58,927 nt of DNA from Terriglobales bacterium. Its GTDB lineage: Bacteria; Acidobacteriota; Terriglobia; Terriglobales; Acidobacteriaceae. The notes beneath the pieces were generated by a model that worked only from the letters and a program-made list of their open reading frames with translations, was not told the DNA's origin and did no database searches. The stretch spans positions 1 to 58,927 of the forward strand of contig DASPRM010000128.1 in assembly GCA_035624455.1 (NCBI GenBank), read 5' to 3'. Positions within the stretch are counted from its first letter, which is position 1; every line of letters begins with the position of its first letter. Below, piece after piece: positions 1-58,927 of the stretch. A program made the translations under genes and the position numbers.

Positions 1-1517
1 CCGAACTTGTAGTTGTGTTTTCCGGAAACGATGGAGAAGTTGTCGCGCAGTTGCGTCCGCCAGAAAAGTTCGTCAACATTCGGTTCCAGGAAGAAAGGGA
101 ACCCAAAACGAAACGTCGTGGCAAAACCCATTGCAGTATCGGCCGGGATATTGGACGTCACCGCAGAGCGCGGCCGGTTCTCGCGGCCATAGGTGAAGTG
201 CGCCTCATTCAACTTCTTGGCGGAGAGCGTCGTGAAAAGGTTCAGATTGACGGCCTGAATCTTCGACGGTCCCTCAATGCCATTAGCGGAGTTTCCGTAA
301 GTCGGCACATCAAAAGTTTGATTGGTATTATCCGAATGGTCGAAATTGTAGGATGCGCTGAACTTGTTGTTGTTCGTAATATTCCAGTCAAACTTCCCTA
401 GTACTGCCGTATTGCGTATGGGATGCTTAACTGGGAGCCCATCGTTCTCGCCGCGCGAACTCTGCAGAAAATTCAACGCGGCCAGGCGCTGGCAGTCTGC
501 GTTGGCGTTAATCAGGGCTGCGTCCGCCTGTACCGTCGGTGTTGGGATAGGGCAAGCCGTAGGCCCGGTCTGTACGCTGAGGTTGTCGCGGGTGAGGTCC
601 TCAAAAATCGACTCCACCGCCCCAAAGAAAAACATCTTGTCCTTCTTGATGGGTCCACCGACCGTGCCGCCGAACTGTTCGCGCTTGAAGTCCTTCAGCG
701 GCTTGCCATCGGAGGTGTCGGCCGACAACGCTTCCAGGCGCTGGTAGTAGTAGGCGCTGCCGTGAAGGTCGTTAGTGCCGGACTTGGTGATCACGTTAAC
801 GACGCCACCAGCGGTTCTGCCGAACTCGGCGTTGGCGCTGTTGGCCACCACCTGAAATTCTTGAACCGCATCGAGCGTGATATCGATGGCGGCGCGCTGT
901 CCACCCATCTGCTCGCCGAAGAAGCCGTTGTTATAGTCGCCACCATCCAGGCTGACGTTGTTGAAAATCCCGCGCTGGCCATTGAAGTTGATTTCGTCGC
1001 CATCCGGACCCTGCACGATGCTGACGCCCGGCGTGAGCGTCAGGAAGTCTTCAAACTTGCGGCCCAGAATCGGGGTATTGGCAAGTGTGCGCTGGTCGAG
1101 CGTGGTGCTGTTCTCTATTCGCTCTACTTCAACCACCGGCGTTTCCGTGACTATGATTCGCTCGCCCGTGGACGATACTTTCAGCGAAGGATTCAGGCTG
1201 ATAGTCTGTCCCACCAGCAAGACGACATTTTCCTGCACCAGCGAGGTGAAGCCCTGCTTGCCGGAAACCGTGACGGTGTAGTTTCCCGGAGGCATCAGCA
1301 GAAACACGAAGCGTCCATCATTATCGGTGGACTGCGTTCGTGTGAAGTTGGTATCGACTTCTTTCGCTTCGACGGTCGCGCCCGGAACCAAAGCACCGGA
1401 TTGATCCGTCACCGTGCCTGAAATCGTACCGGTTGTGATTTGTGCCTGACCGAAGAGTTGAGAGCAGACAAGCAACAGAACAAACAGACCTAGCCCCGCG
1501 TTTCGCAGTGTGCGCAT
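1..1517 (-). CDS. Oar-like TonB-dependent receptor, N-terminal part (runs off the window)
   Basis: I translated the minus strand from the ATG at 1517; the frame stays open for about 505 codons to the window edge. Residues 1-25 form a signal peptide ending near FGQAQ. Residues about 28-110 match a carboxypeptidase-regulatory-like beta domain (TGTISGTVTDQSGALVPGA, then NDGRFVFLLMPPGNYTV). The plug domain follows, with the family's GGVVNVITKSGTNDLHGS stretch and later HGS/GGPIKKDKMFFFG strands typical of Oar-type receptors. Such proteins sit in the outer membrane, and in Acidobacteria many take up or bind oligosaccharides or peptides; the ligand here is unknown. GGGAGG lies about 10 bases before the start. 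The C-terminal barrel is outside the window. Confidence 0.9.
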   Translation of the reverse strand, partial: MRTLRNAGLGLFVLLLVCSQLFGQAQITTGTISGTVTDQSGALVPGATVEAKEVDTNFTRTQSTDNDGRFVFLLMPPGNYTVTVSGKQGFTSLVQENVVLLVGQTISLNPSLKVSSTGERIIVTETPVVEVERIENSTTLDQRTLANTPILGRKFEDFLTLTPGVSIVQGPDGDEINFNGQRGIFNNVSLDGGDYNNGFFGEQMGGQRAAIDITLDAVQEFQVVANSANAEFGRTAGGVVNVITKSGTNDLHGSAYYYQRLEALSADTSDGKPLKDFKREQFGGTVGGPIKKDKMFFFGAVESIFEDLTRDNLSVQTGPTACPIPTPTVQADAALINANADCQRLAALNFLQSSRGENDGLPVKHPIRNTAVLGKFDWNITNNNKFSASYNFDHSDNTNQTFDVPTYGNSANGIEGPSKIQAVNLNLFTTLSAKKLNEAHFTYGRENRPRSAVTSNIPADTAMGFATTFRFGFPFFLEPNVDELFWRTQLRDNFSIVSGKHNYKF

Positions 1518-1688
1518 CACCCCAAGCCTCCCAGACGTTAAAGTTCACAGACGTGCCAAGTTTTTCCGTGTCCTGGCATCATCCCTGCCTTTGCGGCTGG
1601 CACTCTTTTTGTTCGCGACAGGGTTTTGAGAATCCGCGCATTATAGACCTTGAATGTGCGGATGTGTACAGAGGCAGGAAAAAGATTT

Positions 1689-2393
1689 TTACCAGCGGAA
1701 GTAGCGATAACGCCGCGGACGAGAAGGGAAGAGTTTGATCAGGCCAACTCCTGCCAGGAAACCACCAACATGCGCCCAGAACGCGATGCCTCCGGACGTC
1801 TGACTGGAATAAGCGATGGAAGTTGCAGCGCCACTCAGGAATTGCGCTAGAAACCAGAATCCCAGCACGACCCAGGCCGGCAGCCAGAGAAAAAATACGA
1901 ACAGGAAGGGAACCAGCGTCAGCACGCGCGCTGTTGGATACAACACGAAATAGGCGCCCATGACTCCGGCAATCGCCCCGCTCGCGCCTACGCTGGGAAC
2001 CCGTGATCCGGGATTGAACAACACGTGCACGAACGATGCCGCAACTCCGGTCAGCAGATAAAACAGCAAGTAGCGAAAGTGACCGAGATAATCTTCGATG
2101 TTGTCGCCAAAGATGTAGAGCGCCCACATATTGAAGATGAGGTGCATCCACGAGGCGTGCAGGAACATGGAGGTGAGAACCGAGAGCACCGCCGGCGCCA
2201 ACCCTACCGCTGGACTTCCTTGAATCAAAGCCGTCAGGCGAGCCGGAACCACTCCAAATTCAAAGATGAACCCATTTCGCGTGCCCGGAGGCAAAGATAC
2301 TTCAAAGAGGAAGATGAGACTGTTCAGAGCTAAAAGAAAGTAGTTGATGTAAGGTGTGGCATAACGTGGCGCATCGTCGCGAAGGGGAATCAT
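1689..2393 (-). CDS. rhomboid family intramembrane serine protease
   Basis: A 234-residue polytopic membrane protein. The rhomboid catalytic dyad is visible: GASGA with Ser138 and WAHVGG with His208, plus HLIFNMW with Asn88, which normally helps form the oxyanion hole. At least six hydrophobic segments are present, starting at residues 15-32, and the C-terminus is short and basic. Rhomboids cleave transmembrane helices of client proteins within the inner membrane; the substrate cannot be told. The ATG at 2393 gives the usual short N-terminus. It is transcribed away from truB, with a hairpin repeat between them. Confidence 0.92.
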   Translation of the reverse strand: MIPLRDDAPRYATPYINYFLLALNSLIFLFEVSLPPGTRNGFIFEFGVVPARLTALIQGSPAVGLAPAVLSVLTSMFLHASWMHLIFNMWALYIFGDNIEDYLGHFRYLLFYLLTGVAASFVHVLFNPGSRVPSVGASGAIAGVMGAYFVLYPTARVLTLVPFLFVFFLWLPAWVVLGFWFLAQFLSGAATSIAYSSQTSGGIAFWAHVGGFLAGVGLIKLFPSRPRRYRYFRW

Positions 2394-2415
2394 TCAATTG
2401 CAGCCGTTATCCTTA

Positions 2416-2473
2416 GGGTGCCCCACTCTAGCCGTCTTTGGGCCAGAGTGAGAGGTTGAGGCCTAGCCTCGAC
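2416..2473. repeat. composite hairpin repeat (modules A and B) before truB
   Basis: Two adjacent hairpins. The first pairs CACTCTaGCC with GGCCAGAGTG around a loop containing GTCTTT. The second pairs GTTGAGGC (2455-2462) with GCCTCGAC (2466-2473) around CTA, with one G-T pair. The same two-hairpin arrangement recurs at about 17668-17721. The element ends 10 bases before the ATG of truB, so it sits in that gene's leader. Confidence 0.75.
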
Positions 2474-2483
2474 AGTGACGACC

Positions 2484-3368
2484 ATGGACGGAGTCCTGAT
2501 TATCAACAAACCGGGCGGCATGACCTCGCACGATGTGGTCAACCGTGTGCGACGAATCCTGGGAGAACGCTCGGTGGGTCATTTGGGCACGCTCGATCCC
2601 ATGGCAACAGGAGTGTTGCCATTGGTTTTCGGCCGCATGACCCGCCTCGCTCAGTTTTATACCACGTCGGCAAAAACCTATGAGGGCCAAATCCGCTTTG
2701 GATATGCCACGGACACTTATGACGCAGATGGAGAGCCTTGCGGGCCTGCCGTGACAGTTAAAGTGACACTTGAACAGGCACGGTCGGTGGCGGCGCGTTT
2801 TCAAGGTGTGTTTCGGCAGCTGCCGCCGCCATTCTCCGCGAAGAAGGTCCAGGGAGTCCCGGCCTACAAGCTGGCGCGCAAGCAGCAGCCGGTCTCGCTC
2901 GAGCCGGTCGAAGTCGAGGTGCAGGAATTCGAGATCCTGGAGCTAAACGCCGACCGGGCGCACTTCAGGGCGCAGGTGGGCTCGGGAACCTACATGCGCT
3001 CGATCGCCCACGAGATGGGACAAATCCTGGGCGTCGGCGCCCATCTTGCTGAGTTGCGGCGTGTCGCACTCGGCGAATTCCATATTGAAGAGTCCAGCAC
3101 GCTGGAGCAAGTGGAACAGTGTGTAAAGGCTGACAGGCTGGAGGAGATTCTGGTCCATCCCCGAAAACTGTTGCCGCAGTTTCCGTCGGTCACTGCGACC
3201 GAAGAAAGTGCCGGCAGGATCCGCCACGGCCACGCCGTAAACCTGCCGGAGATGTCGCGAGCTCCAAAGGTGAAGGTGTTCGCAGGGCAGAGCGAGCTGA
3301 TCGCTATTGCCACGCGCGTAGCGGGAACGTTGTTTCATCCCAAAGTCGTATTGGCAAAGGGAACATAA
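2484..3368 (+). CDS. truB: tRNA pseudouridine(55) synthase
   Basis: TruB converts U55 of tRNA to pseudouridine. The N-terminus MDGVLIINKPGGMTSHDVV is diagnostic, and GHLGTLDPMATGVLPL holds the catalytic Asp38. A C-terminal PUA-like segment begins near residue 240. Length (294 residues) is normal. I prefer the ATG at 2484 because family members begin at MDG; a GTG at 2475 would add three residues. No clear Shine-Dalgarno is visible, and the leader is occupied by the hairpin repeat at 2416-2473. No rbfA or infB lies nearby, so it is not in the usual translation operon inside this window. Confidence 0.95.
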   Translation: MDGVLIINKPGGMTSHDVVNRVRRILGERSVGHLGTLDPMATGVLPLVFGRMTRLAQFYTTSAKTYEGQIRFGYATDTYDADGEPCGPAVTVKVTLEQARSVAARFQGVFRQLPPPFSAKKVQGVPAYKLARKQQPVSLEPVEVEVQEFEILELNADRAHFRAQVGSGTYMRSIAHEMGQILGVGAHLAELRRVALGEFHIEESSTLEQVEQCVKADRLEEILVHPRKLLPQFPSVTATEESAGRIRHGHAVNLPEMSRAPKVKVFAGQSELIAIATRVAGTLFHPKVVLAKGT

Positions 3369-3545
3369 CCATGTGGCGCGGATATACCTGACGGTGGCGA
3401 TTTATCGGCACCGGCCGTATCCATTGGACACGCACAATGTCCGATAACAAGTATTATGTTAACTTTCGCGCAATCCGCTAAATCCGTGGTGTCGGAAGCC
3501 TCTGCCGTACAATATCGCCATTAAAACGTCGAAAGGAGCACTCTT

Positions 3546-3923
3546 ATGCCCCCGCAGCACACTCCCCGTTTTCTTCAGATCGTAGAGGATGCCAAGAAAC
3601 GAGTCCGCGAGTGGACCGTCGACGAGGTCAAGGAGAAACTGGATCGCGGCGAGAAGTTCACTTTGGTGGATGTCCGTGAGGAAAGTGAATTTGCCAAGGA
3701 TCACCTGCCCGGCGCCATTCATATGGGCAAAGGCGTGATCGAGCGCGATGTGGAAGCCAAAGTTCCCGACGTCAACACGCCCCTGGTCCTCTATTGCGGG
3801 GGCGGCTTCCGCTCCGCGCTGGCGGCCGACAATCTGCAGAAAATGGGCTACAAGAACGTAATCTCTATGGACGGCGGAATCCGTGTGTGGCGTGAGAAGG
3901 GCCTGCCGCTGACCAAAGGCTAA
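3546..3923 (+). CDS. rhodanese-like sulfurtransferase domain protein
   Basis: A 125-residue single rhodanese domain. Residues 23-50 give the fold's entry (TVDEVKEKL, then LVDVREESEFA), followed by HLPGAIH. The active-site loop is CGGGFRS with Cys84, the residue that would carry a persulfide. Such proteins transfer sulfane sulfur from thiosulfate or persulfides; the physiological partner is not evident from neighbours. AAAGGAGC just before the ATG is a good ribosome binding site. No signal peptide is seen, so it is probably cytoplasmic. Confidence 0.9.
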   Translation: MPPQHTPRFLQIVEDAKKRVREWTVDEVKEKLDRGEKFTLVDVREESEFAKDHLPGAIHMGKGVIERDVEAKVPDVNTPLVLYCGGGFRSALAADNLQKMGYKNVISMDGGIRVWREKGLPLTKG

Positions 3924-3955
3924 CCTCGTTCCTCTAACAGGTTGGCCCTTCAACT

Positions 3956-4120
3956 GTCATCCTGAGCGAGGGCCGGGTATAGCAGCCCCGGCCCGAGTCG
4001 AAGGATCTGGTGCTTGTTTCTCATCATGGGTTTCCCCGGTGGCTCACCCTTCCGCCCGCTTTTGGCGGAGTGTGGGATTCCTGATCCAGGGCTGACTGCT
4101 GAGTGCTGATTGCTAGATGC
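3956..4120. repeat. mosaic of dispersed repeats (modules D, A, E)
   Basis: Three repeat types sit in series. Module D (3956-4008) begins GTCATCCTGAGCGA and ends GAAGGATCT around a CCGGG/CCCGG-rich centre. Module A (about 4040-4076) is a hairpin CCGCC-CGCTTTT-GGCGG inside a CACCC...GTGGG frame. Module E (about 4091-4120) is a run of degenerate CTGA(C/T)TGCT units. The same D-A-E order is seen at 17606-17749. The E part abuts the start of the gene at 4130. Confidence 0.7.
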
Positions 4121-4129
4121 TGCTTTTGT

Positions 4130-4861
4130 ATGAACGAATCTTTCGAATTCCATCTCGGCGGGCTGAATATCAATTACAGCTTCGACGACCGGGGGATCTC
4201 GGCCAATCTGGGATTCAAGCAGGTTGCAATCCCTTGGGAGCGCGTCATTGGCGCCTGCCTGCTTCGGCGCGACGAAAAGCAGCTCTCCGACCGCACCACC
4301 GAAGCCAAGCTGGAAAAGTTCTCCCCCGCGCTTGCCCAGGCCATTGAAGAAGGAATGCATGTGGCACAGACAATGGATCCGTTGATGATCGGTTATCGCG
4401 ATGAGCGCGGCCGCAAGCAGGAAATCAAACTCCTCATCGATCCCAGCGGGCCACGCCGCGAGCATGTGCTCTCTGCCTTTAAGTCACGATTAGGTAAGAA
4501 CTGGCTGGGAGAAGGGCTGGACGAGAAGCAGGCGACTCGCCGCATGCACCTGGAACCGTCGATGGTGATGGGAGCTCTGATCGCCATGCTATTGCTCGCC
4601 GTCCTTCTGGCAGTTGTGCTGGCGGTTGCGTTAGGCCAAGCCGCACTGTTGGCACTCTTCTCGCCAAAGTTGTTGATCAGCGAAATTCGGGAGGGAAATT
4701 ACGGCCTGCTATTCGCGCATGCGCTCACCATCGTGATCTTCATCCTGGGCTATCAATGGATCAGGGCGTGGTGGCGCAGCCGGTTCGGCAATTGGAACAA
4801 GCTCAGGCCAATTCGCCAGTTAAGTCGCTCTGATCCGAGTAAGCCGGGTGGGCAGGTTTAG
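4130..4861 (+). CDS. hypothetical membrane protein
   Basis: I do not recognise a family. The 243-residue product has a soluble N-terminal half (residues 1-140; beta-rich MNESFEFHLGGLNINYSFDD, then WERVIGACLLRRDE, which resembles the start of PH-like or bacterial-PH modules but is not decisive). Two hydrophobic segments follow at about 145-175 and 195-215, and the tail is basic. The ATG at 4130 is chosen over an upstream in-frame start at 4103 because the extra nine codons lie inside the module E repeat. The 3' end overlaps the convergent gene by four bases. Confidence 0.7.
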   Translation: MNESFEFHLGGLNINYSFDDRGISANLGFKQVAIPWERVIGACLLRRDEKQLSDRTTEAKLEKFSPALAQAIEEGMHVAQTMDPLMIGYRDERGRKQEIKLLIDPSGPRREHVLSAFKSRLGKNWLGEGLDEKQATRRMHLEPSMVMGALIAMLLLAVLLAVVLAVALGQAALLALFSPKLLISEIREGNYGLLFAHALTIVIFILGYQWIRAWWRSRFGNWNKLRPIRQLSRSDPSKPGGQV

Positions 4862-5166
4862 GCGGCCAAAGTCTCTCTCAATTCATCTGCGAACCGCCGC
4901 AACTCCTCCACCTTCTCCGCTGTCGCCTCGACAATTTCATTCTTGTATTGAAATACCTGTTTGCCTTCCCTCTCCACCAGCACGCCCATGACCTCACCCA
5001 TGCGCCATCCCGGTGTTCCGACGATCTGCAATCCCTCTGGTGTGGGCCGCAGCAACGCTATGCACCCGCCTTTCAGGGCACCGACGGTATCGGGAAATCG
5101 ATCGAAGGTTTGGAATTCAAAGCCGGCAAGGAACAGCCGCTGCAACTGTTCAGCGGGATCGGGCAT
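4858..5166 (-). CDS. hypothetical protein
   Basis: No family recognised. The 102-residue product has no signal peptide or membrane segment. Its N-terminal half is compact and beta-rich (FEFQTFDRFPDTVGALKGG, GLQIVGTPGWRMG). Its last 30 residues (EATAEKVEELRRFADELRE) look like a single amphipathic helix. It lies downstream of the nuclease-like gene on the same strand, separated by 84 bases, and its stop overlaps the convergent membrane-protein gene by four bases. Confidence 0.65.
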   Translation of the reverse strand: MPDPAEQLQRLFLAGFEFQTFDRFPDTVGALKGGCIALLRPTPEGLQIVGTPGWRMGEVMGVLVEREGKQVFQYKNEIVEATAEKVEELRRFADELRETLAA

Positions 5167-5250
5167 TAATCATTCGCGAACGGTAGGTTTGAAATGCATG
5201 AGGTAACGGTTCTAAGTTTCCAGCTTGCAATTCACCCGATTATCGTTGTT

Positions 5251-5739
5251 CTACATCTTGTATCGTCCCAGATCCTCTTCGCCCAGATTCTCCAGCCACT
5301 TTCGCAACTCTTCACTGGAAATCTTATCGGAGACGGAGCTGGCCACCTTCGAAGTCTTCAGCACCTCATCCTCAACGTAGATCGGGCAATCCACGCGTAG
5401 CGCCAAAGCAAGAGCGTCCGAGGGACGCGAGTCGATGCTGACGATCTGCCCACTGTTTCGTTCCAGCCAGATCACCGCGAAGAACGTGTCATCTCGCAGA
5501 TCGTTGACCACCACTTTGCGCACCTGGGCGTCCACCCCTACCAGCAGATTCTTGAGCAAGTCGTGGGTCATGGGACGAGGAGTCGCGATCTTCTCAATTT
5601 CCAGGGCTATGGCGTTAGCCTCATATATCCCCACCCAGATGGGGAGTACCGCGTCGCCTCCGACGTCTTTCAGGATGACGACTGGCATGTTGGTGACCGG
5701 GTCCATCATGAGCCCGCGAATTTTCATCTCGACTTCCAT
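5251..5739 (-). CDS. bifunctional nuclease (DUF151/BFN) family protein
   Basis: A 162-residue protein with the DUF151 pattern: MKIRGLMMDPVTNMPVVILKD near the start, then VLPIWVGIYEANAIALEIE, and SRPSDALALALRVDCPIYV. Plant relatives have been assigned DNase and RNase activity; the bacterial role is unclear. Both MEVEMKIRG and MKIRG could be the start; the upstream ATG at 5739 is used. It begins 29 bases after the end of miaB on the same strand, so the two are probably cotranscribed, a common arrangement in Acidobacteria. Confidence 0.88.
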   Translation of the reverse strand: MEVEMKIRGLMMDPVTNMPVVILKDVGGDAVLPIWVGIYEANAIALEIEKIATPRPMTHDLLKNLLVGVDAQVRKVVVNDLRDDTFFAVIWLERNSGQIVSIDSRPSDALALALRVDCPIYVEDEVLKTSKVASSVSDKISSEELRKWLENLGEEDLGRYKM

Positions 5740-5768
5740 GGATCCTCCGTGGATTAATCGTGCCGCCT

Positions 5769-7139
5769 TTATACCGGCAGGCTTCTTGCGGGCTCGATGG
5801 GGCCCCTCTCCTCCTCAACCAATTCCCCGGCCAGACTATTGGGGAAGCAATTCGTAACCCGAACCTGAACATAGCTTCCCGGCAGAAGCGAAACTGCCTC
5901 AGGTGCGGTGAAGTTTAGCACTTTATTCTGGGAAGTCCGCCCATTCCACTGTTTACGGGCTGGATTGCGGCCTTCAACCATCACTTCGGTGACCTCGTCG
6001 CGGTGACGCTGGTTATTTGCCGCCTGTATCTGCCGTTGCTGGTCGAGAAGAATCTGCAAACGCCTGCCCTTCTCCTCATCGGCGATGCTGTCGGCGAACT
6101 TCAACGCTGGCGTGTTGGGACGGGGTGAATACTTGAAAGCGAACACGCCGTCGTACTGCGCCTCTCCCAGCAGCCAGATCGTCTGCTCAAAGTCGTCCGG
6201 CGTCTCTCCGGGGAAGCCTACGATGATGTCCGTAGTAATGCTGATGCCCCGCTTCGCTTGCTTCATCCATGAGATGCGCTCTAGATACTGCTCGCGTGTA
6301 TAAAGGCGCTGCATGGCATCCAGCACTCGATTTGAGCCGCTCTGCACCGGCAGATGGACGTGATCGCATAGCGTGGGAACGGAATCGATGGCTTCCACGA
6401 TGTCGCGGGTGAAATCGCGCGGATGGGAGGTGGTAAAGCGGACACGGCGAATGCCTGGGACCTGTCCAACTGCGGCAAGCAGGTCCGCAAAGCTCTTTTT
6501 TCCAGCAGGATCCAGGTAGGAATTCACATTTTGCCCGAGGAGCTGAATCTCGCTATAGCCCTCCTCCGCCATGTGCCGAGCTTCCCGCAAGACCGAATCC
6601 GAGCTACGGCTGCGCTCCTTGCCGCGTGTGAAAGGAACCACGCAATAAGCGCAGAACTTATCGCAGCCCTCGATGATGGTTATGTAGCCGCGATGCGGAT
6701 TGCTGCGCGCGGTAAACTCGGTTTCAAAGCACTCGTCGGTCTCGCGGTCGTCCAATCCGGTTACGCGGCTGTTCCCTGCCTCGATCTGCACCAGCATTTG
6801 CGGCAGATTTCGGTACGATGCCGACCCACACACCAGCGACACGTGCGGCGCGCGCTCAAATATTTTCTGGCCTTCCTGCTGGGCCACGCAACCGAGCACT
6901 CCGAACTTCTTTCCTTGCTCCTGCAGTCTGCGGAAATCAGCCAGACGATGGAAGACTCTCTGCTCCGCCTTATCGCGAATGGAGCAGGTGTTGTAGAGAA
7001 TCAGGTCGGCTTCTTCGACCGTCTCTACCTGCTGATAACCTTCCGCCAGGAGCGTGCCGATGACCTTCTCCGAGTCATGCACGTTCATCTGGCAACCGAA
7101 GGTTTCCAGGTAGAAGCTCTTTTGAGATCCCGCCCCCAT
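5769..7139 (-). CDS. miaB: tRNA-2-methylthio-N6-dimethylallyladenosine synthase
   Basis: MiaB is a radical SAM methylthiotransferase that modifies i6A37 in tRNAs reading UNN codons. Both iron-sulfur sites are visible. The N-terminal domain has Cys16 (ETFGCQMN), Cys52 (NTCSIRDKAEQR) and Cys84 (VLGCVAQQEG). The radical SAM motif CDKFCAYC has Cys159, Cys163 and Cys166. A TRAM-like beta domain closes the protein (QVRVTNCFPNSLAGELV). Length 456 is typical. The ATG at 7139 is the only sensible start. It leads an operon with the BFN-family gene. Confidence 0.96.
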   Translation of the reverse strand: MGAGSQKSFYLETFGCQMNVHDSEKVIGTLLAEGYQQVETVEEADLILYNTCSIRDKAEQRVFHRLADFRRLQEQGKKFGVLGCVAQQEGQKIFERAPHVSLVCGSASYRNLPQMLVQIEAGNSRVTGLDDRETDECFETEFTARSNPHRGYITIIEGCDKFCAYCVVPFTRGKERSRSSDSVLREARHMAEEGYSEIQLLGQNVNSYLDPAGKKSFADLLAAVGQVPGIRRVRFTTSHPRDFTRDIVEAIDSVPTLCDHVHLPVQSGSNRVLDAMQRLYTREQYLERISWMKQAKRGISITTDIIVGFPGETPDDFEQTIWLLGEAQYDGVFAFKYSPRPNTPALKFADSIADEEKGRRLQILLDQQRQIQAANNQRHRDEVTEVMVEGRNPARKQWNGRTSQNKVLNFTAPEAVSLLPGSYVQVRVTNCFPNSLAGELVEEERGPIEPARSLPV

Positions 7140-7220
7140 ATCTAAGCCAAGTATACGCGTGATTATGGCCGAACTTCACTCATCAAGTTCTTAGCCACCC
7201 ATCGCCCGCTAACGGCGTAC

Positions 7221-7237
7221 TCCGCATTAGATGCGGA
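7221..7237. other. perfect hairpin between pdxT and miaB
   Basis: TCCGCAT-TAG-ATGCGGA, seven-base perfect arms. It lies in the 142-base gap between the end of pdxT and the start of miaB, both on the minus strand. It could be a weak terminator or a leader hairpin of miaB. No clear T-run follows on the minus strand, so the role is open. Confidence 0.4.
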
Positions 7238-7281
7238 TTTCGCGGTCCTGCGCAATTCTCGTTTTGGTTTCGCCAGCTCGA

Positions 7282-7872
7282 CTACTTCGCTTTTTCCGGG
7301 TGCCCGTTACTTACCAGGCTGAGAAAGGCAGCATGAACACGGGGATCATCGCTGAGTTCGGGGTGAAAGGTTGAAGCCATGACCTTGCCCTGGCGGACAA
7401 GAACCGGATCCTCGCCTTGGCGGGCAAGTATCTCCACTTCCCTGCCGATATTCTCAAATTTCGGTGCGCGGATGAAAACCATCTCCAGCGGACCCCCGGC
7501 TCCCATCTCCGCAACCGCCGAGCCGCTGGCGATAAAGCTGTTGATCTGCCGCCCGTAGGCGTTGCGCCGCACTGTGACGTCGAGCGCACCCAAGCCTTGC
7601 TGGCTGGGATTTTCAATCCGCGAGGCCAGCATGATCGCTCCCGCACAGGTCCCGAATGTCGGCCTGGACTGAACAAAATCCTGCAGCTTTCGGAATCCGG
7701 CCTTTCCCAGCACCTTAAGGAAGGTAGTGGATTCGCCTCCGGGGATAATCAGGCCATCGATCTCATCCAACTGCTCCGGCTTGCGCACTTCGACGACCTC
7801 AGCCCCGAGCTCCTCCAATCGGCGGCGATGGGCGGCGAAATCCCCCTGTATGGCAAGCACCCCAATCTTCAT
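7282..7872 (-). CDS. pdxT: pyridoxal 5'-phosphate synthase glutaminase subunit
   Basis: PdxT hydrolyses glutamine and passes ammonia to PdxS to make PLP. The triad is present: nucleophile Cys76 in FGTCAGAIML, and His170/Glu172 in TFHPELSDD. The GGESTTF loop is at residues 45-51. I start at MKIGVLAIQGDF (7872), giving 196 residues, the normal size. An in-frame ATG at 7932 would add 20 residues encoded by a dispersed palindrome and is not credible. The gene lies 90 bases downstream of pdxS on the same strand. Confidence 0.95.
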   Translation of the reverse strand: MKIGVLAIQGDFAAHRRRLEELGAEVVEVRKPEQLDEIDGLIIPGGESTTFLKVLGKAGFRKLQDFVQSRPTFGTCAGAIMLASRIENPSQQGLGALDVTVRRNAYGRQINSFIASGSAVAEMGAGGPLEMVFIRAPKFENIGREVEILARQGEDPVLVRQGKVMASTFHPELSDDPRVHAAFLSLVSNGHPEKAK

Positions 7873-7896
7873 ACGGAAATTGTAATCGGGTAAGAA

Positions 7897-7918
7897 GGAC
7901 AGGCAAGATTGCCTGTCC
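7897..7918. repeat. palindromic repeat between pdxS and pdxT
   Basis: GGACAGGCAA-GA-TTGCCTGTCC: perfect ten-base arms with a two-base centre. It occupies the short gap between two genes whose products form one complex. On the minus strand it is 25-46 bases before the pdxT start. It is followed at 7934-7950 by a fragment (CTTCACCCGATCTAACTT) that also occurs near 9240 and 39682. Confidence 0.75.
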
Positions 7919-7962
7919 CACATACCACGCAATCTTCACCCGATCTAACTTGGAAATTCCCC

Positions 7963-8880
7963 TCACCATCCCCGCGTTTGCAGCAGCTGTCCCTCTGTCA
8001 GCGTCGAGACCGCCAGACCCTTCATGGAGGAAGGCACGTCCTGGCTGACCTCGAGCAGAACTTTCGGGTCATTGAAGTGAGTGGTAGCCAGCACGATGGC
8101 GCGGGCACGCTTGAACGCGTCCTCAGGGTCAGCAAACTCGGTGGAATTCTTCATGAAGATACCCGAGCCGACAAAGATTGCTTCCGCCCCAAGCTGCATC
8201 ATCAGCGCCGCATCGGCAGGCGTGGCAATTCCACCCGCGGAAAAATTCGGGACCGGCAGCTTCCCGTTCTTGGCCACCATCCGCACCAGCTCATAGGGCG
8301 CTTGCAGATTCTTGGCCGCGGTATACAGCTCGTCATCGCCCATCACCGTGAGCTGTTTCATCTCACCGATAATCTGCCGCATGTGCTTTACAGCGTGCAC
8401 CACGTCCCCAGTGCCAGCCTCACCCTTGGTCCGGATCATCGCCGCGCCCTCTGCGATCCGCCTCAGCGCCTCTCCAAGATTGCGGGCGCCGCAGACGAAC
8501 GGAACTGTGAAGGCATGCTTATCCACGTGATTGGCTTCGTCAGCCGGCGTCAGCACCTCGGATTCGTCAACGTAATCGACGCCCAGTTCCTGGAGGATCT
8601 GCGCCTCGGCGAAGTGTCCGATGCGGCACTTAGCCATCACAGGAATCGAAACCGTCTCCATGATCTCTTTGATCTTCTTGGGAGAAGCCATCCGGGCCAC
8701 CCCGCCCTCGGCGCGAATCTGGGCGGGCACACGCTCTAGCGCCATCACCGCTACGCCGCCAGCGCGTTCAGCAATTTCCGCCTGTTCGGCGGTAGTGACG
8801 TCCATAATCACTCCGCCCTTGAGCATTTCTGCCAGGCCCACTTTCAGGCGAAGGCCGCTGCTTCCGTTGTTGGTTGACAT
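7963..8880 (-). CDS. pdxS: pyridoxal 5'-phosphate synthase lyase subunit
   Basis: PdxS condenses ribose 5-phosphate, glyceraldehyde 3-phosphate and ammonia into PLP in the DXP-independent route. The sequence follows the family closely: [50 protein letters not shown] and [12 protein letters not shown]. It carries the Lys of [12 protein letters not shown] used in substrate binding and a C-terminal MKGLAVSTL stretch. Length 305 is slightly above usual because of an N-terminal Asn/Ser-rich extension. It forms an operon with pdxT, the two gene products building a 12+12 complex in known cases. Confidence 0.96.
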
Positions 8881-9252
8881 GTGACGTACTCCCAGAATTT
8901 AGATAGCCATCGGCGCGCCTCGGCTGCAGGAATCGCGGGCACGCCAGGGTTAACGGGACATCTTTATTGTAGCAATTTCGCAGGGGGCGTGGCGGCAGTG
9001 AAGGGGCACGACTTCAGCCGTGCCGCAGGACGTCCTTCCTCTATTCTCACCCCGACCAAGAGATTGGATCGCCTCGGCGATCAAATCGCCCCCCGGAGGG
9101 ACTTGCTTTTCCTTGATCATCAGGAAACTCGGAGTGTTCCCCTGAAAGCCCTCCTTCGGCTTGAGTGGGAACAGCGAGAACCACGTGGGAACGGACTGTC
9201 CCGTCCGTTCAGGTCGAGGCGGCTTCGACTCAAATTCTTACTTCACCCGATC
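8881..9252. other. non-coding gap filled with hairpin repeats
   Basis: No credible gene in 372 bases. I see three structures. A hairpin GGCACG...CGTGCC at 9005-9024 lies within GGGGCACGACTTCAGCCGTGCCG. A hairpin GATCGCC-TC-GGCGATC is at 9067-9082. A copy of the two-hairpin unit plus its tail starts at about 9177. The short frame that reads through (VKGHDFSRAA) is a repeat translation and not a gene. Confidence 0.7.
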
Positions 9253-9263
9253 TTACTTCTCAC
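9177..9263. repeat. double-hairpin repeat (modules C and B) with CTTACTTCACCCGATC tail
   Basis: Reads AGAACCACGTGGGAACGGAC(T)GTCCCGTCCGTTCAGGTCGAGGC, here with a damaged second hairpin (GTCGAGGC-GGC-TTCGAC). The tail CTTACTTCACCCGATCTTACTTCTCAC runs over the stop codon of the thioesterase gene at 9253-9255, so the repeat supplies that gene's last codons. A near-identical tail occurs at 39681-39707. Confidence 0.75.
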
Positions 9264-9735
9264 TTCTCTTGGCGAGATACTTCGCGAACATCTTTTGCGG
9301 ATCAATGGCAATGAACTTCCCCCGGCTGTGTGCCAGCACTTCCCCGTTGCCGTTGCGAATCTCTGCGAGATTGTAGTGCTCGCGGCCGACGACCTTTTCT
9401 TCCCAGCCTTCGGCCGTCAGCCATTTCCCTAACGGTACCGGCTTAAGGTAGTTCACGCTCATCTCCGAGGTCAGAGCGATCACATGGCGCAGCTTATTCA
9501 CCTTGCCCATGGCTTCGTCGAGAACCGTGGCGACGATTCCACCGTGGGCATGTTTCGGCGGACCCCAATAGCGATGCGCCAGGCGGAACTTGCAGCGAAA
9601 GCGCCGCGCCTTTTCGTCGAGCACAAATTTCAACTGCAGGCCGTCAGGATTGTCTTTGCCGCAGGCAAAGCAGTAGTTGCGCGGCAGGTTGTGCTGGGCG
9701 GTACCATGCCCATGGACCGTCTTGCTCTTCGCCAT
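9253..9735 (-). CDS. PaaI-family hotdog thioesterase
   Basis: A 160-residue hotdog-fold protein. The family motif HGGIVATVLDEAMG (residues about 64-77) carries the Asp/Glu expected in acyl-CoA thioesterases of the PaaI type. VNYLKPVPLG and a closing beta-strand (VLAHSRGKFIAID) follow. A Cys pair near the N-terminus (NYCFACGKDNPDG) is an extra seen in a subset of the family and might bind metal. The substrate is unknown. The last three codons lie in a dispersed repeat tail. Confidence 0.85.
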   Translation of the reverse strand: MAKSKTVHGHGTAQHNLPRNYCFACGKDNPDGLQLKFVLDEKARRFRCKFRLAHRYWGPPKHAHGGIVATVLDEAMGKVNKLRHVIALTSEMSVNYLKPVPLGKWLTAEGWEEKVVGREHYNLAEIRNGNGEVLAHSRGKFIAIDPQKMFAKYLAKRSEK

Positions 9736-9779
9736 TCAGCGGATTTTACAGGATGGAGCAATGTACGTGCGGTAGGGCT

Positions 9780-9833
9780 AGAACCACGTGGGAACGGACG
9801 TCCCGTCCGTTCAGGTCGAGGCGTAGCCTCGAC
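9780..9833. repeat. double-hairpin repeat, best-preserved copy
   Basis: Two perfect hairpins back to back: AACGGACG-TCC-CGTCCGTT and GTCGAGGC-GTA-GCCTCGAC, joined by CAG. The flank AGAACCACGTGGG is shared with the copy at 9177. This is the reference copy for the C-B unit. It is REP/BIME-like in architecture, which is inference from structure only. Confidence 0.8.
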
Positions 9834-9910
9834 AATACCGAATGGTAGATGCGCGGGTGGCCCCAGATTGGCGCTGCGCGTTTCGGCGCTAGCCTGGGCA
9901 GATTTCGAAT

Positions 9911-9942
9911 GATTGCTGAAGGCTGAATGCTGAGTGCTCTTA
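9911..9942. repeat. module E direct repeats (CTGAATGCTGAGTGCT type)
   Basis: GATTGCTGAAGGCTGAATGCTGAGTGCTCTTA: four degenerate copies of a TGCTGA-containing unit. It runs into the stop codon of the methyltransferase gene (stop at 9940-9942). Similar runs lie at about 4091, 17738, 23536 and 23614. Confidence 0.65.
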
Positions 9943-10575
9943 CTTCGGCTTCAGCGCCACCAGTTCCGCTACCGCTTTCTCCTGAATTGTCTCGCGGTAA
10001 AAAAGGGTCCGCAGATTGGGAAAGGCGTGCAGCAGCTCATTTTGCTTCAGCAAATGCAAGGGATTGCGTGGTCCTGTGGGATAGTTAAGCTGCTCACCCG
10101 TATAGCTGGCATAGATCAGCAGGCCGCCGGGTTTAAGCGCTGCTTCCAGAGCGGCAAACAGATCACGCTGCAAATAGTAGAAGACCAGAACCAGGTCGTA
10201 GCGCTTGCGGTCGGGGCTCCAGGTGTTTAGGTCACGGACCAGAAAATCAATATTGACCCCGCGCTCGTCAGCTTTCTTCTGCGCCCTTTCAAAGGCAACT
10301 TCGGAAATATCGACCACCGAGACATTCCAGCGCAACTCCGCCAGCCAGATGGCGTGCCTTCCCATGCCTCCGGCAATGTCCAGTGCCGCGCCTGCCTTGG
10401 GATGCAGAGGGTGCACGAACTGCTCATAGGCTTCGAGCAGGAACGGGTCCGGCTCAAACGACATGGAGGGATGCTGGGAGTAGCGCCGGTTCCAGGCTTC
10501 CCGTTCGTTGGGATCGAACTCCCAGCAGCGATCCTGCAAAGGAACCTCAGCGGTTGAGTCTTTTCTGGTTTCCAT
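9940..10575 (-). CDS. class I SAM-dependent methyltransferase (TehB-like)
   Basis: A 211-residue protein with a Rossmann methyltransferase core. Motif I is ALDIAGGMGRHAIWLAE (about residues 62-78); the acidic loop is VSVVDISEVAFERA; motif IV is YDLVLVFYYLQRDLF; and the post-motif is LKPGGLLIYASYT. Small-molecule methyltransferases such as TehB share this arrangement, but no substrate can be assigned. The N-terminal AEVPLQDRCWEFDPNEREAW segment is a helical cap. Its stop codon sits in a module E repeat. Confidence 0.85.
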   Translation of the reverse strand: METRKDSTAEVPLQDRCWEFDPNEREAWNRRYSQHPSMSFEPDPFLLEAYEQFVHPLHPKAGAALDIAGGMGRHAIWLAELRWNVSVVDISEVAFERAQKKADERGVNIDFLVRDLNTWSPDRKRYDLVLVFYYLQRDLFAALEAALKPGGLLIYASYTGEQLNYPTGPRNPLHLLKQNELLHAFPNLRTLFYRETIQEKAVAELVALKPK

Positions 10576-10739
10576 TCAATCCCTTAACTGCACCTTTCAG
10601 CGGGCAAGGGCTGCTGAACACTGTTGTACGCACAGGCTCACTCGCGCCCTTGCGATATGTTGATGGTGTATCTTAAACCGTTACTAGCGCTTTGCCTACG
10701 TCGGTGCTGTACTATCAACTCCGCCAAGGAGGAGGCAGG

Positions 10740-11849
10740 ATGCCGGAGTTAAACACTGGCAGTTATCACGCCAACAACTTTTTGCGCGCTTTTCGCCGCT
10801 GGTTTGTGCCCTACGTGCAGTCCCGTGTCATGCCGGACAAATTCCGGCCGCTGCTTTCCTATCTGTTTACTGAGTGGAAATGTAACGTCGACTGCCATTA
10901 CTGCTGGGCTTTCAACAACAAAGTCAAAGGAATGACCGAAGAGACTGCCATCCGCTCGATTGACTGGCTCAAGTCGGTTGGTTGCCGGGTCATAGCCATC
11001 ATGGGCGGCGAACCCCTATTGCGCCGCGACATGATTCTCAAGGTTGTCGACTACGGCACCAAGAACGGCTTTTTTGTCTATTTGCCGACGAATGGCATCC
11101 TCATGAACGAGGACTTCATCGACAAAGTCGGGGACCGCGGTGTCGCGGCAATCAATCTCGCCGTAGATTGCGTCGAGGAAAAGCCCGGGCTGCCGAAGAA
11201 TTTTCGCCGCATCGAGAAGAACTTCAAATACCTGGTGCAGCAGCAGCGCAAGTACGGCTACATGATCGTCTTCAACACCAATATCTGCCGCAATAACATG
11301 GACGACGTGCGCGTGCTCACCGAAATTGCGCATGACAACGGCATCTCCACCGACGTCCACATCAACGAGCCTCCCTATATCGAGCAGCCGCACTTCCAGC
11401 ACCTGAATGACAATGTCACCTACATCCTTCCGCAGGATTGGCCCAAGGTGGATGAGTTGCTCGATTGGCTGATCGAGAAGAACGCCCAAGGCTACATCAT
11501 GGTCAATTCCAAGGATCACATGCGCAAGATGAAGGACTTCATGCGTGGCATCACTTATCCTTGGAATTGCCGCGCTGGACACAATTCCTGCGTCATTCGC
11601 ACCGATGGCTCGCTTGCCCCTTGCTTCCCGATGTATTCGGCTCATACCGACTGGGGCAAGATTTGGGAACCCAAGTTCGATTTCCAGCAACTGGACGAGA
11701 TGAAGAAGGTATGCAACTCGCACTGCCTCTCTACCTGCCAGTATGTGCTCGGCTACTACTACAACAATTCCAACGTAGTCCGCTGGATCCTCAAGCAGGG
11801 CCTGCACGGCTGGAGTGGGGATCAGCGTCCACAACTGGCCGAAGCCTAG
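10740..11849 (+). CDS. radical SAM protein with SPASM-like C-terminal cysteines
   Basis: A 369-residue radical SAM enzyme. The 4Fe-4S motif CNVDCHYC has Cys48, Cys52 and Cys55. MGGEPLLRRDM follows as the SAM-binding GGE motif. Late in the protein there is a second cysteine set (WNCRAGHNSC, then LAPCFPM, VCNSHCLSTC), which fits a SPASM or twitch auxiliary cluster. I chose the ATG at 10740 because AAGGAGGAGG ends five bases before it; a start at 10692 would run through that Shine-Dalgarno. Function is unknown; no obvious RiPP precursor lies beside it. A strong hairpin terminator follows. Confidence 0.85.
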   Translation: MPELNTGSYHANNFLRAFRRWFVPYVQSRVMPDKFRPLLSYLFTEWKCNVDCHYCWAFNNKVKGMTEETAIRSIDWLKSVGCRVIAIMGGEPLLRRDMILKVVDYGTKNGFFVYLPTNGILMNEDFIDKVGDRGVAAINLAVDCVEEKPGLPKNFRRIEKNFKYLVQQQRKYGYMIVFNTNICRNNMDDVRVLTEIAHDNGISTDVHINEPPYIEQPHFQHLNDNVTYILPQDWPKVDELLDWLIEKNAQGYIMVNSKDHMRKMKDFMRGITYPWNCRAGHNSCVIRTDGSLAPCFPMYSAHTDWGKIWEPKFDFQQLDEMKKVCNSHCLSTCQYVLGYYYNNSNVVRWILKQGLHGWSGDQRPQLAEA

Positions 11850-11894
11850 ACAGGCAGGACGTAAGACCGCGCCAGTCTTAGAACTTAGAGCGAA

Positions 11895-11928
11895 GTGAAG
11901 AGCTGGGAACTTATTCCCAACTCTTCAC
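11895..11928 (+). terminator. rho-independent terminator after the radical SAM gene
   Basis: GTGAAGAGcTGGGAA - CTTA - TTCCCAaCTCTTCAC: 15-base arms with one mismatch, followed by TTTCATC. It begins 45 bases after the stop codon. The T-tail is short, so efficiency is uncertain, but the stem is the strongest in this gap. Confidence 0.7.
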
Positions 11929-12047
11929 TTTCATCAGCGGAAAATTGCTTTCACTCAACCCACTGGCATGGAAATTAATTCCTACCCTTAAGACTGTATC
12001 GCCATCGACACTTGTTTTCCGGCATTATACGAAGCCGTTGTGCGCCC

Positions 12048-12311
12048 ATGACTATCGCTGAAGATCAGGTCCTGCAGCTCTGTGAAAATGCGATAGCCAG
12101 CACCGATCCCGAGGAATCCAGCCGCTACCTGACACAACTCCGTTCCATGCTTCGGGAACAATCTCTAAGCGCTCGAAATGAACTAGCCTTTCTAGAATTA
12201 CATCAGGATCATCCAGGCAAGTTGCATTCGATGGGTCGCCGGCGTGCACTTTCAGGCCGTAGCTACACCCTTATTTTTTTCCCGCGGGTTCGAGAACTGA
12301 AGAAATCCTGA
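12048..12311 (+). CDS. small hypothetical protein
   Basis: An 87-residue product starting MTIAEDQVLQLCENAIASTD. It has no signal peptide or membrane segment. Residues 5-60 look all-helical and acidic (ESSRYLTQLRSMLREQ, ARNELAFLELH), and the tail is basic. Small proteins of this flavour recur in Acidobacteria, but I know no function. The ATG at 12048 is preferred over a start at 12012 because the helix-rich part begins there. No clear Shine-Dalgarno. It is isolated between two terminators. Confidence 0.5.
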   Translation: MTIAEDQVLQLCENAIASTDPEESSRYLTQLRSMLREQSLSARNELAFLELHQDHPGKLHSMGRRRALSGRSYTLIFFPRVRELKKS

Positions 12312-12330
12312 GGAATAATCGAGAAAAAGT

Positions 12331-12355
12331 GGGCGCGATCCCCTCGATCGCGCCC
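12331..12355. terminator. bidirectional-looking hairpin terminator
   Basis: GGGCGCGATC-CCCTC-GATCGCGCCC: perfect ten-base arms. Read on the minus strand it is followed by ACTTTTTCTC, a good terminator tail for the heme protein gene ending at 12365. On the plus strand it could also stop the small gene ending at 12311, though no T-run follows there. Confidence 0.8.
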
Positions 12356-12364
12356 GGCATTCAC

Positions 12365-13663
12365 TCATAAGGAATCAAGAAACGTAAGCAACTGGTTCTT
12401 CTGGTGGGGAGAGAGCCCACGATAGTTATTAATCACGCCCGATGCCTCCCCAGCGTGGCGTAGAATCGCGTCACTCCGGGTTAACGATCCCCCGTCGTGC
12501 ATCAGGCGATCGTGCGTGCGCAGACCCCACAACGGCGCCGTACGGAATTTGTTCGCCGTGTCAGCCGGACCGTTTTGTACGATCCCGTCGCCCGTTCCCA
12601 CGTCGTGCAGCAGGAAATCGCTGAAGGGATGGAACATCTTGCTGCCCAGGGCGGGCGGCACGGTGAACGTCCCGCCGTTGATCGCGGTGCCCGCCGGCGA
12701 CGTGATCAGCGTGCGCACATGACAAGTGTTGCAGCCGACCTGGTCAAACAACTTCGATCCTGCCTGGGCATCGGGAGTGGCTGCCAGTGCCGCATCCACC
12801 GGCGGTGCCTGCGTGGCTCGCATAAAGGTAGCAAAACGGTCGATATCCTCCATGCCGTTGCTGTCAGGTGTGTCCTCGGGATCAGAGGTCGTCTTGCACA
12901 CCGAGGTCGTATCGGTTGGATTCAAGCGATTGGTAATGCCTTGCTCGTTCAGATAAGCATCGCTGGCAAAAGAAAGGAGACTGGCGTGTTGATTTTTCCA
13001 GCCAAAGCGCCCCACACGAGTGGTCACAGGAGCTTCCAGAACCGGAACCTGGATCACCTCGCCAGCGATCTGTCCCCGAGTGATTACCCGCTGGCTGAGT
13101 GAAATACCGATCAGCACGTTGCTGTCCACCGCTTCCACGAAGCCATCGCCCAGGGTATTCAGCGACATGCGGAAGGTGCGGAGAGTCTCGCTGTTGGGTG
13201 TGCGCTCCTGTGCTTCGGCACAAATCGAGCGGTCATTGATGAGGGAGCGACCAGAGATTTGCGATTGGCCGTTGTTGATCGTAACCGTTGGATTTACGAA
13301 ATTTCCCGACCCATCCTTGTGCCCTACACGCAGTTCAGACACCTGGCTGGTTCCGCCAGTCACGGGGTTCTGGTGGCAGGCGACACAAGCTTGGGCGTTG
13401 AATACCGGCCCGAGCCCTTTTTCGAATCCTTCCTGCTCTTCGAATGTGGCCTGGTCTTCAGCAAAACTGTCTCCTGCGGGTTCTGGCATGCCGTTGCTGA
13501 CACTTCTGGTGCCAGGACCATCCTCATAGGTGGGAGTAGTGAAGCCTGTCGGGGCTTCCTGGGCAGATTGGTGAGGACTTTGGCTAACGAGCAGACTAAA
13601 TGCACCGAGCGCGAGCGTCAGAAACACTGCACTCGCCACCCGCAATAGATTCGACTGCAACAT
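12365..13663 (-). CDS. secreted di-heme oxidoreductase family (DUF1111) c-type cytochrome
   Basis: A 432-residue exported protein. The signal peptide is residues 1-26 (LLRVASAVFLTLALGAFSLL). Two CxxCH heme-attachment sites are visible: CVACHQNP about residue 80, and CNTCHVRT about residue 310. The pattern EQEGFEKGLGPVFN before the first heme and GLRTHDRLMHDGGS near the end fit the DUF1111 'thiol oxidoreductase' group, related to di-heme peroxidases. The electron partner is unknown. The ATG at 13663 follows GGAAAGGAAA; an upstream in-frame start at 13687 would bury that site. It is divergent from the cytochrome oxidase operon. Confidence 0.88.
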   Translation of the reverse strand: MLQSNLLRVASAVFLTLALGAFSLLVSQSPHQSAQEAPTGFTTPTYEDGPGTRSVSNGMPEPAGDSFAEDQATFEEQEGFEKGLGPVFNAQACVACHQNPVTGGTSQVSELRVGHKDGSGNFVNPTVTINNGQSQISGRSLINDRSICAEAQERTPNSETLRTFRMSLNTLGDGFVEAVDSNVLIGISLSQRVITRGQIAGEVIQVPVLEAPVTTRVGRFGWKNQHASLLSFASDAYLNEQGITNRLNPTDTTSVCKTTSDPEDTPDSNGMEDIDRFATFMRATQAPPVDAALAATPDAQAGSKLFDQVGCNTCHVRTLITSPAGTAINGGTFTVPPALGSKMFHPFSDFLLHDVGTGDGIVQNGPADTANKFRTAPLWGLRTHDRLMHDGGSLTRSDAILRHAGEASGVINNYRGLSPHQKNQLLTFLDSL

Positions 13664-14190
13664 GCGAGTTTCCTTTCCGGAGCACACTGCGGCTCCGTGT
13701 TGGGAGTGGCCGTGCTTGTTGTGAATCGTGCTTAGATCGTGCTTTGGTGAGTGACGCTGGGATTCAGCAGCTTTGCTTGGGTCGCGCGGCCTGCGGGATC
13801 AGATCCGCAGGTTGAGGAGGGAAGCTGCTGCCCATCTCCCGGTGGCAGCAGCGGGAGGGCGACACTCTAAATCAGAAAACCCGATGTCGCGCAGTTTTTT
13901 TTCGGACCTGTACGGATGGACGATGACCGTGGAACAAAGTATACGAAGTGTGATTGGGTGAAGTTAGTAGTAAGAAGTTCGGATCGAGTGAAGTGTGAAG
14001 TATCACTGCATTAATTGTGAAGCAATCTATTCGACTTACCTGGTTCACCCGATCACCCTTACCGCTTGCCCCCGGGTAACCACAGGTAATCGTTTTGTGA
14101 TAGACTGCGCGCCATCGTTCTAGCGCACACGTGGGGACTCGGCGGCTGTGATTCAGAGACAAATTTCTGACGTTCGGAGGACTGGTAAGG
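13664..14190. other. long divergent intergenic region with stem structures
   Basis: No gene found in 527 bases between the divergent heme protein and coxB. Visible items: hairpin CCTGCGG (13790-13796) / CCGCAGG (13805-13811); a nine-base hairpin at 13824-13852 with a competing stem; GCGACA...TGTCGC (13859-13891) followed by a run of eight T (from about 13896); and degraded relatives of the CTTCACCCGATC repeat near 13955-14060 in both orientations. Promoters for both flanking units must lie here, but I could not place them confidently. Confidence 0.6.
13824..13857. promoter_or_regulatory. two mutually exclusive stems (possible switch)
   Basis: Stem 1 pairs GCTGCTGCC (13824-13832) with GGCAGCAGC (13844-13852), nine perfect pairs. 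Stem 2 pairs CTCCCG (13836-13841, inside loop 1) with CGGGAG (13852-13857). Both cannot form together. The region is about 335 bases before coxB and about 160 bases before the heme gene start on the other strand. Confidence 0.35.
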
Positions 14191-14994
14191 ATGGGCCTTG
14201 CGCTCCTGCTCGTGATTTGGGCTATTACCTTCGCTAGTTCCTACTTTTTTGCTGCACACACGTGGTGGCTCCCGCCACTGGCTTCGGCGACCGGGGGCGC
14301 AATTGACGCACAGTTCAATCGCACCTTCGTCGCGATGGGCATTGTGTTCATAGCTGCTCAAGTGGGGTTGGGACTGTTCGTCTGGAAGTACCGTGACCAA
14401 AGCGGCACCAAGGTCGAGTACTCCCATGGCAATACCCGCCTGGAAGTCATCTGGACCGCGCTGACGGCGCTGCTATTTCTTGGTCTGGCGGCGGTTGGTG
14501 CGCAGATATGGGCAGCGGAGCGCTTTGTGCCGGCTGAGCCTGGTGCGTTCCAGGTGGAAGTCACCGGCATGCAGTTTGCCTGGTATTTCCGCTATCCCGG
14601 CAAGGACGCCAAGTACGGGCGCACGCTGGCCGAGAACATCGATCCCTCCGCGGGCTCTGAAGCAGCCATTGGCCTTGATACGACAGATCCGGCCGCCAAG
14701 GACGACGTCGTCACCAGCGTTATGGTAGTGCCGGTCAACCACCAGATCGATCTTACGCTTCGTTCCGTGGACGTGATTCACAGCTTTTTTGTCCCCGCCA
14801 TGCGCTTCAAGCAGGACGCCGTTCCCGGCCTGATGATCCACATGCACCTCACGCCTGCCAAAGAAGGCGACTATGAGGTCGCCTGCGCCGAGCTTTGCGG
14901 CCTCGGTCACTACAAGATGCGCGCCATGATGCGCGTCGTCAGTCAATCGGAATTCGACAACTGGATGGCACAACGGATCGCGGAGAAGCAATAA
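14191..14994 (+). CDS. coxB: cytochrome c oxidase subunit II
   Basis: Carries electrons from cytochrome c to subunit I through the CuA centre. Two N-terminal membrane segments are present (MGLALLLVIWAITFASSYFF, and TALTALLFLGLAAVGAQIW). The periplasmic cupredoxin domain has MQFAWYFRYPGKD and the CuA site (IHSFFVPAMRFK, then CAELCGLGHYKM with both Cys, His and Met). There is no C-terminal cytochrome c domain, so it is aa3-type rather than caa3. Length 267. GGAGG lies upstream of the ATG. The stop TAA is directly followed by the coxA ATG. Confidence 0.96.
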   Translation: MGLALLLVIWAITFASSYFFAAHTWWLPPLASATGGAIDAQFNRTFVAMGIVFIAAQVGLGLFVWKYRDQSGTKVEYSHGNTRLEVIWTALTALLFLGLAAVGAQIWAAERFVPAEPGAFQVEVTGMQFAWYFRYPGKDAKYGRTLAENIDPSAGSEAAIGLDTTDPAAKDDVVTSVMVVPVNHQIDLTLRSVDVIHSFFVPAMRFKQDAVPGLMIHMHLTPAKEGDYEVACAELCGLGHYKMRAMMRVVSQSEFDNWMAQRIAEKQ

Positions 14995-16752
14995 ATGGCG
15001 AACAGCAATGGTCACGGGGCGGGAGCTGCTATGCACGTGCACGCGGCGCCCACCGGGTTCATCCGCAAATATATTTTCAGCAAAGACCACAAGGTCATCG
15101 GGCTGCAGTATTTCTTCCTGGCGCTGACGGCGGTATGGGTGGGCATGATCCTCTCGCTGTTTATGCGCATTCACTTGGTGTGGCCCAATCTGCAGATTCC
15201 TTTCTTTGGTGACATCAAGCCTGAGGGCTATCTCACGCTGCTGACCATGCACGGCACCATCATGGTGTTTTTCGTGCTAACCACAGCGCCGCAGGGCGGC
15301 TTCGGAAATTATTTCCTTCCGATTCAGATCGGTGCCCCTGACATGGCGTTCCCCACGCTGAACATGCTGTCGTTCTGGACAACCTTCCTGGCCTTTGTCG
15401 CGCTCATCGCGGCCTTCTTCGTGTCAGGAGGTGCCCCGCTCGGCGGATGGACCGCCTATGCTCCGCTCAGTGCGATTCCGCTGGCTGGACCCGGCCAGGG
15501 CACGGGCATGGATCTGTGGATCACGAGCATCGCGCTGTTCTGCATCGCTTCCCTGCTGGGCGCTCTGAATTTCATCACCACCACGCTGGATCTGCGTGCG
15601 AGAGGTATGACGCTGATGCGCATGCCGCTCACTTGTTGGTCCTGGTTCGTGACCGCGATTCTCGGCCTGCTGGCTTTTGGGGTTTTACTAGCCGCGGGCG
15701 TCCTGCTGTTATTGGATCGCAATGTGGGAACCAGCTTCTTTGTGCCCGGTGGACTGAACGTTAGTGGCGTCGTCATCAAGCATAAAGGCGGTTCGCCGCT
15801 GCTGTGGCAGCACCTGTTCTGGTTTTTCGGCCATCCCGAGGTTTACATCGCCATCCTGCCCGGGATGGGTGTGACCTCACAGGTCCTCTCGACCTTCTCG
15901 CGCAAGCCGATCTTCGGCTACAAGGCCATGGTCTACGCCATGATGGGTATCGGTATCCTGGGCTTTGTGGTCTGGGGGCACCACATGTTCATGAGTGGCA
16001 TGAGCCCCTACTCGGCATTCGCCTTCAGCTTCATGACCATGGCGATCGGCGTACCCTCGGCAATCAAAACATTTAACTGGCTGGGAACGCTGTGGAAGGG
16101 CAAGATCCGCTTCATGACGCCGATGCTGTTTGCCATCGGCTTCGTTTCCCTGTTTGTATCCGGCGGATTGAGCGGGCCGTTCCTCGCACAACCCGCACTG
16201 GATATTCCGCTGCACGACACGTTTTTTGTGGTGGCTCACTTCCACTTGATCATGGGTGTTGCCGCCATCTTCGGGATCTTTGCGGCTACCTATTACTGGT
16301 TCCCGAAGATGTTCGGCCGAATGATGAATGAGACGCTGGGAAGAATTCATTTCTTCCTGACCTTCATCGGCACCTACGCCATCTTCATGCCCATGCACTA
16401 CGAGGGGCTCGCCGGACGTCCGCGCCGCTATTCGTCACTGGATGTGGTGCAGTTCCTGCATCCTTTGAAGCCCGTTGAGTTCTTCATTACCCTCGCGGCG
16501 ATTCTGACCATTGCGGCTCAGTTCATCTTCTTGTTCAATCTGTTGTGGAGCATGTTCAAAGGCAAGAAGGCATCCGACAACCCCTGGGAAGCGACAACAT
16601 TAGAGTGGACCACTGCCACTCCTCCGCCGCACGACAACTTTGCGGGGAAGATCCCAGTGGTAAACAATGGTCCCTATGAGTACGGGGTGCCGGGCGCCGC
16701 GAAGGATTACATAATGCAGACCGATCCCGCGGTTCCCGTGGCCAAACACTAG
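14995..16752 (+). CDS. coxA: cytochrome c oxidase subunit I
   Basis: The catalytic heme-copper subunit (585 residues, about 12 membrane segments). Key ligands are visible: low-spin heme His in LTMHGTIMVFF; CuB His and the cross-linking Tyr in WFFGHPEVYI; the His pair in VVWGHHMFMSG; and the two heme His in FFVVAHFHLIMG. The H-x3-Y motif is that of A-type oxidases. The N-terminus has a short soluble stretch before TGFIRKYIFSKDHKVIG. Translation is probably coupled to coxB, with no bases between stop and start. Confidence 0.97.
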   Translation: MANSNGHGAGAAMHVHAAPTGFIRKYIFSKDHKVIGLQYFFLALTAVWVGMILSLFMRIHLVWPNLQIPFFGDIKPEGYLTLLTMHGTIMVFFVLTTAPQGGFGNYFLPIQIGAPDMAFPTLNMLSFWTTFLAFVALIAAFFVSGGAPLGGWTAYAPLSAIPLAGPGQGTGMDLWITSIALFCIASLLGALNFITTTLDLRARGMTLMRMPLTCWSWFVTAILGLLAFGVLLAAGVLLLLDRNVGTSFFVPGGLNVSGVVIKHKGGSPLLWQHLFWFFGHPEVYIAILPGMGVTSQVLSTFSRKPIFGYKAMVYAMMGIGILGFVVWGHHMFMSGMSPYSAFAFSFMTMAIGVPSAIKTFNWLGTLWKGKIRFMTPMLFAIGFVSLFVSGGLSGPFLAQPALDIPLHDTFFVVAHFHLIMGVAAIFGIFAATYYWFPKMFGRMMNETLGRIHFFLTFIGTYAIFMPMHYEGLAGRPRRYSSLDVVQFLHPLKPVEFFITLAAILTIAAQFIFLFNLLWSMFKGKKASDNPWEATTLEWTTATPPPHDNFAGKIPVVNNGPYEYGVPGAAKDYIMQTDPAVPVAKH

Positions 16753-16791
16753 GAGCAACGAGGCGGCGGAGAATCCAATCCAAGAAGTGTT

Positions 16792-17541
16792 ATGTCGACA
16801 TTCAGTTCAACCATTACGGAACCGAAGCCACGGATCGGTGGTGGCGGCGGAGGCCCGATCTCACGCTATCCCGGCGGAGGTGGCGGCGGCGGGCGCGGCG
16901 ACAATGCCCCCGATTTTGGCGAGACCCTGCGGCGCTACCGCCTGGGTCTTGCCGTAGGACTCGCGGCCGTCCTCATGCTCTTTGTCTCCTTCACCAGCGC
17001 GTATATCGTTCGTCAGGGCCTTGGAACCTGGGATTCGCAAACGCAGACCTACGTCAACGATTGGCGGCCGCTCAGCCTGCCCATGGGCCTGCTGATGATC
17101 AACACCTTCTTTATTCTGGCTGCCAGCTTCACCATTGAGATGGCCCGCAGAAGCGCCTTTCAGGCGGCGGTGATCGCTCCTGTGGTGGCTATCCCTGGAA
17201 TCGCGGCCGGGAAGCGGACCTCCATTCCCTGGCTGCAGCTCACGCTGCTTTTGGGTTTCGCATTTCTCATCGGGCAGTGGATGGCCTGGAAGGAGCTGGC
17301 ACGGCGCGGCTTCTATCTCGCAAGCAATCCCAGCAGTTCATTCTTCTATGTTCTGACCGGAATGCACGGCCTGCACCTGATAGGAGGCTTGATCGCCCTG
17401 CTCTACGCAGCGACAATGGTGACGTTCCGCACACGAGCCCTGGAGCGCCGGCGCATCATCGTGGACATCACCGCCTGGTATTGGCACTTCATGGCTCTGT
17501 TGTGGCTTTATATTTTCGCGCTGTTGAAGTTCGAAGCTTGA
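16792..17541 (+). CDS. cytochrome c oxidase subunit III (first copy)
   Basis: A 249-residue membrane protein of the subunit III family. It has about five membrane segments, including LAVGLAAVLMLFVSFTSAYI and the conserved FFYVLTGMHGLHLIGGLIAL and WYWHFMALLWLYIFALL. Odd feature: the N-terminal 45 residues are soluble and very glycine-rich (IGGGGGGPISRYPGGGGGGG), which is not normal for the family. It lies 39 bases after coxA. A second subunit III gene follows after a repeat-filled gap. Confidence 0.93.
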   Translation: MSTFSSTITEPKPRIGGGGGGPISRYPGGGGGGGRGDNAPDFGETLRRYRLGLAVGLAAVLMLFVSFTSAYIVRQGLGTWDSQTQTYVNDWRPLSLPMGLLMINTFFILAASFTIEMARRSAFQAAVIAPVVAIPGIAAGKRTSIPWLQLTLLLGFAFLIGQWMAWKELARRGFYLASNPSSSFFYVLTGMHGLHLIGGLIALLYAATMVTFRTRALERRRIIVDITAWYWHFMALLWLYIFALLKFEA

Positions 17542-17543
17542 AA

Positions 17544-17749
17544 AGAACCGTGTGGGAACCGATGTCCCGTCCGTTCAGGCGGAGCGCAGTTCCGCTTTAG
17601 AGGAAGTCATCCTGAGCCCGCTCGCCGGGCGAAGGATCTATGCATTTAGTGCTAATTGCGGCGGGTGCCCATCCTAGCCCGTTTTTGGCTAGGTTGGGAG
17701 GTCGAGGCGCAGCCTCGACTCCTAATTGCGAACTACTGATTGCTGTTTT
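17544..17749. repeat. mosaic of dispersed repeats inside the oxidase operon
   Basis: In order: a variant of module C (AGAACCGTGTGGGAACCGATGTCCCGTCCGTTCAGGC) with a different second hairpin GCGGA...TCCGC; module D (17606-17639, GTCATCCTGAGC...GAAGGATCT); module A (CCTAGCC-CGTTTTT-GGCTAGG, extending to CCCAT/TTGGG); module B (GTCGAGGC-GCA-GCCTCGAC, ending about 17721); and a short module E (CTGATTGCTG, 17738-17747). It separates the two subunit III genes. Confidence 0.75.
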
Positions 17750-17761
17750 TGGAGCTCACGT

Positions 17762-18385
17762 ATGGCGGATACTGTAGTGGAGCATGCTTTGGAACGGCCA
17801 TATGAGCCGTCTTTATTCGGGACCTACTCGAAAAAGATCGGCATGTGGCTGTTTCTGCTCTCCGATTCATTGACCTTTGGAGCCCTGCTTTTTGCCTACA
17901 CCTACGGGCGCATCTCCAACCCCGACTGGCCCACTCCCTTCCACTCCGGCAGCATCATCAATGCCACCGTGATGACTGGTTTCCTGCTTACCAGCTCGCT
18001 GACCATGGTCATGGCCGTCTCCGCCGCCAGCTTTAATAACCGGAAGGCCGCCATCGGATGGCTGCTCGCCACTATGTTCTGCGGAACTATGTTTATCGTT
18101 CTGCACCTGCGCGAGTGGATGGGATTGATCTCCGAAGGCATGACCCCAATGAAGAACCCCTGGGGCGCTCCACAATTTGGAGGGACTTTCTTCACACTCA
18201 CCGGGTTGCATATGGCACATGTCACCATCGGGGTGATCTATCTCGGAATCATCGCGATTCGCACCGGCAGCAAGTATTTCAAACCGGAAGATGTGGAAGT
18301 CAGCGGCTTATACTGGCACTTCGTAGACCTGGTCTGGATGTTCATCTTTCCCATGGTCTACCTGATGTCTACCAAGATTACATAG
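17762..18385 (+). CDS. cytochrome c oxidase subunit III (second copy)
   Basis: A 207-residue subunit III-family protein with about five membrane segments: KKIGMWLFLLSDSLTFGALL, MTGFLLTSSLTMVMAVSAAS, and the conserved GTFFTLTGLHMAHVTIGVIYL and LYWHFVDLVWMFIFPMVYL. The LSDSLTFG start resembles CyoC/CtaE-type subunits with an acidic residue in helix 1. I use the ATG at 17762 (GGAG upstream); an earlier start at 17726 falls in repeat sequence. The two subunit III proteins are too different to be a recent duplication. Confidence 0.93.
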   Translation: MADTVVEHALERPYEPSLFGTYSKKIGMWLFLLSDSLTFGALLFAYTYGRISNPDWPTPFHSGSIINATVMTGFLLTSSLTMVMAVSAASFNNRKAAIGWLLATMFCGTMFIVLHLREWMGLISEGMTPMKNPWGAPQFGGTFFTLTGLHMAHVTIGVIYLGIIAIRTGSKYFKPEDVEVSGLYWHFVDLVWMFIFPMVYLMSTKIT

Positions 18386-18394
18386 GAGTTGGGG

Positions 18395-18727
18395 ATGGCA
18401 AGCGAAGACGCGGTGATTGCGCAGGTAGAAGATGCCCATCGGCATCATTCGAAAACGCCTTTTTACGTAGTCTGGATTTCGCTGCTGGTTCTTACCGGGA
18501 TGGAAGTCATGCTGGCCTATCAGCAGCTATCGCCGGTGCGTATGCTCAGCTTCCTGATGGCGTTATCGATCGTGAAAGCTGCGCTGATCATTGCCTGGTT
18601 CATGCACATGAAGTATGAGATGCCCCGCATGCGCCGCATCATCATGATCTCCGGGGTAGTCTGCTTGTGCCTGATGTGCATCTTCTTCCCCGACGCATAC
18701 CGGATCCTGAAACTAGGTGCTCAATGA
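18395..18727 (+). CDS. cytochrome c oxidase subunit IV family protein
   Basis: A 110-residue protein with three membrane segments (YVVWISLLVLTGMEVMLAY, LMALSIVKAALIIAWFMHM, IIMISGVVCLCLMCIFF). The WFMHMKYE motif at the second helix end is characteristic of the CtaF/CoxD subunit IV family, which helps assembly or stability of the oxidase. The ATG at 18395 has AGGAG six bases upstream; a TTG at 18389 is less likely. Its stop overlaps the next gene's start (ATGA). Confidence 0.88.
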   Translation: MASEDAVIAQVEDAHRHHSKTPFYVVWISLLVLTGMEVMLAYQQLSPVRMLSFLMALSIVKAALIIAWFMHMKYEMPRMRRIIMISGVVCLCLMCIFFPDAYRILKLGAQ

Positions 18728-18957
18728 GAGCCGCGATCACCATGCTCGGGCTTGTGCTTTCCGTTTCCCCTGCTTTCGCCCAGGGCTGTGCAATGTGCTA
18801 TGCCTCAGCCAAGCATGCGGACCACCGCAGCCAGAACGCGCTCAGCCGCGCGGTCGCAGTAATGCTCTTCCCTACCCTCGGGCTGATGGGCGGCATGGTT
18901 GGCTTGGCAATGGTCTACGGCAGACGCCGCGACGAATCCCGGAATGGGGATCTCTGA
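18724..18957 (+). CDS. small exported CxxC membrane protein linked to cytochrome oxidase
   Basis: A 77-residue protein starting in an ATGA overlap with the subunit IV gene. Residues 1-19 form a signal peptide (ITMLGLVLSVSPAFA). The mature N-terminus is QGCAMCYASAKHADHRSQNA, a CxxC followed by two His. One hydrophobic segment (VAVMLFPTLGLMGGMVGLAMV) and a basic/acidic tail complete it. I do not know a named family. Position and cysteines suggest a redox, copper or assembly role on the outer face of the membrane; that is inference. Confidence 0.75.
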   Translation: MRAAITMLGLVLSVSPAFAQGCAMCYASAKHADHRSQNALSRAVAVMLFPTLGLMGGMVGLAMVYGRRRDESRNGDL

Positions 18958-19104
18958 ACTGAGAGCGTCGCACATTCGCCCCCGAGCCAGCTCTCCCTGT
19001 CCTGAAGCGCCTTCCAAAACAGGTGTCCGAAATTTGTAAAAACGTTTGCGTTTCTGAATCTTGATCCCGACCTTTGCAGTAGAATTGGTTTGTGAGGATC
19101 GGGC

Positions 19105-19344
19105 TTGCCGAAATTTGAGGAGTGTCTGCAGAGGCTGGAGAAGATCGTTGACGAACTCGAACGCGGCGATATTGCTCTGGAGCAGGCCCTCAAGCTTTTC
19201 GAAGAAGGAGTGCAATTGTCGAACTCCTGCCGGAAGGAACTCGAAGAGGCCGAAGGCAAGGTTGAGATCCTGCTGAAGCAAAACGGCAAAATGCAGGCAG
19301 AGTCGTTCGAAGCTCTGGCTGATAAAGCAGAAACCAGGAAGTAA
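19105..19344 (+). CDS. xseB: exodeoxyribonuclease VII small subunit
   Basis: A 79-residue helical protein that pairs with XseA to degrade single-stranded DNA. The pattern FEECLQRLEKIVDELERGD, ALEQALKLFEEGVQL and LEEAEGKVEILL is diagnostic. The likely start is TTG at 19105, since no in-frame ATG fits. No xseA is in the window. In many bacteria xseB is followed by ispA; here a small receiver-like gene lies between them, and all three share a strand. Confidence 0.92.
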   Translation: MPKFEECLQRLEKIVDELERGDIALEQALKLFEEGVQLSNSCRKELEEAEGKVEILLKQNGKMQAESFEALADKAETRK

Positions 19345-19413
19345 CGTCCCTCGTCAATTCACCTTAAATTCTGTGGTTCGCCACAGACCAACCATTTCAC
19401 AAGGGGTCCGTTC

Positions 19414-19785
19414 ATGCAGCCTCTCCGCATTGTCGTTGCGCATCAGGATTTCGTGGCTGCAACAACGCTCGCCAAGTCTCTGCGCTCGCATTTTCGTTCG
19501 GTGGGGATGGTCGGTTCTATCGATGACATGCGATCCACGATGGCCGAGCAAGCTATTGACGTTGCGGTTCTCGACTTGGAACTCTTGGCTCCTGCGGAAC
19601 TCGAAGAGCTCTGTCATGACTTTCCGCAAGTTGGCTTCGTGTGTATCCACCGCCTGGCGGATGAAGAGTTATGGGCCAGAGTGCTGGCTGTTGGTGCAGT
19701 CGATTGCTGCTCTACCAATGACGTGGCCGGCATCACTTATGCCGCCCGTCACTACGCCGAGATCTCTCATATCTCGGCGGCTTAG
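19414..19785 (+). CDS. receiver-like (CheY-fold) single-domain protein
   Basis: A 123-residue protein that looks like a stand-alone response-regulator receiver. LRIVVAHQDFVAATTLAKSL aligns with beta-1/helix-1, and VAVLDLELLAP gives a phosphoacceptor-like Asp54. The usual acidic pair after beta-1 is reduced to one Asp (AHQD). Near the end, LAVGAVDCCSTNDVAGI replaces the conserved Lys region, so phosphorylation is doubtful. There is no output domain. It sits between xseB and ispA; a link to isoprenoid synthesis is only positional. Confidence 0.65.
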   Translation: MQPLRIVVAHQDFVAATTLAKSLRSHFRSVGMVGSIDDMRSTMAEQAIDVAVLDLELLAPAELEELCHDFPQVGFVCIHRLADEELWARVLAVGAVDCCSTNDVAGITYAARHYAEISHISAA

Positions 19786-19859
19786 AGTTCTTGCCTTCAA
19801 ATCCCAGCCATTTGAGCCCCGGGCCACCGTCCGGGGCCGTGTTTTATACTGAGCAACTT

Positions 19860-20741
19860 ATGCTGCAGGAGACTCTCGAACAGGGGCGCCTTCGTTGCGA
19901 CCAGGCTCTGGAACACCTTTTGCCGCCTGCCACGCAGTTTCCCCCCTCAATCCATCAGGCAATGCGGCACTCAGTCTTCGCGGGTGGTAAACGGCTGCGG
20001 CCTATCCTCTGCATGGAGGCCAGCCGCATGGTGGCAGGAACCATGCCCGACGGGATCGCTGACCTGGGCGCCGCCCTGGAGATGCTCCACACCTACTCGC
20101 TCATCCACGACGACCTTCCCGCGCTCGACAACGACGATCTCCGCCGTGGGGTGCCTACCTGCCACAAAGCCTTTGGCGAAGCTACGGCAATCCTCGCCGG
20201 CGACGCCCTGCAAACCTACGCCTACGAGGTCCTGGCCGGGCTCGCCTGTTCTGCGGAAGCGCGCGTCGGCATCATCTCCGACATCGCCCACGCTACCGGC
20301 ACCATCGATGGCATGATCGGCGGCCAGGTGATGGATCTCGAGGCCGAGCGCCAACACCCTGACGCCCATACGCTGGAATACATTCACCGGTCCAAGACCG
20401 GCGCCCTTATCACTGCCAGCCTCACCAGCGGTGGCCGCTATGCCGGAGCTTCCGAAGATCAGATCCAGCGCATCCGTTGCTTCGGCCAATCGGCTGGGCT
20501 GGCGTTCCAGATCATCGACGATGTGCTTGATGTCACCCAGACCTCCGAGCAATTAGGCAAGACCGCCGGCAAAGACACCGCCGCCGACAAAGCGACCTAT
20601 CCGTCACTGTTTGGATTAGAAGAATCGATCCGCAAAGCTGGCGCTCTGGTCGAGTCCGGCTGCTCCATGCTCGATCCCTTCGGAGCGCGCGCCGGCACGC
20701 TCAAAGACCTCGCCCATTTCCTGATTGAGCGCAAAAAGTGA
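19860..20741 (+). CDS. ispA: polyprenyl (farnesyl/geranylgeranyl) diphosphate synthase
   Basis: Chain-elongating prenyltransferase that makes C15-C20 diphosphates for quinones, carotenoids or peptidoglycan carriers. The first aspartate-rich motif is HDDLPALDNDD and the second is FQIIDDVLD. GGKRLRPILCMEA and KTGALITASL are also present. The spacing in the first motif (DDxxxxD) is typical of IspA-type bacterial enzymes. Length 293 from the ATG at 19860 (a start at 19791 would add a Pro-rich leader). The stop overlaps the bshB1 GTG start (GTGA). Confidence 0.94.
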   Translation: MLQETLEQGRLRCDQALEHLLPPATQFPPSIHQAMRHSVFAGGKRLRPILCMEASRMVAGTMPDGIADLGAALEMLHTYSLIHDDLPALDNDDLRRGVPTCHKAFGEATAILAGDALQTYAYEVLAGLACSAEARVGIISDIAHATGTIDGMIGGQVMDLEAERQHPDAHTLEYIHRSKTGALITASLTSGGRYAGASEDQIQRIRCFGQSAGLAFQIIDDVLDVTQTSEQLGKTAGKDTAADKATYPSLFGLEESIRKAGALVESGCSMLDPFGARAGTLKDLAHFLIERKK

Positions 20742-21562
20742 CGCCAGCGACGCCGGGAGTGCCCGCCGCTTCTGCCCCGCAAGCCGACATTCTCGCCATT
20801 GCCGCTCATCGTGACGACGTCGAGCAGACGTGCGGAGGCACGCTGCTGAAGATGGCGCAACGCGGTCATCGCACCGCGATTCTCGACCTTACGCGTGGGG
20901 AGATGGGCACCCGCGGCACCGCCGACGACCGGCGCCGCGAAGCCGCGGAAGCCGCTCGCATCCTGTACGTCTCCTGGCGAGGCGCTCTTGACCTCCCTGA
21001 CGGCCGTTTGGAGAACACTTTGCCCAACCGCCTGAAGATCGCCGCCGTAGTGCGCGCACTCCAGCCGAAGGTAGTCATACTTCCCTACTGGCAGGGCCGT
21101 CATCCTGACCACTACACGGCCTCCACTCTCGGCTACGAAGCGTGTTTCCTCGCGGGGCTGAAGAAGCTTGATCTGAGCTCGGTGACCGCGGCGAGCCTCG
21201 AGATGACGTATTCGCCTCCGCCCTGGCCCGCCGGATGGCAACTTCCCGCAACCGGCTCGCCTCACCGTCCGAACAAAATTCTCTACGCCACGTTGTATTA
21301 CGACGTCCGCCCAACCTTCGTAGTGGATATCAGCGAGCAGTTCGAAGCTCGCTTTCGCGCGCTCATGGCCTACAAATCGCAATACGCGACACAAGAGGCG
21401 GGATCGGACGTCTTCGTCCCCGAGCGGGACATCCGCCAGCAGATCGAAACTATGGCCCGGTTCTACGGTTTGCTGGCCGGCGTCGAATACGCGGAACCCT
21501 TCCTGCAGAAAGAAGTCGGGCTAGTGGAGGATGTGACCGCGATTCCGGTGGCCAGTATGTAG
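20738..21562 (+). CDS. bshB1: BshB1-like N-acetylglucosaminyl-malate deacetylase
   Basis: PIG-L family deacetylase for the second step of bacillithiol synthesis. The motif ILDLTRGEMGTRGT is characteristic of BshB1, as is LPYWQGRHPDHYTAS with the second metal His. The first metal motif, normally AHPDD, reads AHRDD here (His24, Asp26, Asp27); the ligands are kept but Pro is Arg. Then CGGTLLKMA. Length 274 includes a 16-residue Ala/Pro leader. GTG start overlaps the ispA stop, so translation is coupled. bshA and bshC are not in the window. Confidence 0.88.
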   Translation: MTPATPGVPAASAPQADILAIAAHRDDVEQTCGGTLLKMAQRGHRTAILDLTRGEMGTRGTADDRRREAAEAARILYVSWRGALDLPDGRLENTLPNRLKIAAVVRALQPKVVILPYWQGRHPDHYTASTLGYEACFLAGLKKLDLSSVTAASLEMTYSPPPWPAGWQLPATGSPHRPNKILYATLYYDVRPTFVVDISEQFEARFRALMAYKSQYATQEAGSDVFVPERDIRQQIETMARFYGLLAGVEYAEPFLQKEVGLVEDVTAIPVASM

Positions 21563-21586
21563 GTTAGCCATTAAGAGAGGCAATCT

Positions 21587-21964
21587 TCAAAACCACGTCG
21601 CGCCCACGAACTCCCGCCAGCCTTTAGGGGAAATGTGCTGATACTCGCGCCAGTGCGTGATCTTGTCTCCAGCTAGCTTGATTAACACGACGCCATGATA
21701 GCGGTAGGTGCCCTGATACGTGTACTCGACTGCGCCTATCTGAGCCTTCTCGTCAAACAACACGTGATGCCATTCCGTCAGCTGATCATAACCTTCATCA
21801 TTGCGAAAAAAGGCCAGCAGCTCATCCCGGTTGGCGAAAAGATAGCGGGTGGGATCGCCGTACTTCACATCCGGGGCGAAGTGACTCGCCGCCCGCTCGT
21901 AGTCTTTCTTCGACCAGGCGTCAGCGAGACCTTGCAGCGTGCCCCTGAACTGTTCTGGTGTCAT
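21587..21964 (-). CDS. SnoaL/NTF2-like domain protein
   Basis: A 125-residue single NTF2-like cone fold. The signs are LADAWSKKDYERAASHFAPD at the start, FRNDEGYDQL, and the beta strands VEYTYQGTYRYHGVVLIKL and ITHWREYQHISPKGW. Such proteins can be enzymes, carriers or ligand sensors. No catalytic residues can be assigned. It lies 19 bases downstream of the methyltransferase gene on the same strand and is probably cotranscribed. Confidence 0.8.
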   Translation of the reverse strand: MTPEQFRGTLQGLADAWSKKDYERAASHFAPDVKYGDPTRYLFANRDELLAFFRNDEGYDQLTEWHHVLFDEKAQIGAVEYTYQGTYRYHGVVLIKLAGDKITHWREYQHISPKGWREFVGATWF

Positions 21965-21983
21965 CGTGTCTACCGTCGTTGGC

Positions 21984-22673
21984 TCACATCTTCCAGGCTA
22001 TCGCCACGCCATCTCGCAAAGGCACGATGGTCGTGTAGAAATCCTTTGCCTCGTAGAGACTGCGATTCAATTCCACGATTGCCCGGGTGCTGTCCTGCGG
22101 CTCTGCCTTCTTCTCTAGCCCGGGATTTCCTGCGGCGTAGGCTACGCGCCCGCTCCACAGCACGTTGTCCGCGACGAACAGTCCGCCTTTGCGCACCCGG
22201 CTTTTCGCCAGCCGGAAGGCGCGCGGATAGTCCTCCTTGTCCACATCGCAGAACACGATGTCGAACTCTCCGGTCTGCTCCGACAGTATTTCCAGCGCAT
22301 CCCCGACTTTGACTTCCACCTGGCTGGCCACGCCCGCGCGCCTCAAGTATCCGCGCGCCTCCTCGGCGGTCGCTGCGCTGCCATCGGTGTAAACGACTTT
22401 GCCCTCTTTGCCCACCGCTCGTGACCACCAGATGGTGGAGTACCCGATCGCAGAACCCATCTCAAATACTCTTCTGGCCCCGATCATCCCTGCCAGTTGA
22501 TAGAAAAACCTGCCCACCACTGGGCCCACGATCGGGATGTTGCGCTTTTCCGCTTGTGCTTCCATCTCGCGCAGAACCTCATCGCGTTCCGGCAGCATGG
22601 AATAAAGATAGTTCTCGACTTCTTCGCCGGTGATCACTTGCGCATCGGGATACTTGCTTTGATTGAATCGCAT
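21984..22673 (-). CDS. family 3 O-methyltransferase (COMT-like)
   Basis: A 229-residue SAM-dependent O-methyltransferase. Motifs include VFEMGSAIGYSTIWWSRAVG (SAM-binding loop), VVYTDGSAATAEEARGYLR, DIVFCDVDKEDYPRAFRLA (metal Asp region) and GGLFVADNVLWSGRV (second metal region). These fit the metal-dependent caffeoyl-CoA OMT-type family. The substrate is unknown. It is followed by the NTF2-like gene. Confidence 0.88.
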   Translation of the reverse strand: MRFNQSKYPDAQVITGEEVENYLYSMLPERDEVLREMEAQAEKRNIPIVGPVVGRFFYQLAGMIGARRVFEMGSAIGYSTIWWSRAVGKEGKVVYTDGSAATAEEARGYLRRAGVASQVEVKVGDALEILSEQTGEFDIVFCDVDKEDYPRAFRLAKSRVRKGGLFVADNVLWSGRVAYAAGNPGLEKKAEPQDSTRAIVELNRSLYEAKDFYTTIVPLRDGVAIAWKM

Positions 22674-22708
22674 AGTTTCCTTACGATCTGAAATTCCGAA
22701 GGCATCCC

Positions 22709-23419
22709 CTATCCCAGTGTCTGGCCGGGGGTCATCTCTACGATCTGCACTCCCAGATCAGCCGTGAGTCTCTTCAGATCCGCGGGCGTGCCTGTGAGCA
22801 TGGGGAACGTTCCGAAGTGCATCGGGATCACCGCCTTCGGGTGCAGCAGGCGGCAGGCATAAGCTGCCTCACGCGGCGACATGGTGAAATGATCTCCCAT
22901 GGGGAGCATGGCAATCTCCGGCGCATACAGCTCGCGAATAATCTCCATATCACCGAATACGGCGGTGTCGCCGGCATGATAAATTTTCAGTCCGTTTTCG
23001 AATTCCATCACATAGCCGCAGGCCTCACCGCCATAGACGATCGAGCCATCATCCTCCTGGATGCCACAGGAGTGATCGGCATGGACCATGGTCACTTTGA
23101 CTCCCGCCACCGTCTGCGTCCCGCCCTTGTTCATCGGTGAGATGGTCTGGGCGCCTTTCTTCTGCATCCACAGGCATAGCTCGTATATTCCCACCACCGT
23201 GGGATTGAACTTCCGTGCGATCGCCACTGCATCGCCAATATGATCGCCATGCCCATGCGTGCACAACATCACGTCGACCTTCTTCGGCTGCTTCTCATTC
23301 TCGGGGCACCTAGGATTTCCCTGCACCCAGGGATCCACGTAGATGGTTTTACCTGCGGGGGTTTCGATGCGAAACGTCGAATGTCCCAACCACGTGATCT
23401 TCACGCCTTTCAAATTCAT
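22709..23419 (-). CDS. UPF0173 metal-dependent hydrolase (metallo-beta-lactamase fold)
   Basis: A 236-residue protein. It begins with the UPF0173 signature ITWLGHSTFRIETPAGKTI. The metal motif is THGHGDHIGDAV, with further ligands in VHADHSCG and YHAGDTAVFGDM and a terminal HFGTFP. Function of the family is unknown; likely Zn-dependent hydrolysis. Start is uncertain: ATG at 23419 (MNLKGVK) is the family-like choice, and ATG at 23431 or 23488 are in frame. The longest would add a 23-residue leader. Confidence 0.87.
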   Translation of the reverse strand: MNLKGVKITWLGHSTFRIETPAGKTIYVDPWVQGNPRCPENEKQPKKVDVMLCTHGHGDHIGDAVAIARKFNPTVVGIYELCLWMQKKGAQTISPMNKGGTQTVAGVKVTMVHADHSCGIQEDDGSIVYGGEACGYVMEFENGLKIYHAGDTAVFGDMEIIRELYAPEIAMLPMGDHFTMSPREAAYACRLLHPKAVIPMHFGTFPMLTGTPADLKRLTADLGVQIVEMTPGQTLG

Positions 23420-23535
23420 GCTTGCACCCATCAGTAGCACTCGTCCAGTAGGACCGAGCATTGTAGCCGCGGGCGCGAAGCGCATCAAACCGAGTCTGAC
23501 GCGAGATCGGCTGAAGCCTAAATTGAGTCTAACAG

Positions 23536-23640
23536 TCTGATTGCTGAGGTGCCGGGTTGCCCCATCCTCGTCGTCTGCTTTTGACGCGACAGGGTGGGGT
23601 GTGAACGTTTTCCGACTGATTGCTGATTGCTCAGTGCTGT
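23536..23640. repeat. mosaic of repeats (E-A-E) before hpt
   Basis: Module E bits flank a long module A hairpin: CCCCATCCT (23560-23568) pairs with AGGGTGGGG (23591-23599), with an inner GTCG/CGAC pairing. A second E run (CTGATTGCTGATTGCTCAGTGCTG) ends 14 bases before the hpt ATG. Confidence 0.65.
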
Positions 23641-23653
23641 TTTAAACTGACGC

Positions 23654-24199
23654 ATGCCCTCCACAGCCCCTACTGTTCAATTAAAGGTTCTGTACACGCG
23701 CGAGCAGATTGCGCGGCGCGTGGCCGAACTGGGCGCCGAGATCTCGCGGGATTTCGCCGGACAATCGGTCGTGCTGGTAGGCGTGCTGAAGGGAGCCAGC
23801 ATCTTTCTCGGCGACCTGGCGCGCCAGATTAGCTTGGACGCCACCTTCGATTTCATCAGCGTATCCAGTTATGGGACCGAAAAGCAGAGCAGCGGTGAAG
23901 TCCGCCTCGTCAAAGACGTGGATCAGTCCATTCAGGACCGGAACATCATCCTGGTGGAAGACATCCTCGATACTGGGTTGACTATCAGCTTTTTGCGCAA
24001 GAAGTTCCTGGCCCACCAGCCGAGGACGCTGAAGATCGCAGCCCTACTCGACAAAGTCTCGCGACGCATTGCGCCGGTGACGGCTGACTACGTCGGCTTT
24101 GTCATTCCTGATGAATTCGTCGTCGGATATGGCCTGGACTACGCCGAGCGCTACCGCAATCTGCCCGATGTTTGCGTCCTGCCCCCGGAAATGCAGTAG
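23654..24199 (+). CDS. hpt: hypoxanthine phosphoribosyltransferase
   Basis: Purine salvage enzyme converting hypoxanthine or guanine plus PRPP to IMP or GMP. The PRPP-binding motif is ILVEDILDTGLT (residues about 98-109). VGVLKGASIFLGDLAR and FISVSSYG, with the flexible-loop residues, come earlier, and VGFVIPDEFVVGYGLDYAE near the end holds the base-binding region. Length 181 is normal. The leader is occupied by dispersed repeats and no clear Shine-Dalgarno is visible. Confidence 0.95.
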   Translation: MPSTAPTVQLKVLYTREQIARRVAELGAEISRDFAGQSVVLVGVLKGASIFLGDLARQISLDATFDFISVSSYGTEKQSSGEVRLVKDVDQSIQDRNIILVEDILDTGLTISFLRKKFLAHQPRTLKIAALLDKVSRRIAPVTADYVGFVIPDEFVVGYGLDYAERYRNLPDVCVLPPEMQ

Positions 24200-24278
24200 A
24201 CTTCAGGAAAGGCGCCCCCATCCCGGGTCGAAGTGGGTCCTTCTAATCACCCTGCTATCATGGGGCTGATCCAGGCAT

Positions 24279-26063
24279 ATGAGTTCCGTAGAAATCCAGC
24301 GCCCCGCGCCCGATGTTGAGGCCTTGCTGCTCCAGGTGGCGGATCTCGTCAACACCACGCTGGATCTTGACACCATTCTGCGCCGCATTGCGGAACTGGT
24401 TCGCCGCATTATCGATTACGAAATCTTCGCCATTCTTCTGTTGAACGACAAAACTCAGGAATTGCGCTTCCGCTTCGCTGTTGGCTATCAACAAGAAGTG
24501 GTGGAGCGCATGCGCATCAAGGTCGGACATGGAGTTACCGGATTGGCGGTCCAGCGCCGCGAACCCGTGCTGGTCAACGACGTCCGAACAGCACCGCAAT
24601 ACATCGAGGGAAATCCCCATGTACGGTCGGAGCTGGCAATCCCTCTGATTTTCAAGAACCGTGTCATCGGAGTGATCGACATCGAGGCGCCGCAGCCAGA
24701 CTATTTCACGCCCGAGCACGCGCAGACTCTCACCTTGATCGCTTCGCGCATCGCGATTGGCATCGAGCATGCGCGGCTCTACACGCGTGTTTCCCGTCAG
24801 GCCAAGACGCTGCAACTGTTAAACGAAATCAGCCGGGAAATCACTTCCATTCTGAATCTCGATGAATTACTGAAGCGCATCGCGGAGGACCTCAGCCGGC
24901 TCATCGACTACCAGATGTTCAGCATCCTGCTCATCGACGACGAGAAAAAACAGCTCGAACACCGCTTTTCGATCCGCTTCAAGGAAAGCATCAACATCAA
25001 AAAGCAAATCCCTATCGGTCATGGAATTGTCGGATACGCCGCGGCCCACCATGAGCCCGTGCTGGTGCCGGATGTCACCAAGGACCCACGCTATATCAAC
25101 GTCAATCCCGAGACTCGTTCCGAGTTGGCAGTCCCGCTGATTTACAAAGGCAAGGTGATCGGGGTTCTCGACCTGGAGCACACTCGCCGCCGCTACTTCA
25201 ATGAAGATCACCTGCGCACCCTTTCCACGCTGGCAGCCCAGATTGCGATCGCCATCGAGAATGCCCGCCTGTACGAGCAAGTCGCCCGGCAGGAGCAGCG
25301 CTTAGAGCACGATCTTGCCTTGGCGCGTGAATTGCAATTCCGCCTGCTGCCGGCAGGATACCCCCGCCTTCGTAGCGCGCAGGTAGCGGCGAAGTTTCAG
25401 CCGGCACAGGCAATCGGAGGCGATCTCTACGACTTCGTCACCTATCCCACAACTTCCCAGGGATGCACATCCTGCACCGCTGTGGCTATCGGCGACGTCA
25501 GCGGCAAGGGTCCGGCGGCTGCTCTTTATGCCTCACTGGTCAGCGGAATTTTGCGGTCCGAGGCTGCCGAGCGGCCCGGCGCTGCCGAGATGTTGCAGCG
25601 CATTAATGCGTCGCTCGGGGAGCGGCGAGTAGACACCCAGTACGTCACCCTGCTCTACACCATCTGGCAGGATGATCAACGAGTGCTGAAAGTCGCCAAT
25701 TCAGGCATGCCGAGGCCCATCTATTGTCATAATGGCGAGGTCCAGCGCATCGAAGCTACCGGCCTTCCTCTGGGACTCTTTGACAAGGTGGACTACGACG
25801 AGCTCAGCTTTCAGGGCGAGCCCGGCGATGTGTTTCTCTTTTTCAGCGATGGTATCTCCGACGCAGCCAATCCTCACGGCGTGCTGTTCGGCCGCGGACG
25901 TGTGGAAGAACTCGTCAAGAGTCATTGCGACGACAGCGCTTCCCAGATCGTCCAGGCTCTGTTTGACGCCGTGTGTCAGCATGTTGCTGGAGCTCCCCAG
26001 TTCGACGATCAAACCATAGTTGCGCTCAAGGTGGTTGATTCCGCTGTTGCCCAGTCCCAATGA
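24279..26063 (+). CDS. tandem GAF-domain PP2C (SpoIIE-type) phosphatase
   Basis: A 594-residue cytoplasmic signalling protein. Two GAF domains occupy about 20-170 and 190-345; they are clearly homologous, each with VGHGVTG or IGHGIVG, ARSEL/TRSEL-AVPLI and a VIGVxDxE segment. A short linker helix (RQEQRLEHDLALARELQFRLLP) leads to a SpoIIE/RsbU-type PP2C domain with metal Asp in AIGGDLYDF, AIGDVSGKGPAAAL and LFFSDGISDAANPHG. Such proteins usually dephosphorylate anti-anti-sigma (STAS) proteins in response to a GAF ligand. No STAS partner is in the window. The stop overlaps lysA. Confidence 0.92.
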   Translation: MSSVEIQRPAPDVEALLLQVADLVNTTLDLDTILRRIAELVRRIIDYEIFAILLLNDKTQELRFRFAVGYQQEVVERMRIKVGHGVTGLAVQRREPVLVNDVRTAPQYIEGNPHVRSELAIPLIFKNRVIGVIDIEAPQPDYFTPEHAQTLTLIASRIAIGIEHARLYTRVSRQAKTLQLLNEISREITSILNLDELLKRIAEDLSRLIDYQMFSILLIDDEKKQLEHRFSIRFKESINIKKQIPIGHGIVGYAAAHHEPVLVPDVTKDPRYINVNPETRSELAVPLIYKGKVIGVLDLEHTRRRYFNEDHLRTLSTLAAQIAIAIENARLYEQVARQEQRLEHDLALARELQFRLLPAGYPRLRSAQVAAKFQPAQAIGGDLYDFVTYPTTSQGCTSCTAVAIGDVSGKGPAAALYASLVSGILRSEAAERPGAAEMLQRINASLGERRVDTQYVTLLYTIWQDDQRVLKVANSGMPRPIYCHNGEVQRIEATGLPLGLFDKVDYDELSFQGEPGDVFLFFSDGISDAANPHGVLFGRGRVEELVKSHCDDSASQIVQALFDAVCQHVAGAPQFDDQTIVALKVVDSAVAQSQ

Positions 26064-27376
26064 CGGCACGGCATTCGAAATTCGCAGGGCGGCCACCCGC
26101 ATTCGCCTACAAAGGGTCCGGCAAAGCAAAGTCCGCAGGCGTTCTGCATTGCGAGAATATCCCCCTGCAACGCCTGGCTGGGACCTACGGCACTCCCCTT
26201 TATGTCTATTCCGCCTCCACGATTCGTGACCGTTACCTGGCCTTTGATGCGGATTTCGGCGAATGTCCCCATGCCATCTGCTATTCAGTCAAAGCGAACT
26301 CCAATCTTTCGATCCTGAAACTTCTGGCTGGCCTGGGATCGGGGTTCGATGTCGTCTCTGGCGGCGAACTGGAGCGCGTTCTGCGAGTTGCCCCGCGAGC
26401 GGCGGAGCAAGTGGTTTTCTCCGGCGTCGGTAAGACCGCGCAAGAAATGGATCAGGCCCTCAATGCCGGCATTCTGCTCTTCAACGTGGAGAGTGAAGGT
26501 GAGATGACCCTGCTCGCGCAACGGGCTGCCCATCTCCACAAAACCGCCCGCGTTGCCCTGCGCGTGAATCCCGACGTGTTTGCGGAAACCCATCCCTACA
26601 TATCTACCGGCCTCCAGAAACACAAATTCGGAGTCCCAATCTCCGCCGCCCGCAAGCTTTACCTCGAAATGGCTCGTCTTCGCGGGCTGGAGGTTGCGGG
26701 AGTAAGCGTTCATATCGGTTCGCAAATTGTCTCTCCCGATCCTTTTCGAGCCGCCATCGAGCGGGTGGCCCGCCTGGTCCGTGCTTTGAAGTCCGATGGC
26801 CACCAGATTCGTTATGTCGATGCCGGAGGAGGTCTGGGGATTTCCTACCACGAATCCTCAGCCGCGGATTTTCCCGTGCGGTTGCGCACTTACGCCCGCG
26901 CAATCACCGAGCCTCTAGCCGCTCTGGGAGTTAAAGTGTTACTTGAACCCGGGCGGGCGGTTGTCGGGCCAGCCGGCGTCTTGCTCACACGCGTCCTTTA
27001 CCGCAAACGCAATGGCTCGAAGCGCTTTCTCGTAGTTGACGCCGCTATGAACGACCTCATTCGCCCATCTCTGTATGGCGCGCACCACGAAATCGTTCCC
27101 GTCGCGCCCTCCAGTCAGCCAAGCCACAAGTTCGATGTGGTGGGACCCATCTGCGAGACAGGAGACTTTTTTGCACGCGACCGGCGGCTACCCGGCGCCT
27201 CCGAAGGCGAATTACTCGCCATCCTCGACGCGGGTGCGTACGGAATGTCGATTTCGTCGAATTACAACACCCGACCTCGCGCCGCCGAAGTGCTCGTGGA
27301 AGGCAACAGCTCGCAGCTCATCCGCCGCCGCGAAAACATCAATGATCAGCTTACGATCGAAGAAGAAGCTCTGTGA
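26060..27376 (+). CDS. lysA: diaminopimelate decarboxylase
   Basis: PLP enzyme for the last step of lysine synthesis. The PLP Lys is Lys78 in YSVKANSN; GSGFDVVSGGEL, SVHIGSQI and DAGGGLGI (phosphate binding) follow. The C-terminal domain has CETGDFF and DAGAYGMSISSNYN. Length 438. The ATG at 26060 overlaps the phosphatase stop (ATGA), so the first gene's translation probably feeds lysA. Other dap genes are absent here. The downstream gap holds a module A hairpin that may act as terminator. Confidence 0.95.
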   Translation: MTARHSKFAGRPPAFAYKGSGKAKSAGVLHCENIPLQRLAGTYGTPLYVYSASTIRDRYLAFDADFGECPHAICYSVKANSNLSILKLLAGLGSGFDVVSGGELERVLRVAPRAAEQVVFSGVGKTAQEMDQALNAGILLFNVESEGEMTLLAQRAAHLHKTARVALRVNPDVFAETHPYISTGLQKHKFGVPISAARKLYLEMARLRGLEVAGVSVHIGSQIVSPDPFRAAIERVARLVRALKSDGHQIRYVDAGGGLGISYHESSAADFPVRLRTYARAITEPLAALGVKVLLEPGRAVVGPAGVLLTRVLYRKRNGSKRFLVVDAAMNDLIRPSLYGAHHEIVPVAPSSQPSHKFDVVGPICETGDFFARDRRLPGASEGELLAILDAGAYGMSISSNYNTRPRAAEVLVEGNSSQLIRRRENINDQLTIEEEAL

Positions 27377-27390
27377 GAAGCCATCTCAGC

Positions 27391-27430
27391 GGGTGCCCCA
27401 CCCTGAGCGTTGGCAAAGGATGGGTGGCAA
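27391..27430. repeat. module A hairpin between lysA and the hydrolase gene
   Basis: GGGTGCCcCACCC ... GGATGGGTGGCA, with the arms TGCC(c)CACCC and GGGTGGCA and an interior TGAGCGTTGGCAAAG. It lies between two convergent genes, where it could stop transcription from either side. The same family is seen at 40699-40735. Confidence 0.6.
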
Positions 27431-27457
27431 TCATGTTTGCACCGCGGCATGCAAGGG

Positions 27458-28312
27458 CTACTCCAGTGCCCCCAGGAAATTCATCAGTACCCGCAGCACC
27501 ACCTGAGGTTCGTGCCGCTGCAGTGAATGCCCCACGCCATTCAACCGGACATGTAACGCGTCGCGCAGCAGGGTTAGCGCGCTGCGGACATCCCGGTCAG
27601 TCATGACGCCACCGCGGGCAGGATCGGCCTGGATCAGCAGCGTGGGGCAGGCGATGTTCTTCATGATGCCCTCGGCGTCCCAGTTGCGTCCGGAGCGTCC
27701 GTCCAGGGTCATGCGAATGGTATCGGGATCGAGCTGCAATAAGCTGCTGGCCCACCAGCGTAGCGTCGCCGCGTCGTTACCCGCAATGTGCTTGAGTTGT
27801 GCGCGTGCGCCATCCGGCAAATCCACCCACATGTCAGAGACTGCCGCCGCCAGCTCTTTCAACTTCATGCCCGGCTGCAGCCGGTTCTCCACGCCTTCAA
27901 ACAGCGAACGATAAGAGCTGCTCTCGTAGCTTTCCAGGTGGATTCCCGTATCCCCGAGTGCAAGCGCTCTCACTCGATCCGGATGTTGGGCAGCGATGTA
28001 CATTCCCACCATTCCGCCCAGCGAATGCCCGAAGATCGCCACCGGCTTGCTGATCTTAGTTTCGATCAGGTGGATGACATCGGCCGCGTAGTCTTCTCCG
28101 CGGTAGGCTCCCGGCGCGCGTCCCGACTTTCCATGTCCGCGAAAATCGGGCGCATAAACGTGCCAGAAGTCGGCCAGGTCGGTCAGGACAGGCTGGAACA
28201 CCTGCCAGCGCTGCGAGAGGCCATGCAGGAGCAGCAGAGGTGGGCCCGAATCCGGTCCTTCTGCATAGTTAATCGGCAGCTTGCCGGAATCAAGAATCTG
28301 TTCGCGTACCAT
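27458..28312 (-). CDS. alpha/beta hydrolase fold protein
   Basis: A 284-residue alpha/beta hydrolase. The oxyanion HG is in LLLLHGLSQ; the nucleophile elbow is GHSLGGMVGM (Ser about residue 98); the catalytic His is in GVGHSLQRH near residue 261. The acid is probably Asp in IQADPARG or nearby. The YAEGPDSGPPLLLLHG opening is shared with many esterases and haloalkane-type hydrolases. Substrate unknown. It lies 83 bases before nadK in a probable minus-strand operon. Confidence 0.88.
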   Translation of the reverse strand: MVREQILDSGKLPINYAEGPDSGPPLLLLHGLSQRWQVFQPVLTDLADFWHVYAPDFRGHGKSGRAPGAYRGEDYAADVIHLIETKISKPVAIFGHSLGGMVGMYIAAQHPDRVRALALGDTGIHLESYESSSYRSLFEGVENRLQPGMKLKELAAAVSDMWVDLPDGARAQLKHIAGNDAATLRWWASSLLQLDPDTIRMTLDGRSGRNWDAEGIMKNIACPTLLIQADPARGGVMTDRDVRSALTLLRDALHVRLNGVGHSLQRHEPQVVLRVLMNFLGALE

Positions 28313-28395
28313 CTTCCTCCAAGTTACAGCCTGATTACGGGACCCTTCAGCGAATTATCATGTCCTTGGGCTTGCCTGACGCGCCCCGAACCCGC

Positions 28396-29253
28396 CTAAC
28401 GCTGCCCCCACTTTAGCTTGGTTCTGAGGACATCGAAAAAAGTCTTATGCAGCCGCAGCAGCTTAGTAACGTGCTGGGATCGCCGGCACACTATGCGATC
28501 GCCATCCTCCACCGGCATGCCCACCTGACCATCGATGCTCAGAAATACCTGCTCGCCTGAGCTTTTGGCGACAATCTCGATCTCGACCGAATCGCGGATC
28601 ACCAGCGGACGATGAGTGAGAGCATGCGGGCAGATGGGAGAAATTACCAGTCCCTCGACTGAAGGCATCAGGATCGGTCCGCCTGCGGCCAAAGAGTACG
28701 CCGTCGAACCGGTTGGGGTAGAAATAATCAGCCCGTCGCCGCGATAGTTGGACACAAAGGCACGGTTGATATAGAGATCAAAGTTCGCCAGGCGGGCTAT
28801 GGCGCTCTTGGCTACGACGGCATCGTTCAATGCCAGGTAGTCGGAAGCGCAGCGCTCGCCGCGCATCAGGCAGCACTGTAGCATCGATCGTTTTTCCACC
28901 TCGCAGCAGTTCTCATTGATGGCCCTCAGTGTCGCATACATCTCCCCAGTCGGAACTTCCGTCAGAAAACCCAGGGATCCGAGATTGATCCCCAAAATCG
29001 GAGTGCCCGCAGCCGCCACGGCGCGCGCCGCCGAGAGCAGGGTTCCGTCCCCTCCCAGTACGACTACGAAGTTTAATTGCTTCGATGAAAGCTTCTCCCG
29101 TTCCAGCACTTCGCCGCCTCCCGGAACGTAGGTGGCGGTCTCCTGGTCGATGTACACCTGATATCCATGGTCTTCGAGCCAGTGGGTCAGCTCCGGCACC
29201 AGCTTCGACAGCTCCGGCTTCTCCGGCTTGGATACGATGCCTGCAGATTTCAT
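28396..29253 (-). CDS. nadK: NAD kinase
   Basis: Phosphorylates NAD to NADP. The hallmarks are visible: GGDGTLLSAAR (about residues 66-76), NLGSLGFLTE, LNDAVVAKS, and ISTPTGSTAYSLAAGGP, the active-site loop. The C-terminal LSIDGQVGMPVEDGD stretch is also family-typical. Length 285. It shares strand with the downstream hydrolase. The ATG at 29253 is the only plausible start. Confidence 0.95.
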   Translation of the reverse strand: MKSAGIVSKPEKPELSKLVPELTHWLEDHGYQVYIDQETATYVPGGGEVLEREKLSSKQLNFVVVLGGDGTLLSAARAVAAAGTPILGINLGSLGFLTEVPTGEMYATLRAINENCCEVEKRSMLQCCLMRGERCASDYLALNDAVVAKSAIARLANFDLYINRAFVSNYRGDGLIISTPTGSTAYSLAAGGPILMPSVEGLVISPICPHALTHRPLVIRDSVEIEIVAKSSGEQVFLSIDGQVGMPVEDGDRIVCRRSQHVTKLLRLHKTFFDVLRTKLKWGQR

Positions 29254-29406
29254 GTTGCTGGGATTGTACAGAATGGATCGATTTCAGTCGTAATCGCCAA
29301 ATGGTAACCGGGACAGTTCTCCTACTTGCGCGTGCTGTACGGTACAAGTGCTATTTCCCTTTGCGGTTTGAAGGCGCCGCGAGGTTGTCGCAAACCACCG
29401 GTGTGA

Positions 29407-29814
29407 TTAGCGAGTCCCCGCGCTTTGAGATTGCGTGTCCATCCGTTCCACATACTGAGCGCGAGCTGGGCTGGGCTGGAATGGATCCGCAAAGTACTGC
29501 GTTTCTCGCGCAACCTTGTCGCCCCTGAACTCCATGATGCTCACGGTGTAGGATGGCTTGCCGTCATAGGACAGGATGAATTCGGTGATCCAAAGGTCGC
29601 CGCTGCCAATGATTCGCTGGACAGTAAAGCGCTTCTTGTTCGGCTGGATAGAGCGGGTGATCTGTATGTTGAGGCGACCGGGTATTCGCTCGCCTGATTG
29701 TGGGTATTCCAGCACCGCGTCCTCGTGATAGATGCGGTGCTCTGTTTCAAAATCGTTGGCGTCGGAGGCCGCCCAATGCTGATCCAGCGCCGCACGTATC
29801 TGTTGATCTCGCAT
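29407..29814 (-). CDS. SnoaL/NTF2-like domain protein
   Basis: A 135-residue NTF2-like fold: ALDQHWAASDANDFETEHRIYHEDAVLEYPQSGE at the start (split here for reading), then VQRIIGSGDLWITEF, and YTVSIMEFRGDKVARETQYFADPF. The ATG at 29814 has GGAGGG five bases upstream, so the longer frame from 29838 is rejected. It is unlike the first NTF2 protein (21587) except in fold. Ligand or reaction unknown. Confidence 0.8.
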   Translation of the reverse strand: MRDQQIRAALDQHWAASDANDFETEHRIYHEDAVLEYPQSGERIPGRLNIQITRSIQPNKKRFTVQRIIGSGDLWITEFILSYDGKPSYTVSIMEFRGDKVARETQYFADPFQPSPARAQYVERMDTQSQSAGTR

Positions 29815-30053
29815 CTTACCCTCCTGCGCTATGCCCAAAGCTTAGACTCCCGCATGGCCTCGTTTCAAGAGGATCAAATTCGTACTTGAGAATTGGGGGC
29901 TGATTCGATAACCGTGTCGGCTCCCAGCCGCCGCGTACACTTGGTGCGCTCAACGAACCAAGGCTCGGAGGAAAGGTGCCGAGCACATGAAGATTGTAGG
30001 GTGTGATTTACGTATGCAGCTCCACCGCTGGATTGAGTCTGCATGCCGCCCCG

Positions 30054-30818
30054 CTAGTTCCCCTGCTTGCGCCTGCCGTACAGCAAAAACTCACGATTCC
30101 CTTCTGTCCCAAGGATTGGCGATTCGATTTCCGATCCCGTGTCGAAGCCGGACTGCTCCACCGCCTGTCGAACTTTGGCCACCGCTGACGCCTGCTGCTC
30201 CGTGTCGCGCACGATTCCTCCCTTCCCGACATGCTCACGCCCGACCTCGAACTGCGGCTTCACCAGCACGATCATCTGCTTCGGTCGCGCCTGATCACGC
30301 GTGTCATTTTGTATGGCTGCCTCCACCACGGCAGGAATCACCAATGTCGCCGAAATGAACGAGACATCTATGACAATCAGATCCACTGGTTCCCCGAGAT
30401 CTCCGGCTTGCAAGTAGCGTGCATTGGTTTTCTCCCGGAGCCGCACCCGGGGATCCTCGCGAATTTTCAAATCCATCTGTCCATAGCCGGTGTCGATCGC
30501 GATCACCCGCCCAGCGCCATGTTGCAGCAGGCAGTCGGTGAAGCCGCCAGTTGAGGCGCCTACATCGACGCAGGTCAGACCGCGAACATCAATTTGCCAG
30601 TGCTCGAGCGCGGCCTCCAGCTTCAGCCCCGCACGGCTCACGTATCTGAGATCCTCGCCCAGCAGACGTATCCGCGCCCCGACATCCACGGCAGTTCCCG
30701 CCTTTTCTACCTTCTGTTCGTTCACCAGCACGCGTCCGGCGAGGATCAGTGCCTGGGCGCGCTCGCGCGAAGCCACCAGCCCGAGCTCCACCAGCAACTT
30801 GTCAATTCGGTTCTTCAA
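30054..30818 (-). CDS. tlyA: TlyA-family rRNA 2'-O-methyltransferase (hemolysin A-like)
   Basis: A 254-residue protein. An S4 RNA-binding domain fills residues 1-62 (RIDKLLVELGLVASRERAQALI, then AGRVLVNEQ), followed by an FtsJ-type methyltransferase: SRAGLKLEAAL, DVGASTGGFTDCLLQ (SAM), AIDTGYGQMDLKIRED, and DVSFIS. The family methylates ribose of rRNA cytidines, known best from mycobacteria. The last segment GYGRRKQGN is basic. The ATG at 30818 is the natural start. Unrelated genes flank it. Confidence 0.92.
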   Translation of the reverse strand: MKNRIDKLLVELGLVASRERAQALILAGRVLVNEQKVEKAGTAVDVGARIRLLGEDLRYVSRAGLKLEAALEHWQIDVRGLTCVDVGASTGGFTDCLLQHGAGRVIAIDTGYGQMDLKIREDPRVRLREKTNARYLQAGDLGEPVDLIVIDVSFISATLVIPAVVEAAIQNDTRDQARPKQMIVLVKPQFEVGREHVGKGGIVRDTEQQASAVAKVRQAVEQSGFDTGSEIESPILGTEGNREFLLYGRRKQGN

Positions 30819-31170
30819 AACGCTGCCTCAGCGACCTTTTTCGGGAAAATCGCACCAGCATATTTGTAACTTCTTTGCAAGATAACAACTTATGTCTATG
30901 CCACTTCAACGATCGCCTGATGAAATTCTTCGCACCCCATAAAGTGCATTCCGTAGAAATAACGGGAGCTTAATGGAGTTACACAAATTTGACCCCGCTT
31001 TTCCACAAGGGAATCCACAGCCATGTTGAAATATGCCGCCGCCGATTGGCAACTGGATTGAACGGTTACAGTCCTACGCCTGGTGGAAGTTGTTTCAGCC
31101 TGGACTTGTTGTGATGAAGGTACCCGGCGGGTACCCCATTCAATCTCACCTTTGGCTTGAGTGGGGATGT
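30819..31170. other. 352-base gap with no convincing gene
   Basis: A small frame starting at 31033 has no family resemblance. Visible items: TTTTCCACA (30999-31007) next to AATCCACAG (31012-31020), which resemble DnaA boxes but stand alone; and a perfect hairpin GGTACCC-GGC-GGGTACC at 31119-31135. The sequence is AT-richer near the tlyA start. Confidence 0.5.
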
Positions 31171-31611
31171 TCAGGTCTTGCCCGGGTGCCGGGGCTTGGG
31201 CTTTGGCTGGTTTTTGCCCTCGAGATTGAGCGCCACGGCAGCGCGAATGAGATCCTTCAAGGCCACCTCATCGATCATGTCGCCTTCGTGTAAGTCAATC
31301 GCGCGCCTGACATTCCCTTCCAGGCTGGAGTTGAATAGACCGGAAGGGTCCGGCAACGCCGCTCCCCTGGCAAACGTCATCTTGACGACGTTCTTGTACG
31401 TCTCTCCCGTGCAGACGATGCCCCCATGGGACCAGACGGGTGTCCCCGGCGATGTCGCCTTGGCCCACTTCCACTCTTCGACGATCTCCGGGTCCGCCTC
31501 GTGCATGATTTCGCGCACTCTGGCGAGCGTCTTCCCGCGCCAGTCGCCAAGTTCCTTGATCTTCTGGTCGATTGATGCAGAGGCAGATTCCAGCGAAATG
31601 GGATTTTTCAT
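31171..31611 (-). CDS. DUF1801 domain protein
   Basis: A 146-residue protein of the DUF1801 type: IDQKIKELGDWRGKTLARVREIMHEADPE at the start (as two overlapping helices), then VEEWKWAKATSPGTPVWSHGGIV, and FNSSLEGNVRRAIDLHEGD. These small proteins are common beside ArsR-SRPBCC genes; function unknown. The ATG at 31611 has AGGAG upstream; the frame from 31662 is too long. It is the last gene of a four-gene minus-strand run that starts with the ArsR regulator. Confidence 0.82.
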   Translation of the reverse strand: MKNPISLESASASIDQKIKELGDWRGKTLARVREIMHEADPEIVEEWKWAKATSPGTPVWSHGGIVCTGETYKNVVKMTFARGAALPDPSGLFNSSLEGNVRRAIDLHEGDMIDEVALKDLIRAAVALNLEGKNQPKPKPRHPGKT

Positions 31612-31740
31612 GTTAGCTCCTACTCTCGCAGATAATTTAGCTTCGCTTAGCGTGGCCTGCAATCTCCGCTCATGTAGGGACGGGCGCCCTCAACCGGGTA
31701 GAGGAATATCCGCCGTCCCGTTTTTGGACGCTAACCTCGG

Positions 31741-31950
31741 TCAAACCGATCTTTTCGAAATCAGTCGTCGAACGACATGGCCCTTCCACATCCACAATCC
31801 TGTAAGGACCATCACAGGAAGGAAGACAAACCGAGTTGCGGGAGCGTAATCGGGGAGCCTTTCAAACGGACTATAGATATAGCCGAGTATCGGAATGGCA
31901 AAGACGATGTGAATCCAGCGAAAAATCGTACGTTGCGTGCCTGGGGTCAT
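31741..31950 (-). CDS. small two-helix membrane protein
   Basis: A 69-residue protein with two hydrophobic segments (RWIHIVFAIPILGYIYS and FVFLPVMVLTGLWMW) joined by FERLPDYAPATR, and a basic tail. It lies 12 bases downstream of the SRPBCC gene on the same strand, so it is likely cotranscribed. Similar tiny membrane proteins recur in such operons, but I know no function. Confidence 0.65.
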   Translation of the reverse strand: MTPGTQRTIFRWIHIVFAIPILGYIYSPFERLPDYAPATRFVFLPVMVLTGLWMWKGHVVRRLISKRSV

Positions 31951-31962
31951 GATCTCCTCGAT

Positions 31963-32529
31963 TTACGACTCTTGAGCCGCCTCAGGCGGCCGGTTGGGTG
32001 TTTCAACACCGAACTGCTTGGCGTACTCGGCCTGCAATCGCTGCCAGCCGCCGAACTTCATGACGTCGCTGCCGACGATGCGGCCAATCGGCTCTCCCGC
32101 GAGCAGCCGCTCAAGGACGTCGAAGCAGATGTGCCAGCCCGCGGCGCCCCACGAGATGAAGCGGCGATCGATGTTGTGCCACAACGTCAGGCGCGTGCCG
32201 CTGCCAACGGCCTCGAGTTCCCAGCGCATATCGTCGTACTCAAGCAACCTGGGAGCGTCGGCTCGCGTCACTCTGATCTCCACAACCTGCGGCGTTCCCA
32301 CCCAGGCGAGTTTCACCGTTCCAACCCTACCCAGGCTCTCATCGGAGTCGAAGGGAGCCCACTCGCGCAAATGCACCGGATCGGTAAGCGCCTGCCAGAC
32401 TCTTTCCGGCGGGTGGCGCAGTTCGCGGACGAGAATGAGCGTCCACTTGTCTTTGCCGTTCTGTGTCTCTTCCTTCTTTATCTGCGCCCCGCTGGCCGGA
32501 CCCGGCGTGTACTGCGCGCGATCGCTCAT
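31963..32529 (-). CDS. SRPBCC / AHSA1-like domain protein
   Basis: A 188-residue START-like fold: LILVRELRHPPERVWQALTDPVHLREWAPF is the family opening (quoted as LVRELRHPPERVWQALTD), followed by a beta sheet and LWHNIDRRFISWGAAGWHICFDVLERLL. This hydrophobic-cavity fold binds lipidic or aromatic ligands or Hsp90 in other members. Its ATG overlaps the stop of the ArsR gene (ATGA). ArsR plus AHSA1-like pairs are widespread; the regulator probably controls this gene. Confidence 0.87.
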   Translation of the reverse strand: MSDRAQYTPGPASGAQIKKEETQNGKDKWTLILVRELRHPPERVWQALTDPVHLREWAPFDSDESLGRVGTVKLAWVGTPQVVEIRVTRADAPRLLEYDDMRWELEAVGSGTRLTLWHNIDRRFISWGAAGWHICFDVLERLLAGEPIGRIVGSDVMKFGGWQRLQAEYAKQFGVETPNRPPEAAQES

Positions 32530-32879
32530 TTTCCTCTCCTTGTCTTCCTTGCCTTCGTTTTCGTTGCTGTGGATGGATCCATGCGGTCGAGGTGGCGTTC
32601 GAGAGCATCTACGTGAGCGTTCCAGAGTCGGCGGAACTGCGCCAGCCAGGCATCCACCTCCCGAAACGGTTCAGGCTTCAGCCGGTAAAGACGGCGCTGT
32701 GCATCCACGGTGGACTCCACGAAACCGGCCTCGCGCAGAACCCGCAGGTGTTTTGACACGGTCGGCTGCGGCATACGAAGCTGGCGCTCGATCTCTCCCA
32801 CCGACCGTTGTGACCAGACCAGCAGGCTCAATATCGCGCGGCGGTTCGGCTCCGCAATGATTTCGAAGGCAGATTCCAC
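32526..32879 (-). CDS. ArsR-family winged-helix regulator (probable GTG start)
   Basis: A 117-residue product from the GTG at 32879: FEIIAEPNRRAILSLL, then SVGEIERQLRMPQPTVSKHLRVL (helix-turn-helix) and EAGFVESTVDAQRRLYRL (wing). No metal-binding Cys pattern is seen, so it is not arsenic-type. The open frame extends to a TTG at 32915, but that TTG is the first codon of a good -35 box, and typical members begin near FEIIAEPNRR. I infer the short form. It heads the SRPBCC operon. Confidence 0.82.
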   Translation of the reverse strand: MESAFEIIAEPNRRAILSLLVWSQRSVGEIERQLRMPQPTVSKHLRVLREAGFVESTVDAQRRLYRLKPEPFREVDAWLAQFRRLWNAHVDALERHLDRMDPSTATKTKARKTRRGK

Positions 32880-32885
32880 TCTCTT

Positions 32886-32915
32886 TATATACTCTTTTGG
32901 ACATATACGTGTCAA
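32886..32915 (-). promoter_or_regulatory. sigma70-like promoter of the ArsR operon
   Basis: On the minus strand, TTGACA (32915-32910), 18 bases, TATATA (32891-32886). The expected transcription start falls six to seven bases on, at 32880-32879, which is the GTG start codon. This would make the transcript leaderless or nearly so. The match to consensus is read directly; function is inferred. Confidence 0.6.
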
Positions 32916-32987
32916 GGTATATTAAGAACAAATGGTCAGGCCAGCAAATTCGTGACGCGCGGCCGTCTAAGCTAAAATTCCAGCACC

Positions 32988-33941
32988 ATGACGCGCCCGA
33001 CGCAGCCAGAGACTCGTGCCTTGCCACCCTCTCCTCCATCCGCGGTCTCATCCTCAGCCGGTGCCCGTATCCCTGACCATCCCCTGGGGCGTGATCTTCT
33101 GCGACGGCTTTACTCGTCCATGTTGCTGTGCCGCATGGTGGACCAGCGTGCTGTTAAGCTGCGCCTGCCTCGCCCCTACGCAACGGCGATCGGCTGTGAA
33201 GCCTCTCGCGTCGCCGCAGCCATCGACCTCCAGCCACAGGATGTGGCAGTGTTGCCCGCTCCCAATGCCATGATTCCCATCGCCCGCGGCGCTAGGCTCA
33301 GCGCGGCAGTGTCGGAAGTATTCCAGAATTCTTCGCCGGTTGTTGAGACGCGCAATGGCGAACTCGGTTTCCCGCTTGATAAGTCTATGGTGGTAATGGG
33401 AGGTGATCTCGTCCTCAGCATGGGCCTCGCTTTGGGCTACAAGCTGAACGGGCGTCCCCATGTGGTGCTCGTGATCGCGAATCACATGTCCGCAAGCAGT
33501 GCACGCTGGCAGAGTGCAATGGCTTATGCGGGGGGTTACAAGCTGCCTCTGCTATTGCTGGTCGAGTCTCCTCCCAACAACCACCGACCGGCACGGCCTG
33601 TCGGCCAGCATGACGATTCCACGAGCTTGTTACACGGATTCCCCAGAATTCCTGTCCTGGGTTGCGATGCGGTTGCCATTTATCGGGTGACCCGTGAGGC
33701 GGTTGATCACGCCCGCAAAGGATATGGACCTACGCTGATCGAATGCCAGCCTTGGTTCGCGCCAAAGCCAAACCAGGGGTCCAGATCGCTGGGTACACCC
33801 ATCAGCCAGCCCACGGATCCCCTGCGACACATGGAGCTCTACATGAAGAAACATGCTGCCTGGGACGACGGCTGGCAGCAGCGATTGCTGGAAGCTCACC
33901 GCCGCGACATCCAACAAGCATTTGCTCATATGGCTCGCTGA
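32988..33941 (+). CDS. E1-alpha-like TPP-enzyme homologue, apparently degenerate
   Basis: A 317-residue protein resembling the alpha subunit of 2-oxoacid dehydrogenase E1. LYSSMLLCRMVDQRAVKL matches the family start; LVLSMGLALGYKLNGRPHVVLV and SARWQSAMAYAGGYKLPLLLLVESPPNN match the core. The metal-binding GDG that should follow the VVL strand reads ANH (residues 164-166), and the HxG/GxE region earlier is eroded (VLPAPNAMIPIARGA). It therefore probably lacks TPP-dependent activity. An N-terminal Pro/Ser-rich leader of about 25 residues is unusual. No E1-beta is nearby. Confidence 0.7.
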   Translation: MTRPTQPETRALPPSPPSAVSSSAGARIPDHPLGRDLLRRLYSSMLLCRMVDQRAVKLRLPRPYATAIGCEASRVAAAIDLQPQDVAVLPAPNAMIPIARGARLSAAVSEVFQNSSPVVETRNGELGFPLDKSMVVMGGDLVLSMGLALGYKLNGRPHVVLVIANHMSASSARWQSAMAYAGGYKLPLLLLVESPPNNHRPARPVGQHDDSTSLLHGFPRIPVLGCDAVAIYRVTREAVDHARKGYGPTLIECQPWFAPKPNQGSRSLGTPISQPTDPLRHMELYMKKHAAWDDGWQQRLLEAHRRDIQQAFAHMAR

Positions 33942-34025
33942 GCGAAAGGAGAGCCAGCCAGCGTCCCGCCACCTCTCCTTAGCCGCGGAACGGAGCACTG
34001 ATCGTCCGTAGCGTACCTCCCAATC

Positions 34026-34289
34026 GTGCTACACTCTGCCCCCGTGCCAGAGGACCGCGAAGTCGTTCTGTATTCGAGGAAAGGCTGCCATCTCTGCGAG
34101 GTCGTCAAAGAATCGCTGATGAAGCTCTCGCGGCGTGGCGGTTTCCGCTGGCAGGAAGTGGATGTCGATAGCAACGAGGAATTCCGCCGTCGCTTCACCG
34201 ACGAAGTGCCGGTTGTTTTCATCGATGGGCGCAAGGCCTTCAAATATCGTATGGACGAACGGGAGTTTCTGCGAAAAATCTCTTCCTGA
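34026..34289 (+). CDS. glutaredoxin-like protein
   Basis: An 87-residue thioredoxin-fold protein: VVLYSRKGCHLCEVVKESLM with a CxxC pair (CHLC), EVDVDSNEEFRRRF, and TDEVPVVFIDGRKAF with the cis-Pro region. It fits the DUF836/glutaredoxin-like group. Start is GTG at 34026, or GTG at 34044 (VPEDREVV), which is closer to the fold. It lies 15 bases before the ligase gene and is likely cotranscribed with it. Confidence 0.85.
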   Translation: MLHSAPVPEDREVVLYSRKGCHLCEVVKESLMKLSRRGGFRWQEVDVDSNEEFRRRFTDEVPVVFIDGRKAFKYRMDEREFLRKISS

Positions 34290-34304
34290 CTATCTTCTCG
34301 AATA

Positions 34305-35891
34305 ATGCTGCGCACCCAACTCTACGCGAACCCTGAGGGACGCTTCGTACACGACGTGGTGCTAGCCACTTGCCACCGTGTGCCGCAGGGAACTGCGGTT
34401 GTCGATCCGTTTGCTGCCGGAGGTCCGCGGCGCATCACCTATGGCGAATTGGGCGAAATGGTGACACAACTTGCCCGTGGCCTGGTGGCCGCCGGACTCA
34501 AGCCGGGTGAGACTGTTGCGATTCTCCTGTTCAACTGCTGGGAATTCGTCGTGGCTTGTCACGCCATCACGCTTGCCGGCGGCATATCCACTCCGCTGAA
34601 CCCAAGCTATCGACAGCGTGAAGTTTGCTACCAGCTCGAAGATTCGGATGCCGTCATGCTCATCAGCGATGGGCCGCTGATCGCGGGTATTGATCTCTCG
34701 GGATTGAAGCAACTGCGCGCGGTCTACACCATCCGCGAGCACACTCCTGCATCTTCCAGCTTTGATTCTCTGCTCTGTCCTAGCCAAGCCAGGCTCCCTT
34801 CACCCGACCGCGATCCCAAAGAAACCATCGCCGCACTTCCCTACTCCAGCGGCACCACTGGGCTGCCCAAGGGCGTGATGCTCTCGCATTTCAATCTGCT
34901 CGCCAACGTTTACCAGATGCATGGCCCTGGTTGCATGCCGGTATATGACGACGGCGTCGCCCTATGCTTTCTGCCCCTCTACCACATCTACGGGCTCAAC
35001 GTGGTGATGAATCCATCCCTGATCACCGGCGGCACGCTGGTGCTGATGCCCCGTTTTGACCTCACGCGCGCGCTCCAATTGCTGGTCTCGGAACAGGTCA
35101 CCCTTCTTCCCTGCGTGCCCCCGGTTGTGAATCTCATGATCCAGGCGGCGGAACAAGGATTATTTCCCGCCAACCATAAATTGCGCTGGGTGAAGTCCGG
35201 CGCGGCGCCATTGGCCGCCGAGCTCTCGCGACGTCTTAAGTCCGTCACCGGCGTCACCATCGCGCAGGGGTATGGTATGACGGAAGCTTCGCCTGTCACC
35301 CATGTTGGATTTACCAAGCCGCCGCTCGACAATCCCTGCTCCATCGGTCATCCAGTAGCTTTGACCGATTGCCGAATCGTTGATGTGACGCGCACCGACT
35401 CGGAAGTCGACTCCGATTGTGGCCAGCCAGGAGAGCTGGTCATGCGTGGTCCGCAAATGATGCTCGGTTACTGGCAGAATCCGCAGGCAACCGCCGACGT
35501 GCTGCGCGATGGCTGGTATTGGTCGGGTGATGTCGCGCGCAAAGATGATCTCGGCCTCTACTACATCGTCGATCGCCGCAAAGAGATGATCAAGTACAAG
35601 TGCTTTCCGGTCGCTCCCGCGGAAATCGAGGCTGCTCTGCTCGAGCATCCCGCGGTGCGCGATTGCGGCGTGATTGGACGTCCCGACGACTGTGCCGGCG
35701 AGGTGCCCTGCGCCTTCATTGTCCTTCGCGATGGCTTTGTAGATTCCGGCAAACTAAAGGACGAACTCTGCGCTTTCGTTGCCGATCGCATTGCCAGCTA
35801 CAAGCAGCCCCGCGATGTCCGCTTTGTGCCCGCTATTCCCCGCAATCCGTCCGGCAAGATTCTGCGCCGGGAACTTCGCAACCAGCTCTAG
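34305..35891 (+). CDS. AMP-dependent acyl-CoA ligase (fatty-acid/4-coumarate-CoA-ligase-like)
   Basis: A 528-residue adenylate-forming enzyme. The P-loop is YSSGTTGLPKGVMLSH; GYGMTEASPVTH and YWSGDVARKDD follow; the hinge is YYIVDRRKEMIKYK; and the catalytic Lys is in PRNPSGKILRREL near the end. This is a cytoplasmic acid:CoA ligase; the acid substrate is not resolved, since long-chain and aryl types look alike. It shares a short gap with the glutaredoxin gene. Confidence 0.92.
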   Translation: MLRTQLYANPEGRFVHDVVLATCHRVPQGTAVVDPFAAGGPRRITYGELGEMVTQLARGLVAAGLKPGETVAILLFNCWEFVVACHAITLAGGISTPLNPSYRQREVCYQLEDSDAVMLISDGPLIAGIDLSGLKQLRAVYTIREHTPASSSFDSLLCPSQARLPSPDRDPKETIAALPYSSGTTGLPKGVMLSHFNLLANVYQMHGPGCMPVYDDGVALCFLPLYHIYGLNVVMNPSLITGGTLVLMPRFDLTRALQLLVSEQVTLLPCVPPVVNLMIQAAEQGLFPANHKLRWVKSGAAPLAAELSRRLKSVTGVTIAQGYGMTEASPVTHVGFTKPPLDNPCSIGHPVALTDCRIVDVTRTDSEVDSDCGQPGELVMRGPQMMLGYWQNPQATADVLRDGWYWSGDVARKDDLGLYYIVDRRKEMIKYKCFPVAPAEIEAALLEHPAVRDCGVIGRPDDCAGEVPCAFIVLRDGFVDSGKLKDELCAFVADRIASYKQPRDVRFVPAIPRNPSGKILRRELRNQL

Positions 35892-35965
35892 CCAGTTCGT
35901 CCCCTATGTCCCCTCACTGAGACCTGGAGCACAAACTCGGCTCAAAATCGTGAATCCTCATATAT

Positions 35966-35977
35966 ATGTATATACAT
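35966..35977. promoter_or_regulatory. palindrome before marR, likely operator
   Basis: ATGTATATACAT is a perfect 12-base palindrome, in an AT-rich stretch (TATATATGTATATACATCTAT). It lies 12 bases before the MarR ATG at 35990, where an autoregulatory operator is expected. A rejected longer start for the gene lies inside it. Confidence 0.5.
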
Positions 35978-35989
35978 CTATCTTCCTAT

Positions 35990-36436
35990 ATGAGCGCCTC
36001 CCTGCCACAACTTCCATGTATGTGCGCCAGCTTCCGGCGCGCTGCACGAGCGCTCACGCAACACTACGCTTACGCGCTGCGCCCGTTCGGTTTGCATGCG
36101 ACGCAGTTCACAATTCTGCAGGCACTCTCGATCGCAGGAGAAGTGCCACAGGGGCAATTGGGTGAAATTCTGGCCTTGGACACCACCACCCTGACTCGGA
36201 CGCTCGCAATCATGCGCCGGCACCGCTGGATCGCGGAGCGGCGTGGGCAGGATCGGCGGGAACGCTGGATTCGCTTGGCCAAGGCCGGGGAGCTCCAACT
36301 CAACCGTGCTTTACCCGTCTGGGAGAAAGTGCAATCCCACCTGCAAGCCGAACTCGGGGATAAAGCTTGGAATTATCTCTTCCGCGCCACCACCAACTTG
36401 GCAACTATCGCAACCGATAAAGGAGACCGGTTATGA
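35990..36436 (+). CDS. MarR-family winged-helix regulator
   Basis: A 148-residue regulator: RRAARALTQHYAYALRPFGLHATQFTIL (dimer helix and H2, quoted as ALRPFGLHATQFTIL), LGEILALDTTTLTRTLAIM (recognition helix), and RHRWIAERRGQDRRERWIRL (wing). The ATG at 35990 is chosen because the next upstream ATG is inside the palindrome. Cys residues near the N-terminus (PCMCASFRR) might sense oxidants; this is speculation. The stop overlaps the membrane-protein gene (ATGA). Heads a four-gene cluster. Confidence 0.85.
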   Translation: MSASLPQLPCMCASFRRAARALTQHYAYALRPFGLHATQFTILQALSIAGEVPQGQLGEILALDTTTLTRTLAIMRRHRWIAERRGQDRRERWIRLAKAGELQLNRALPVWEKVQSHLQAELGDKAWNYLFRATTNLATIATDKGDRL

Positions 36437-37071
36437 CCAGATATGGAAAGCTATTGACGGCCCTGCTAGCCGGCTGGTTTACGTTTGCTCTTGTCGGCTC
36501 GGCATTACATCTTTTCACAAATGCAGCGAATCAGATTGGAATCGCCGTAGCTCTTTCCGCCAGCAGTCCCATTCTGATCTTCTTTCTGTGGTTTGCCACT
36601 TCGGAAAATTTCCGCCGCTATACCTTGTCGCTGGACTCGAAGAGTCTGACGTCGCTGCAATCCTGGCGGGTCGTCGGGGTCGTATTCGTTCTCATGGAGG
36701 CGCGTGGCATCCTGCCTGCGATCTTCGCTCTACCTGCGGGATACGGCGACATCTTCATCGGAGCAACGGCCTCTTCGGTCGCACTCTGGCTTGCGAAACC
36801 CAATTATCGAAATACCTTCATCGTCTGGCAGCTACTCGGGATCACTGATCTGTTAACCGCAGTGACTCTCGGCACGACCGCGCGGCTGCTTGATCCACAT
36901 GGTCCCCTGATGACCCCGATGACCGTGCTGCCGCTGAGCCTGATCCCAACTTTCCTGGTGCCGCTGTTTTTCATTCTGCACGTGATCTGCATCGCCCAGG
37001 CCAAATCATGGAAGAAGGCGGTGCGCCCGGCTTCGTTGCCACAGACGCAGGCTATTAGAATGGTGGGATGA
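36433..37071 (+). CDS. integral membrane protein of unknown function
   Basis: A 212-residue protein with about six hydrophobic segments, starting LLTALLAGWFTFALVGSALHLF and ending FLVPLFFILHVICIAQA. Conserved-looking residues include EARGILPAIFALPAGYGDI. I do not recognise a family. It overlaps the marR stop by ATGA and its own stop overlaps the arsA-like start by ATGA, so it is tightly coupled to both. Confidence 0.75.
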   Translation: MTRYGKLLTALLAGWFTFALVGSALHLFTNAANQIGIAVALSASSPILIFFLWFATSENFRRYTLSLDSKSLTSLQSWRVVGVVFVLMEARGILPAIFALPAGYGDIFIGATASSVALWLAKPNYRNTFIVWQLLGITDLLTAVTLGTTARLLDPHGPLMTPMTVLPLSLIPTFLVPLFFILHVICIAQAKSWKKAVRPASLPQTQAIRMVG

Positions 37072-38258
37072 GGATCCTGCTGTTCAGCGGAAAGGGCGGC
37101 GTAGGCAAGACCAGCCTCGCCGCCGCCACCGGCGTTAAACTCGCACAACTGAAATATCGTACCCTGGTGATGAGCATCGATCCGGCGCACAGCCTGGGCG
37201 ATGCCTTCGATCTCGAAACTGATCTCTTCCACGTTCAGACCTCCGATCCCCTTCCCATCAACGATCAGCTCTCGATCCAGGAACTGAATATCCAAAAGGA
37301 AATCAAGCGCCACTGGCAGGAGATCTCCTCCTACGTGAGCTCGGTCCTGCGAACAACCGGGATCAGCGGCGTGGAAGCGGAAGAACTGGCCATCCTCCCC
37401 GGCATGGAAGAGCTCAGCGCCATGATGTACATCAACCAATATCGTCGTGAACACCGCTATGACGTGATCGTGCTCGATGCTGCTCCCACCGCCGAATCCA
37501 TGCGCTTCATCAGCATGCCCACCACGCTCGACTGGTATATGAAGCACATCTTTCCCTTCCAGCGCAGTCTTCTCAAGGCGGTGCGGCCCATCGCCAACCG
37601 CGTGGGGCCCATCGAATTGCCGCCCGACACCTACTTCGGCAACATCCGCGACCTCTTCCAGAAGCTGGAAGGCGTCGATGAGGTCATGGAGGATCCTCAA
37701 GTCACCAGCGTTCGCCTGGTGACCAATCCCGAGAAGATGGTGTTGCGGGAGACGCAACGCGCTTTCGTCTACTTCTCTCTCCATGGCCTCACCGTGGACA
37801 CCGTAATCGTGAACCGGGTGCTTCCTGCCGAAATCATGGACACGTGGTTCAATGAGTGGCACAGTTCTCAAGCCACGATCATGCACGAGATCGAAGATTA
37901 CTTCGCCCCAGTTCCGGTAAAGAAAGTGCCGCTATTCGCTCACGAAGTCCTGGGCAAGCAGCGGCTAGAGGATCTGGCGCAAGTGCTGTATGCTGAGAAC
38001 GAAGATCCGGCGGCCGTAACCCGAACGGAGAGGACTTACACTTTCGGCAAACGCGACGGTATCTACGAGATTCGAGTTCTGCTACCATTCGCCACCAAGG
38101 GCGAGATCGAACTATTCAAGAAAGGTGACGAATTGGTAGTGCAGGTCGGCACTTTTCGCCGTCACATCGGCCTGCCGCGATCAATGGCAGCCCTGTCGCC
38201 CTCCCGCGCCAGGCTGCAGAGCAAAACCCTCACGGTCGAAATGAAGGAGACACCATGA
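37068..38258 (+). CDS. ArsA/GET3-type ATPase
   Basis: A 396-residue single-unit ArsA/TRC40-like ATPase. The P-loop is SGKGGVGKTSLA (residues 8-16 region), the A motif partner is MSIDPAHSLGDAFD, and LDAAPTAESMRFI is the switch. The C-terminal 85 residues (YEIRVLLPFATKGEIEL, DELVVQVGTFRRHIGLP) resemble the alpha-crystallin-like domain found in bacterial ArsA homologues. No arsenite-binding Cys trio is apparent and no arsB is nearby, so arsenite efflux is unlikely; a chaperone or tail-anchored-protein role is possible. ATGA overlap upstream and downstream. Confidence 0.88.
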   Translation: MRILLFSGKGGVGKTSLAAATGVKLAQLKYRTLVMSIDPAHSLGDAFDLETDLFHVQTSDPLPINDQLSIQELNIQKEIKRHWQEISSYVSSVLRTTGISGVEAEELAILPGMEELSAMMYINQYRREHRYDVIVLDAAPTAESMRFISMPTTLDWYMKHIFPFQRSLLKAVRPIANRVGPIELPPDTYFGNIRDLFQKLEGVDEVMEDPQVTSVRLVTNPEKMVLRETQRAFVYFSLHGLTVDTVIVNRVLPAEIMDTWFNEWHSSQATIMHEIEDYFAPVPVKKVPLFAHEVLGKQRLEDLAQVLYAENEDPAAVTRTERTYTFGKRDGIYEIRVLLPFATKGEIELFKKGDELVVQVGTFRRHIGLPRSMAALSPSRARLQSKTLTVEMKETP

Positions 38259-38491
38259 ACGACACCAACAAAACTGAATCAACGACAAGCGAGAGAGCAG
38301 TCTATGAACCGTGCCCCTGCCGCGAAGTCGTCAACACCGTGAAGGAAATTTTCGGGATTTCTCCCGAGGTGCGGCAGCACCTGATTAATTCGCGGGTGGA
38401 ATTCCTCAAGGCTATCCGCGAGGCTCTCACCCAGCGCATCGATCGGCTATCGAGCCAGGCGCAGCCGGGAACCAAAGTCGCAGTCGAGTAG
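38255..38491 (+). CDS. small helical protein coupled to the ArsA-like ATPase
   Basis: A 78-residue soluble protein. After an acidic/polar leader come CPCREVVNTVKEIFGISPEVRQHLIN (two Cys near the start), then SRVEFLKAIREALTQRID as one amphipathic helix. No family known to me. It begins in an ATGA overlap with the ATPase gene, so equal expression is likely. A partner or cofactor role is inference from that coupling. Confidence 0.75.
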   Translation: MNDTNKTESTTSERAVYEPCPCREVVNTVKEIFGISPEVRQHLINSRVEFLKAIREALTQRIDRLSSQAQPGTKVAVE

Positions 38492-38496
38492 CGAAT

Positions 38497-39411
38497 CTAC
38501 TGCCGCGACTTTTCCTTGAGAAACGTTCCCTCCTGGAGCTCGGTGAACGCCTCCCGCAGCTCCTCCTGCGTGTTCATCACGATGGGTCCGTACCACGCCA
38601 CCGGCTCTGCAATGGGTTTCCCCGAAATCAGCAGGAATCGGATTCCATCCTCTCCCGCCTGCACCGAGACCTCGTCGCCGCGATCAAACAGTATGAGCGA
38701 GCGGTTGTCTGCTTCCGTAGGAGGTCTCGTGTCCAACCACTTGACCGGCTCAGTCGGCACGGCCAGAGGCTCGGATGCATTGCAGAACTTTCCGCTTCCC
38801 CCAAAAACGTAAGCAAACGCGTGCCGGGTCGTCTCCACCGGAAGAGTTTTCCTCTTGAGTGGAGAAACCGACACATCAAGATAGATTGGATCGGCGGCTA
38901 CGCCATCCACCGGCCCTTTCTTTCCCCAAAAACTTCCGCACACGATTCGCACGTGGGTGCCGTCGTCATCCGTGACCTCGGGGATGTCCTGAGTCTTCAC
39001 CTCCTGGTAACGCGGCGCAGTCATCTTCAGCGACGAAGGAAGGTTCCCCCACAGCTGAAAGCCGTGCATCCTGCCGGTGCGATCGCCTTTAGGCATCTCC
39101 TGATGAATGATGCCGCTGCCCGCTGTCATCCATTGCACATCTCCCGCCGCAATGGCGCCGCTGTTTCCTAAGCTGTCGCCGTGTTCGACGGTCCCCGCCA
39201 GCACATAGGTGATGGTTTCGATCCCGCGATGAGGATGCCAGGGAAAGCCGGCAAGGTAGTCTTCAGGAACATCGTTGCGGAAATCGTCAAGCAGGAGGAA
39301 GGGGTCAAAGTCTTTGCTGTTTCCAAAACCGAAAGCGCGCCGCAGGTGCACTCCCGCGCCTTCCAGAGTCGGCTTGGATTTAATCAACCGCTTGATAGGT
39401 CGAATTGACAT
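38497..39411 (-). CDS. pirin family protein
   Basis: A 304-residue bicupin. The N-terminal cupin carries the metal-binding His pair in FPWHPHRGIETITYVL, and Glu/His in GIIHQEMPKGD, as in pirins with quercetinase-like activity. The second cupin is degenerate (PVETTRHAFAYVFGGSGKF), as usual. Length is normal. Pirins are mostly cytoplasmic metal-dependent regulators or dioxygenases. It is convergent with the ArsA cluster, ending six bases from it. Confidence 0.9.
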   Translation of the reverse strand: MSIRPIKRLIKSKPTLEGAGVHLRRAFGFGNSKDFDPFLLLDDFRNDVPEDYLAGFPWHPHRGIETITYVLAGTVEHGDSLGNSGAIAAGDVQWMTAGSGIIHQEMPKGDRTGRMHGFQLWGNLPSSLKMTAPRYQEVKTQDIPEVTDDDGTHVRIVCGSFWGKKGPVDGVAADPIYLDVSVSPLKRKTLPVETTRHAFAYVFGGSGKFCNASEPLAVPTEPVKWLDTRPPTEADNRSLILFDRGDEVSVQAGEDGIRFLLISGKPIAEPVAWYGPIVMNTQEELREAFTELQEGTFLKEKSRQ

Positions 39412-39628
39412 GGCAGCTCCCTGTTACAGAAGCTTTGATGTCACGCCAACCATGAACGACTCTCTGCCATCCCGATACGGTGGGTGATCCATCATGAGCG
39501 CAGCGCAGGGTGGCTAGAATCATCGCTCCATACACAAGATTAAAGTGGTGGTCCACCTTTGCCGCAACAAGTTTGGGCCACCCCGGGAGAGTGGCCTGCT
39601 CGAGCTTGCTTTGGCTTGAGAACGGAAA

Positions 39629-39712
39629 TACGTGGGAACGGACGTCCCGTCCATTCAGGGCGAGCCAGCCTCGACTCACTCTTACTTCACCCGATCCAAC
39701 TTCACACTTGGG
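39629..39712. repeat. double-hairpin repeat (C with degraded B) and tail
   Basis: ACGTGGGAACGGACGTCCCGTCCATTCAGGGCGAGCCAGCCTCGACTCACTCTTACTTCACCCGATCCAACTTCACAC (in pieces). The C hairpin AcGGACG-TCC-CGTCCaT has one mismatch; the B hairpin is damaged. The tail CTTACTTCACCCGATC matches that at 9240. An earlier bit of module A (GAGCGCAGCGCAGGGTGG) lies near 39497. Confidence 0.7.
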
Positions 39713-39732
39713 GCACTCAGGCGGACATTGGT

Positions 39733-40095
39733 TCACTTACGCCGTTTCGGAACTTTCAGTCCGAGCGCCTTGATGACTTTCTTTGGGTCATCGTTAGGAC
39801 CCACCGCACCGTACCTCGCCCAGACAAGCAAGTGACGATTCTGAAACTGAACAAACGAGAGTTTTCGGTTCCGATCCTTATTGCCCTTGTCCAGCCTGCT
39901 GATAATCGCGTTAATTCGCTTGGTCGCCTCCGCCAGTTGGGCATCATGGGCGGCGGATAGCTGATTCACCTCCCAGAGACTGCACACGCTCTGCGAATTC
40001 CACTTGCTGATGAAACACTCCAACACCTTACACTGCTGGTCGGCGCACAGCCACTGGTATGTTTCAGTTGGTTTTGAGCCACCTGTATCAATCAT
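39733..40095 (-). CDS. hypothetical protein, tandem paralog 1
   Basis: A 120-residue unknown. Its C-terminal 75 residues match the next gene upstream (40227): AHDAQLAEATKRINAII, NKDRNRKLSFVQFQNRHLLVW and YGAVGPNDDPKKVIKALGLKV. The N-terminal part has three Cys (LCADQQCKVLECF) and differs. ATG at 40095 has GGAGAG upstream; a TTG at 40101 is also possible. No signal peptide. Function unknown. Confidence 0.75.
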   Translation of the reverse strand: MIDTGGSKPTETYQWLCADQQCKVLECFISKWNSQSVCSLWEVNQLSAAHDAQLAEATKRINAIISRLDKGNKDRNRKLSFVQFQNRHLLVWARYGAVGPNDDPKKVIKALGLKVPKRRK

Positions 40096-40226
40096 TTTCA
40101 ACTCTCCTCGCTCTGGAACGTATTCTTCCTTAGCGTGACCGTTGAGGATTGCTGCGGGCCCGTCGAGCGGTTCTGCTAGGGAGCGGAGTCTGGTTCCGGC
40201 TGGTTGCGAACTATCTCCCCCAGGGC

Positions 40227-40553
40227 TTACCTCACCTTCAATCTGAGCGCCTTGATGATGTTTTCGTCATCATCGTGGGGTCCGACCGCGTAACTTGCCC
40301 ACACGAGTAGCTGACGGTTCTGGAATCGAATGAACGAGAGCTTCCGCTTCGAGTCTTTGTTGCTCTCCTCGACTTCGCTCAAGATGGCGTTGATTTCTTT
40401 GGTGGCTTGGGCCAATTCGGCATCATGAAAAGCCGTCAGTTCCACTGTTTCCCACAGCTTGGTCAATGTCTGGTCGGCGGCAGGATCCTTAAAGCAGCAG
40501 ACTTTGCCGTCCTTAGAGGTAAAGGAATAGGTATCTTTTTGTTCTTCTTGCAT
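40227..40553 (-). CDS. hypothetical protein, tandem paralog 2
   Basis: A 108-residue unknown, paralogous to the gene at 39733: FHDAELAQATKEINAIL, NKDSKRKLSFIRFQNRQLLVW, YAVGPHDDDENIIKALRLKV. Its N-terminus (YSFTSKDGKVCCFKDPAA) is different and has a CC pair. A helix (AELAQATKEINAILSEVEE) then a beta-rich conserved part are visible. I recognise no family. The two genes are 131 bases apart on the same strand. Confidence 0.75.
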   Translation of the reverse strand: MQEEQKDTYSFTSKDGKVCCFKDPAADQTLTKLWETVELTAFHDAELAQATKEINAILSEVEESNKDSKRKLSFIRFQNRQLLVWASYAVGPHDDDENIIKALRLKVR

Positions 40554-40698
40554 CTTTAACCCACCTTTCAGACTTGAGTTTCAGAGTGCTAGGGACGCTG
40601 AAGGACTTACTGAGGACGACATCATAACTCAGCCAACAAAAAGCAATAAGACGCGGCTCGGCTGGACTGGCCCACCTCTCCCGCAACCACAATACTGA

Positions 40699-40735
40699 GG
40701 GTGCCCCATTCCTGAGCGCAGCGAAGGGTGGGGCA
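40699..40735. repeat. module A hairpin
   Basis: TGCCCCATTCCT ... AAGGGTGGGGCA: arms TGCCCCA and TGGGGCA with an inner TGAGCGCAGCGA. It lies between the paralog gene and the MoaD-like gene, both on the minus strand. Confidence 0.65.
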
Positions 40736-40811
40736 AGAATTGCGATCCGTCGTCAACAGGATCTCCCAGAAATCAGGGCGCAGGACCCGCAATGCTCCCT
40801 CGGATTCTCAC

Positions 40812-41108
40812 CTATCCCCCCGCGATCGCCCCAATGATCAGCAACGGCTCCTTGCCCGACGCAACCTCATCCGGCAACGGTGTATCGGGTGGCTCGTGGG
40901 AGAGATCCTGCTCGCAGGCGAAAAAGCGCAGAAAGGGCCGCCGCTGCTGGGTCACGTGATCGCGGATCGCGCCCTTCAGCATGGGATACTGAGCCTCCAG
41001 GGCGTTGAGGACCGAGCGCTGCGTTGCCCGGCCCTCGATCTCCAGCTTCACCTCGCCGCCGACCTTCGCCAACGTCCGCAGATGTGTCGGAAGCACCACC
41101 CGGATCAT
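40812..41108 (-). CDS. MoaD/ThiS-like ubiquitin-fold protein
   Basis: A 98-residue beta-grasp protein ending in the diagnostic GG ([10 protein letters not shown]). The pattern [39 protein letters not shown] and [14 protein letters not shown] matches MoaD/ThiS-type sulfur carriers, whose C-terminal Gly is thiocarboxylated. No moaE, moeB or thiazole gene is near. Instead its ATG overlaps (ATGA) the stop of the BNR propeller gene. This suggests a carrier for something other than molybdopterin; the role is inferred. Confidence 0.85.
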
Positions 41109-42247
41109 GACAGCGTCTGGACCTCAACCGAGAGCACTGCGGGAAGATCGCGAACGATCGGCGCCCAGGTGTCTCCGGCGTCAGCCGAAGCGTACACCTG
41201 CCCACCGGTTGTGCCGAAGTACACACCGCATTTATCGAGCGAGTCCACGGCCATGGCATCGCGCAGCACATTGACGTAGCAGGCACTCTGCGGCAGGCCC
41301 TTGGTGAGTGCCTCCCATTCATTCCCGCCGGTGCGGCTGCGATAGACGCGCAGCTTTCCCTCCGGCGGGAAATGTTCGCTATCGCTCTTAATAGGGACAA
41401 CATAGATGGTTTCCGGCTGGTGCGCGTGCACATCAATCACGAAGCCGAAACCGCGCCGGCCGTCGGGAGCACCCGTATCGGTTGGGAGATTGCCATTTAC
41501 CTCGCGCCAATTCTCGCCCGCGTCATCGCTGCGCATCACGTCCCAGTGCTTCTGCATGAACAGCACATCCGGACGCGACTTATGCATGGCAACGTGGTGG
41601 ACGCAGTGACCGACCTCAGCCGTGGGATCGGGGATATATTGCGAATGCAGCCCGCGGTTGATCGGCCGCCACGTCTTCCCGCAGTCATCGCTGCGGAATG
41701 CGCCTGCAGCCGAAATGGCGATATAGATCCGCCCGGTATTGCGGGGATCGAGAATGATCGTGTGCAGGCACATGCCGCCCGCGCCCGGCTGCCACTTCGG
41801 ACCTGAACCGTGACCCCGCAGGCCAGCCAGCTCTTGCCAAGTGTTCCCGCCGTCCTTCGATTCGAACAGAGCCGCGTCCTCAATTCCGGCGTACACCGTA
41901 TCGGGATCCGTCAGCGACGGTTCCAGATGCCAGACTCGCTTGAACTCCCACGGATGTGGCGTGCCGTCATACCACTGGTGCGTCCCCGGGACACCGTCGT
42001 AGACAAACTTATTGCCCACCGGCTCCCAGGTTTGTCCGCCATCGTTGGAGCGCTGCATCTGCTGCCCGAACCAGCCGCTCGACTGCGATGCATAAATTCG
42101 ATTGGGATTCACAGGCGATCCCTTCAGGTGATACATCTCCCAGCCGGCAAAAAACGGCCCGCTGATCTCCCATTTTTCCCGTTTGCCGTCTGACGTAAGA
42201 ATGAATGCGCCTTTACGTGTTCCCACCAGAACGCGTACTTTGCTCAT
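41105..42247 (-). CDS. BNR/sialidase-like beta-propeller protein
   Basis: A 380-residue soluble propeller. Asp-box-type repeats recur: [59 protein letters not shown] and [12 protein letters not shown], six blades in all. It starts [21 protein letters not shown] with no signal peptide, so it is cytoplasmic, unlike secreted sialidases. No catalytic Arg triad can be assigned. Its gene overlaps the MoaD-like gene, which is transcribed after it. Function unknown; scaffold or enzyme. Confidence 0.85.
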
Positions 42248-42294
42248 ACCTCACCCCTCAATGATTTTGTGAATTCGAGCAATCGTCCTTTCCC

Positions 42295-42666
42295 TTACTT
42301 CATTGACTGGGCACTGCGCCACAATCCCATCATCCGTCCTTCCGGATCGGTGAAGAGCGTGAACGACCCCATCCCGGGCACTTCCTGCTCCTCGACGCAA
42401 ATCTTGCCGCCTTCGGCAACAATACGCTTGCGGTAAGTCGCCAAGTCATCCACGGCGATGTAGAACGTCATGTCGCCGGGCCAGGGGCCTTCGCGGTCCG
42501 GTTTTAGAATGCCGCCGTTGATGCCACCTTCACCTCCGGTGTCAACCAGACGATAGTTCATCTCCGGCATGTTCTGGATTTTCCAATCAAAGATTTTCTC
42601 GTAAAAAGCCGCGACTTTCTCAGGATCCTTGGACATCAGCTCCCAATGAACAACAGGTTTGCCCAT
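42295..42666 (-). CDS. VOC (glyoxalase/bleomycin resistance) family protein
   Basis: A 123-residue vicinal-oxygen-chelate fold: VHWELMSKDPEKVAAFYEKIFDWKI at the start (quoted as MSKDPEKVAAFYEKIFDW), a GGEGGINGGIL loop, and GSFTLFTDPEGRMMGLW, the terminal metal-side strand with the family's DPEG. A single betaalphabetabetabeta pair, so it probably dimerises. Metal ligands are not certain. It is 47 bases upstream of the BNR gene and shares its strand. Confidence 0.87.
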   Translation of the reverse strand: MGKPVVHWELMSKDPEKVAAFYEKIFDWKIQNMPEMNYRLVDTGGEGGINGGILKPDREGPWPGDMTFYIAVDDLATYRKRIVAEGGKICVEEQEVPGMGSFTLFTDPEGRMMGLWRSAQSMK

Positions 42667-42817
42667 GATGATCTCTTCTCCTTTGCGGTGATTCAGGAAA
42701 TAGATTCAGGGGATAGGGACCTGCGTTGTAAGCGGCCCCGTCTTTGAGCTCTCTTGCCGCGAGCAACGCAGGTCTCCCTCGTATCTTCACCTCTATCTTT
42801 TGTCTTTTGCTTTCGGT

Positions 42818-43279
42818 TTAGGCAGCCTTTTTCAGCTGCGACTCCATTTGCTTCATGAATTCACGCATGGCGGTGAGGTGACCGGGTGAGCGCTTTTCCA
42901 CCCAGGTCTCATACCGCTGCGCAGCCTTTTCCATTTGCGCCAGGTAGCCCTTGTAGGCGAACTTTTCGCGGAAAAGTGGAACGACGATCTTCACGCGCTC
43001 CCAAACTCCGAAGAACTCGCCACTGGTTTCGAAGAACAGATCCTCGTGGAGCAGGCCGTAGTTGAGCAAGGCACATGCCTGTTCCCAATAGCTGACTACC
43101 ATGGCCGCGAATGCGCCAGTTTCGGTTCCCGGCGCAGCCAGGCGCATGGCGTCATCGAGGTTGTTCACAAAGTAGTTCTTGAAGAACCAGTCGCGTGCCT
43201 GGCGCAAACGTGCCTCACGCCGCATCTCGTAAAGCTGCAGTTGGAGTTGTGCTTGTTCGTGCGTCGGCTTTGTTTCCAT
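42818..43279 (-). CDS. hypothetical helical protein
   Basis: No family recognised with confidence. The 153-residue product is all-helical: LQLQLYEMRREARLRQARDWF, NNLDDAMRLAAPGTE, FAAMVVSYWEQACALLNYGLL, and ETSGEFFGVWERVKIVVPLFR. It has no signal peptide. It may belong to the DUF4760-like group, but I would not claim that. It sits in a run of minus-strand genes (HxlR, DinB, this one, VOC). Confidence 0.65.
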   Translation of the reverse strand: METKPTHEQAQLQLQLYEMRREARLRQARDWFFKNYFVNNLDDAMRLAAPGTETGAFAAMVVSYWEQACALLNYGLLHEDLFFETSGEFFGVWERVKIVVPLFREKFAYKGYLAQMEKAAQRYETWVEKRSPGHLTAMREFMKQMESQLKKAA

Positions 43280-43452
43280 ACTGTATCTCCCTCTTATGTT
43301 TTTGTGGTTGTTATGAATTAACTACTCCTCAGTTTCAGACTTGGCACCCGGGTGACCTCCAGATGTCAGCCTCCTTCTAACGACGATCACACTCACTATA
43401 AATCGACCTGTATCCAGAGAATTTTTGGATCGAAATGTTGCGTGTTACCGCT

Positions 43453-44052
43453 TCAGTTCTTGGGGAAATTGGGATCCGCTTTCACTTCCAGGATTTGTTT
43501 GGTATGCCGCTCGCTGTGTGCTCCCATGAACAGCAGCCATTCGTAGGCGTCTAACTGCCCCAGCGGACTATCACCAACGTGTTCCCGCAAGTCGGGAGTC
43601 GATTCCAGGAAAGCAATCGTTCGGGCTCGGCTCTTCTGAAAGTGATCAAGGCTTTCCGCGGGTGTCCAGCGAGCGGTGGGCCTGGCTCCTTCCGGCGCCT
43701 GCCTCTTATTGGTGCGATCCGGAACCAGGGCCAAAACCATGGCATCAATTTTGGCGGTGTCGCGATCGCCAGGTCCCGCCAGCGCTTTCATTACCTTGTC
43801 CGTGACATTCTGGAAGGTAAAGTCTTCCACCAGAACGATATGTTCCAGCACCTCCGCAACCGACCACCGGTCCGGTGCCGGCTTGAATTTCATCTGCGCC
43901 TCCGAAAGGCCCTGCGTTGCCGCAATCACGCCGTCACGAGTTTGCTGCAGGTACGTTTCCGCCTTATCACGGTCGGCTGAAGTGAGCGTTTGACTGAATA
44001 CCGCAGCGCTCGCCAGCAGCACAACGCAGAAGAGTAGCGATGCTTTCCTCAT
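43453..44052 (-). CDS. exported DinB-like four-helix protein
   Basis: A 199-residue protein with a signal peptide (LLFCVVLLASAAVFSQ) and a DinB four-helix domain: RDGVIAATQGLSEAQMKF, RWSVAEVLEHIVLVED (family motif with metal His), and HSERHTKQILEVK with two more His. Members such as thiol transferases use bound metal. The periplasmic location is less usual for the family. It lies on the same strand, 96 bases after the HxlR gene. Confidence 0.85.
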   Translation of the reverse strand: MRKASLLFCVVLLASAAVFSQTLTSADRDKAETYLQQTRDGVIAATQGLSEAQMKFKPAPDRWSVAEVLEHIVLVEDFTFQNVTDKVMKALAGPGDRDTAKIDAMVLALVPDRTNKRQAPEGARPTARWTPAESLDHFQKSRARTIAFLESTPDLREHVGDSPLGQLDAYEWLLFMGAHSERHTKQILEVKADPNFPKN

Positions 44053-44148
44053 CGTGTTTTCTCCTTGGCTTTCGTAAGACGCAGGACTTGTAAGACATAA
44101 ATCGGCCCCGGAAATCGCTAATCCTGAACTGGCCTGCGGACATCGCGT

Positions 44149-44664
44149 CTACTCGCGCACTCGAACGGCAGGTGCGCCCGCCCTTCGGCCTCTGACCCCA
44201 CCTCGATCGACTCTTCTCTCCACGAATGACGGTATCAGTGGAGTCGCATCTCGCTCTTTCCACCGTCTTCTGGCTTCCGCCAGCACCCACTCCCGGTTCT
44301 TTTCCATCCTGGCGATGAGTGCGCAGGGAGCCGCGGTCTGCTGGTGGCGCGCACCCCAAATAAGTAGCTCGAGCATTACTGGCGCCAGATCAATTCCCTT
44401 CTCCGTAAGCCGGTAATTTACCCTTCGCCCATCGCTTTCTTCCGGTTCTGGAGAAATAATCCCTGCGGCTTCAAGTTTTTTTAGACGATCTGCGAGAACA
44501 TTGGTTGCGATTCCCTCGCCCGCTTCCTGGAATTGCTTGAAGGTGCGGAATCCACGAACCATCAGATCCCGGATGATGAGCAGCGACCAGCGATCCCCGA
44601 ACACCTCAAGGGAAACACTCACGGGACAGCCGGAGCGCGGCTTTGACTTAGGCCTCCGATGCAC
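44149..44664 (-). CDS. HxlR-family winged-helix regulator
   Basis: A 171-residue regulator: CPVSVSLEVFGDRWSLLIIRDL is the HxlR opening, with the Cys that senses aldehydes or oxidants in some members; FRTFKQFQEAGEGIATNVLADRLKKLE is the helix-turn-helix; and GRRVNYRLTEKGIDLAPVML is the wing. The start is GTG at 44664, since no ATG fits. The C-terminal 40 residues are Arg-rich and longer than usual. It probably regulates the genes that follow. Confidence 0.86.
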   Translation of the reverse strand: MHRRPKSKPRSGCPVSVSLEVFGDRWSLLIIRDLMVRGFRTFKQFQEAGEGIATNVLADRLKKLEAAGIISPEPEESDGRRVNYRLTEKGIDLAPVMLELLIWGARHQQTAAPCALIARMEKNREWVLAEARRRWKERDATPLIPSFVERRVDRGGVRGRRAGAPAVRVRE

Positions 44665-44686
44665 TGCGATACCTTAACAGATGTCA

Positions 44687-44701
44687 CTTGCAAAAAGCAA
44701 G
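44687..44701. promoter_or_regulatory. inverted repeat upstream of the HxlR gene, likely operator
   Basis: CTTGC-AAAAA-GCAAG, perfect five-base arms, lying 22-37 bases upstream of the GTG start of the regulator. HxlR proteins bind inverted repeats near their own promoters. Assignment is by position only. Confidence 0.45.
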
Positions 44702-44831
44702 CGATAGGAAAGGGTCGGTTGAGGGGGAAAAGCGGTGGAGGGCGATGCCCGCTGCTCATCGCCCTCTCCCTATCCAAGGTCATTACGGCTAACGGTCACG
44801 CGGGTCGCAGAACATTCTGGTGTTCGGCATG

Positions 44832-45923
44832 CTATGTCGAGGTAATGACCTCGGGCGCCGGTTCCTTTTCTGTGCCGATCTTGTCGTGCAGGCCCAGGGC
44901 CACAGCGATCAGGCCTTCATCGACCTTGCGATTTTCTCTCAGAGCTTCCTGCAGGGGAATGGCCACGATCTCGTTACCGCGGAGAGCCGCCATTTTGCCG
45001 AAGTCACCGCGATGTACCATGTCGATGGCGCCGGTGCCATAGCGGGTGGCCAGCACACGATCAAACGCCGTAGGTGAGCCGCCGCGCTGCACGTGGCCCA
45101 GTACTACTGCGCGGGTTTCGAATCCGGTCAGGTGTTCGATCTCCTTCGCCAGCAGGTTGCCAATGCCACCGAGGCGGACGTGCCCGAACTCGTCTTTCCC
45201 GATGTCTTGCGTGATCGCGTGTCCGTCGCGTGAGGCTACGGGAGCGAAGGTCGCGCCTTCCGCTACGACCACGATGCTGAAATAGCGCCCCCGCGCGTGG
45301 CGCAGCTTGAGCGCTTCAGCCACGCTGTTGATGTCAAAGGGGCGCTCGGGGATCAGAATGACGTCCGCGCCACCGGCAATCCCACTGTAAAGCGCGATCC
45401 AGCCAGAGTCGCGCCCCATCACCTCCACCACGATCACGCGGTTGTGAGCTTCGGCGGTGGTGTGGAGGCGGTCAATGGCCTCAGTGGCGATCTCGACCGC
45501 CGTGTCGAAGCCAAAGGTGAAATCGGTGCCGCTAAGGTCGTTGTCAATGGTCTTGGGAACACCCACTACCTTCAAACCCATCTCACTCAGCTTGAGCCCG
45601 ACGGACATGGTGTCGTCACCGCCAATGGTAATCAGGGCATCGACCCCGTTGCGGTGGAGATTGTCCACACAGCGCTGCAGCCCGCCCTCCCGCTTGGCGG
45701 GATTAGTGCGGGAGGTGCGCAAGATCGTGCCGCCGCGAGGCAGGATGCCGGCTACCTTGGTCAGGTCCAGGACTTCGACCTTGTTCTCGACGACTCCGCG
45801 CCATCCTTCGAGGAAGCCAACGAACTTATCGCCGTAGTGGAAAGTGCCTTTGCGGACTACCGCACGGATCACCGCGTTCAGGCCGGGACAATCACCGCCG
45901 CCGGTCAGGATGCCGATTTTCAT
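44832..45923 (-). CDS. phosphofructokinase, probably pyrophosphate-dependent
   Basis: A 363-residue PFK. It starts MKIGILTGGGDCPGLNAVIRA. The two residues that separate ATP- from PPi-type enzymes are both PPi-type: Asp104 in GGDDTMS, where ATP enzymes have Gly; and Lys124 in PKTIDNDL, where ATP enzymes have Gly. Also MGRDSGWIAL, ERPFD and HVQRGGSPTAFDRVLATR. It catalyses fructose 6-phosphate phosphorylation in glycolysis; with PPi the step is reversible. GAGGAG before the ATG at 45923. Divergent from the Mpo1-like gene. Confidence 0.9.
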   Translation of the reverse strand: MKIGILTGGGDCPGLNAVIRAVVRKGTFHYGDKFVGFLEGWRGVVENKVEVLDLTKVAGILPRGGTILRTSRTNPAKREGGLQRCVDNLHRNGVDALITIGGDDTMSVGLKLSEMGLKVVGVPKTIDNDLSGTDFTFGFDTAVEIATEAIDRLHTTAEAHNRVIVVEVMGRDSGWIALYSGIAGGADVILIPERPFDINSVAEALKLRHARGRYFSIVVVAEGATFAPVASRDGHAITQDIGKDEFGHVRLGGIGNLLAKEIEHLTGFETRAVVLGHVQRGGSPTAFDRVLATRYGTGAIDMVHRGDFGKMAALRGNEIVAIPLQEALRENRKVDEGLIAVALGLHDKIGTEKEPAPEVITST

Positions 45924-46130
45924 GACTGCTCCTCAGTCAAGACAGATTCATTCGGAATGAACGTTCGAGTTTGCCGAAGATTGTACCGTTTTGTCCAATG
46001 GCCTGTCGTTCTGTACCAGGACTCCAGCGACGCCCCGGTCCTCCTGGCGCGGAAATCTGTTACCAGAATGGGACAAAGGATAAGATGTCCCCTACCAGGG
46101 GTTGACTTTCACCCTGGGGGTGAGGACGCG

Positions 46131-46487
46131 ATGGAAGAGCCCTACCAATTCACCAGCTACGATGACTTTTTTGTATTCTACCTGCGCGAGCACAGCCGCC
46201 CAGCCACGCGTTATCTGCACGCCTGCGGCACCACGCTGGGACTGATTGTGGCTGTCGTCACCGTGGCCGCCGGGAAGCTTTGGGGAATCCTGCTCTTCCC
46301 GCTCATCGGATACGGGTTTGCCTGGTTCTCCCACTTCGTTGTAGAAGGTAATCGCCCAGCCACCCTTGGTCATCCCTGGTGGTCGCTGATGAGCGATTTT
46401 CGGATGATCTACCTGATGATGACCGGGCAGTTGGGAAAATGGATGGCGCGATCTGTCAGTGGCTCTTCCGCCAATCTTCCTCATTAA
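46131..46487 (+). CDS. Mpo1-like / DUF962 membrane protein
   Basis: A 118-residue membrane protein: FTSYDDFFVFYLREHSRPATRYLHACGTTLG is the DUF962 opening (quoted as FYLREHSRPATRYLHACGT), with two hydrophobic segments (LGLIVAVVTVAAGKLWG and FPLIGYGFAWFSHFVVEGNRPAT). The His residues in HACGT and WFSHFVVE fit the metal-binding His of the yeast dioxygenase Mpo1, so a 2-hydroxy fatty acid role is possible. The ATG at 46131 is preceded by GAGG; longer upstream frames read through the antisense of the PFK gene. Confidence 0.85.
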   Translation: MEEPYQFTSYDDFFVFYLREHSRPATRYLHACGTTLGLIVAVVTVAAGKLWGILLFPLIGYGFAWFSHFVVEGNRPATLGHPWWSLMSDFRMIYLMMTGQLGKWMARSVSGSSANLPH

Positions 46488-46541
46488 GGACTGCGCGATG
46501 GCAATACCCATCTCAAGCAATGCCGATATACACTCGCGCTT

Positions 46542-47042
46542 ATGCGTGTGCTGGGCATCGACTGCGGCAGCGAATACACCGGATATGGCGTGGTGGAGCA
46601 AGCTGCCGACGGCACTCTGCACTTCGTGACCTGCGGAACAGTGAAGCTCTCGCCGAAGCAGCCCATGCCGCAGCGCCTCGGCCAGGTCTTTCGCTTCCTC
46701 TGCGACATCATTGAGCAGCATCACCCCAACATGGTGGCGATCGAGGACGTCTTCTACGCCGTAAACGCAAAATCCGCCCTCAAGTTGGGACAAGTGCGCG
46801 GTGTGGCGATGCTGGCTGCTTCCTCTCAGGGATTGGAGGTGGCAGAGTACGCGCCTTTGTCGATCAAGTCTGCGGTGGTCGGCTACGGCCGCGCGGACAA
46901 AAGCCAGGTGCAGCACATGGTGACAGTCTTGCTGAAGTTGCCGGAACCGCCGGAATCGCCCGATGCCGCTGATGCCCTGGCCATCGCCATCTGCCATCTG
47001 CACACGGATGGGACACTCAGGCGCATGAAGGGGGTCCACTAG
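46542..47042 (+). CDS. ruvC: crossover junction endodeoxyribonuclease
   Basis: RuvC resolves Holliday junctions. The catalytic acidic residues are visible: Asp7 in VLGIDCGSEYTGYG, Glu in VAIEDVFYAVNAKSALKLG, and the Asp pair in SPDAADALAIAICH. Length 166 is normal. The start at 46542 fits the family's MRVLGID. No ruvA or ruvB is near. The gene follows the Mpo1-like gene by 54 bases. Confidence 0.95.
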   Translation: MRVLGIDCGSEYTGYGVVEQAADGTLHFVTCGTVKLSPKQPMPQRLGQVFRFLCDIIEQHHPNMVAIEDVFYAVNAKSALKLGQVRGVAMLAASSQGLEVAEYAPLSIKSAVVGYGRADKSQVQHMVTVLLKLPEPPESPDAADALAIAICHLHTDGTLRRMKGVH

Positions 47043-47079
47043 AGTCTCTCGCGCTTGCAACCATTACAATGTTTATCTA

Positions 47080-47805
47080 GTGAGAGCCTTTGGATTGTTT
47101 CGCAAGGACATTAGCATTGTCCGCTTCTTCAGCTGTTTGCTTCTTCTGGCGCTCGGTGTGGGAATTTCCAGCGGCGCCGCGCAATCGCCTGCTGCTCCCA
47201 TCGAGTCTGCAAGGTCGGGCGCCATCACCTTCACCTTTGACATGCCCCAAATTGATCCCAGCCACTACGTCATCGTGGTGGACTCCGGTGGCCATGCCAG
47301 TTATGAATCCCACAGTCAGGATCCCGACGATCCTCCCTACCACATTGAATTTCGCGTATCGGATGCTGGGCGTGACAGCCTGTTCGCCGCTGCCCGTGAA
47401 CTGAATTATTTCCGGGGCGACTTCGACTACCGAAAGTCAAAAATTGCCTTTACCGGAACCAAGAAACTGGAATTCGCCAGCCCGGAGCAGCAGGGTTCGA
47501 CCACTTACAATTGGTCGCAGGATGTGCGCATCCAGCGGGTGACGCAATTCTTCCAGAATCTCTCAACTACGTTGGAAATGGGGCGGCATCTGAGCGATCT
47601 GCATAAATATGACAAACTGGGGATGGATGCGGAATTGAAACGCATGGAAGAGATGGCTCGCACTGGCGACCTGACGGAACTGCAAGTGGTAGCGCCGGTG
47701 CTGGAGAAAATTGCCGCCGATCACACTGTGATCAACATAGCCCGGAGGCGTGCTGAAGCGATTCTGGCCCGCGTGCCTTCGTCGTCGGCATCCGAGCGGC
47801 CCTAG
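47080..47805 (+). CDS. hypothetical exported protein
   Basis: A 241-residue protein with a signal peptide (FFSCLLLLALGVGISSGAAQ). The mature part begins beta-rich (GAITFTFDMPQIDPSHYVIVVDSGGHASYES, quoted in parts) and contains FRGDFDYRKSKIAFTGTKKLEF; the last 90 residues are helical (EMGRHLSDLHKYDKLGMDAELKRM). The start is GTG at 47080. I recognise no family. It follows ruvC by 37 bases on the same strand. Confidence 0.7.
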   Translation: MRAFGLFRKDISIVRFFSCLLLLALGVGISSGAAQSPAAPIESARSGAITFTFDMPQIDPSHYVIVVDSGGHASYESHSQDPDDPPYHIEFRVSDAGRDSLFAAARELNYFRGDFDYRKSKIAFTGTKKLEFASPEQQGSTTYNWSQDVRIQRVTQFFQNLSTTLEMGRHLSDLHKYDKLGMDAELKRMEEMARTGDLTELQVVAPVLEKIAADHTVINIARRRAEAILARVPSSSASERP

Positions 47806-47888
47806 AAGCGAAGTGGGGCCAGGTTGAAACGGGGGTCGCCGGGCGCTGTTTTTTTGTGTTGCACGCGTCCGGAAGCACCCATTTTGGG

Positions 47889-47906
47889 TGTCTAATATGT
47901 CTAATA
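47889..47906. repeat. short tandem repeat before the FecR gene
   Basis: TGTCTAATA repeated twice without gap, 25 bases before the FecR-protein start. It could be a regulator site or part of the promoter. A T7 run (about 47849-47856) precedes it. Confidence 0.4.
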
Positions 47907-47931
47907 AGTAAGATCGACGCGGGGCGCGACT

Positions 47932-49410
47932 ATGTTCACCAGGCGGACGGTACGTGCTCTCCTTTCTGCTGCCGCAATTCTGATCCTCATGTGGCCGATC
48001 TCGGTGTTTTCCGATTCGCACGTGCGATTCGTGCGTCTCAGCTACGTCGAAGGCGATGTCCAGATCGACCGCAACACCGGCAACGGTTTCGAGAAAGCCA
48101 TTCTCAACCTTCCCGTCACGCAGGGTGTGCGCCTGGAGACCGGCGCCGATGGCCGGGTGGAAGTCGAGTTTGAAAACGGAAGCACACTACGGCTGCTCGA
48201 GAATTCCCAAGTCAGCTTCGACGAGCTCAGCCTGCAGGATTCGGGGACTCTGATCGATCTGGTCAGGATCGGCGAAGGCACGGCATATGTGAATTATCTG
48301 CGCAAAGGCAGCCAGGAGTTCACTCTCGCTTTTGCCGATCAGCGCATTAGGCTCGACCACGCCGTCCACTTTCGTGTCTCCGTAGACAGTCGGCGGGCAG
48401 AATTCGCTGTGTTCGGCGGTGAGCTGCCGGTCAGCAACGATCGGGAAATCGCGTGGGTACGCAAGGGTGAAAGCCTAACAATAGACTTGAGCGGTCCGTC
48501 CAAATTCGCTCTGGCAAAAGAGATTACGCCAGAGATTACTGATGGTTGGGATAGCGAGAGGGTGCGCTACGAGGCCGCGTACAACCAGACCGCGTCTGCT
48601 AACAATCCTTCGCCGTATCAATACGGCTGGAATGATCTGAGCTATTACGGTTCTTGGTCAACGGTGCCCGGCTATGGCTCATTATGGCGGCCGTTCGGAG
48701 TGAGCCCGTTCTGGGATCCATTCGATTACGGAGCGTGGGCGTACTACCCCGGTTACGGTTACACATTTGTTTCCAGCTATCCCTGGGGATGGACGCCTTA
48801 CCGGTTTGGCAGCTGGGTTTGGGTGGGCAACTACGGCTGGTGCTGGCATCCGGGTCACTTCAATGGATGGCAACCAGTGCCGGTGGTGGTGAATCCTCCG
48901 GCGTATTGGGCGCGTCCGGTTTCTCCCACGACACCGCCAACTGCGGGCACAACCATCGTGCGAAATGTCCCGGTGAATAGCTTCGGTCCCAGGCCAAATC
49001 CTAATGTGCGGGCACCGTTGGTAGTCACGCAGGACAGCATTGAGCGGATCGCGCAGCCCAATAACCATGGCGCCGTTTCCGCCGCTACGGGAGCGTGGGT
49101 AACGCAGGCGAACTCGATGAGCATTCCGGCGAGCAGTTTGGCACCGGAGGCTAGACCGGTATCGAGCCAGCCGTGGCATCCGACGATGGTCTCCGGAATC
49201 GCGCCGGTCGGGTCGGGTGTGTCGCGTACCCCGCACGCTACAGGGCTGTCGCCAGCTTCCGGAGGCAGGAGCTATTCGTCCTCACATTCAGCGACGGGTT
49301 CGATGTCGGGGTCCGGGATGCACTCCTCCGGCTCGACGGGGGCTCATTCTTCGGGATCCTCTTCCATGCACTCATCATCGGGGATGCATGGTGGTGGCAA
49401 GTCGAAGTAG
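47932..49410 (+). CDS. exported FecR-domain protein with Tyr/Trp-rich (DUF6600-like) region
   Basis: A 492-residue protein. The signal peptide is residues 1-28 (LLSAAAILILMWPISVF). A FecR domain occupies about 30-190: VEGDVQIDRNTGNGFEKAIL, FENGSTLRLLENSQVSF, SVDSRRAEFAVFGG. Residues 225-320 form a Tyr/Trp/Gly/Pro-rich region (YGSWSTVPGYGSLWRPFG, GWTPYRFGSWVWVGNYGW) as in DUF6600. The tail of about 60 residues is Ser/Gly/His low complexity (SGSGMHSSGSTGAHSSG). In Acidobacteria such proteins sit outside the cytoplasm; function is unknown. It ends beside a module D repeat. Confidence 0.85.
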   Translation: MFTRRTVRALLSAAAILILMWPISVFSDSHVRFVRLSYVEGDVQIDRNTGNGFEKAILNLPVTQGVRLETGADGRVEVEFENGSTLRLLENSQVSFDELSLQDSGTLIDLVRIGEGTAYVNYLRKGSQEFTLAFADQRIRLDHAVHFRVSVDSRRAEFAVFGGELPVSNDREIAWVRKGESLTIDLSGPSKFALAKEITPEITDGWDSERVRYEAAYNQTASANNPSPYQYGWNDLSYYGSWSTVPGYGSLWRPFGVSPFWDPFDYGAWAYYPGYGYTFVSSYPWGWTPYRFGSWVWVGNYGWCWHPGHFNGWQPVPVVVNPPAYWARPVSPTTPPTAGTTIVRNVPVNSFGPRPNPNVRAPLVVTQDSIERIAQPNNHGAVSAATGAWVTQANSMSIPASSLAPEARPVSSQPWHPTMVSGIAPVGSGVSRTPHATGLSPASGGRSYSSSHSATGSMSGSGMHSSGSTGAHSSGSSSMHSSSGMHGGGKSK

Positions 49411-49425
49411 TCTGCTTTTTGAAAT

Positions 49426-49498
49426 GCAGAGATTCTTCGCTCGGCGCGACCGCGGGCTGCGCCTGCGAAGAGAGCTGCCGCGCGTCGCTCACAATGAC
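49426..49498. repeat. module D repeat, inverted
   Basis: GCAGAGATTCTTCGCTCGG ... GCGTCGCTCACAATGAC: the reverse of GTCAT(C/T)CTGAGC...GAAGGATCT, with a longer GC-rich middle. It overlaps the 3' flank of the FecR gene. A second copy lies at 50489-50565. Confidence 0.65.
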
Positions 49499-49563
49499 CC
49501 GTCAGGATGAACGAGGTCGCATAGGGGGTGGCCGCCTTTATTCTGGCAAGCGTGAGGAGTTGG

Positions 49564-50376
49564 TCAGCAGACCGCAATCCCAGCGTAGCCCACAACGGTC
49601 TTGCGGTCGCCGGAGATGTCGCCGCTGGTGGCGTACTTGATGAGCTCCGCCGACTTTGCTCCCAGCCAATTTGCTGCGGTCAGCATCGCCGTAGCCGGTC
49701 CGAATCCGCACATGCTGATCTGCTCGTTGATGACGACCTCGTAGAGCCCCTTGGCATCGAGTGCAAGAATGCGATCGATGGCCAGCCGGTCTTTTACGCG
49801 CGTGGTGGAGTCGGTCTCGTAATGGTTCATGTCGCTGGAGGCGATGATCATCACGCGCTCAGCCTGCGCGCTCACTACCTCGGCTACCGCTGTCCCTAAC
49901 TGTTCGAGATACTCGTAGCGGCGGACGCCCACCGTGATGGGCACAAACCCAAAACTCGGAAGCAGGCTTTGCAAAAATGGAAGCTGCACCTCGAGCGCGT
50001 GCTCGTGGCGCTGGGCATCGTAATCTTCGCTGAGCAAGGGGTCCTTGGACATCAGTTCCTCTGCCAATTCGGAGTCGATGGCGACTTCGCCCAGGGGAGT
50101 CTGGTAGCGCCCCTCGCGAATGATCGAGAGCGGCTCGCCGTAGCCGGTGTGATTGGGACAGAGAATGATGAAGCGCTGCGGAAGCTCCAATCTCCCGTAA
50201 ACCGCGCCCGCAACATGACCCGAATACATGTATCCCGCGTGAGGCACGACGCAGCCGAGGGCGCGCAGCTTTTCCCCACCAACATCAGTGTAGCTGTGAA
50301 TTTCACGCAGAAGAGTTTCGGGCTTGCCGGGATAGAACTGTCCGGCGACAGCGGGTGGGCGGATGAACGTGGCCAT
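49564..50376 (-). CDS. MEMO1-family protein (AmmeMemoRadiSam system protein B-like)
   Basis: A 270-residue protein of the MEMO family. Its signatures are RPPAVAGQFYPGKPETL at the start, VVPHAGYMYSGHVAGAVY, LCPNHTGYG, and ASSDMNHYETDS with the His/Cys-like site residues, then MCGFGPATAML with the Cys. In bacteria it often occurs with an AMMECR1 and a radical SAM protein; neither is next to it here. The fold resembles dioxygenases. The reaction is not known. Confidence 0.92.
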   Translation of the reverse strand: MATFIRPPAVAGQFYPGKPETLLREIHSYTDVGGEKLRALGCVVPHAGYMYSGHVAGAVYGRLELPQRFIILCPNHTGYGEPLSIIREGRYQTPLGEVAIDSELAEELMSKDPLLSEDYDAQRHEHALEVQLPFLQSLLPSFGFVPITVGVRRYEYLEQLGTAVAEVVSAQAERVMIIASSDMNHYETDSTTRVKDRLAIDRILALDAKGLYEVVINEQISMCGFGPATAMLTAANWLGAKSAELIKYATSGDISGDRKTVVGYAGIAVC

Positions 50377-50488
50377 GGTTCATCTCCCGTAAAGCAGGTT
50401 TCGGAGCCAAAGGCTGGAGCCGGCAAGAGCTCAGCTTGATTCCAGCGAATTATACTATGGGGTTCGAACTGTCATCACGCTTTGAAAA

Positions 50489-50565
50489 GCAGAGATTCTT
50501 CGCTCGGTGCGACCGCGCGCTACGCGTGCGGGGAAGAACTGGTCGCGCCGCGCTCAGAAACGACC
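50489..50565. repeat. module D repeat, inverted, second copy
   Basis: GCAGAGATTCTTCGCTCGGTGCGACCGCG ... CGCTCAGAAACGACC (in parts). About 30 bases of the 5' half are nearly identical to the copy at 49426. It lies in the 291-base gap between the divergent MEMO1 and rsmA genes' flanks. Nothing else is seen there. Confidence 0.65.
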
Positions 50566-50667
50566 CAGTGTAGGAAGTGCAGATTCCTCGATGCCTCTGC
50601 AGTCTCGTGCTGACAAACCAATCGCTTATGCTTATCCCGCGAAAGGCAGTACAAAACTTGATGGCAG

Positions 50668-51594
50668 CTAGCCCGCCACCACCTTCACCGCCAGCGCCCC
50701 GTACAAAGCTGCCATCTTGTCCAGCGACAAGGCCTCGGCGCGGACGTCGCTGCGCGCACCCGCCTGCTTGAGCGCGGCGCGAATCGACTCGCCTGCGTAG
50801 CGCTCTTTCAGATTATTTACCAGCATCTTTCGCTTCTTGCCGAAGGAGAGTTTCAGGAACTCGATGAAGCCTTCTTCGTCCACTCCGAGAGCCTGGAATT
50901 GTGGAGCCATAGTAAGCCGCAGCACCGTCGAGTGGACCTTCGGCGGTGGCGAGAAGGCTCCCGGCGGCAGAGTGAATAACTTCTCGACATTGGCGTAGAG
51001 CTGCGCAGTTGCGGACAGCAGTCCATACTCGCGGCCGCCAGGGCGGGCGGCAACGCGGTCAGCCACTTCTTTCTGCAGCATGATCACCACCGTATCGATA
51101 CGGTCGTGGAACTCGAACAGCCGCAGCAGAATGTCGGAGCTGATGTAGTAAGGAATGTTGCCGACGACGCGCGCAGTGGAGAGCTGGGTGTGAGGCGAGC
51201 GGTCGGTGAGCAGGCCCGGACGATGACCCAGCACGGTTGGGAACTCGAGCTTCAGGAAGTCGCCTTCCAGGATCTCCACGTTGGGGAAGCGCGTATAGCG
51301 CAGCCGCATTTGCGCAGCCAGCACGCGGTCCAGCTCAATGGCGATGAGATGACCGGCGCGTTGCACAAGCAGATCGGTGAGGGCTCCGCCGCCGGGACCG
51401 ATTTCCACAACGATCTGATGCGAGATGTCTCCGAGAGCCTCTACTATCTTCTTCGCAGCTTTGGGATCGCTTAGGAAGTGCTGACCGAGCTTGGGCTTCT
51501 GCGGGCGCCTGCCGTTGGCCGTGCCATTCCTGCGCATTGCTGGGCCAACTGTTTCAGCGGCTGTCTCAGCGTTGACCCTATTTCCATTGGCCAT
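50668..51594 (-). CDS. rsmA: 16S rRNA (adenine(1518)/(1519)-N6)-dimethyltransferase
   Basis: KsgA/RsmA dimethylates A1518 and A1519 at the 3' end of 16S rRNA. The SAM loop is VEIGPGGGALTDLL, followed by AIELDRVLA. The catalytic motif is VVGNIPYYISSDIL. The C-terminal lid starts near residue 205 (FSPPPKVHSTVLRL). KLGQHFLSDPKAAKKI is the conserved opening, at residue 40, so the first 35 residues (Ala/Gly/Arg-rich) are an extension or a mis-start; Met20 is an alternative. Divergent from glgA, 92 bases apart. Confidence 0.95.
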   Translation of the reverse strand: MANGNRVNAETAAETVGPAMRRNGTANGRRPQKPKLGQHFLSDPKAAKKIVEALGDISHQIVVEIGPGGGALTDLLVQRAGHLIAIELDRVLAAQMRLRYTRFPNVEILEGDFLKLEFPTVLGHRPGLLTDRSPHTQLSTARVVGNIPYYISSDILLRLFEFHDRIDTVVIMLQKEVADRVAARPGGREYGLLSATAQLYANVEKLFTLPPGAFSPPPKVHSTVLRLTMAPQFQALGVDEEGFIEFLKLSFGKKRKMLVNNLKERYAGESIRAALKQAGARSDVRAEALSLDKMAALYGALAVKVVAG

Positions 51595-51686
51595 TTAGAC
51601 TCACCTTCCGGATGTTAATTAGCCGAACCTGGAACCTTCTGGCACACAATCATCTTCCCATTCCGCAATGAAAGGCATTCCCATAG

Positions 51687-53144
51687 ATGCGAATTGTGTT
51701 TGCAGCGTCTGAATGTGTGCCGTTTGCCAAGACCGGAGGACTGGCCGATGTCGTGGGGGCACTGCCGGCGGCCCTGGTGGAGTTGGGGCATCAGGTTACG
51801 GTCTATCTGCCGCTTTACAAACAAACCCAGCTTCCCCCGGACACAAGAAAGGTCATTTCCAGTCTCACCATTCCCTTTGATGATAAGTACCGCTTTTGTT
51901 CCATCCTCGACGGTGGCTCACGCAATGGCGTCAAATTCTATTTTATAGATTATCCGCCCTACTTTGATCGGGAGGCACTCTACGGGACTGCTCTGGGCGA
52001 TTATCGCGACAATGCCGAGCGCTTTGCACTTTACTGCCGCGCGGTGTTGGAGGCTTCCAAAATTCTGGGGGCGCCGGAGGTATTTCACTGCCACGACTGG
52101 CAATCGGCGCTGATCCCGGTTCTGCTGCGTACTATGTACGACGAGGATCCTTCGTTCCAGCAAGTCCCGGTGGTGTTTACCATCCATAACATTGGCTACC
52201 AGGGCCAGTTTCCTGCCGACATACTGCCACTGCTTATGCTTCCCTGGGACCTGTTCACCATCGGCAAGATGGAATTCTTCGGCAAAGTAAGCTTTCTGAA
52301 AGGCGCATTGCTGTTTTCCGACTTCATCACCACCGTCAGTAAGCGCTACAGCCAGGAGATCCAGACGGCTGAATTCGGCTTCGGTCTGGAAGGAGTGCTG
52401 AAGGGCCGAGCCGCAACCGTAACCGGCATCCTGAACGGCGTGGACTACAACGAATGGAATCCGGAAAAAGACAAATACCTCGCCCATCATTATTCGGCGC
52501 GGGATTTGAGCGGCAAAGCCGACTGCAAGAAAGACCTGTTGAGTGTTTTTGGACAGGACGGCTCGGAGGTGAAGCGGCCGGTGATCGGCATCGTGGCACG
52601 CTTCGCCGCGCAGAAGGGATTCGATCTGCTATCGCAAATCGCCGACCGCCTGGCCCGCGAGGAGTTGCTGTTAGTTGTGCTCGGCACCGGCGACAAGCAC
52701 TACGAGGATCTTTTCCGGCGTTTGAACAAGCAATATCCGCAAAAATTCGCAGTGAAGTTCGCCTATGACGAGCCGTTGGCACATAAGATTCAGGCAGGCG
52801 CGGACATGTTCCTCATGCCTTCGAGGTATGAACCGTCCGGGCTGAACCAGTTGTACGCCCTTAGGTATGGAACCGTCCCCGTGGTGCGCGCCACTGGCGG
52901 ACTCGATGATACGGTCGAACCCTGGGATCCCAAGACCGGTAAAGGGACCGGCTTCAAATTCACCGAGTATTCGGGAGACGCGTTGTTTGCCACGCTGAAG
53001 CAGGCACTTGCGGCCTACCGCGATCAGACCAACTGGCACACGCTGATGCGCAACGGCATGAACAAGGATTTTTCGTGGACGGCCTCGGCCAGAAAGTACG
53101 TTGAAGTGTATGAGCGGGCAAAGCAGATCCGGGAGTCGACCTAG
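51687..53144 (+). CDS. glgA: glycogen synthase (ADP-glucose type)
   Basis: GT5 enzyme adding glucose from ADP-glucose to alpha-1,4-glucan. MRIVFAASECVPFAKTGGLADVVGALP holds the KTGGL nucleotide site (quoted as CVPFAKTGGLADVVGALP). VFTIHNIGYQG, SDFITTVSKRYSQEI and LMPSRYEPSGLNQLYALRYGTVPVV, the second Rossmann fold with the ExxG catalytic Glu, are family-typical. Length 485. It makes a link with the secreted alpha-glucanase at the window end: glycogen storage and external glucan use. Confidence 0.96.
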   Translation: MRIVFAASECVPFAKTGGLADVVGALPAALVELGHQVTVYLPLYKQTQLPPDTRKVISSLTIPFDDKYRFCSILDGGSRNGVKFYFIDYPPYFDREALYGTALGDYRDNAERFALYCRAVLEASKILGAPEVFHCHDWQSALIPVLLRTMYDEDPSFQQVPVVFTIHNIGYQGQFPADILPLLMLPWDLFTIGKMEFFGKVSFLKGALLFSDFITTVSKRYSQEIQTAEFGFGLEGVLKGRAATVTGILNGVDYNEWNPEKDKYLAHHYSARDLSGKADCKKDLLSVFGQDGSEVKRPVIGIVARFAAQKGFDLLSQIADRLAREELLLVVLGTGDKHYEDLFRRLNKQYPQKFAVKFAYDEPLAHKIQAGADMFLMPSRYEPSGLNQLYALRYGTVPVVRATGGLDDTVEPWDPKTGKGTGFKFTEYSGDALFATLKQALAAYRDQTNWHTLMRNGMNKDFSWTASARKYVEVYERAKQIREST

Positions 53145-53244
53145 CTAGCGGGACTGTCTGGTGGGAATATCGGCCGCGTTGGCCGCTTAATGCACAGATG
53201 CTTCGCCCGCTGATGTTGGGTTGAAGCCTCGCCTTTCAGAGTCA

Positions 53245-53598
53245 TTAGGCCGGGTGGGCGACGGTGTCGGCCAGATTTTCGTACGTCTCGATCACCGCGG
53301 CTACCCCAAAGCGGGTTCCATTCTCTTCTTTCTCAACGCGCAAGACGCGAGCCTTGCAACGCACCCATGTATCCTCGGCCGGCGAGACACCGCGCGGCAT
53401 AGGAAAAACCAGCTCCAATTCAGAGCCCTCCGCAACACGATTGCTTAAATACATGAATACCCCGCGCATGCTGATACTGACATCGCGCGTCTGGCCCGTT
53501 AATTCCAATGCGCCATCGCCCATCCGCTTTGCTGACACGGGGACGCTGGCGGAAATGCGCTTGGCGCGCCGCTGTTCGTTCCTGGGTTTACTTGGCAT
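53245..53598 (-). CDS. PilZ-domain protein
   Basis: A 117-residue single PilZ-like domain. The N-terminal RxxxR is in RNEQRRAKRISASVPV. The second motif TRDVSISMRGVFMYLSN has D-x-S followed by a Gly two residues later than in the canonical DxSxxG, so c-di-GMP binding is plausible but not certain. PRGVSPAEDTWVRCKARVLRVEKEENGTRFGV closes the barrel (in parts). Typically cytoplasmic. Confidence 0.8.
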   Translation of the reverse strand: MPSKPRNEQRRAKRISASVPVSAKRMGDGALELTGQTRDVSISMRGVFMYLSNRVAEGSELELVFPMPRGVSPAEDTWVRCKARVLRVEKEENGTRFGVAAVIETYENLADTVAHPA

Positions 53599-53707
53599 TT
53601 CTTCTCCCGAAGTGGCTGAGACTGCGAACCGAAGCTTAAGCTAAGAGGCGTGGCTTCGCAACCTCCAGGGCTTGTGGATCGAGTTCGCGAACCATCCCAG
53701 GCAAGTA

Positions 53708-55102
53708 TTAGCTCTCCCGGCTAGCACGTTTGGAGGAAAAGCGGTAGAAGACAGGGATACCCGCCAGAATCACGATCACGCCGATGATCGAATTTTTCCA
53801 GTTGGCCATAAAGGAGTAATACAGCAGTACTGCCGATGCCAGGATGAAAACTGCCGGTACGAGCGGATATCCCCAGGTCTTGTAGGGACGATTCGCGTTT
53901 GGCTCCCGGACGCGGAAGATGAAGACCGAGGCCGTTGCCAGCATGTAGAACAGCCACTCTGCAAACAGAGTCAGCGAAAACAGCTGCTGAAAATTGCCGG
54001 CGAAGAGCACCAGCAGGCACGCCACCAGGGCCTGTACCAGGATGGAGGTCGAGGGCGTATGGAAGCGAGGATGGATGCGGGCGATGGAGCGGAAAAAATA
54101 GCCGTCGCGCGCCAGAGCAAAGGGAATGCGGGCCCCGGTTAAGGTGCTTCCGTTGAGCGTCACCAGCATTGAAAGAGCCATGCCAGCCGACACGACGCCC
54201 GCGCCCAGCGGTCCTGCCACTCGCGCCATGGCATCCGATGCCGGACGCGGCGATGAGGCGATCGCTCCCGCCGGCATCACGAACTGCACAGCCGCGTTCA
54301 CCAGCATGTAGAGCGCGGCCACCGTGGCCACACCAAAGATCAGGGAAATGGGAAGGCTGCGCTGCGGGTCACGCATCTCCGCTGAAACCGTCGTCACCAG
54401 GTTCCAGCCGTCGTAGGCCCAGAGCGCGGCGATTAGTGCAGTCATAAATCCCGCAAAACCACCGACTGCCTGCGGATATGTGGTGGCGAAATTTGTCCAA
54501 CTGCCTCGCGAGTAGCTGAATCCCGCGGCCACGATCCCGAAAATGATGGCAACTTTCAGCAGGGTGAAAAATAGCTGAAATTCTCCCGCCCGCTTCACCC
54601 CGATGTAGTTGATGAAAGAAATGAGTGCGATGGCGCCGATCGCGACCAGTTGGCCCCAAGTGATGACGACGGGGTTTCGGATCACCACCTGCGGCAGAAA
54701 TGCCAGAGGCGCAAACGTGCCCAGAATGCGCACGAAGCCTGTGACGATGGTTGCAATGGAGCCGGGCTTGGCGATCAGGAAGTATGTCCAGGCATAGAGA
54801 AAGCCGCCCAGCGGACCGTAGCCATCCCGTACATAAACATATTCGCCGCCTGCTTCTGGCTTCATCGCGCTCAGCTCGGCGTAGGTGAGAGCTCCGAAAA
54901 ATGACAGCAGCCCTCCCACGATCCATGCCAGGTAGACATAGGCGGAAGAGCCGACCGCCTGCATCATCTCGGCGGGCACCAAAAAGATGCCGCTGCCGAT
55001 GATTGTCCCCACCACGATGGCGCTGGCGTGGCTGACCTTGAGGTCGCGCGCCAGTTGCGGGGCCGCACCCCTGGTTGCGCCGGTTACCACGATTTCTGCC
55101 AT
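53708..55102 (-). CDS. APC-family amino acid permease
   Basis: A 464-residue protein of about 12 membrane segments. The first, LKVSHASAIVVGTIIGSGIFLVPAEM, has the GSGIF substrate loop of the APC superfamily. YVYVRDGYGPLGGFLYAWTYFL and FAGFMTALIAALWAYDGWNLVT follow. The start is ATG at 55102 (MAEIVVTG), overlapping the upstream symporter gene's end by 19 bases; a longer frame from 55261 reads through that gene. Substrate unknown, likely an amino acid. Confidence 0.92.
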   Translation of the reverse strand: MAEIVVTGATRGAAPQLARDLKVSHASAIVVGTIIGSGIFLVPAEMMQAVGSSAYVYLAWIVGGLLSFFGALTYAELSAMKPEAGGEYVYVRDGYGPLGGFLYAWTYFLIAKPGSIATIVTGFVRILGTFAPLAFLPQVVIRNPVVITWGQLVAIGAIALISFINYIGVKRAGEFQLFFTLLKVAIIFGIVAAGFSYSRGSWTNFATTYPQAVGGFAGFMTALIAALWAYDGWNLVTTVSAEMRDPQRSLPISLIFGVATVAALYMLVNAAVQFVMPAGAIASSPRPASDAMARVAGPLGAGVVSAGMALSMLVTLNGSTLTGARIPFALARDGYFFRSIARIHPRFHTPSTSILVQALVACLLVLFAGNFQQLFSLTLFAEWLFYMLATASVFIFRVREPNANRPYKTWGYPLVPAVFILASAVLLYYSFMANWKNSIIGVIVILAGIPVFYRFSSKRASRES

Positions 55103-56625
55103 GCCGCCGGTTCCTTGGTAGCTTCTTTCTGCAGACTCGAGCCGACTATGCGGCTGGCCGCATAACCGATTGCGAAGGTCACTGAACTGCCGATCACCAC
55201 GTACCAGGTCCAGGGTATTTTCGTAAAAAGCCAGATATAAAGGTTCAAGCAGAATCCGCAAACCATGCCCACGGCTGCGCCACGCTCGTTGGCTTTCCGA
55301 GTGAGCAGTCCAAGGAGAAAGACGCCCAGCAGCGCGCCGTAGGCCACCGAAGCAATGGAGAGGCCGACCTCAACCACGCGTCCGCCTCGACGCGAGAGGA
55401 TCGCCAGTGTGAAAAGCACCAGTCCCCAGACGATGGTCGCAATCCTGGAGATCCGGACCCGCGCCACCTCGCTCGTCTCGGGATGGCGGTGAACGTAGAA
55501 GTCCACGATCGAACTGGACGAGAGCGAATTCAAAGCGGCACTCAGATTCGACATGGCTGCCGCCAGAATGGCGGCGATCAGCAGACCCGATATGCCATGC
55601 GGCATCTGGGTTACGACGAATGTGGGGAACATGCGATCGGATCGGCTGAAGCCAGCAGCCGGCGGAAACAGCCGGTAGAACACCCACAGCATCACCCCGA
55701 CCGAGAGAAAAAGAGTGAACTGAAAGAGGATCGCCAGCCCGCTGCTGAGCAGTGCCGCTTTCGACTGACGCTCGTTTTTGGCGGCAAGTAGCCGCTGCAC
55801 CATGAGCTGATCTGTGCCATGGCTGGCGGTGGTCAGAAAGGTCCCGCCGATCAATCCTGCCCAGAAGGTATAGGTTTTAGACAAGCTGAAAGAGAAGTCG
55901 AAAATTCGAAACTTGTCAGCAGCAGCGGCCGCGGTGCGGATCGAGTCCCATCCTCCGGGTACGAGGTGAAGGATGGTGAAAAACCCAACGAGTGTTCCGC
56001 CGACGTAGATCACCATCTGCACCACGTCAGTCCAGATCACTGCCGCCATACCCCCTTCGAAGGTGTAGATCAGGGTGAGCAGGGTGACGATGGCGATGGA
56101 AGCCAGATCGCGGCGAAACTCCGTCAGCCCACCCAGCGCGGGGTTCAGGGCAATTCCTACCACGATAGCCACTGCAAACACGCGCACTCCTTCGGCGGCG
56201 GCGCGCGTGATCAGGAATAGGCCGGCGGTGAGCGAGCGTAACCGCGGTCCGAATCGGCGCTCCATGAGTTGGTAGGCGGTGAATAGATCGCCACGAAAAT
56301 AATGGGGAATGAAGAGCAGCGAGATCACTACTCGGGCAACCAAATAGCCGAGCACTACTTGTAGAAAACCGAAGTTGGTGTCGTAGGCCAGGCCGGGGAT
56401 GCTGATGATGGTCAGGGTGCTGGTCTCGGCGGCAACGATGGAGAGAGCGATTGCCCACCAGGGGACATTGCGGTCAGCAAGAAAGTAGTCGCGCAGCGAT
56501 CGGTCCTTCTTGCGGAAGCGAAGGCCGAAAAGCGTAATTCCCGCCAGGTAGGCCGCGATGATGAAGAGATCAAGCCTGTTCAGGCCCATCAAATATTCAG
56601 CAGCCTCCGGTGGGATCCCTTGCAA
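55084..56625 (-). CDS. sodium:solute symporter family protein
   Basis: A 513-residue SSS-family transporter with about 13 membrane segments: RLDLFIIAAYLAGITLFGLRFRKKDRSLRDYFLADRNVPWWAIALSIVAAETS is the family opening (quoted in parts: YFLADRNVPWWAIALSIVAAETS). The Na+-binding motif region TTASHGTDQLMVQRLLAAK is typical, followed by SNLSAALNSLSSSSIVDFY. Substrate unknown. An alternative start is Met13. The stop lies inside the next gene's first codons, so the two transporters are translationally linked. Confidence 0.92.
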   Translation of the reverse strand: MQGIPPEAAEYLMGLNRLDLFIIAAYLAGITLFGLRFRKKDRSLRDYFLADRNVPWWAIALSIVAAETSTLTIISIPGLAYDTNFGFLQVVLGYLVARVVISLLFIPHYFRGDLFTAYQLMERRFGPRLRSLTAGLFLITRAAAEGVRVFAVAIVVGIALNPALGGLTEFRRDLASIAIVTLLTLIYTFEGGMAAVIWTDVVQMVIYVGGTLVGFFTILHLVPGGWDSIRTAAAAADKFRIFDFSFSLSKTYTFWAGLIGGTFLTTASHGTDQLMVQRLLAAKNERQSKAALLSSGLAILFQFTLFLSVGVMLWVFYRLFPPAAGFSRSDRMFPTFVVTQMPHGISGLLIAAILAAAMSNLSAALNSLSSSSIVDFYVHRHPETSEVARVRISRIATIVWGLVLFTLAILSRRGGRVVEVGLSIASVAYGALLGVFLLGLLTRKANERGAAVGMVCGFCLNLYIWLFTKIPWTWYVVIGSSVTFAIGYAASRIVGSSLQKEATKEPAAWQKSW

Positions 56626-56686
56626 TTCACCCCTATATCTTCAGCGAAAGCCCCTCCGAAAAGGAATTGTCAAAGGACATGCCGGT

Positions 56687-56926
56687 CTAGCGGGTCTTGG
56701 GCAGGGCGCGGAATGAGACGAGATCCCAGGAGGCATCGGGGGCAGAAGTTTGCTGGCGCAAGATGTAGAGATTCCCATCGTCTGCGTGAATTTTGTAGAA
56801 GACCGCGTCCGGCCCGTACCACTGATCCAGAATCTCTTTGACTCGATACTCATGTCCATCGAGGCGAAACCGAACCGGTCTTTCGTCTGCTTTACGGCCT
56901 GAATAGCAGTACACTTCCAGCTTCAT
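56687..56926 (-). CDS. small conserved-type hypothetical protein
   Basis: A 79-residue product from the ATG at 56926: MKLEVYCYSGRKADERPVRF, then LDGHEYRVKEILDQWYGPDA and VFYKIHADDGNLYILRQ. I recognise this as a recurrent Acidobacteria-type small protein without known function. It looks like a compact beta fold. The longer frame from 57124 is antisense to the next gene. It is divergent from the adenosine-specific kinase gene, 124 bases apart. Confidence 0.75.
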   Translation of the reverse strand: MKLEVYCYSGRKADERPVRFRLDGHEYRVKEILDQWYGPDAVFYKIHADDGNLYILRQQTSAPDASWDLVSFRALPKTR

Positions 56927-57050
56927 TCTTGGAGTCCGGTTGGGCGGATGGAAGACCTGTCCCAACACCCGAGGCGGCGCGCCAGGACTCATGCTATCCG
57001 ACTTCGGCGGGCCAGCAAATAGCTCGGCGCTTAGAAGCGGAGGAGAACTC

Positions 57051-57536
57051 ATGCTCGAATTGAAGGCCGTGCGGATGGAGATCCCCGCGGAAAGCAACAT
57101 TATTGTCGGACAGTCGCACTTCATTAAGACGGTGGAAGATCTCTACGAAGCCGTCACCAGCGCCGTGCCGCAGGCCAAATTCGGTCTGGCTTTCAACGAA
57201 GGTTCCGGCGCCTGCCTGGTGCGCTCAGAAGGAAATGATCCGGCGCTTCGCGCCGTAGCTGTCCGCAACGCGCAATCATTGGCAGCGGGCCATGCGTTTG
57301 TTGTCATACTGCAGAATGCGTTTCCGATAAACGTTCTGAACGCCATCCAGAGTGTTCCCGAGGTATGCTCGATTTTCTGCGCAACTGCTAATCCGGTCGA
57401 AATCATTGTGGCGCAAACCGAGCAAGGAAGGGGCGTGCTGGGAGTGATTGACGGCAGCTCTCCAAAGGGCGTTGAGGGTGAGGCCGATGTGACCTGGCGC
57501 CACGAGCTGCTGCGCAAATTTGGCTACAAGCGCTAA
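57051..57536 (+). CDS. adenosine-specific kinase (DUF355-type)
   Basis: A 161-residue protein of the family whose Pyrobaculum member was described as adenosine-specific kinase. It has ESNIIVGQSHFIKTVEDLYEA, FNEGSGACLVRSEGND, and FVVILQNAFPINVLNAIQSVPEVCSIFCATANPVEII (in parts), plus GRGVLGVIDGSSPKGVE. The start ATG at 57051 follows AGGAG; frames starting earlier are not homologous. Enzymatic role in this organism is not established. Confidence 0.88.
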   Translation: MLELKAVRMEIPAESNIIVGQSHFIKTVEDLYEAVTSAVPQAKFGLAFNEGSGACLVRSEGNDPALRAVAVRNAQSLAAGHAFVVILQNAFPINVLNAIQSVPEVCSIFCATANPVEIIVAQTEQGRGVLGVIDGSSPKGVEGEADVTWRHELLRKFGYKR

Positions 57537-57775
57537 ATGGGCCCGGCGAATGAAACTCGAGACCCGGTTCTGGTAGTTCGCAGTTGCAATCGCGAGAAAA
57601 ATGTGCGAAAAATTCGCGGCACGATTTCCGGTTTCGCCGTGCGTCGGGGAACTCCCTTCTCGGGCCCCTCTGGGGAGGCCCCGATGTTTGCAACTTCTGA
57701 GCAAGTCCAACCAACAACATTTGCGTAGCTAGCGGCTGGCTCTCAAAGAGCTGGGGAACTCTCGCGAGGTGTGTG
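57537..57775. other. gap before the secreted glucanase gene
   Basis: 239 bases without a gene. A GC-rich hairpin CCCC-TCT-GGGG is nested in CGGGCCCCTCTGGGGAGGCCCCG (57661-57683, three bases too long to be a simple stem). It may be a terminator of the kinase gene or part of the next gene's leader. Confidence 0.4.
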
Positions 57776-58927
57776 ATGCGCCGTGCTGCCTTCTCGAAGC
57801 TCACTCTTACGCTAATTCTCGTAGTTGCGGCCGCATCGCCGCTCCGCGCGCAGTGGGCCACGCCGACGATTGATGGTTCGATTACTCCGGGCGAGTACGG
57901 GACTAATAACTCGCTTTCCAATGCCGGCAACACCGGACAAACCTGGTACATGACCTGGGACGCCAGTAATCTCTATGTCGCCATAGTGAACGCTAATCTC
58001 TCCGAAGGCGCGGTCGTGTACGTTACGGGAAATCCGCAGAATCCGGTCACCTGTTGCACTGACGCTGATGGCAACCTCTCCGGCTTCAACTATGACGGAA
58101 GCGATATCACATCGCTACCCTTCCGCGCGAAGTTCGTAACCTATTTCAAGGACGGTTACCGCGAGTACCGCAACGCCGACGGCAGTGGCAACTGGAGCGC
58201 GCAGACGGCGAACTATGGCGCCTACGCCAGCAATAGCGGAAATCAAAACACGCGTGAGGTCGCAATTCCTTGGAGCGCCATCACTGGCGGCGGGATTCCT
58301 TCAAGTTTTGTCTTTTTTGGATACCTGACGTCCAGCGGAGGCTACATCTACGGTCAGGTTCCCACCGATAACAACATAGGAGCGATTGGCAAGACGAGCG
58401 CCACGCAGTACTTCGCCATTGACAACACCGGCGACGGCACCAGCACGCCACCGTTCTCCAATGAGCAGCCAGCAGGCTTCAGCGGCGACGACAAGGTTGG
58501 CTTCTACCACAATACGTTTGACACGTTCTATCGCGATCAGGAAGGCGCGGTTCCGGAGAACACGCAGGTTACGCTGCGCTTCCGCACGCTGCATGCCACC
58601 GGCATTTGGGGTGTGAGCGTACGCGCCTACCTGTTCGACACGGCAACCGGCAACACCACCGGCCCGGTTGACACGGACATGCCCTTCGACCAGAACATCA
58701 CCATAAATGGCACGGAATACGACGTCTGGAAAGCCACGCTGACCATGCCGTCTACGCCTACGGTCTATTACTACAAGTTCAAGATCAACCGCGACCAGAC
58801 CAACGGCTTCTACAGCGATGACTACGTGGACGACAACGACAACGTCCACAAGGATGGCACCGGCGCAGCCAGCGACGGCGAGCCGTTCCCGTCATTCCAG
58901 ATCACGGTTTACGACCCCGCCTTCCAG
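57776..58927 (+). CDS. secreted GH13-like alpha-glucanase, N-terminal part (runs off the window)
   Basis: The frame from the ATG at 57776 is open for 384 codons to the window end. Residues 1-25 are a signal peptide (RAAFSKLTLTLILVVAASPLRAQ). Residues about 30-215 form a beta-sandwich (TIDGSITPGEYGTNNSLSNA, YMTWDASNLYVAIVNANLSEG). Residues about 240-380 form a second sandwich domain (YRDQEGAVPENTQVTLRFRTL, TVYYYKFKINRDQ) that in relatives immediately precedes a GH13 alpha-amylase/pullulanase barrel. The barrel lies beyond the window, so the enzyme class is inferred from the accessory domains. Confidence 0.7.
   Translation, partial: MRRAAFSKLTLTLILVVAAASPLRAQWATPTIDGSITPGEYGTNNSLSNAGNTGQTWYMTWDASNLYVAIVNANLSEGAVVYVTGNPQNPVTCCTDADGNLSGFNYDGSDITSLPFRAKFVTYFKDGYREYRNADGSGNWSAQTANYGAYASNSGNQNTREVAIPWSAITGGGIPSSFVFFGYLTSSGGYIYGQVPTDNNIGAIGKTSATQYFAIDNTGDGTSTPPFSNEQPAGFSGDDKVGFYHNTFDTFYRDQEGAVPENTQVTLRFRTLHATGIWGVSVRAYLFDTATGNTTGPVDTDMPFDQNITINGTEYDVWKATLTMPSTPTVYYYKFKINRDQTNGFYSDDYVDDNDNVHKDGTGAASDGEPFPSFQITVYDPAFQ

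Follow-up and report, generated by a model that had tools for sequence, protein, structure and literature searches.

MoaE, ThiG and CysM use sulfur from carriers of their own, and SAMP1 of Haloferax volcanii is an archaeal protein modifier, for which we know of no propeller partner. In the pathways for thiamine, molybdopterin, cysteine and thio-siderophores, the gene of the carrier is commonly grouped with that of the sulfur user, according to those parts of Iyer, Burroughs and Aravind (2006; PMC1779556) that are drawn on here, which also describe neighbourhoods of ThiS/MoaD, E1-rhodanese and JAB genes with signs of lateral spread. The CysO-Mec-CysM-MoeZR pathway of Mycobacterium tuberculosis comprises a MoaD-class carrier (3dwg_C), an adjoining enzyme partner and an E1-rhodanese activator, and mycobacterial MoeZR charges MoaD1, MoaD2 and CysO (excerpts of PMC3227635). 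Among Asp-box propellers, the solved structure 3b7f (Reut_B4987) from Ralstonia eutropha (Cupriavidus), recorded as a putative glycosyl hydrolase with BNR repeats, is seven-bladed and of function not known in the portion of PMC2716378 used here.

The window, i.e. the whole analysed stretch of 58,927 nucleotides from a Terriglobales bacterium, contains a pair of minus-strand genes that combines elements of these systems. The 5' gene (41105–42247), recognised by its open reading frame and by Pfam and PDB matches, encodes an Asp-box (BNR) beta-propeller of 380 aa, and the second gene (40812–41108), recognised by its open reading frame and structural model, encodes a MoaD/ThiS-like beta-grasp (ubiquitin-like) protein of 98 aa with a C-terminal Gly-Gly (GAIAGG). 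The stop and start codons overlap in the sequence ATGA (41105–41108, minus strand), through which the two genes are likely translationally coupled. An earlier note had described a GG-ended beta-grasp protein overlapping a BNR propeller by ATGA, and both genes are indeed present. No signal peptide was seen at the N terminus of the propeller, as judged by eye.

A Glyoxalase/VOC-family protein (42295–42666, minus strand; Pfam Glyoxalase, E 3e-08) is encoded 47 bp ahead of the propeller and may be co-transcribed with it, and an HxlR-family regulator (44149–44664, minus strand; Pfam HxlR, E 2e-19) is encoded 1.9 kb upstream of the pair. The latter is a recurrent neighbour of such pairs; neither gene is a core part of the unit. 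Pfam scans of 56 upstream neighbours of related pairs revealed HxlR in seven, and YCII, DoxX and glyoxalase-like domains in four each; together with the glyoxalase-like and HxlR genes of the window, these neighbours give a hint of stress-responsive expression. Neither a constant third gene nor a recurring sulfur-metabolism gene emerged around the pair when the neighbours at 77 related loci were clustered and 56 of the 65 upstream and 56 of the 69 downstream neighbours were scanned with Pfam. Nor did any fusion of propeller and MoaD come to notice. A role in anti-phage defence was considered and rejected, as neither window protein has a PADLOC match. Downstream of the pair, two adjacent minus-strand genes (39733–40101 and 40227–40553) encode small proteins that share 58% identity over 89 aa and are likely tandem duplicates, with no Pfam match over the cut-off. 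Further away, an ArsA/Get3-type ATPase with an HSP20-like domain (37068–38258, plus strand) overlaps by four bases a gene (38255–38491, plus strand) whose 78-aa product has no family match.

Modelled with AlphaFold2 (mean pLDDT 90.6, pTM 0.82), the 98-aa protein has its nearest PDB folds in SAMP1 (3po0; the top match, TM 0.74), CysO (3dwg_C) and BexX/CysO (4n6e_B), at TM 0.74–0.75 overall, a ranking that informs on fold only. These neighbours bear out the beta-grasp fold originally proposed from the sequence, and the protein is predicted to belong to the MoaD/CysO/SAMP1 type. Identity to SAMP1 is 14–17%, the SAMP1 profile match is weak (E 0.05), and no PDB sequence match was found up to E 1. 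The Pfam ThiS model scores 13 bits, under its 22.5 cut-off, recognition by this model being a matter of sensitivity and not a trait that defines such carriers; seven of nine pair-associated relatives tested pass it, while those at loci L188 and L189 fall below. The C terminus is well preserved: 119 of the 129 complete partners terminate exactly in GG. Eight partners carry 1–14 residues beyond it (L004, L028, L035, L052, L063, L068, L121 and L130), which a JAB protease could trim, a possibility prompted by the CysO-like protein of this genome described below. At L117 (6174–6809, plus strand) the MoaD domain runs on into a PNPOx-like domain, making the GG internal, and at L189 (5084–5395, plus strand) a Nonomuraea partner encoded immediately after the propeller has no GG and ends in ALA.

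As in the CysO pathway, the window pair combines a carrier of this fold with an adjoining partner and, in some relatives, an E1-rhodanese gene. Unlike CysO, its partner is a propeller rather than a PLP enzyme, and no JAB gene lies beside it. The CysM-type and JAB genes of the same genome accompany a separate carrier on another contig (C25), where a gene for an E1-rhodanese fusion (MoeBR) is clustered with a CysM-like PLP enzyme, JAB and a CysO-like protein. The latter adjoins the JAB gene, ends in GGKEELCKLINKNALFDS and shares 31 of 88 aligned residues with the window carrier.

A role of the small protein in molybdopterin synthesis, which the earlier note had named as a possible refutation, is unlikely. 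That note had seen no molybdopterin or thiazole genes nearby; MoaE, ThiF and Pfam ThiS have no match on the window contig, all whole-genome matches lying on other contigs, and Pfam scans of 48 of the 65 called window genes and two others detected no molybdopterin or thiazole gene. A MoaD-MoaE fusion is encoded elsewhere in the genome, ThiS and MoaE matches falling in one 330-aa frame on contig C69. The small protein was therefore rejected as the MoaD subunit of molybdopterin synthase, since MoaE is missing from its contig and the genome's MoaE is fused to another MoaD. It could still be a spare MoaD serving MoaE, as its fold family and the presence of MoaE matches in 93 of 100 relatives would allow, yet besides the dedicated fusion, two near-complete genomes (G025, 99%, and G065, 95%) contain the pair without a MoaE match, and we regard this reading as very improbable.

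The window propeller matches Pfam Sortilin-Vps10 (E 7e-13) and BNR (E 3e-12), and PDB 3b7f by sequence (E 2e-67). Its model (pLDDT 85.3, pTM 0.88; residues 258–267 and 288–291 poor) superimposes on 3b7f with Z 47.8, 2.2 A over 356 residues and 35% identity, while GH74 enzymes reach a Z of about 30, well below 3b7f. Based on this whole-length sequence and modelled fold match, the protein is assigned to the 3b7f-type Asp-box propellers. The 'six-blade' description given to it previously is most likely wrong: six Asp-box motifs are visible, though the homologue 3b7f, matched at Z 47.8, is seven-bladed, and the window propeller is best read as seven-bladed by homology, with the seventh blade formed, as the model would suggest, by N-terminal strands and the last strand. 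Residues 258–266 of the window protein form a nine-residue insertion (TGAPDGRRG), modelled at low confidence and absent from 19 other aligned members.

The pair is conserved among relatives. In a sample of 100 relatives, including the window's own genome (G000) and with kinship ignored, the window's MoaD type is present in 70 of the 72 genomes with the window's propeller type and in none of the 28 without it; by analyst-set thresholds the propeller type was defined as at least 75% identity (two as fragments) and the MoaD type as E 1.1e-27 or better, plus one contig-end piece. The genomes that break this pattern are G090, whose copy lies 58 bp from the end of a contig, and G022, which has a fragment of 55 residues. 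Among the 28 genomes that lack this propeller, MoaD proteins of other types are found. MoaD lies within 600 bp downstream of 60 of the 73 propeller copies and 0.8–5 kb away on the same strand for eight; for one copy it is 55 kb off on the opposite strand, and the contigs of the remaining four carry no MoaD. In eight relatives compared, where MoaD stands apart from the propeller, the intervening genes differ; at L205 (2217–2859) and L200 (3747–4157) genes named by eye as PIN-type toxin-like lie between propeller and MoaD, accompanied at L205 by an antitoxin-like gene.

A GG-ended partner was found within 300 bp downstream of the propeller at 95 of 108 loci, overlapping by ATGA at 84 of these 95. 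The 108 loci, in which some organisms are counted twice (e.g. L013 and L081), passed a minimal length check out of 111, comprising 80 from genome_contigs and 31 from whole genomes, all fetched by the propeller except for one of the latter, L004, which was fetched by its ThiS match. The 80 are the best of 573 confirmed relatives, their propellers being 76–85% identical to that of the window. They are labelled as Acidobacteria, Gemmatimonadetes, Planctomycetes, Verrucomicrobia, Rokuibacteriota, Eremiobacterota and others. Most come from metagenome bins, which may be mislabelled. Records among the 80 not tagged as metagenomic belong to Pseudonocardia acidicola, Hyphomicrobium facile, Granulicella, Edaphobacter aggregans and Acidipila rosea.

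Pairing extends to much more distant propellers. Among 154 distinct propellers in the fetched DNA (profile E <= 1e-40, identical ones merged, some loci fetched via MoaD or E1 matches), 131 have MoaD within 700 bp on the same strand, and 122 of 138 when only propeller-fetched loci are counted. MoaD is downstream in all 111 paired propellers of the class with at least 65% identity (124 members); within the same distance it accompanies seven of the 16 at 36–50% identity, and below 36% it is found with 13 of 14, in 11 of them upstream. Pairing thus persists down to about 30% identity, in either gene order. Thirteen window-type propellers fall beyond the 700 bp limit, ten with MoaD 0.7–5 kb downstream and three near contig ends. 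No MoaD was found in the fetched DNA of nine of the 16 propellers at 36–50% identity and one of the 14 below 36%; members without MoaD include Rhodobacterales (L182, L184 and L185), Streptomyces (L183), L119, L120, L122, L124, L125 and the contig-end L126. Three weaker relatives outside the count of 154 (L196–L198) likewise have no MoaD in the fetched DNA. Of 44 plasmid records with a match, 17 were examined, and MoaD was found in eight. MoaD precedes the propeller in Burkholderia stagnalis and Mitsuaria, where the products are annotated as 'MoaD/ThiS family protein' and 'hypothetical protein' or 'exo-alpha-sialidase', as well as in Cupriavidus metallidurans, Burkholderia cenocepacia, B. arboris, Paraburkholderia sp. 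PGU19 and the relatives L127, L128, L130 and L131. In the C. metallidurans homologue of 3b7f, this MoaD, ending in SGG, is encoded just upstream.

The recurrence of the pair in 131 of 154 distinct propellers excludes chance pairing, and the propeller and MoaD are a real unit; the neighbourhood survey proposed for such MoaD-BNR pairs has therefore found them conserved elsewhere, both across these propellers and in the presence/absence pattern of 70 of 72 versus 0 of 28 genomes. This co-occurrence and the existence of both gene orders weigh against the propeller being an ordinary sialidase or other glycoside hydrolase, such as GH33 or GH74, with an incidental neighbour. Such a reading would fit the annotation of relatives as 'exo-alpha-sialidase' or 'sialidase family protein' and the propeller fold of GH74 enzymes, but we consider it scarcely credible.

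Genomic linkage provides a candidate activator. An E1-rhodanese (MoeBR) gene lies beside the pair in four of 70 relatives: in G010, G021 and G029 the ThiF and rhodanese fusion directly follows the pair on the same strand, and in G031 it is next but one on the same strand, separated by one 127-aa frame. The other three pair-linked MoeBR proteins and the copy on contig C25 of the window's genome are 70–82% identical to the G021 copy, and all five carry ThiF and rhodanese domains. In each of the four genomes the only match to the MoaD alignment is the pair's own MoaD, and besides a MoaD-MoaE fusion Pfam ThiS finds only a short ThiS protein, presumably that of the thiamine pathway. E1 linkage occurs in four of nine such single-match genomes and in none of the 61 others (Fisher p 1.4e-4, kinship ignored, among the ThiF matches listed, which include the best match of each pair-bearing genome that has one). 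A locus with JAB and MoeBR genes but no MoaD in that stretch is found in two further genomes with a single MoaD-alignment match, G008 and G037.

ThiF is matched in 98 of the 100 relatives; the two genomes without a match (G002, 84% complete, and G036, 53% complete) both have the pair. Two ThiF matches are present in the window's genome, neither of them on the window contig: one is the MoeBR of C25 and the other falls in a 340-aa frame on C108. Among the 80 genome_contigs loci, with flanks of up to 6 kb, an E1-like match was found only at L039, in two broken, convergent frames, and a partial rhodanese-like match lies near the pair at L102. The earlier suggestion that an E1-like (MoeB/ThiF) gene might be found near such pairs is therefore borne out in the four relatives with MoeBR, but the arrangement is rare and the window contig has no E1 match. 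Linkage in these four relatives, though rare, points to MoeBR as the activator. In four other genomes (G016:C85, G030:C1, G088:C31 and G095:C48) MoaD-like and ThiF matches fall in one frame of 490–530 aa, likely natural MoaD-E1 fusions.

The association suggests a sulfur- or conjugation-type system. Because carrier genes commonly adjoin the genes of sulfur users in known pathways, the propeller could by analogy be the sulfur user. We judge the chances about evenly balanced that the pair is one unit consisting of an E1-activated sulfur carrier of the MoaD/CysO class and a dedicated cytoplasmic seven-bladed Asp-box propeller. The C-terminal glycine of the small protein would be adenylated and thiocarboxylated by the cell's MoeBR, its charged tail would dock on a conserved face of the propeller, and the propeller would use the carrier's sulfur on a substrate; we infer each of these steps, from activation and docking to sulfur transfer and the substrate itself.

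Conserved residues of the propeller are consistent with a single functional site. Among 14 clusters of less than 62% identity, taken from 175 aligned rows, the invariant positions, where a residue is present, are T10, K12, W152, H162, S179, H217, Q232, H234 and R329 (the last being column 320 of the alignment, owing to the nine-residue insertion in the window protein). In the model H162 and H217 stand at the start of inner strands and R329 just before one, so that the invariant residues likely form one site on one face of the propeller. The same residues are kept in the five of the 14 clusters that are led by propellers without a nearby MoaD, and the site may therefore be meant for a substrate of the propeller itself and not for the tail of the carrier.

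The small protein could instead be a non-covalent partner, that is, a regulatory or structural subunit of the propeller, whose GG is a relic or is packed into the interface. High conservation and likely translational coupling would agree with this, as would the one partner without GG, the eight with short extensions and the one fusion, while the exact GG end of 119 of the 129 complete partners and the E1 linkage in four genomes speak against it; such a role appears unlikely.

A second pair in the window's genome, on contig C5 (L115, 6066–8512, minus strand), brings a different element. Its 718-aa protein carries a Ser/Thr kinase domain (Pkinase, E 7.5e-53) ahead of a propeller of 43–45% identity with a basic C-terminal tail, and is followed by a ThiS-family protein ending in GGRL. 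Similar kinase-propeller fusions were recognised by eye in G004, G050 and G058, and in PADLOC the kinase half of the C5 protein matches generic kinase models. Lys/Arg-rich tails after the propeller, noted by eye in members of the 36–50% class (L115, L117, L118 and L121), raise the question of ubiquitin-like conjugation, in which the small protein would be joined to lysines and the propeller would be its main target or a target-selecting receptor. The closest fold being that of SAMP1 and the presence of a JAB protease in the window's genome also fit conjugation, but no such basic tail follows the propellers of the window type, no E2- or E3-like gene was noticed beside the pairs, and we hold it to be an improbable reading. 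Sulfur transfer is favoured over conjugation because the pair-linked E1 carries a rhodanese domain. A broader scheme can be offered tentatively, as possible rather than probable: an E1-dependent ubiquitin-like pathway with the propeller as acceptor enzyme or modified target, encoded by a two-gene cassette that spread laterally across phyla, with one branch under control of a fused Ser/Thr kinase.

Compared with the described units, the pair resembles those of PMC1779556 in placing ThiS/MoaD proteins outside the thiamine and molybdenum pathways, with E1-rhodanese; unlike it, those units have no propeller partner in the parts of that paper drawn on here, and its text nowhere uses the terms propeller, BNR or sialidase. 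In the corresponding portion of PMC1949818 the sole passage on a propeller is a figure legend. We recognised no description of a MoaD-propeller pair in the open-access literature; most subscription journals lie outside this scope, and an earlier description is possible. As genome records name MoaD beside a sialidase or hypothetical protein, the association is visible in them, and as far as the open-access literature shows it is undescribed.

To our knowledge, ubiquitin-like carriers supply sulfur to few enzymes. A propeller partner that has stayed about 80% identical across several labelled phyla would add a new class of sulfur-receiving enzyme. It would also give a function to the 3b7f family, whose structure is solved yet unexplained and which stands as a sialidase in records, and would offer a simple link between bacterial sulfur carriers and ubiquitin-like systems.
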